A stretch of DNA of 5,771 bases from an uncultured Ruminococcus sp. (GTDB taxonomy: Bacteria; Bacillota; Clostridia; Oscillospirales; Ruminococcaceae): the NCBI GenBank assembly GCA_947177935.1, contig CAMWWG010000072.1, positions 1-5,771 of the forward strand, given 5' to 3'. Position 1 is the first letter of the stretch. The number at the start of each line of letters is the position of its first letter. The notes under the pieces were generated by a model. That model had not been told where the DNA came from and made no database searches. It was given only the letters and a program-made list of their open reading frames with translations. Made by a program: the position numbers and the translations under genes. Shown here one piece after another: positions 1 to 5,771 of the stretch.

Positions 1-513
1 AGAGTCCTGGGCTATCCCTATCCGGGGGGCATACAGATTGACAAGGCATCTCAGATTGGCGACAGTACAAAATACAAGCTCCCACGTCCGAAAGTTGCCG
101 GGAGCGTCCTGGATTGCAGTTTTTCCGGATTGAAAACAGCTGTTATCAATACCGTTCATCATGCGCAACAGACCGGAGAAGAGATCGACGCACCGTCCAT
201 GGCGGCAAGTCTGCAACGGACAGTTGCGGAAATCCTCACAGAGAAAACAGAAATTGCCGCTGAAATGACTGGTTACAGGACAATCGCAATAGCAGGGGGT
301 GTGTCCGCCAATTCCGGCTTACGGGATGCCATGCAGAAAATGTGTCAGTCGCACGGCTACACGCTGTATGCGCCGCCGTTGTCACTATGCGGAGACAATG
401 CCGCTATGATTGCCTGTCAGGGATCTTATAATTATCTGGCAGGGATTACAGCAGATGAGAGTCTGAATGCGTATGCTTCCGGGACACCAATCGGAGAAAT
501 GAAGATTTCATAA
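1..513 (+). CDS. tsaD: TsaD, tRNA N6-threonylcarbamoyladenosine transferase (C-terminal part, cut by the left edge)
   Basis: The frame is open from base 1, so the 170 residues seen are the C-terminal half of a protein usually about 340 long. TsaD (Kae1/Qri7 family, ASKHA fold) transfers the threonylcarbamoyl group from threonylcarbamoyl-AMP to A37 of ANN-decoding tRNAs in the cytoplasm, working with TsaB and TsaE. Visible family motifs are YPGG (residues 7-10), FSGLKTA (41-47), AGGVSANSGLR (98-108) and CGDNAAMIA (130-138). By family knowledge the Asp of the last motif (D132) is a metal ligand; the HxxxH ligands lie upstream of the window. An internal TTG at 130 is not a plausible start because conserved sequence continues in frame before it. 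The gene ends 14 bases before the next ORF and probably shares its terminator. The family call is secure. Confidence 0.96.
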   Translation, partial: RVLGYPYPGGIQIDKASQIGDSTKYKLPRPKVAGSVLDCSFSGLKTAVINTVHHAQQTGEEIDAPSMAASLQRTVAEILTEKTEIAAEMTGYRTIAIAGGVSANSGLRDAMQKMCQSHGYTLYAPPLSLCGDNAAMIACQGSYNYLAGITADESLNAYASGTPIGEMKIS

Positions 514-527
514 AGGAAGTGAGTGGC

Positions 528-695
528 ATGTGTGAGATCATGGAAGAACTGAAAAGGGATTCTATCCGGGAAAGTCAAACGGCAATTGCACAGAACATGC
601 TTGCAGAGGGGACATTCACGCTTGATCTGATTGCAAGGATTACCAAGCTGATGGTCGAGGAAGTGCAGGCACTCTCTGAGGGCAGACAGATTTAA
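528..695 (+). CDS. small 55-residue protein resembling the C-terminal tail of Rpn/PD-(D/E)XK transposase-like proteins
   Basis: A short ORF with an AAGGAAG ribosome site (about 513-519) eight or nine bases before its ATG, only 14 bases after the tsaD stop, and followed by a strong terminator 16 bases past its TAA. These three features make it a credible translated gene or remnant. The protein begins MCEIMEELKRDSIRESQ and continues with a predicted helical segment containing NMLAEGTFTLDLIARITKL. From memory, this pattern (MCE-x-ME start, then a ML-x-x-G-x-x-x-L-x-x-IA helix-turn-helix-like stretch) resembles the C-terminal tail of Rpn-type recombination-promoting nucleases and of many short clostridial ORFs. 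No catalytic residues are present, so it may be a decayed remnant or a standalone tail. Function unknown. Confidence 0.6.
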   Translation: MCEIMEELKRDSIRESQTAIAQNMLAEGTFTLDLIARITKLMVEEVQALSEGRQI

Positions 696-711
696 AAGAG
701 AATGAAACAAG

Positions 712-752
712 AAATCCCCCTGGGATGGTAACATTCCGGGGGGATTTTTTTT
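712..752 (+). terminator. intrinsic terminator of the tsaD / small-ORF transcript
   Basis: A 16-bp stem (712-727 with 732-747, two G-T wobbles) closes a GTAA tetraloop and runs into eight consecutive T (745-752). It ends the tsaD transcript and insulates pilin gene P1, whose ribosome site starts only about 21 bases later. Confidence 0.92.
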
Positions 753-759
753 GATGTTA

Positions 760-965
760 TATTTATTATTATAAGGAGGTTTTCGCAATGAAAACAAGAA
801 AAGTCAAGGGCTTTACCCTTGTCGAGCTGATCGTTGTCATCGCCATCATCGGCGTACTGGCAGCAATCCTCGTACCGTCCATGCTGGGATATGTGAAGAA
901 GTCCAAGGTTTCCGCTATGAACTCCAACGCAAAGAGCCTGTATGATGCAGTTGCTACTTCTTTGG
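760..965 (+). repeat. constant pilin head, copy 1 (leader plus first ~58 codons of P1)
   Basis: One of three near-identical blocks. Bases 763-802 are identical in all three copies, and 760-810 form a 51-bp perfect inverted repeat with 1927-1977. Over the first 174 coding bases I count 11 differences from copy 2 and 15 from copy 3. Similarity drops sharply after codon 58 (GCT ACT TCT). The upstream limit is also sharp, just after the terminator T-tract. Confidence 0.9.
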
Positions 966-1309
966 TAGAAATGGACTCTGAGGGACTTGTTCTTACTGCT
1001 GCATCAGGTGCAAATAAGGACTATACAGGTGCAACCTATAAGAAAGGCACTACTATTCCTACTTCAAATCCTAGCTCTATCGCTGATGAGGCTAATCTTC
1101 AGTACAAGATTGCCCAGTATTTTGCAGGTGTAAATTCACTCGCTGATTATAGTTTTACGGTTAAGGATATGGCTGTTGTTGGTGCATTTTGCAGTGATGG
1201 TGTTTACAAGGGCGGTCACCCGACAGGCTCTACAACAGATAACTATGCAACCTTTACATTGGCAATGGCTTGTGGTACTACTACTCCTGCTGCTCCTGCT
1301 AGTCCGTGA
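788..1309 (+). CDS. type IV pilin-like major subunit P1 (prepilin with class III signal)
   Basis: A 173-residue prepilin. Residues 1-8 (MKTRKVKG) are a basic class III leader. Prepilin peptidase should cut after Gly8, leaving Phe9 as the N-methylated first residue and Glu13 as the conserved mature Glu5. Residues 9-30 are the hydrophobic N-terminal helix that anchors the subunit in the membrane and packs the pilus core. After the constant head (to about residue 58) the body is unlike P2 and P3 over much of its length, but regains CSDGVY (135-140) and TTDN (149-152). Cys135 and Cys162 could form a D-region disulfide. The tail is TTTPAAPASP. The start has AGGAGG eight bases upstream. No pilus ATPase or platform gene is nearby, so assembly must use factors elsewhere. 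It begins right behind a terminator with no -35 box. Only an extended -10-like TGTTATATT (755-763) is seen, so it may be silent or weakly expressed. Exact role (adhesion, motility or DNA uptake) is unknown. Confidence 0.93.
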   Translation: MKTRKVKGFTLVELIVVIAIIGVLAAILVPSMLGYVKKSKVSAMNSNAKSLYDAVATSLVEMDSEGLVLTAASGANKDYTGATYKKGTTIPTSNPSSIADEANLQYKIAQYFAGVNSLADYSFTVKDMAVVGAFCSDGVYKGGHPTGSTTDNYATFTLAMACGTTTPAAPASP

Positions 1310-1340
1310 CAACATTGTTGTTAACAAAAATATAAAAGAT

Positions 1341-1379
1341 ACAGCTCTCGGAAAAATAGAATCCGGGAGCTGTTTTTTT
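1341..1379. terminator. bidirectional terminator shared by convergent pilins P1 and P2
   Basis: A 12-bp stem (1341-1352 with 1362-1373, one wobble) with a 9-base loop is followed on the + strand by a T-tract (1372-1379), which terminates P1. On the - strand the same stem is followed by a looser T-rich run (complement of about 1326-1340), serving P2, whose stop lies 33 bases away. Confidence 0.85.
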
Positions 1380-1406
1380 GTGCCATTTAAAAATTTCGTA
1401 AGAAAA

Positions 1407-1949
1407 TTAGAAAGCAGTTGTGCCATCAACAGCATATTTCAATGCGTTCTTAACATCAGCAGCAGCAAAAGTAGATTTGCTAGCATTGTCTGTTGTTGCT
1501 GTCTTTGGATAAGTACCTACATAAGCACCGTCAAAAGTTACAGCACCAGTACCAGCAGAACTTACTACTGAGAAACCAACAGCACTCAATTCTGTAATGC
1601 CATTAAAGTAATTATAAACTTTCCACCAGATATAATCATTTACTACCGCACCGCCTGTAATATCAGATGCTGTAACGTCAGCAGCAGCAGGAGCGGTAGC
1701 TGGTGCTTGATATTTACCAGCAATAGTGTAATCACCAGCTCCAATTGTATGACCTTCGGAATCAATTTCTACAATAGAAGTAGCAACTGCATCATACAGG
1801 CTCTTTGCGTTGGAGTTAGCAGCGGACACCTTGGACTTCTTCACATATCCCAGCATGGACGGCACGAGAATCGCTGCCAGTACGCCGATGATGGCGATAA
1901 CAACGATCAGCTCAACCAGGGTAAAACCCTTGACTTTTCTTGTTTTCAT
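1407..1949 (-). CDS. type IV pilin-like major subunit P2 (the copy with a consensus promoter)
   Basis: A 180-residue prepilin with the same leader and cleavage context as P1 (KG/FTLVE, Glu13) and the same hydrophobic helix (9-30). The frame is open upstream to 2069, but ATG 1949 is chosen because it follows AGGAGG by eight bases and matches the starts of P1 and P3. The body has an Ala/Pro-rich linker (QAPATAPAAA, 81-90), then YIWWKVYNYFNG (106-117) and GTYPKT (145-150), both shared with P3 and not with P1. It contains no cysteine, unlike P1 and P3. It is the only pilin here preceded by a good sigma-A promoter (2060-2088) and a structured leader of about 100 bases, so it is the best candidate for the expressed subunit. 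It is convergent with P1 and divergent from the recombinase gene. Confidence 0.94.
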   Translation of the reverse strand: MKTRKVKGFTLVELIVVIAIIGVLAAILVPSMLGYVKKSKVSAANSNAKSLYDAVATSIVEIDSEGHTIGAGDYTIAGKYQAPATAPAAADVTASDITGGAVVNDYIWWKVYNYFNGITELSAVGFSVVSSAGTGAVTFDGAYVGTYPKTATTDNASKSTFAAADVKNALKYAVDGTTAF

Positions 1950-1977
1950 TGCGAAAACCTCCTTATAATAATAAATA
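1772..1977 (-). repeat. constant pilin head, copy 2 (inverted relative to copies 1 and 3)
   Basis: Leader plus first ~58 codons of P2 on the minus strand. Bases 1935-1974 match the 40 bases common to all copies. Relative to copy 3 I count 14 differences in 174 coding bases, and 11 relative to copy 1. Its orientation makes it an inverted repeat with both other copies, which is the geometry needed for inversion rather than deletion. Confidence 0.9.
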
Positions 1978-1984
1978 AAATATT

Positions 1985-2011
1985 TTGCAATGCACCTGAT
2001 CTGCACTGCAA
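1985..2011 (-). promoter_or_regulatory. leader hairpin in the P2 5' untranslated region
   Basis: Read on the minus strand, TTGCAGTGCA and TGCATTGCAA pair over 10 bp with one G-U wobble around a 7-base loop. It lies in the inferred transcript about 35-60 bases before the P2 start codon. P1 and P3 lack it. It could stabilise the mRNA or act as a regulatory element; no known riboswitch class is recognised. Confidence 0.55.
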
Positions 2012-2059
2012 CCTGGGAATTCACCGCATATTCCGTGCCGGTGTTTTCCTTACAAATAT

Positions 2060-2088
2060 AGTATAGCACACAGGAAAAGTTTTGTCAA
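2060..2088 (-). promoter_or_regulatory. consensus sigma-A promoter for pilin P2
   Basis: On the minus strand there is a perfect TTGACA (2088-2083), a 17-bp spacer and TATACT (2065-2060). Transcription should begin near 2053, giving a leader of about 104 bases to the P2 ATG. A run of ten T (complement of 2098-2107) lies just upstream of the -35 box and could act like an UP element. It is the strongest promoter visible in the window. Confidence 0.88.
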
Positions 2089-2140
2089 TAGATTTCTAAA
2101 AAAAAAACAAACTATGAACGAATTTTTACGAAAGTGAATT

Positions 2141-2154
2141 TGAAAACGTTTTAG
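2141..2154. promoter_or_regulatory. cre/LacI-type operator-like palindrome upstream of the P2 promoter
   Basis: TGAAAACGTTTTAG contains the perfect 10-bp palindrome AAAACGTTTT with a central CG, typical of LacI/GalR-family operators. It matches 12 of 14 positions of the CcpA cre consensus TGWAANCGNTNWCA. Its centre is about 95 bases upstream of the inferred P2 transcription start, a position more consistent with activation than repression. The match is suggestive only. Confidence 0.4.
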
Positions 2155-2427
2155 GTATCCCTTTTTTCGTCAATTTGCACAAAAAATATAAAAACAGCAT
2201 GTATTTTGTTTCGCTAGCAATATCGGCGTAAATTAGAAAAATCCAGAAAAATTCGTTAATCATTTAGACATATATTCCAGCCAGTAAATTGCTGAAATCC
2301 CCTGTTTGCGTCGTTATTCTCCGTCATGATTTGTACACATCTAACGATCCGCCGTCCCATTTCGTTCATAATTTCAAAATCTTTCTGAAATATTTTTTTC
2401 ATCATCTGTCCATAATTTGAATTGCCT

Positions 2428-2464
2428 GAAATCATCCTCTATCTGTCCCCCGGAGGATGATTTC
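2428..2464. promoter_or_regulatory. perfect 12-bp inverted repeat upstream of the recombinase gene
   Basis: GAAATCATCCTC (2428-2439) is perfectly inverted at 2453-2464 with a 13-base spacer containing CCCCC. It abuts the -35 region of the candidate recombinase promoter (extended -10 at 2478-2486). It could be an operator or recombinase binding site. It is followed by only a loose T-rich run, so termination is less likely. Confidence 0.55.
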
Positions 2465-2477
2465 TGTTTGCTTTCTA

Positions 2478-2486
2478 TGCTATGAT
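2478..2486 (+). promoter_or_regulatory. candidate extended -10 promoter for the recombinase gene
   Basis: TGCTATGAT fits the extended -10 form TGnTATAAT with one mismatch in the hexamer. No good -35 box is seen at 16-18 bp. Start of transcription would be near 2493, about 43 bases before the ATG. A weaker alternative is TTGAAT (2417) with TATCTG (2440), inside the inverted repeat. Confidence 0.4.
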
Positions 2487-2535
2487 TATTTCTGCTTTTC
2501 AGCAAAAAAATTTTTTCAGAAAGGATGGTACTTTT

Positions 2536-3504
2536 ATGTATCAGAATTATCAGAAAGGCGAAATCATCACTTACAGGGCATGGCTCAGTATATGGTTGCC
2601 CACCAAAGGAGAATACATCCGGGAATCTACACTTGCCAACTATCAGCAGGCAGTCAGCAAACACATCCTTCCGGCGCTCGGAGATCTTTCCCTTGCCGAA
2701 CTCACAGAACAGAAAGTGCAGGAAACTGTCCTGTTCTGGCTCAAAGAGGGACGCTGTGACGGACAGGGGGGACTTTCTGAACGCACTGTCCGGGGCATGG
2801 TCACATTCATCAAGCTCAGTCTGAAATCCGCCGCCAAAGCAGGATACATCTCCAGAAAAGATTTTGACATCCTGTTTCCGACACAGAATCCGACAGAACA
2901 GGTGCAGACGTTCAGCAAACAGGAACAGGCAATTTTGACACAGTACATCTATCTGCACCTGACACCGAAAAATCTCGGCATTCTGTTGTGTATGCACACA
3001 GGTTTGCGAATTGGTGAATTATGTGCCTTGCAATGGAAAGATATTCACCTCGAATCTCGGACAATCACGGTCAGTAAGACACTGCAAAGAATTTTTCTAC
3101 AAGATACATCTGGCAAGCCCAGTACAAAAATCACAATCACACCGCCGAAAACAAGACATTCCGTCCGGGTAATCCCCATTTCAAGTTTATTATATCCGGT
3201 CTTGAAACATGTCCAGCCGAAAAATCCGGAAATTTATTTGCTTACCGGAAAAACATCCTGGACAGAACCGAGAACCTATCGGGATTATTACAATCGTTTG
3301 CTAAAGAAATTGGAAATTCCGCATGTGAATTTCCATGGACTGCGGCATACATTTGCAACAAGATTAATCGAAAACGGAGCAGACTACAAGACAGTAAGTG
3401 AATTGTTAGGACATGCGTCCGTAACTATCACAATGAATCTGTATGTCCATTCACAAATGGAACAGAAACGCAAAGCTGTGGAACTGTTGAATTTTTACTT
3501 CTAA
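2536..3504 (+). CDS. tyrosine recombinase / site-specific integrase (complete catalytic set)
   Basis: A 322-residue phage-integrase-family protein that would cut and rejoin DNA at specific sites through a 3'-phosphotyrosine link. Residues about 10-105 form a core-binding (SAM-like) domain, and about 125-315 the catalytic domain. The full active site is visible: Arg158 in TGLRIGEL, Lys205 in PPKTRH, His267 and Arg270 in HGLRH, His293 in LGHAS, and nucleophile Tyr303 in NLYVHS. The open frame extends upstream to an ATG at 2482, but ATG 2536 is preferred because AAAGGA lies about ten bases before it. There is no extra N-terminal arm-binding domain as in Tn916-type Int, so its size is closer to Xer, FimB or Rci-like enzymes. 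No excisionase, relaxase, phage or cargo genes accompany it. It sits between divergent pilin genes P2 and P3, suggesting local rearrangement of pilins rather than element mobility. That role is inferred. Confidence 0.95.
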   Translation: MYQNYQKGEIITYRAWLSIWLPTKGEYIRESTLANYQQAVSKHILPALGDLSLAELTEQKVQETVLFWLKEGRCDGQGGLSERTVRGMVTFIKLSLKSAAKAGYISRKDFDILFPTQNPTEQVQTFSKQEQAILTQYIYLHLTPKNLGILLCMHTGLRIGELCALQWKDIHLESRTITVSKTLQRIFLQDTSGKPSTKITITPPKTRHSVRVIPISSLLYPVLKHVQPKNPEIYLLTGKTSWTEPRTYRDYYNRLLKKLEIPHVNFHGLRHTFATRLIENGADYKTVSELLGHASVTITMNLYVHSQMEQKRKAVELLNFYF

Positions 3505-3512
3505 TTCTAATA

Positions 3513-3537
3513 CTCCTTATGTTATTATTATAAGGAG
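3513..3537 (+). promoter_or_regulatory. hairpin masking the P3 ribosome binding site
   Basis: CTCCTTAT (3513-3520) is the exact complement of ATAAGGAG (3530-3537), which contains the P3 Shine-Dalgarno core, with a 9-base loop. In RNA reading through from the recombinase gene, this would hide the ribosome site. The CTCCTTAT arm lies just outside the shared pilin leader and is absent before P1 and P2. Confidence 0.55.
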
Positions 3538-3720
3538 GTTTTCGCAATGAAAACAAGAAAACTCAAGGGGTTTACCCTGGTTGAGCTGATCGTTGTTATC
3601 GCCATTATCGGCGTACTGGCAGCGATTCTCGTACCGTCCATGCTGGGCTATGTCAAGAAGTCCAAGGTATCCGCTATGAACTCCAACGCAAAGTCTCTGT
3701 ACGATGCAGTTGCTACTTCT
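3522..3720 (+). repeat. constant pilin head, copy 3 (leader plus first ~58 codons of P3)
   Basis: Bases 3522-3561 are the 40 identical to copies 1 and 2. The next ~160 bases are about 92% identical, with mostly synonymous differences. It is direct relative to copy 1 and inverted relative to copy 2. Homology upstream stops abruptly at 3522. Confidence 0.9.
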
Positions 3721-4113
3721 CTGGTAGAGTTGGATTCCGAAGGAAATAAAGCAGCTGGTGATAAAACAACCCCCGGTGTTTATGCTCTTACTGCTAAGTA
3801 TGCGGCACCTGCTACGGCACCTGCAGCACCTGCTGCGGCAACGGGTGTTACAGCAGAAGTTGCTGCAGCTCCAACCAACGCTAGTGCATATATTTGGTGG
3901 AAAGTATATAATTACTTCAATGGTATCAAAGATTTGACAAGTGTTGGTTTCAGAGTAGAGAGCATGGCTTGCACTGGTGCAGCTTGCAGTGATGGCGTTT
4001 ACATGGGCACTTATCCGAAGACTACAACAACAGACAACGCTACTAGAGTACTTGCAGTTTCTAAAGACGTGCTTACGTATTCTACTACTGGTACAGACAC
4101 TGACCTCAAATAA
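3547..4113 (+). CDS. type IV pilin-like major subunit P3
   Basis: A 188-residue prepilin, leader MKTRKLKG with cleavage expected before Phe9 and conserved Glu13, then the hydrophobic helix (9-30). The body has a long Ala/Pro-rich linker (KYAAPATAPAAPAAA, about 84-98), IWWKVYNYFNG (116-126) and GTYPKT (154-159) as in P2, but ACTGAACSDGVY (141-152) resembles P1. Cys142 and Cys148 are unmatched in P2. The start has AGGAGG eight bases upstream. It lies 42 bases after the recombinase stop with no -35/-10 promoter between; only an extended -10-like TGTTATTAT (3520-3528) is seen. The ribosome site can be masked by a hairpin. It may be cotranscribed with the recombinase or held silent until rearranged. 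The pilin fold is clear; its adhesive target, if any, is unknown. Confidence 0.93.
   Translation: MKTRKLKGFTLVELIVVIAIIGVLAAILVPSMLGYVKKSKVSAMNSNAKSLYDAVATSLVELDSEGNKAAGDKTTPGVYALTAKYAAPATAPAAPAAATGVTAEVAAAPTNASAYIWWKVYNYFNGIKDLTSVGFRVESMACTGAACSDGVYMGTYPKTTTTDNATRVLAVSKDVLTYSTTGTDTDLK
3805..3846 (+). repeat. in-frame 21-bp tandem repeat in the P3 Ala/Pro linker
   Basis: GCACCTGCTACGGCA (3805-3819) recurs as GCACCTGCTGCGGCA (3826-3840), 14 of 15 identical with a 21-base period, so copy-number change would keep the frame. P2 has one equivalent PATAPAA stretch. Slippage could vary linker length. Confidence 0.6.
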
Positions 4114-4134
4114 AAATATTCAAAATATGAATAA

Positions 4135-4161
4135 AAAATCCTCCCTTTTCGGGGGGATTTT
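4135..4161 (+). terminator. intrinsic terminator after pilin P3
   Basis: An 11-bp stem (4135-4145 with 4151-4161, one wobble) with a 5-base loop and terminal TTTT, 22 bases past the P3 stop. It is G/C-rich at the top with A/T flanks, so it should end rightward transcription from P3. Confidence 0.85.
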
Positions 4162-4179
4162 CGTTATTAAAAGGACTAG

Positions 4180-4218
4180 AAACAGCTCCCAGGATTGCAC
4201 ACGATCCAGGAGCTGTTT
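4180..4218 (-). terminator. terminator of the leftward sigma/anti-sigma/cobO operon
   Basis: A 10-bp outer stem (4180-4189 with 4209-4218) plus an inner GGAT/ATCC stem around an 8-base loop, 18 bases past the cobO stop. T-rich sequence follows on both strands, so it may act bidirectionally. Its outer stem (ACAGCTC...GAGCTGTTTT) resembles the P1/P2 terminator. Confidence 0.75.
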
Positions 4219-4235
4219 TCTATGATTAATTAGTA

Positions 4236-4751
4236 TTAGTATTCAATTCCAAGCCGGGCAGAAATCCCGTTCTGATAAGGATGTTTGATGGCTTTGATTT
4301 CGCTGACATAATCGGCAATATCCATAAATTTCTGTTCCGGGTTGCGTCCGGTCAGCACAAGTTCTATTTCGTCCGGACAGGTGAATACAAGCCGGTTGGC
4401 AAGTTTTTTATCCAATAAATTAGAATGATACGCATGAAAGAATTCATCTAGGATCAGCATCTGTATCGTTCCGGTGTTAATCTGGTCAAGCGTCTCCCGG
4501 AGCATTCTGTTGTGGTCTTCCGTGAGTGCCATTTTTTCCGTGTCATTCATCCGGAACGTGAACCCGTAATTTTTTTGACAGCGCATGACAGAAATTTCCG
4601 GAATTCTGGATAGGATGTCTAATTCTGATGTATGACCGCCTTTGAGAAACTGGACAAACCGGATGTGCATACCACTCCCGGCGGCACGGACAGCCAAACC
4701 AATGGCGGCAGTTGTTTTTCCCTTGCCATCACCGCAATAGATCTGAATCAT
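4236..4751 (-). CDS. cobO: CobO/BtuR-type corrinoid adenosyltransferase
   Basis: A 171-residue P-loop protein of the CobA/CobO/BtuR family, which transfers the 5'-deoxyadenosyl group of ATP to cob(I)alamin or cob(I)yrinic acid a,c-diamide in the cytoplasm, making coenzyme B12 forms. Visible motifs are the family P-loop GDGKGKTTAA (7-16), QFLKGG (34-39), a Walker B-like LILDE (99-103), LTGRNP (133-138), and the C-terminal HPYQNGISARLGIEY (157-171). Length fits the family (about 170-200). ATG 4751 is chosen because it follows AGGAGA by seven bases, gives the usual short N-terminus, and overlaps the upstream stop as ATGA, indicating translational coupling. The longer open frame to 5027 only shadows the anti-sigma gene. 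It is last in an operon with an ECF sigma pair, an uncommon partnership. No other cobalamin genes are in the window, so it may serve salvage. Confidence 0.9.
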   Translation of the reverse strand: MIQIYCGDGKGKTTAAIGLAVRAAGSGMHIRFVQFLKGGHTSELDILSRIPEISVMRCQKNYGFTFRMNDTEKMALTEDHNRMLRETLDQINTGTIQMLILDEFFHAYHSNLLDKKLANRLVFTCPDEIELVLTGRNPEQKFMDIADYVSEIKAIKHPYQNGISARLGIEY

Positions 4752-5137
4752 AAAAATTTCTCCTGATCCCTGCCTTTGTAAGTCAAAAACAGCCCGATTG
4801 TCAGCATGACAGACCCCGCACCGATAACAGCGCTTGTGCCGACCATGCCCCAGAATCTTCGCCGGCGGAGTCTCCGGGATAATGTTTCGCAGAGCCGTTT
4901 TTCTGTTTCCGACAGATCGGAGCAATCCGGCGGGAGCTGTTCCGGGATTTTTTCCGGGAAAATCTGTATCTTGTCCGCAGATTTGTGTTTCTGTAATGCC
5001 TGAAATTCTCGGTAATACTTCCGGCACTGTGTACAGGTTTTCAGATGTGACCGGATGGCATCCGCCGTTTCCGGACTCACAAGATTTTCATGATACAATT
5101 CCGCAAGATCCTTTGCAAAATTACATGTCATATTCAT
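4748..5137 (-). CDS. zinc-finger anti-sigma factor, single-pass membrane protein
   Basis: A 129-residue protein with an N-terminal ZAS-type zinc-binding domain: Cys5, then His31-x3-Cys35-x2-Cys38 (HLKTCTQC). An acidic linker follows, then a basic RRLRRRR cluster (about 88-94) and one hydrophobic segment (about 95-120), ending in a short polar tail. Such proteins bind and hold an ECF sigma factor at the membrane until a signal releases it. The topology predicted here places the zinc finger in the cytoplasm with almost no outer domain, so a redox or membrane cue is as likely as an extracellular ligand. ATG 5137 follows GGAGG by nine bases and overlaps the sigma gene by 17 bases. Its stop overlaps the cobO ATG. 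The partner assignment rests on this overlap. Confidence 0.88.
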   Translation of the reverse strand: MNMTCNFAKDLAELYHENLVSPETADAIRSHLKTCTQCRKYYREFQALQKHKSADKIQIFPEKIPEQLPPDCSDLSETEKRLCETLSRRLRRRRFWGMVGTSAVIGAGSVMLTIGLFLTYKGRDQEKFL

Positions 5138-5630
5138 TCTGAATCGCCTCCAGCATCATTTTTTTTGCCCGATAATAAATTACTCTGGCAGAGTTTTCAC
5201 TGATATGCAGTGCACTGCCGATCTGAGCATAACTCATTTCGGCGTAAATGCGCAGGATCATGACATCCTGGTATTTTTTCGGGAGAGACAGGAGAATTTT
5301 CTTGGCGGATTCCGCCATCAGCTGTCGTTCTATCGTATCTTCGAGTTGTTCACCGGAATCACTGGTAAATGCAGAAATTGTTTCTGTGCTGACTGTTTCC
5401 AGTGCATGTTTATTTTTCCGTAAATAGCGGTAATAAGTATGTTTGCCGATCGAGGCAAGCCATGTAAAGACATCACTGTCGCCACGGAATCTGTGAAACG
5501 AGATGAACGCCTGATAGAATGTTTCCTGCGTGAGTTCTTCGGCAAGATCCCTGCTTTGTGTCAATTTAAAAAGAAACGCATAGATTCGGGGAAAATATTC
5601 CCGATATAAGACTTCAAATTCATGATTCAT
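5121..5630 (-). CDS. ECF-type RNA polymerase sigma factor
   Basis: A 169-residue sigma-70 family protein of extracytoplasmic-function size. Region 2 spans about 8-75 (DLAEELTQETFYQAF, then FTWLASIGKHTYYRYLRK), for core binding and -10 recognition. Region 4 spans about 112-165 (LPKKYQDVMILRIYAEMSYAQIG then ISENSARVIYYRAKK), a helix-turn-helix for the -35 element. The acidic link between them lacks region 3. ATG 5630 is preferred because GAGGTG lies nine bases before it; an in-frame GTG at 5642 would add four residues and is possible. It directs RNA polymerase to a small regulon, probably including its own operon, and should be held by the anti-sigma factor encoded next. Its targets cannot be read from this window. 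Confidence 0.93.
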   Translation of the reverse strand: MNHEFEVLYREYFPRIYAFLFKLTQSRDLAEELTQETFYQAFISFHRFRGDSDVFTWLASIGKHTYYRYLRKNKHALETVSTETISAFTSDSGEQLEDTIERQLMAESAKKILLSLPKKYQDVMILRIYAEMSYAQIGSALHISENSARVIYYRAKKMMLEAIQNEYDM

Positions 5631-5688
5631 GAGCGGAAACACCTCGGCTTTCCGGACTGCATAGATTTTTCGTTAAATTTTACATGCT

Positions 5689-5717
5689 ATTTTAAATAAT
5701 TTATCAGTTTATGTCAG
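5689..5717 (-). promoter_or_regulatory. candidate promoter of the sigma/anti-sigma/cobO operon
   Basis: Minus-strand CTGACA (5717-5712), a 17-bp spacer, and TAAAAT (5694-5689), each five of six matches to the sigma-A consensus. It lies about 60 bases before the sigma ATG. A separate ECF-type autoregulated promoter cannot be excluded. Confidence 0.5.
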
Positions 5718-5771
5718 CCTATACAAAGTTAGTCTCAGAAAATCTGAAAATATTACAAGAAAAGCAATGAT

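Follow-up and report, generated by a model that had tools for sequence, protein, structure and literature searches.

A candidate invertible promoter-recombinase cassette between type IV pilin-like genes of an uncultured Ruminococcus species

Surface structures of bacteria are switched by DNA inversion in several described systems. The fim switch of E. coli is a segment of about 300 bp that carries only a promoter; its tyrosine recombinases are encoded outside, and it turns chaperone-usher fimbriae on and off. In Salmonella, the gene for the Hin recombinase lies inside the invertible segment, with one flagellin operon at the segment. In Moraxella bovis, pilin genes invert beside a fixed promoter through Piv, an unrelated recombinase of the DEDD type, and this inversion is reportedly the subject of a 1988 article by Marrs. 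According to the available text of the respective sources, Hin is a serine recombinase (PMC11868660) and its invertible segment measures 966 bp (PMC5903667). The latter source also describes, in a fimbrial locus of Providencia stuartii, a putative invertible segment of 844 bp with its own recombinase and 14-bp imperfect repeats (PMC5903667). The vpma locus of Mycoplasma agalactiae (recombinase Xer1) and the vsp locus of M. bovis (Mbr) are presented in the available part of PMC2268961 as having a tyrosine recombinase and a unique active promoter; the proposed recombination sites lie in conserved 5' untranslated regions of the surface genes, and inversion links silent genes to the active promoter. 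Among the matches listed in open-licence literature (titles and starts of abstracts), we found no pilin-choosing promoter-recombinase inversion in Ruminococcus or its relatives.

Here we describe a 5,771-nucleotide stretch (the window) from an uncultured Ruminococcus sp. The locus as a whole is very probably explained by the flipping of a promoter-recombinase cassette that selects the pilin, together with a likely OFF lock and a possible swap between the genes P1 and P2, a reading built on sequence comparison.

A promoter-like site and a recombinase gene between opposed pilin heads

The window is the whole of contig C72 from a genome of 1.29 Mb in 251 contigs, 57.6% complete. Three of its genes (P1, P2 and P3) exceed the Pfam cut-off for the pilin N-terminal methylation motif (N_methyl), as expected of type IV pilins. 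Another contig of the genome has matches to PilB-/PilT-type ATPases, a PilC-type protein, PilM and a prepilin peptidase; the PilT match is above the NCBIfam cut-off and the PilB match below it. Features of the window are given in Table 1.

Table 1 Features of the window and their proposed roles
Feature	Position	Strand	Remark
TsaD gene, 3' end only	in window		
58-aa frame	in window		
Terminator-like hairpin directly before P1 head	709-750	+	19-pair stem, T tail
Third copy of head, at P1	760-810	+	matches P2 and P3 heads
P1, type IV pilin-like gene	788-1309	+	Pfam PF07963; predicted silent third partner
P2, type IV pilin-like gene	1407-1949	-	Pfam PF07963; faces promoter-like site; predicted ON as assembled
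Inverted-repeat arm, P2 head (ribosome site and start codon)	1935-1974	-	proposed recombination site
Cassette between arms: promoter, P2 leader, recombinase gene, anti-Shine-Dalgarno end	1975-3521		inverted relative to flanks in G033, G016, G008
Promoter-like site TTGACA-17-TATACT, TG before -10, facing P2 (ON end)	2060-2088	-	11/12 consensus match
Tyrosine recombinase, 322 aa	2536-3504	+	Pfam PF00589 and PF14659; proposed invertase
Predicted hairpin CTCCTTAT...ATAAGGAG covering P3 ribosome site (OFF end)	3513-3537	+	
Inverted-repeat arm, P3 head	3522-3561	+	proposed recombination site; exact reverse complement of 1935-1974
P3, type IV pilin-like gene	3547-4113	+	Pfam PF07963; predicted OFF
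CobO-type gene	in window		
Putative zinc-finger protein, anti-sigma-like	in window		
ECF-type sigma factor gene	in window		

A first-pass annotation of this DNA had reported that the heads of P2 and P3 form a 40-base identical inverted repeat with high identity beyond it, that the repeat includes ribosome site and start codon, that the only consensus pilin promoter points at P2, and that a complete tyrosine recombinase lies between the heads. It had further reasoned that inversion would spare both pilins while moving the promoter. Each of these points held on re-examination. The perfect run between the P2 and P3 heads extends from -25 to +14 around the ATG, and identity continues at 91% over 227 nt (1748-1974 versus 3522-3748), after which the sequences diverge. 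We reasoned, without a shuffle test, that an exact inverted match of 40 nt within 5.8 kb is far beyond chance. Since the repeat spans the ribosome site and the start codon, products would stay in frame after exchange inside it.

The recombinase gene looks intact, and its product has a Phage_integrase domain preceded by an N-terminal SAM-like domain. Pfam returned only Phage_integrase and Phage_int_SAM_3, and no serine recombinase domain of the Hin type. Arg158, Lys205, His267, Arg270, His293 and Tyr303 are invariant in all eight aligned recombinases (window included); we take these to be the catalytic residues of the R-K-H-R-H-Y motif, which together with the Phage_integrase domain makes the protein a tyrosine recombinase. 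Apart from this gene, the open reading frame list and Pfam gave no further recognised gene in the cassette.

By consensus match, the promoter-like site facing P2 is the only one in the window above 10/12; the runner-up (10/12) lies upstream of the sigma gene. The scan returned 16 sites of at least 9/12 versus 11.0 (sd 3.5) in shuffled sequences, so weaker matches carry little meaning. The 300 nt upstream of P1 hold no match of at least 9/12, and the best match in the 300 nt upstream of P3 is 9/12. The same polarity was observed across the cassette loci, the window included: a match of 11-12/12 is present on the side away from the recombinase end in 7/7 cassette loci, and the recombinase side reaches at most 9/12 in all six complete loci. 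One promoterless head of G034 has a 10/12 promoter-like match at -52.

These features suggest how a switch could operate. The 1.55-kb cassette, with its near-consensus promoter and its recombinase, would flip between the identical opposed heads, and the promoter would then drive either pilin; the recombinase would act inside the repeat, near the start codon. An inversion made in silico gave P3 the promoter and leader of P2 and left both pilin genes and the recombinase gene intact.

The extent of the repeat was compared in the six loci with complete head pairs. In every one, the identical inverted repeat begins at -25 to -27, in non-coding DNA, and runs for 40 nt (G000), 48 nt (G016), 42 nt (G033), 204 nt (G008), 127 nt (G004) or 77 nt (G019). 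Outside it, at -60 to -31, 6-9 of 30 positions match. The three bases 5' of the ATG form one triplet per genome across the pilin heads in 10/10 genomes with at least two heads, and GCA, GCT, ACT, ATT, GTT and AAT were seen across genomes. This sharing within genomes suggests recurrent exchange among heads, whether through inversion or gene conversion. Head likeness far past the start codon also indicates gene conversion. A single odd match to the head motif in G016 belongs to a different protein and is not an exception among pilins.

The head motif was found in 24/38 genomes of the genus and in 1/394 of the order sample, which is the present genome. It also occurs in genomes without a detected clade recombinase, so it is not specific to recombination. 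The dyad GTTTTC-NNNAT-GAAAAC over the start codon was considered as a crossover core and rejected as not diagnostic, being present in one-head genomes without the clade recombinase. The sequence TTTTCGCA is similar to the arms of some distant recombinase relatives (TTTCGCAAAA in L017, L020 and L022), a likeness that is suggestive only.

Cassette orientation and the recombinase family

One check proposed in the first-pass annotation was to look for the two orientations among related genomes, and both were found, across species: the cassette of G033, G016 and G008 is opposite to that of the window. Against G033, the flanks of the window (1-513 and 4177-5771) match one strand, and the core (1789-3746, 88% identical) matches the opposite strand. 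The same opposition of flank and core was observed for G008, and for G016 with a single flank (514-752), where the contig ends. The site between TsaD and CobO is the same, with the recombinase toward CobO here and toward the TsaD side in those three. Recombinases that are 91-92% identical sit at loci of differing orientation. One genome per species was compared, so the orientation difference is one between species, and a working switch, with inversion as its mechanism, is supported by this comparison.

Many genomes carry a conserved gene of about 570 aa after one of their pilins (10 copies compared, 36-87% identical); it was not found in the window. The pilin before it carries the promoter in two genomes, G033 and G008, and is promoterless in three, G019, G034 and G007; in G019, the pilin and this gene are separated by a diverged pilin copy. 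At the loci fetched from G003, G009, G036 and G061, which have no recombinase, the pilin before it has the promoter. Three copies tested had no Pfam family; that it encodes a putative glycosyltransferase is our guess.

Inverted pilin duplications whose likeness is maintained through gene conversion and selection on the N-terminus might give a similar picture if the orientation changes were rare events of species evolution. The single genome per species would allow this, the N-terminal segment of pilins is conserved for protein reasons, and one-head genomes have the same leader. We regard this account as highly improbable, because the outer limit of the repeat falls at the same non-coding place in 6/6 loci, each cassette has one strong promoter match, orientation differs between loci with closely similar recombinases, and the ribosome-site mask described below is usual at the predicted OFF end.

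A search of 61 genomes gave eight, this one included, with a recombinase at least 57% identical, all of one genus; the next recombinases reached at most 43% over full length and 47% for fragments. The eight form one clade among 58 rows (support 100/99). A scan of a genome-contig collection gave one locus, which agrees with the G016 contig in length and position, and the best match among viral contigs was 41-43%. Opposed pilin heads surround the recombinase in 7/8 clade genomes, with the second pilin of G034 cut by the contig end past its head; the 3-kb contig of the eighth member, G006, shows no pilin head.

Distant relatives in the genus and order are 32-43% identical. Inverted repeats of 14-36 nt, with one arm 224-548 nt ahead of the gene and the other 36-88 nt behind it, frame 35/51 rows of them, or 34/50 after merging a gene listed twice, a count made without a shuffle control and including some places that hold identical genes. 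Within about 1.5 kb on each side (less at contig ends), pilin heads were found at 0/22 distant loci of a first set and at 1/29 of a second set, where the pilin is a different one. SipW-like signal peptidases lie beside some of the distant recombinases. The pilin cassette thus looks like an offshoot of a wider family of cassettes that flip themselves, and it may have adopted pilin heads as its repeat.

These data also bear on whether the recombinase does the flipping. RecA-dependent homologous recombination between the heads of about 200 nt could invert the segment, with the recombinase a passenger or active elsewhere. The length of likeness in the window and the 204 identical nucleotides of G008 would be enough for homologous exchange, and a site-specific enzyme needs no likeness past the start codon. 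We nevertheless consider RecA-driven inversion improbable: the perfect stretch is just 40-48 nt in G000, G016 and G033, the recombinase keeps its place between opposed heads in nearly all clade genomes and its six presumed catalytic residues in all of them, and inverted repeats also surround most of the distant relatives.

Another reading makes the recombinase the integrase of a small mobile element inserted between the pilins, with transposition as its true function. The closest solved structures by sequence are the 'Int protein' chains 6emy, 6en0 and 6emz, presumably from Tn1549, and one distant relative occurs in identical form in three genomes from two other families, which would be expected of mobile DNA. 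Yet the cassette has no other recognised gene, its ends are pilin heads, and the pilin-linked recombinases are confined to one clade and one genus among the genomes searched. This origin seems to us the least probable of all.

The promoterless end and a third head

Flipping of the cassette, the explanation we prefer, would move two different ends. A hairpin absent from the finding of the first-pass annotation is predicted at the recombinase end, where it covers the P3 ribosome site: the predicted unpaired probability of the Shine-Dalgarno sequence is 0.00 for P3 versus 0.57 for P2. We then compared 36 heads whose upstream sequences are distinct and cover at least 200 nt: 18 have a promoter (one each from 18 genomes) and 18 lack one (12 genomes). 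An anti-Shine-Dalgarno motif, chosen after the sequences had been inspected, was present in 14/18 promoterless heads versus 0/18 promoter heads (Fisher p 1.6e-6, with promoterless heads of the same genome non-independent, four being from G034 and three from G007). Counted per genome, at least one promoterless head has the motif in 10/12 genomes. It is absent from the promoterless heads of the other two, G008 and G028, as well as from one in G007 and from P1. The mean predicted unpaired Shine-Dalgarno probability was 0.57 for promoter heads and 0.10 for promoterless heads. Among 20 other AAGGAGG-bearing frames taken as a control, one had the motif and the mean was 0.50. In G004, TTAAGGAG stands opposite CTCCTTAA, where elsewhere ATAAGGAG stands opposite CTCCTTAT, which amounts to one compensating change. 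After inversion in silico, the predicted masking shifts from P3 to P2.

The palindrome CTCCTT...AAGGAG of the OFF end was also considered as a binding dyad of the recombinase. It was rejected, as the length of its predicted loop ranges between 5 and 13 nt and the palindrome is missing from heads on the promoter side.

One end of the cassette is likely ON and the other OFF, and the hairpin of the OFF end is predicted to hide the ribosome site. The promoterless end would bring anti-Shine-Dalgarno folding over that site, leaving the OFF pilin untranslated from read-through of the recombinase gene.

P1 was likewise not considered in the earlier finding as a possible third partner. Its head is identical to that of P2 over -28 to +22 (51 bases) and to that of P3 over -25 to +14 (40 bases). 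The incomplete assembly has three full-length copies of the head, all in the window; a fourth match is short, at 78%. The P1 head lacks the anti-Shine-Dalgarno motif but lies behind a strong terminator-like hairpin, and the P1 body is 68% identical to the promoter-bearing pilin of G032, its top match among 35 pilins compared. P1 and P2 stand tail-to-tail, and because the P1 head is the same as those of P2 and P3, inversion between P1 and P2 could swap bodies and make the choice three-way. The heads of P1 and P3 are direct repeats, between which recombination would remove P2 and the cassette; this counts against the explanation.

We lean, with reservation, toward a double-ended selector in which each flip brings the promoter to one pilin and the masking hairpin to the other, because recombination takes place inside the shared sequence of ribosome site and start codon, and in which silent heads serve as a repertoire. 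Candidates for such a repertoire are P1 here and the five heads each of G034 and G007.

If this is true, the flipping of a small cassette lets uncultured species of the Ruminococcus group replace one type IV pilin body with another, and exclusive pilin choice is fixed at transcription and, likely, at translation. The recombination site would be tied to the start codon of the switched genes, a design that holds all products in frame. Further candidate switches may be sought in the wider recombinase family, whose members often lie within inverted repeats and sometimes next to genes for surface proteins or secretion.

Comparison with described inversion systems

Inverted repeats surround both a promoter (by consensus match) and a recombinase gene at this locus, as expected of an invertible promoter switch with its own invertase. 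The locus shares with Moraxella bovis type IV pilins and an inversion that would switch between them. It differs from the Piv system in having a tyrosine recombinase, and the promoter and recombinase would themselves move between P2 and P3. Hin is similar in outline, with an invertible segment that holds a promoter and its own recombinase and that switches a surface filament protein; the present locus instead has a tyrosine recombinase and two pilins in competition, and its repeat spans the start codon of each.

The likeness to fim-type switching noted in the first-pass annotation is a loose one. Promoter inversion, predicted here, and the use of tyrosine recombinases stand as the common elements, whereas the recombinase inside the segment and the competition of two genes set the locus apart: fim is an on/off switch with its recombinases outside, and the present cassette would be an either/or switch with its recombinase inside. 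Promoter inversion would control pili here, as the available text of PMC5903667 has it for E. coli. The Providencia stuartii segment is similar in enclosing a recombinase gene near fimbrial genes; paired pilins are not described there in the available text of that source (PMC5903667).

The vpma and vsp loci, as presented in the available part of PMC2268961, resemble this one in their tyrosine recombinase, in having one promoter and in the repeats that mark the 5' ends of related genes, here three heads and one 11/12 match. Their genes encode lipoproteins and the recombinase lies next to the locus, whereas the present segment encloses both recombinase and promoter and stands between type IV pilin-like genes. 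Linking a silent gene to a promoter outside the segment, as with Xer1, does not describe the P2-P3 inversion, whose promoter is inside; a P1-P2 inversion would fit that type. Unlike vpma and vsp as described in that source, the present cassette has a predicted translational lock at its promoterless end. Promoter inversion with its own invertase is known; what is likely new is its joining to type IV pilins, with a repeat at the start codon and a likely translational lock.

Contig ends at pilin heads

The ATG of a pilin head, the near-identical gene start common to the pilins, lay 1-26 nt inside the contig end in G015 (C12), G028 (C191), G035 (C74 and C51) and G024 (C190 and C61). These contigs stop just 5' of the ATG, as if an unassembled cassette (the promoter and recombinase segment between the repeats) were attached at that point. 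Among the first 61 relatives listed in the protein search, 29 by hand count had a longest contig of 1.1-1.7 kb, which is about the size of the cassette, so the repeats may be break points of assemblies.

Leader hairpin, downstream genes and larger pilin sets

The hairpin in the P2 leader was mostly conserved in G016 and G033. A conserved gene of ~570 aa, which comes after one pilin in the 10 genomes compared, matched no Pfam family in three copies tested and was absent from the window.

Additional features of the window and related loci
Feature	Position	Context
Hairpin, 10 pairs, TTGCAGTGCAGATCAGGTGCATTGCAA	window 2011-1985	P2 leader, 3' of the promoter and 5' of the ribosome site
Diverged pilin copy that lacks the usual head	L044 5768-6241	G019, behind the OFF (promoterless) pilin
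Conserved gene, ~570 aa	L039 4263-5942 and relatives	after one pilin

Five pilin heads each were present in G007 (L083, L084) and G034 (L097, L151); the majority had no strong promoter match and carried predicted anti-Shine-Dalgarno hairpins. These groups look like larger silent pilin sets.

Recombinases apart from pilin heads

The G006 recombinase (L042) belongs to the same clade as that of the window; its contig carries no pilin head, and a gene of another kind lies upstream in divergent orientation. Inverted repeats of the form TTTTCGTAGAG-N7-CTCTACGAAAA, or similar, surrounded 34 of 50 distant recombinases (loci L015-L031 and L246-L268), some of which adjoin SipW-like signal peptidases. 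Together with their repeats, the distant recombinases perhaps constitute a wide family of self-flipping cassettes.
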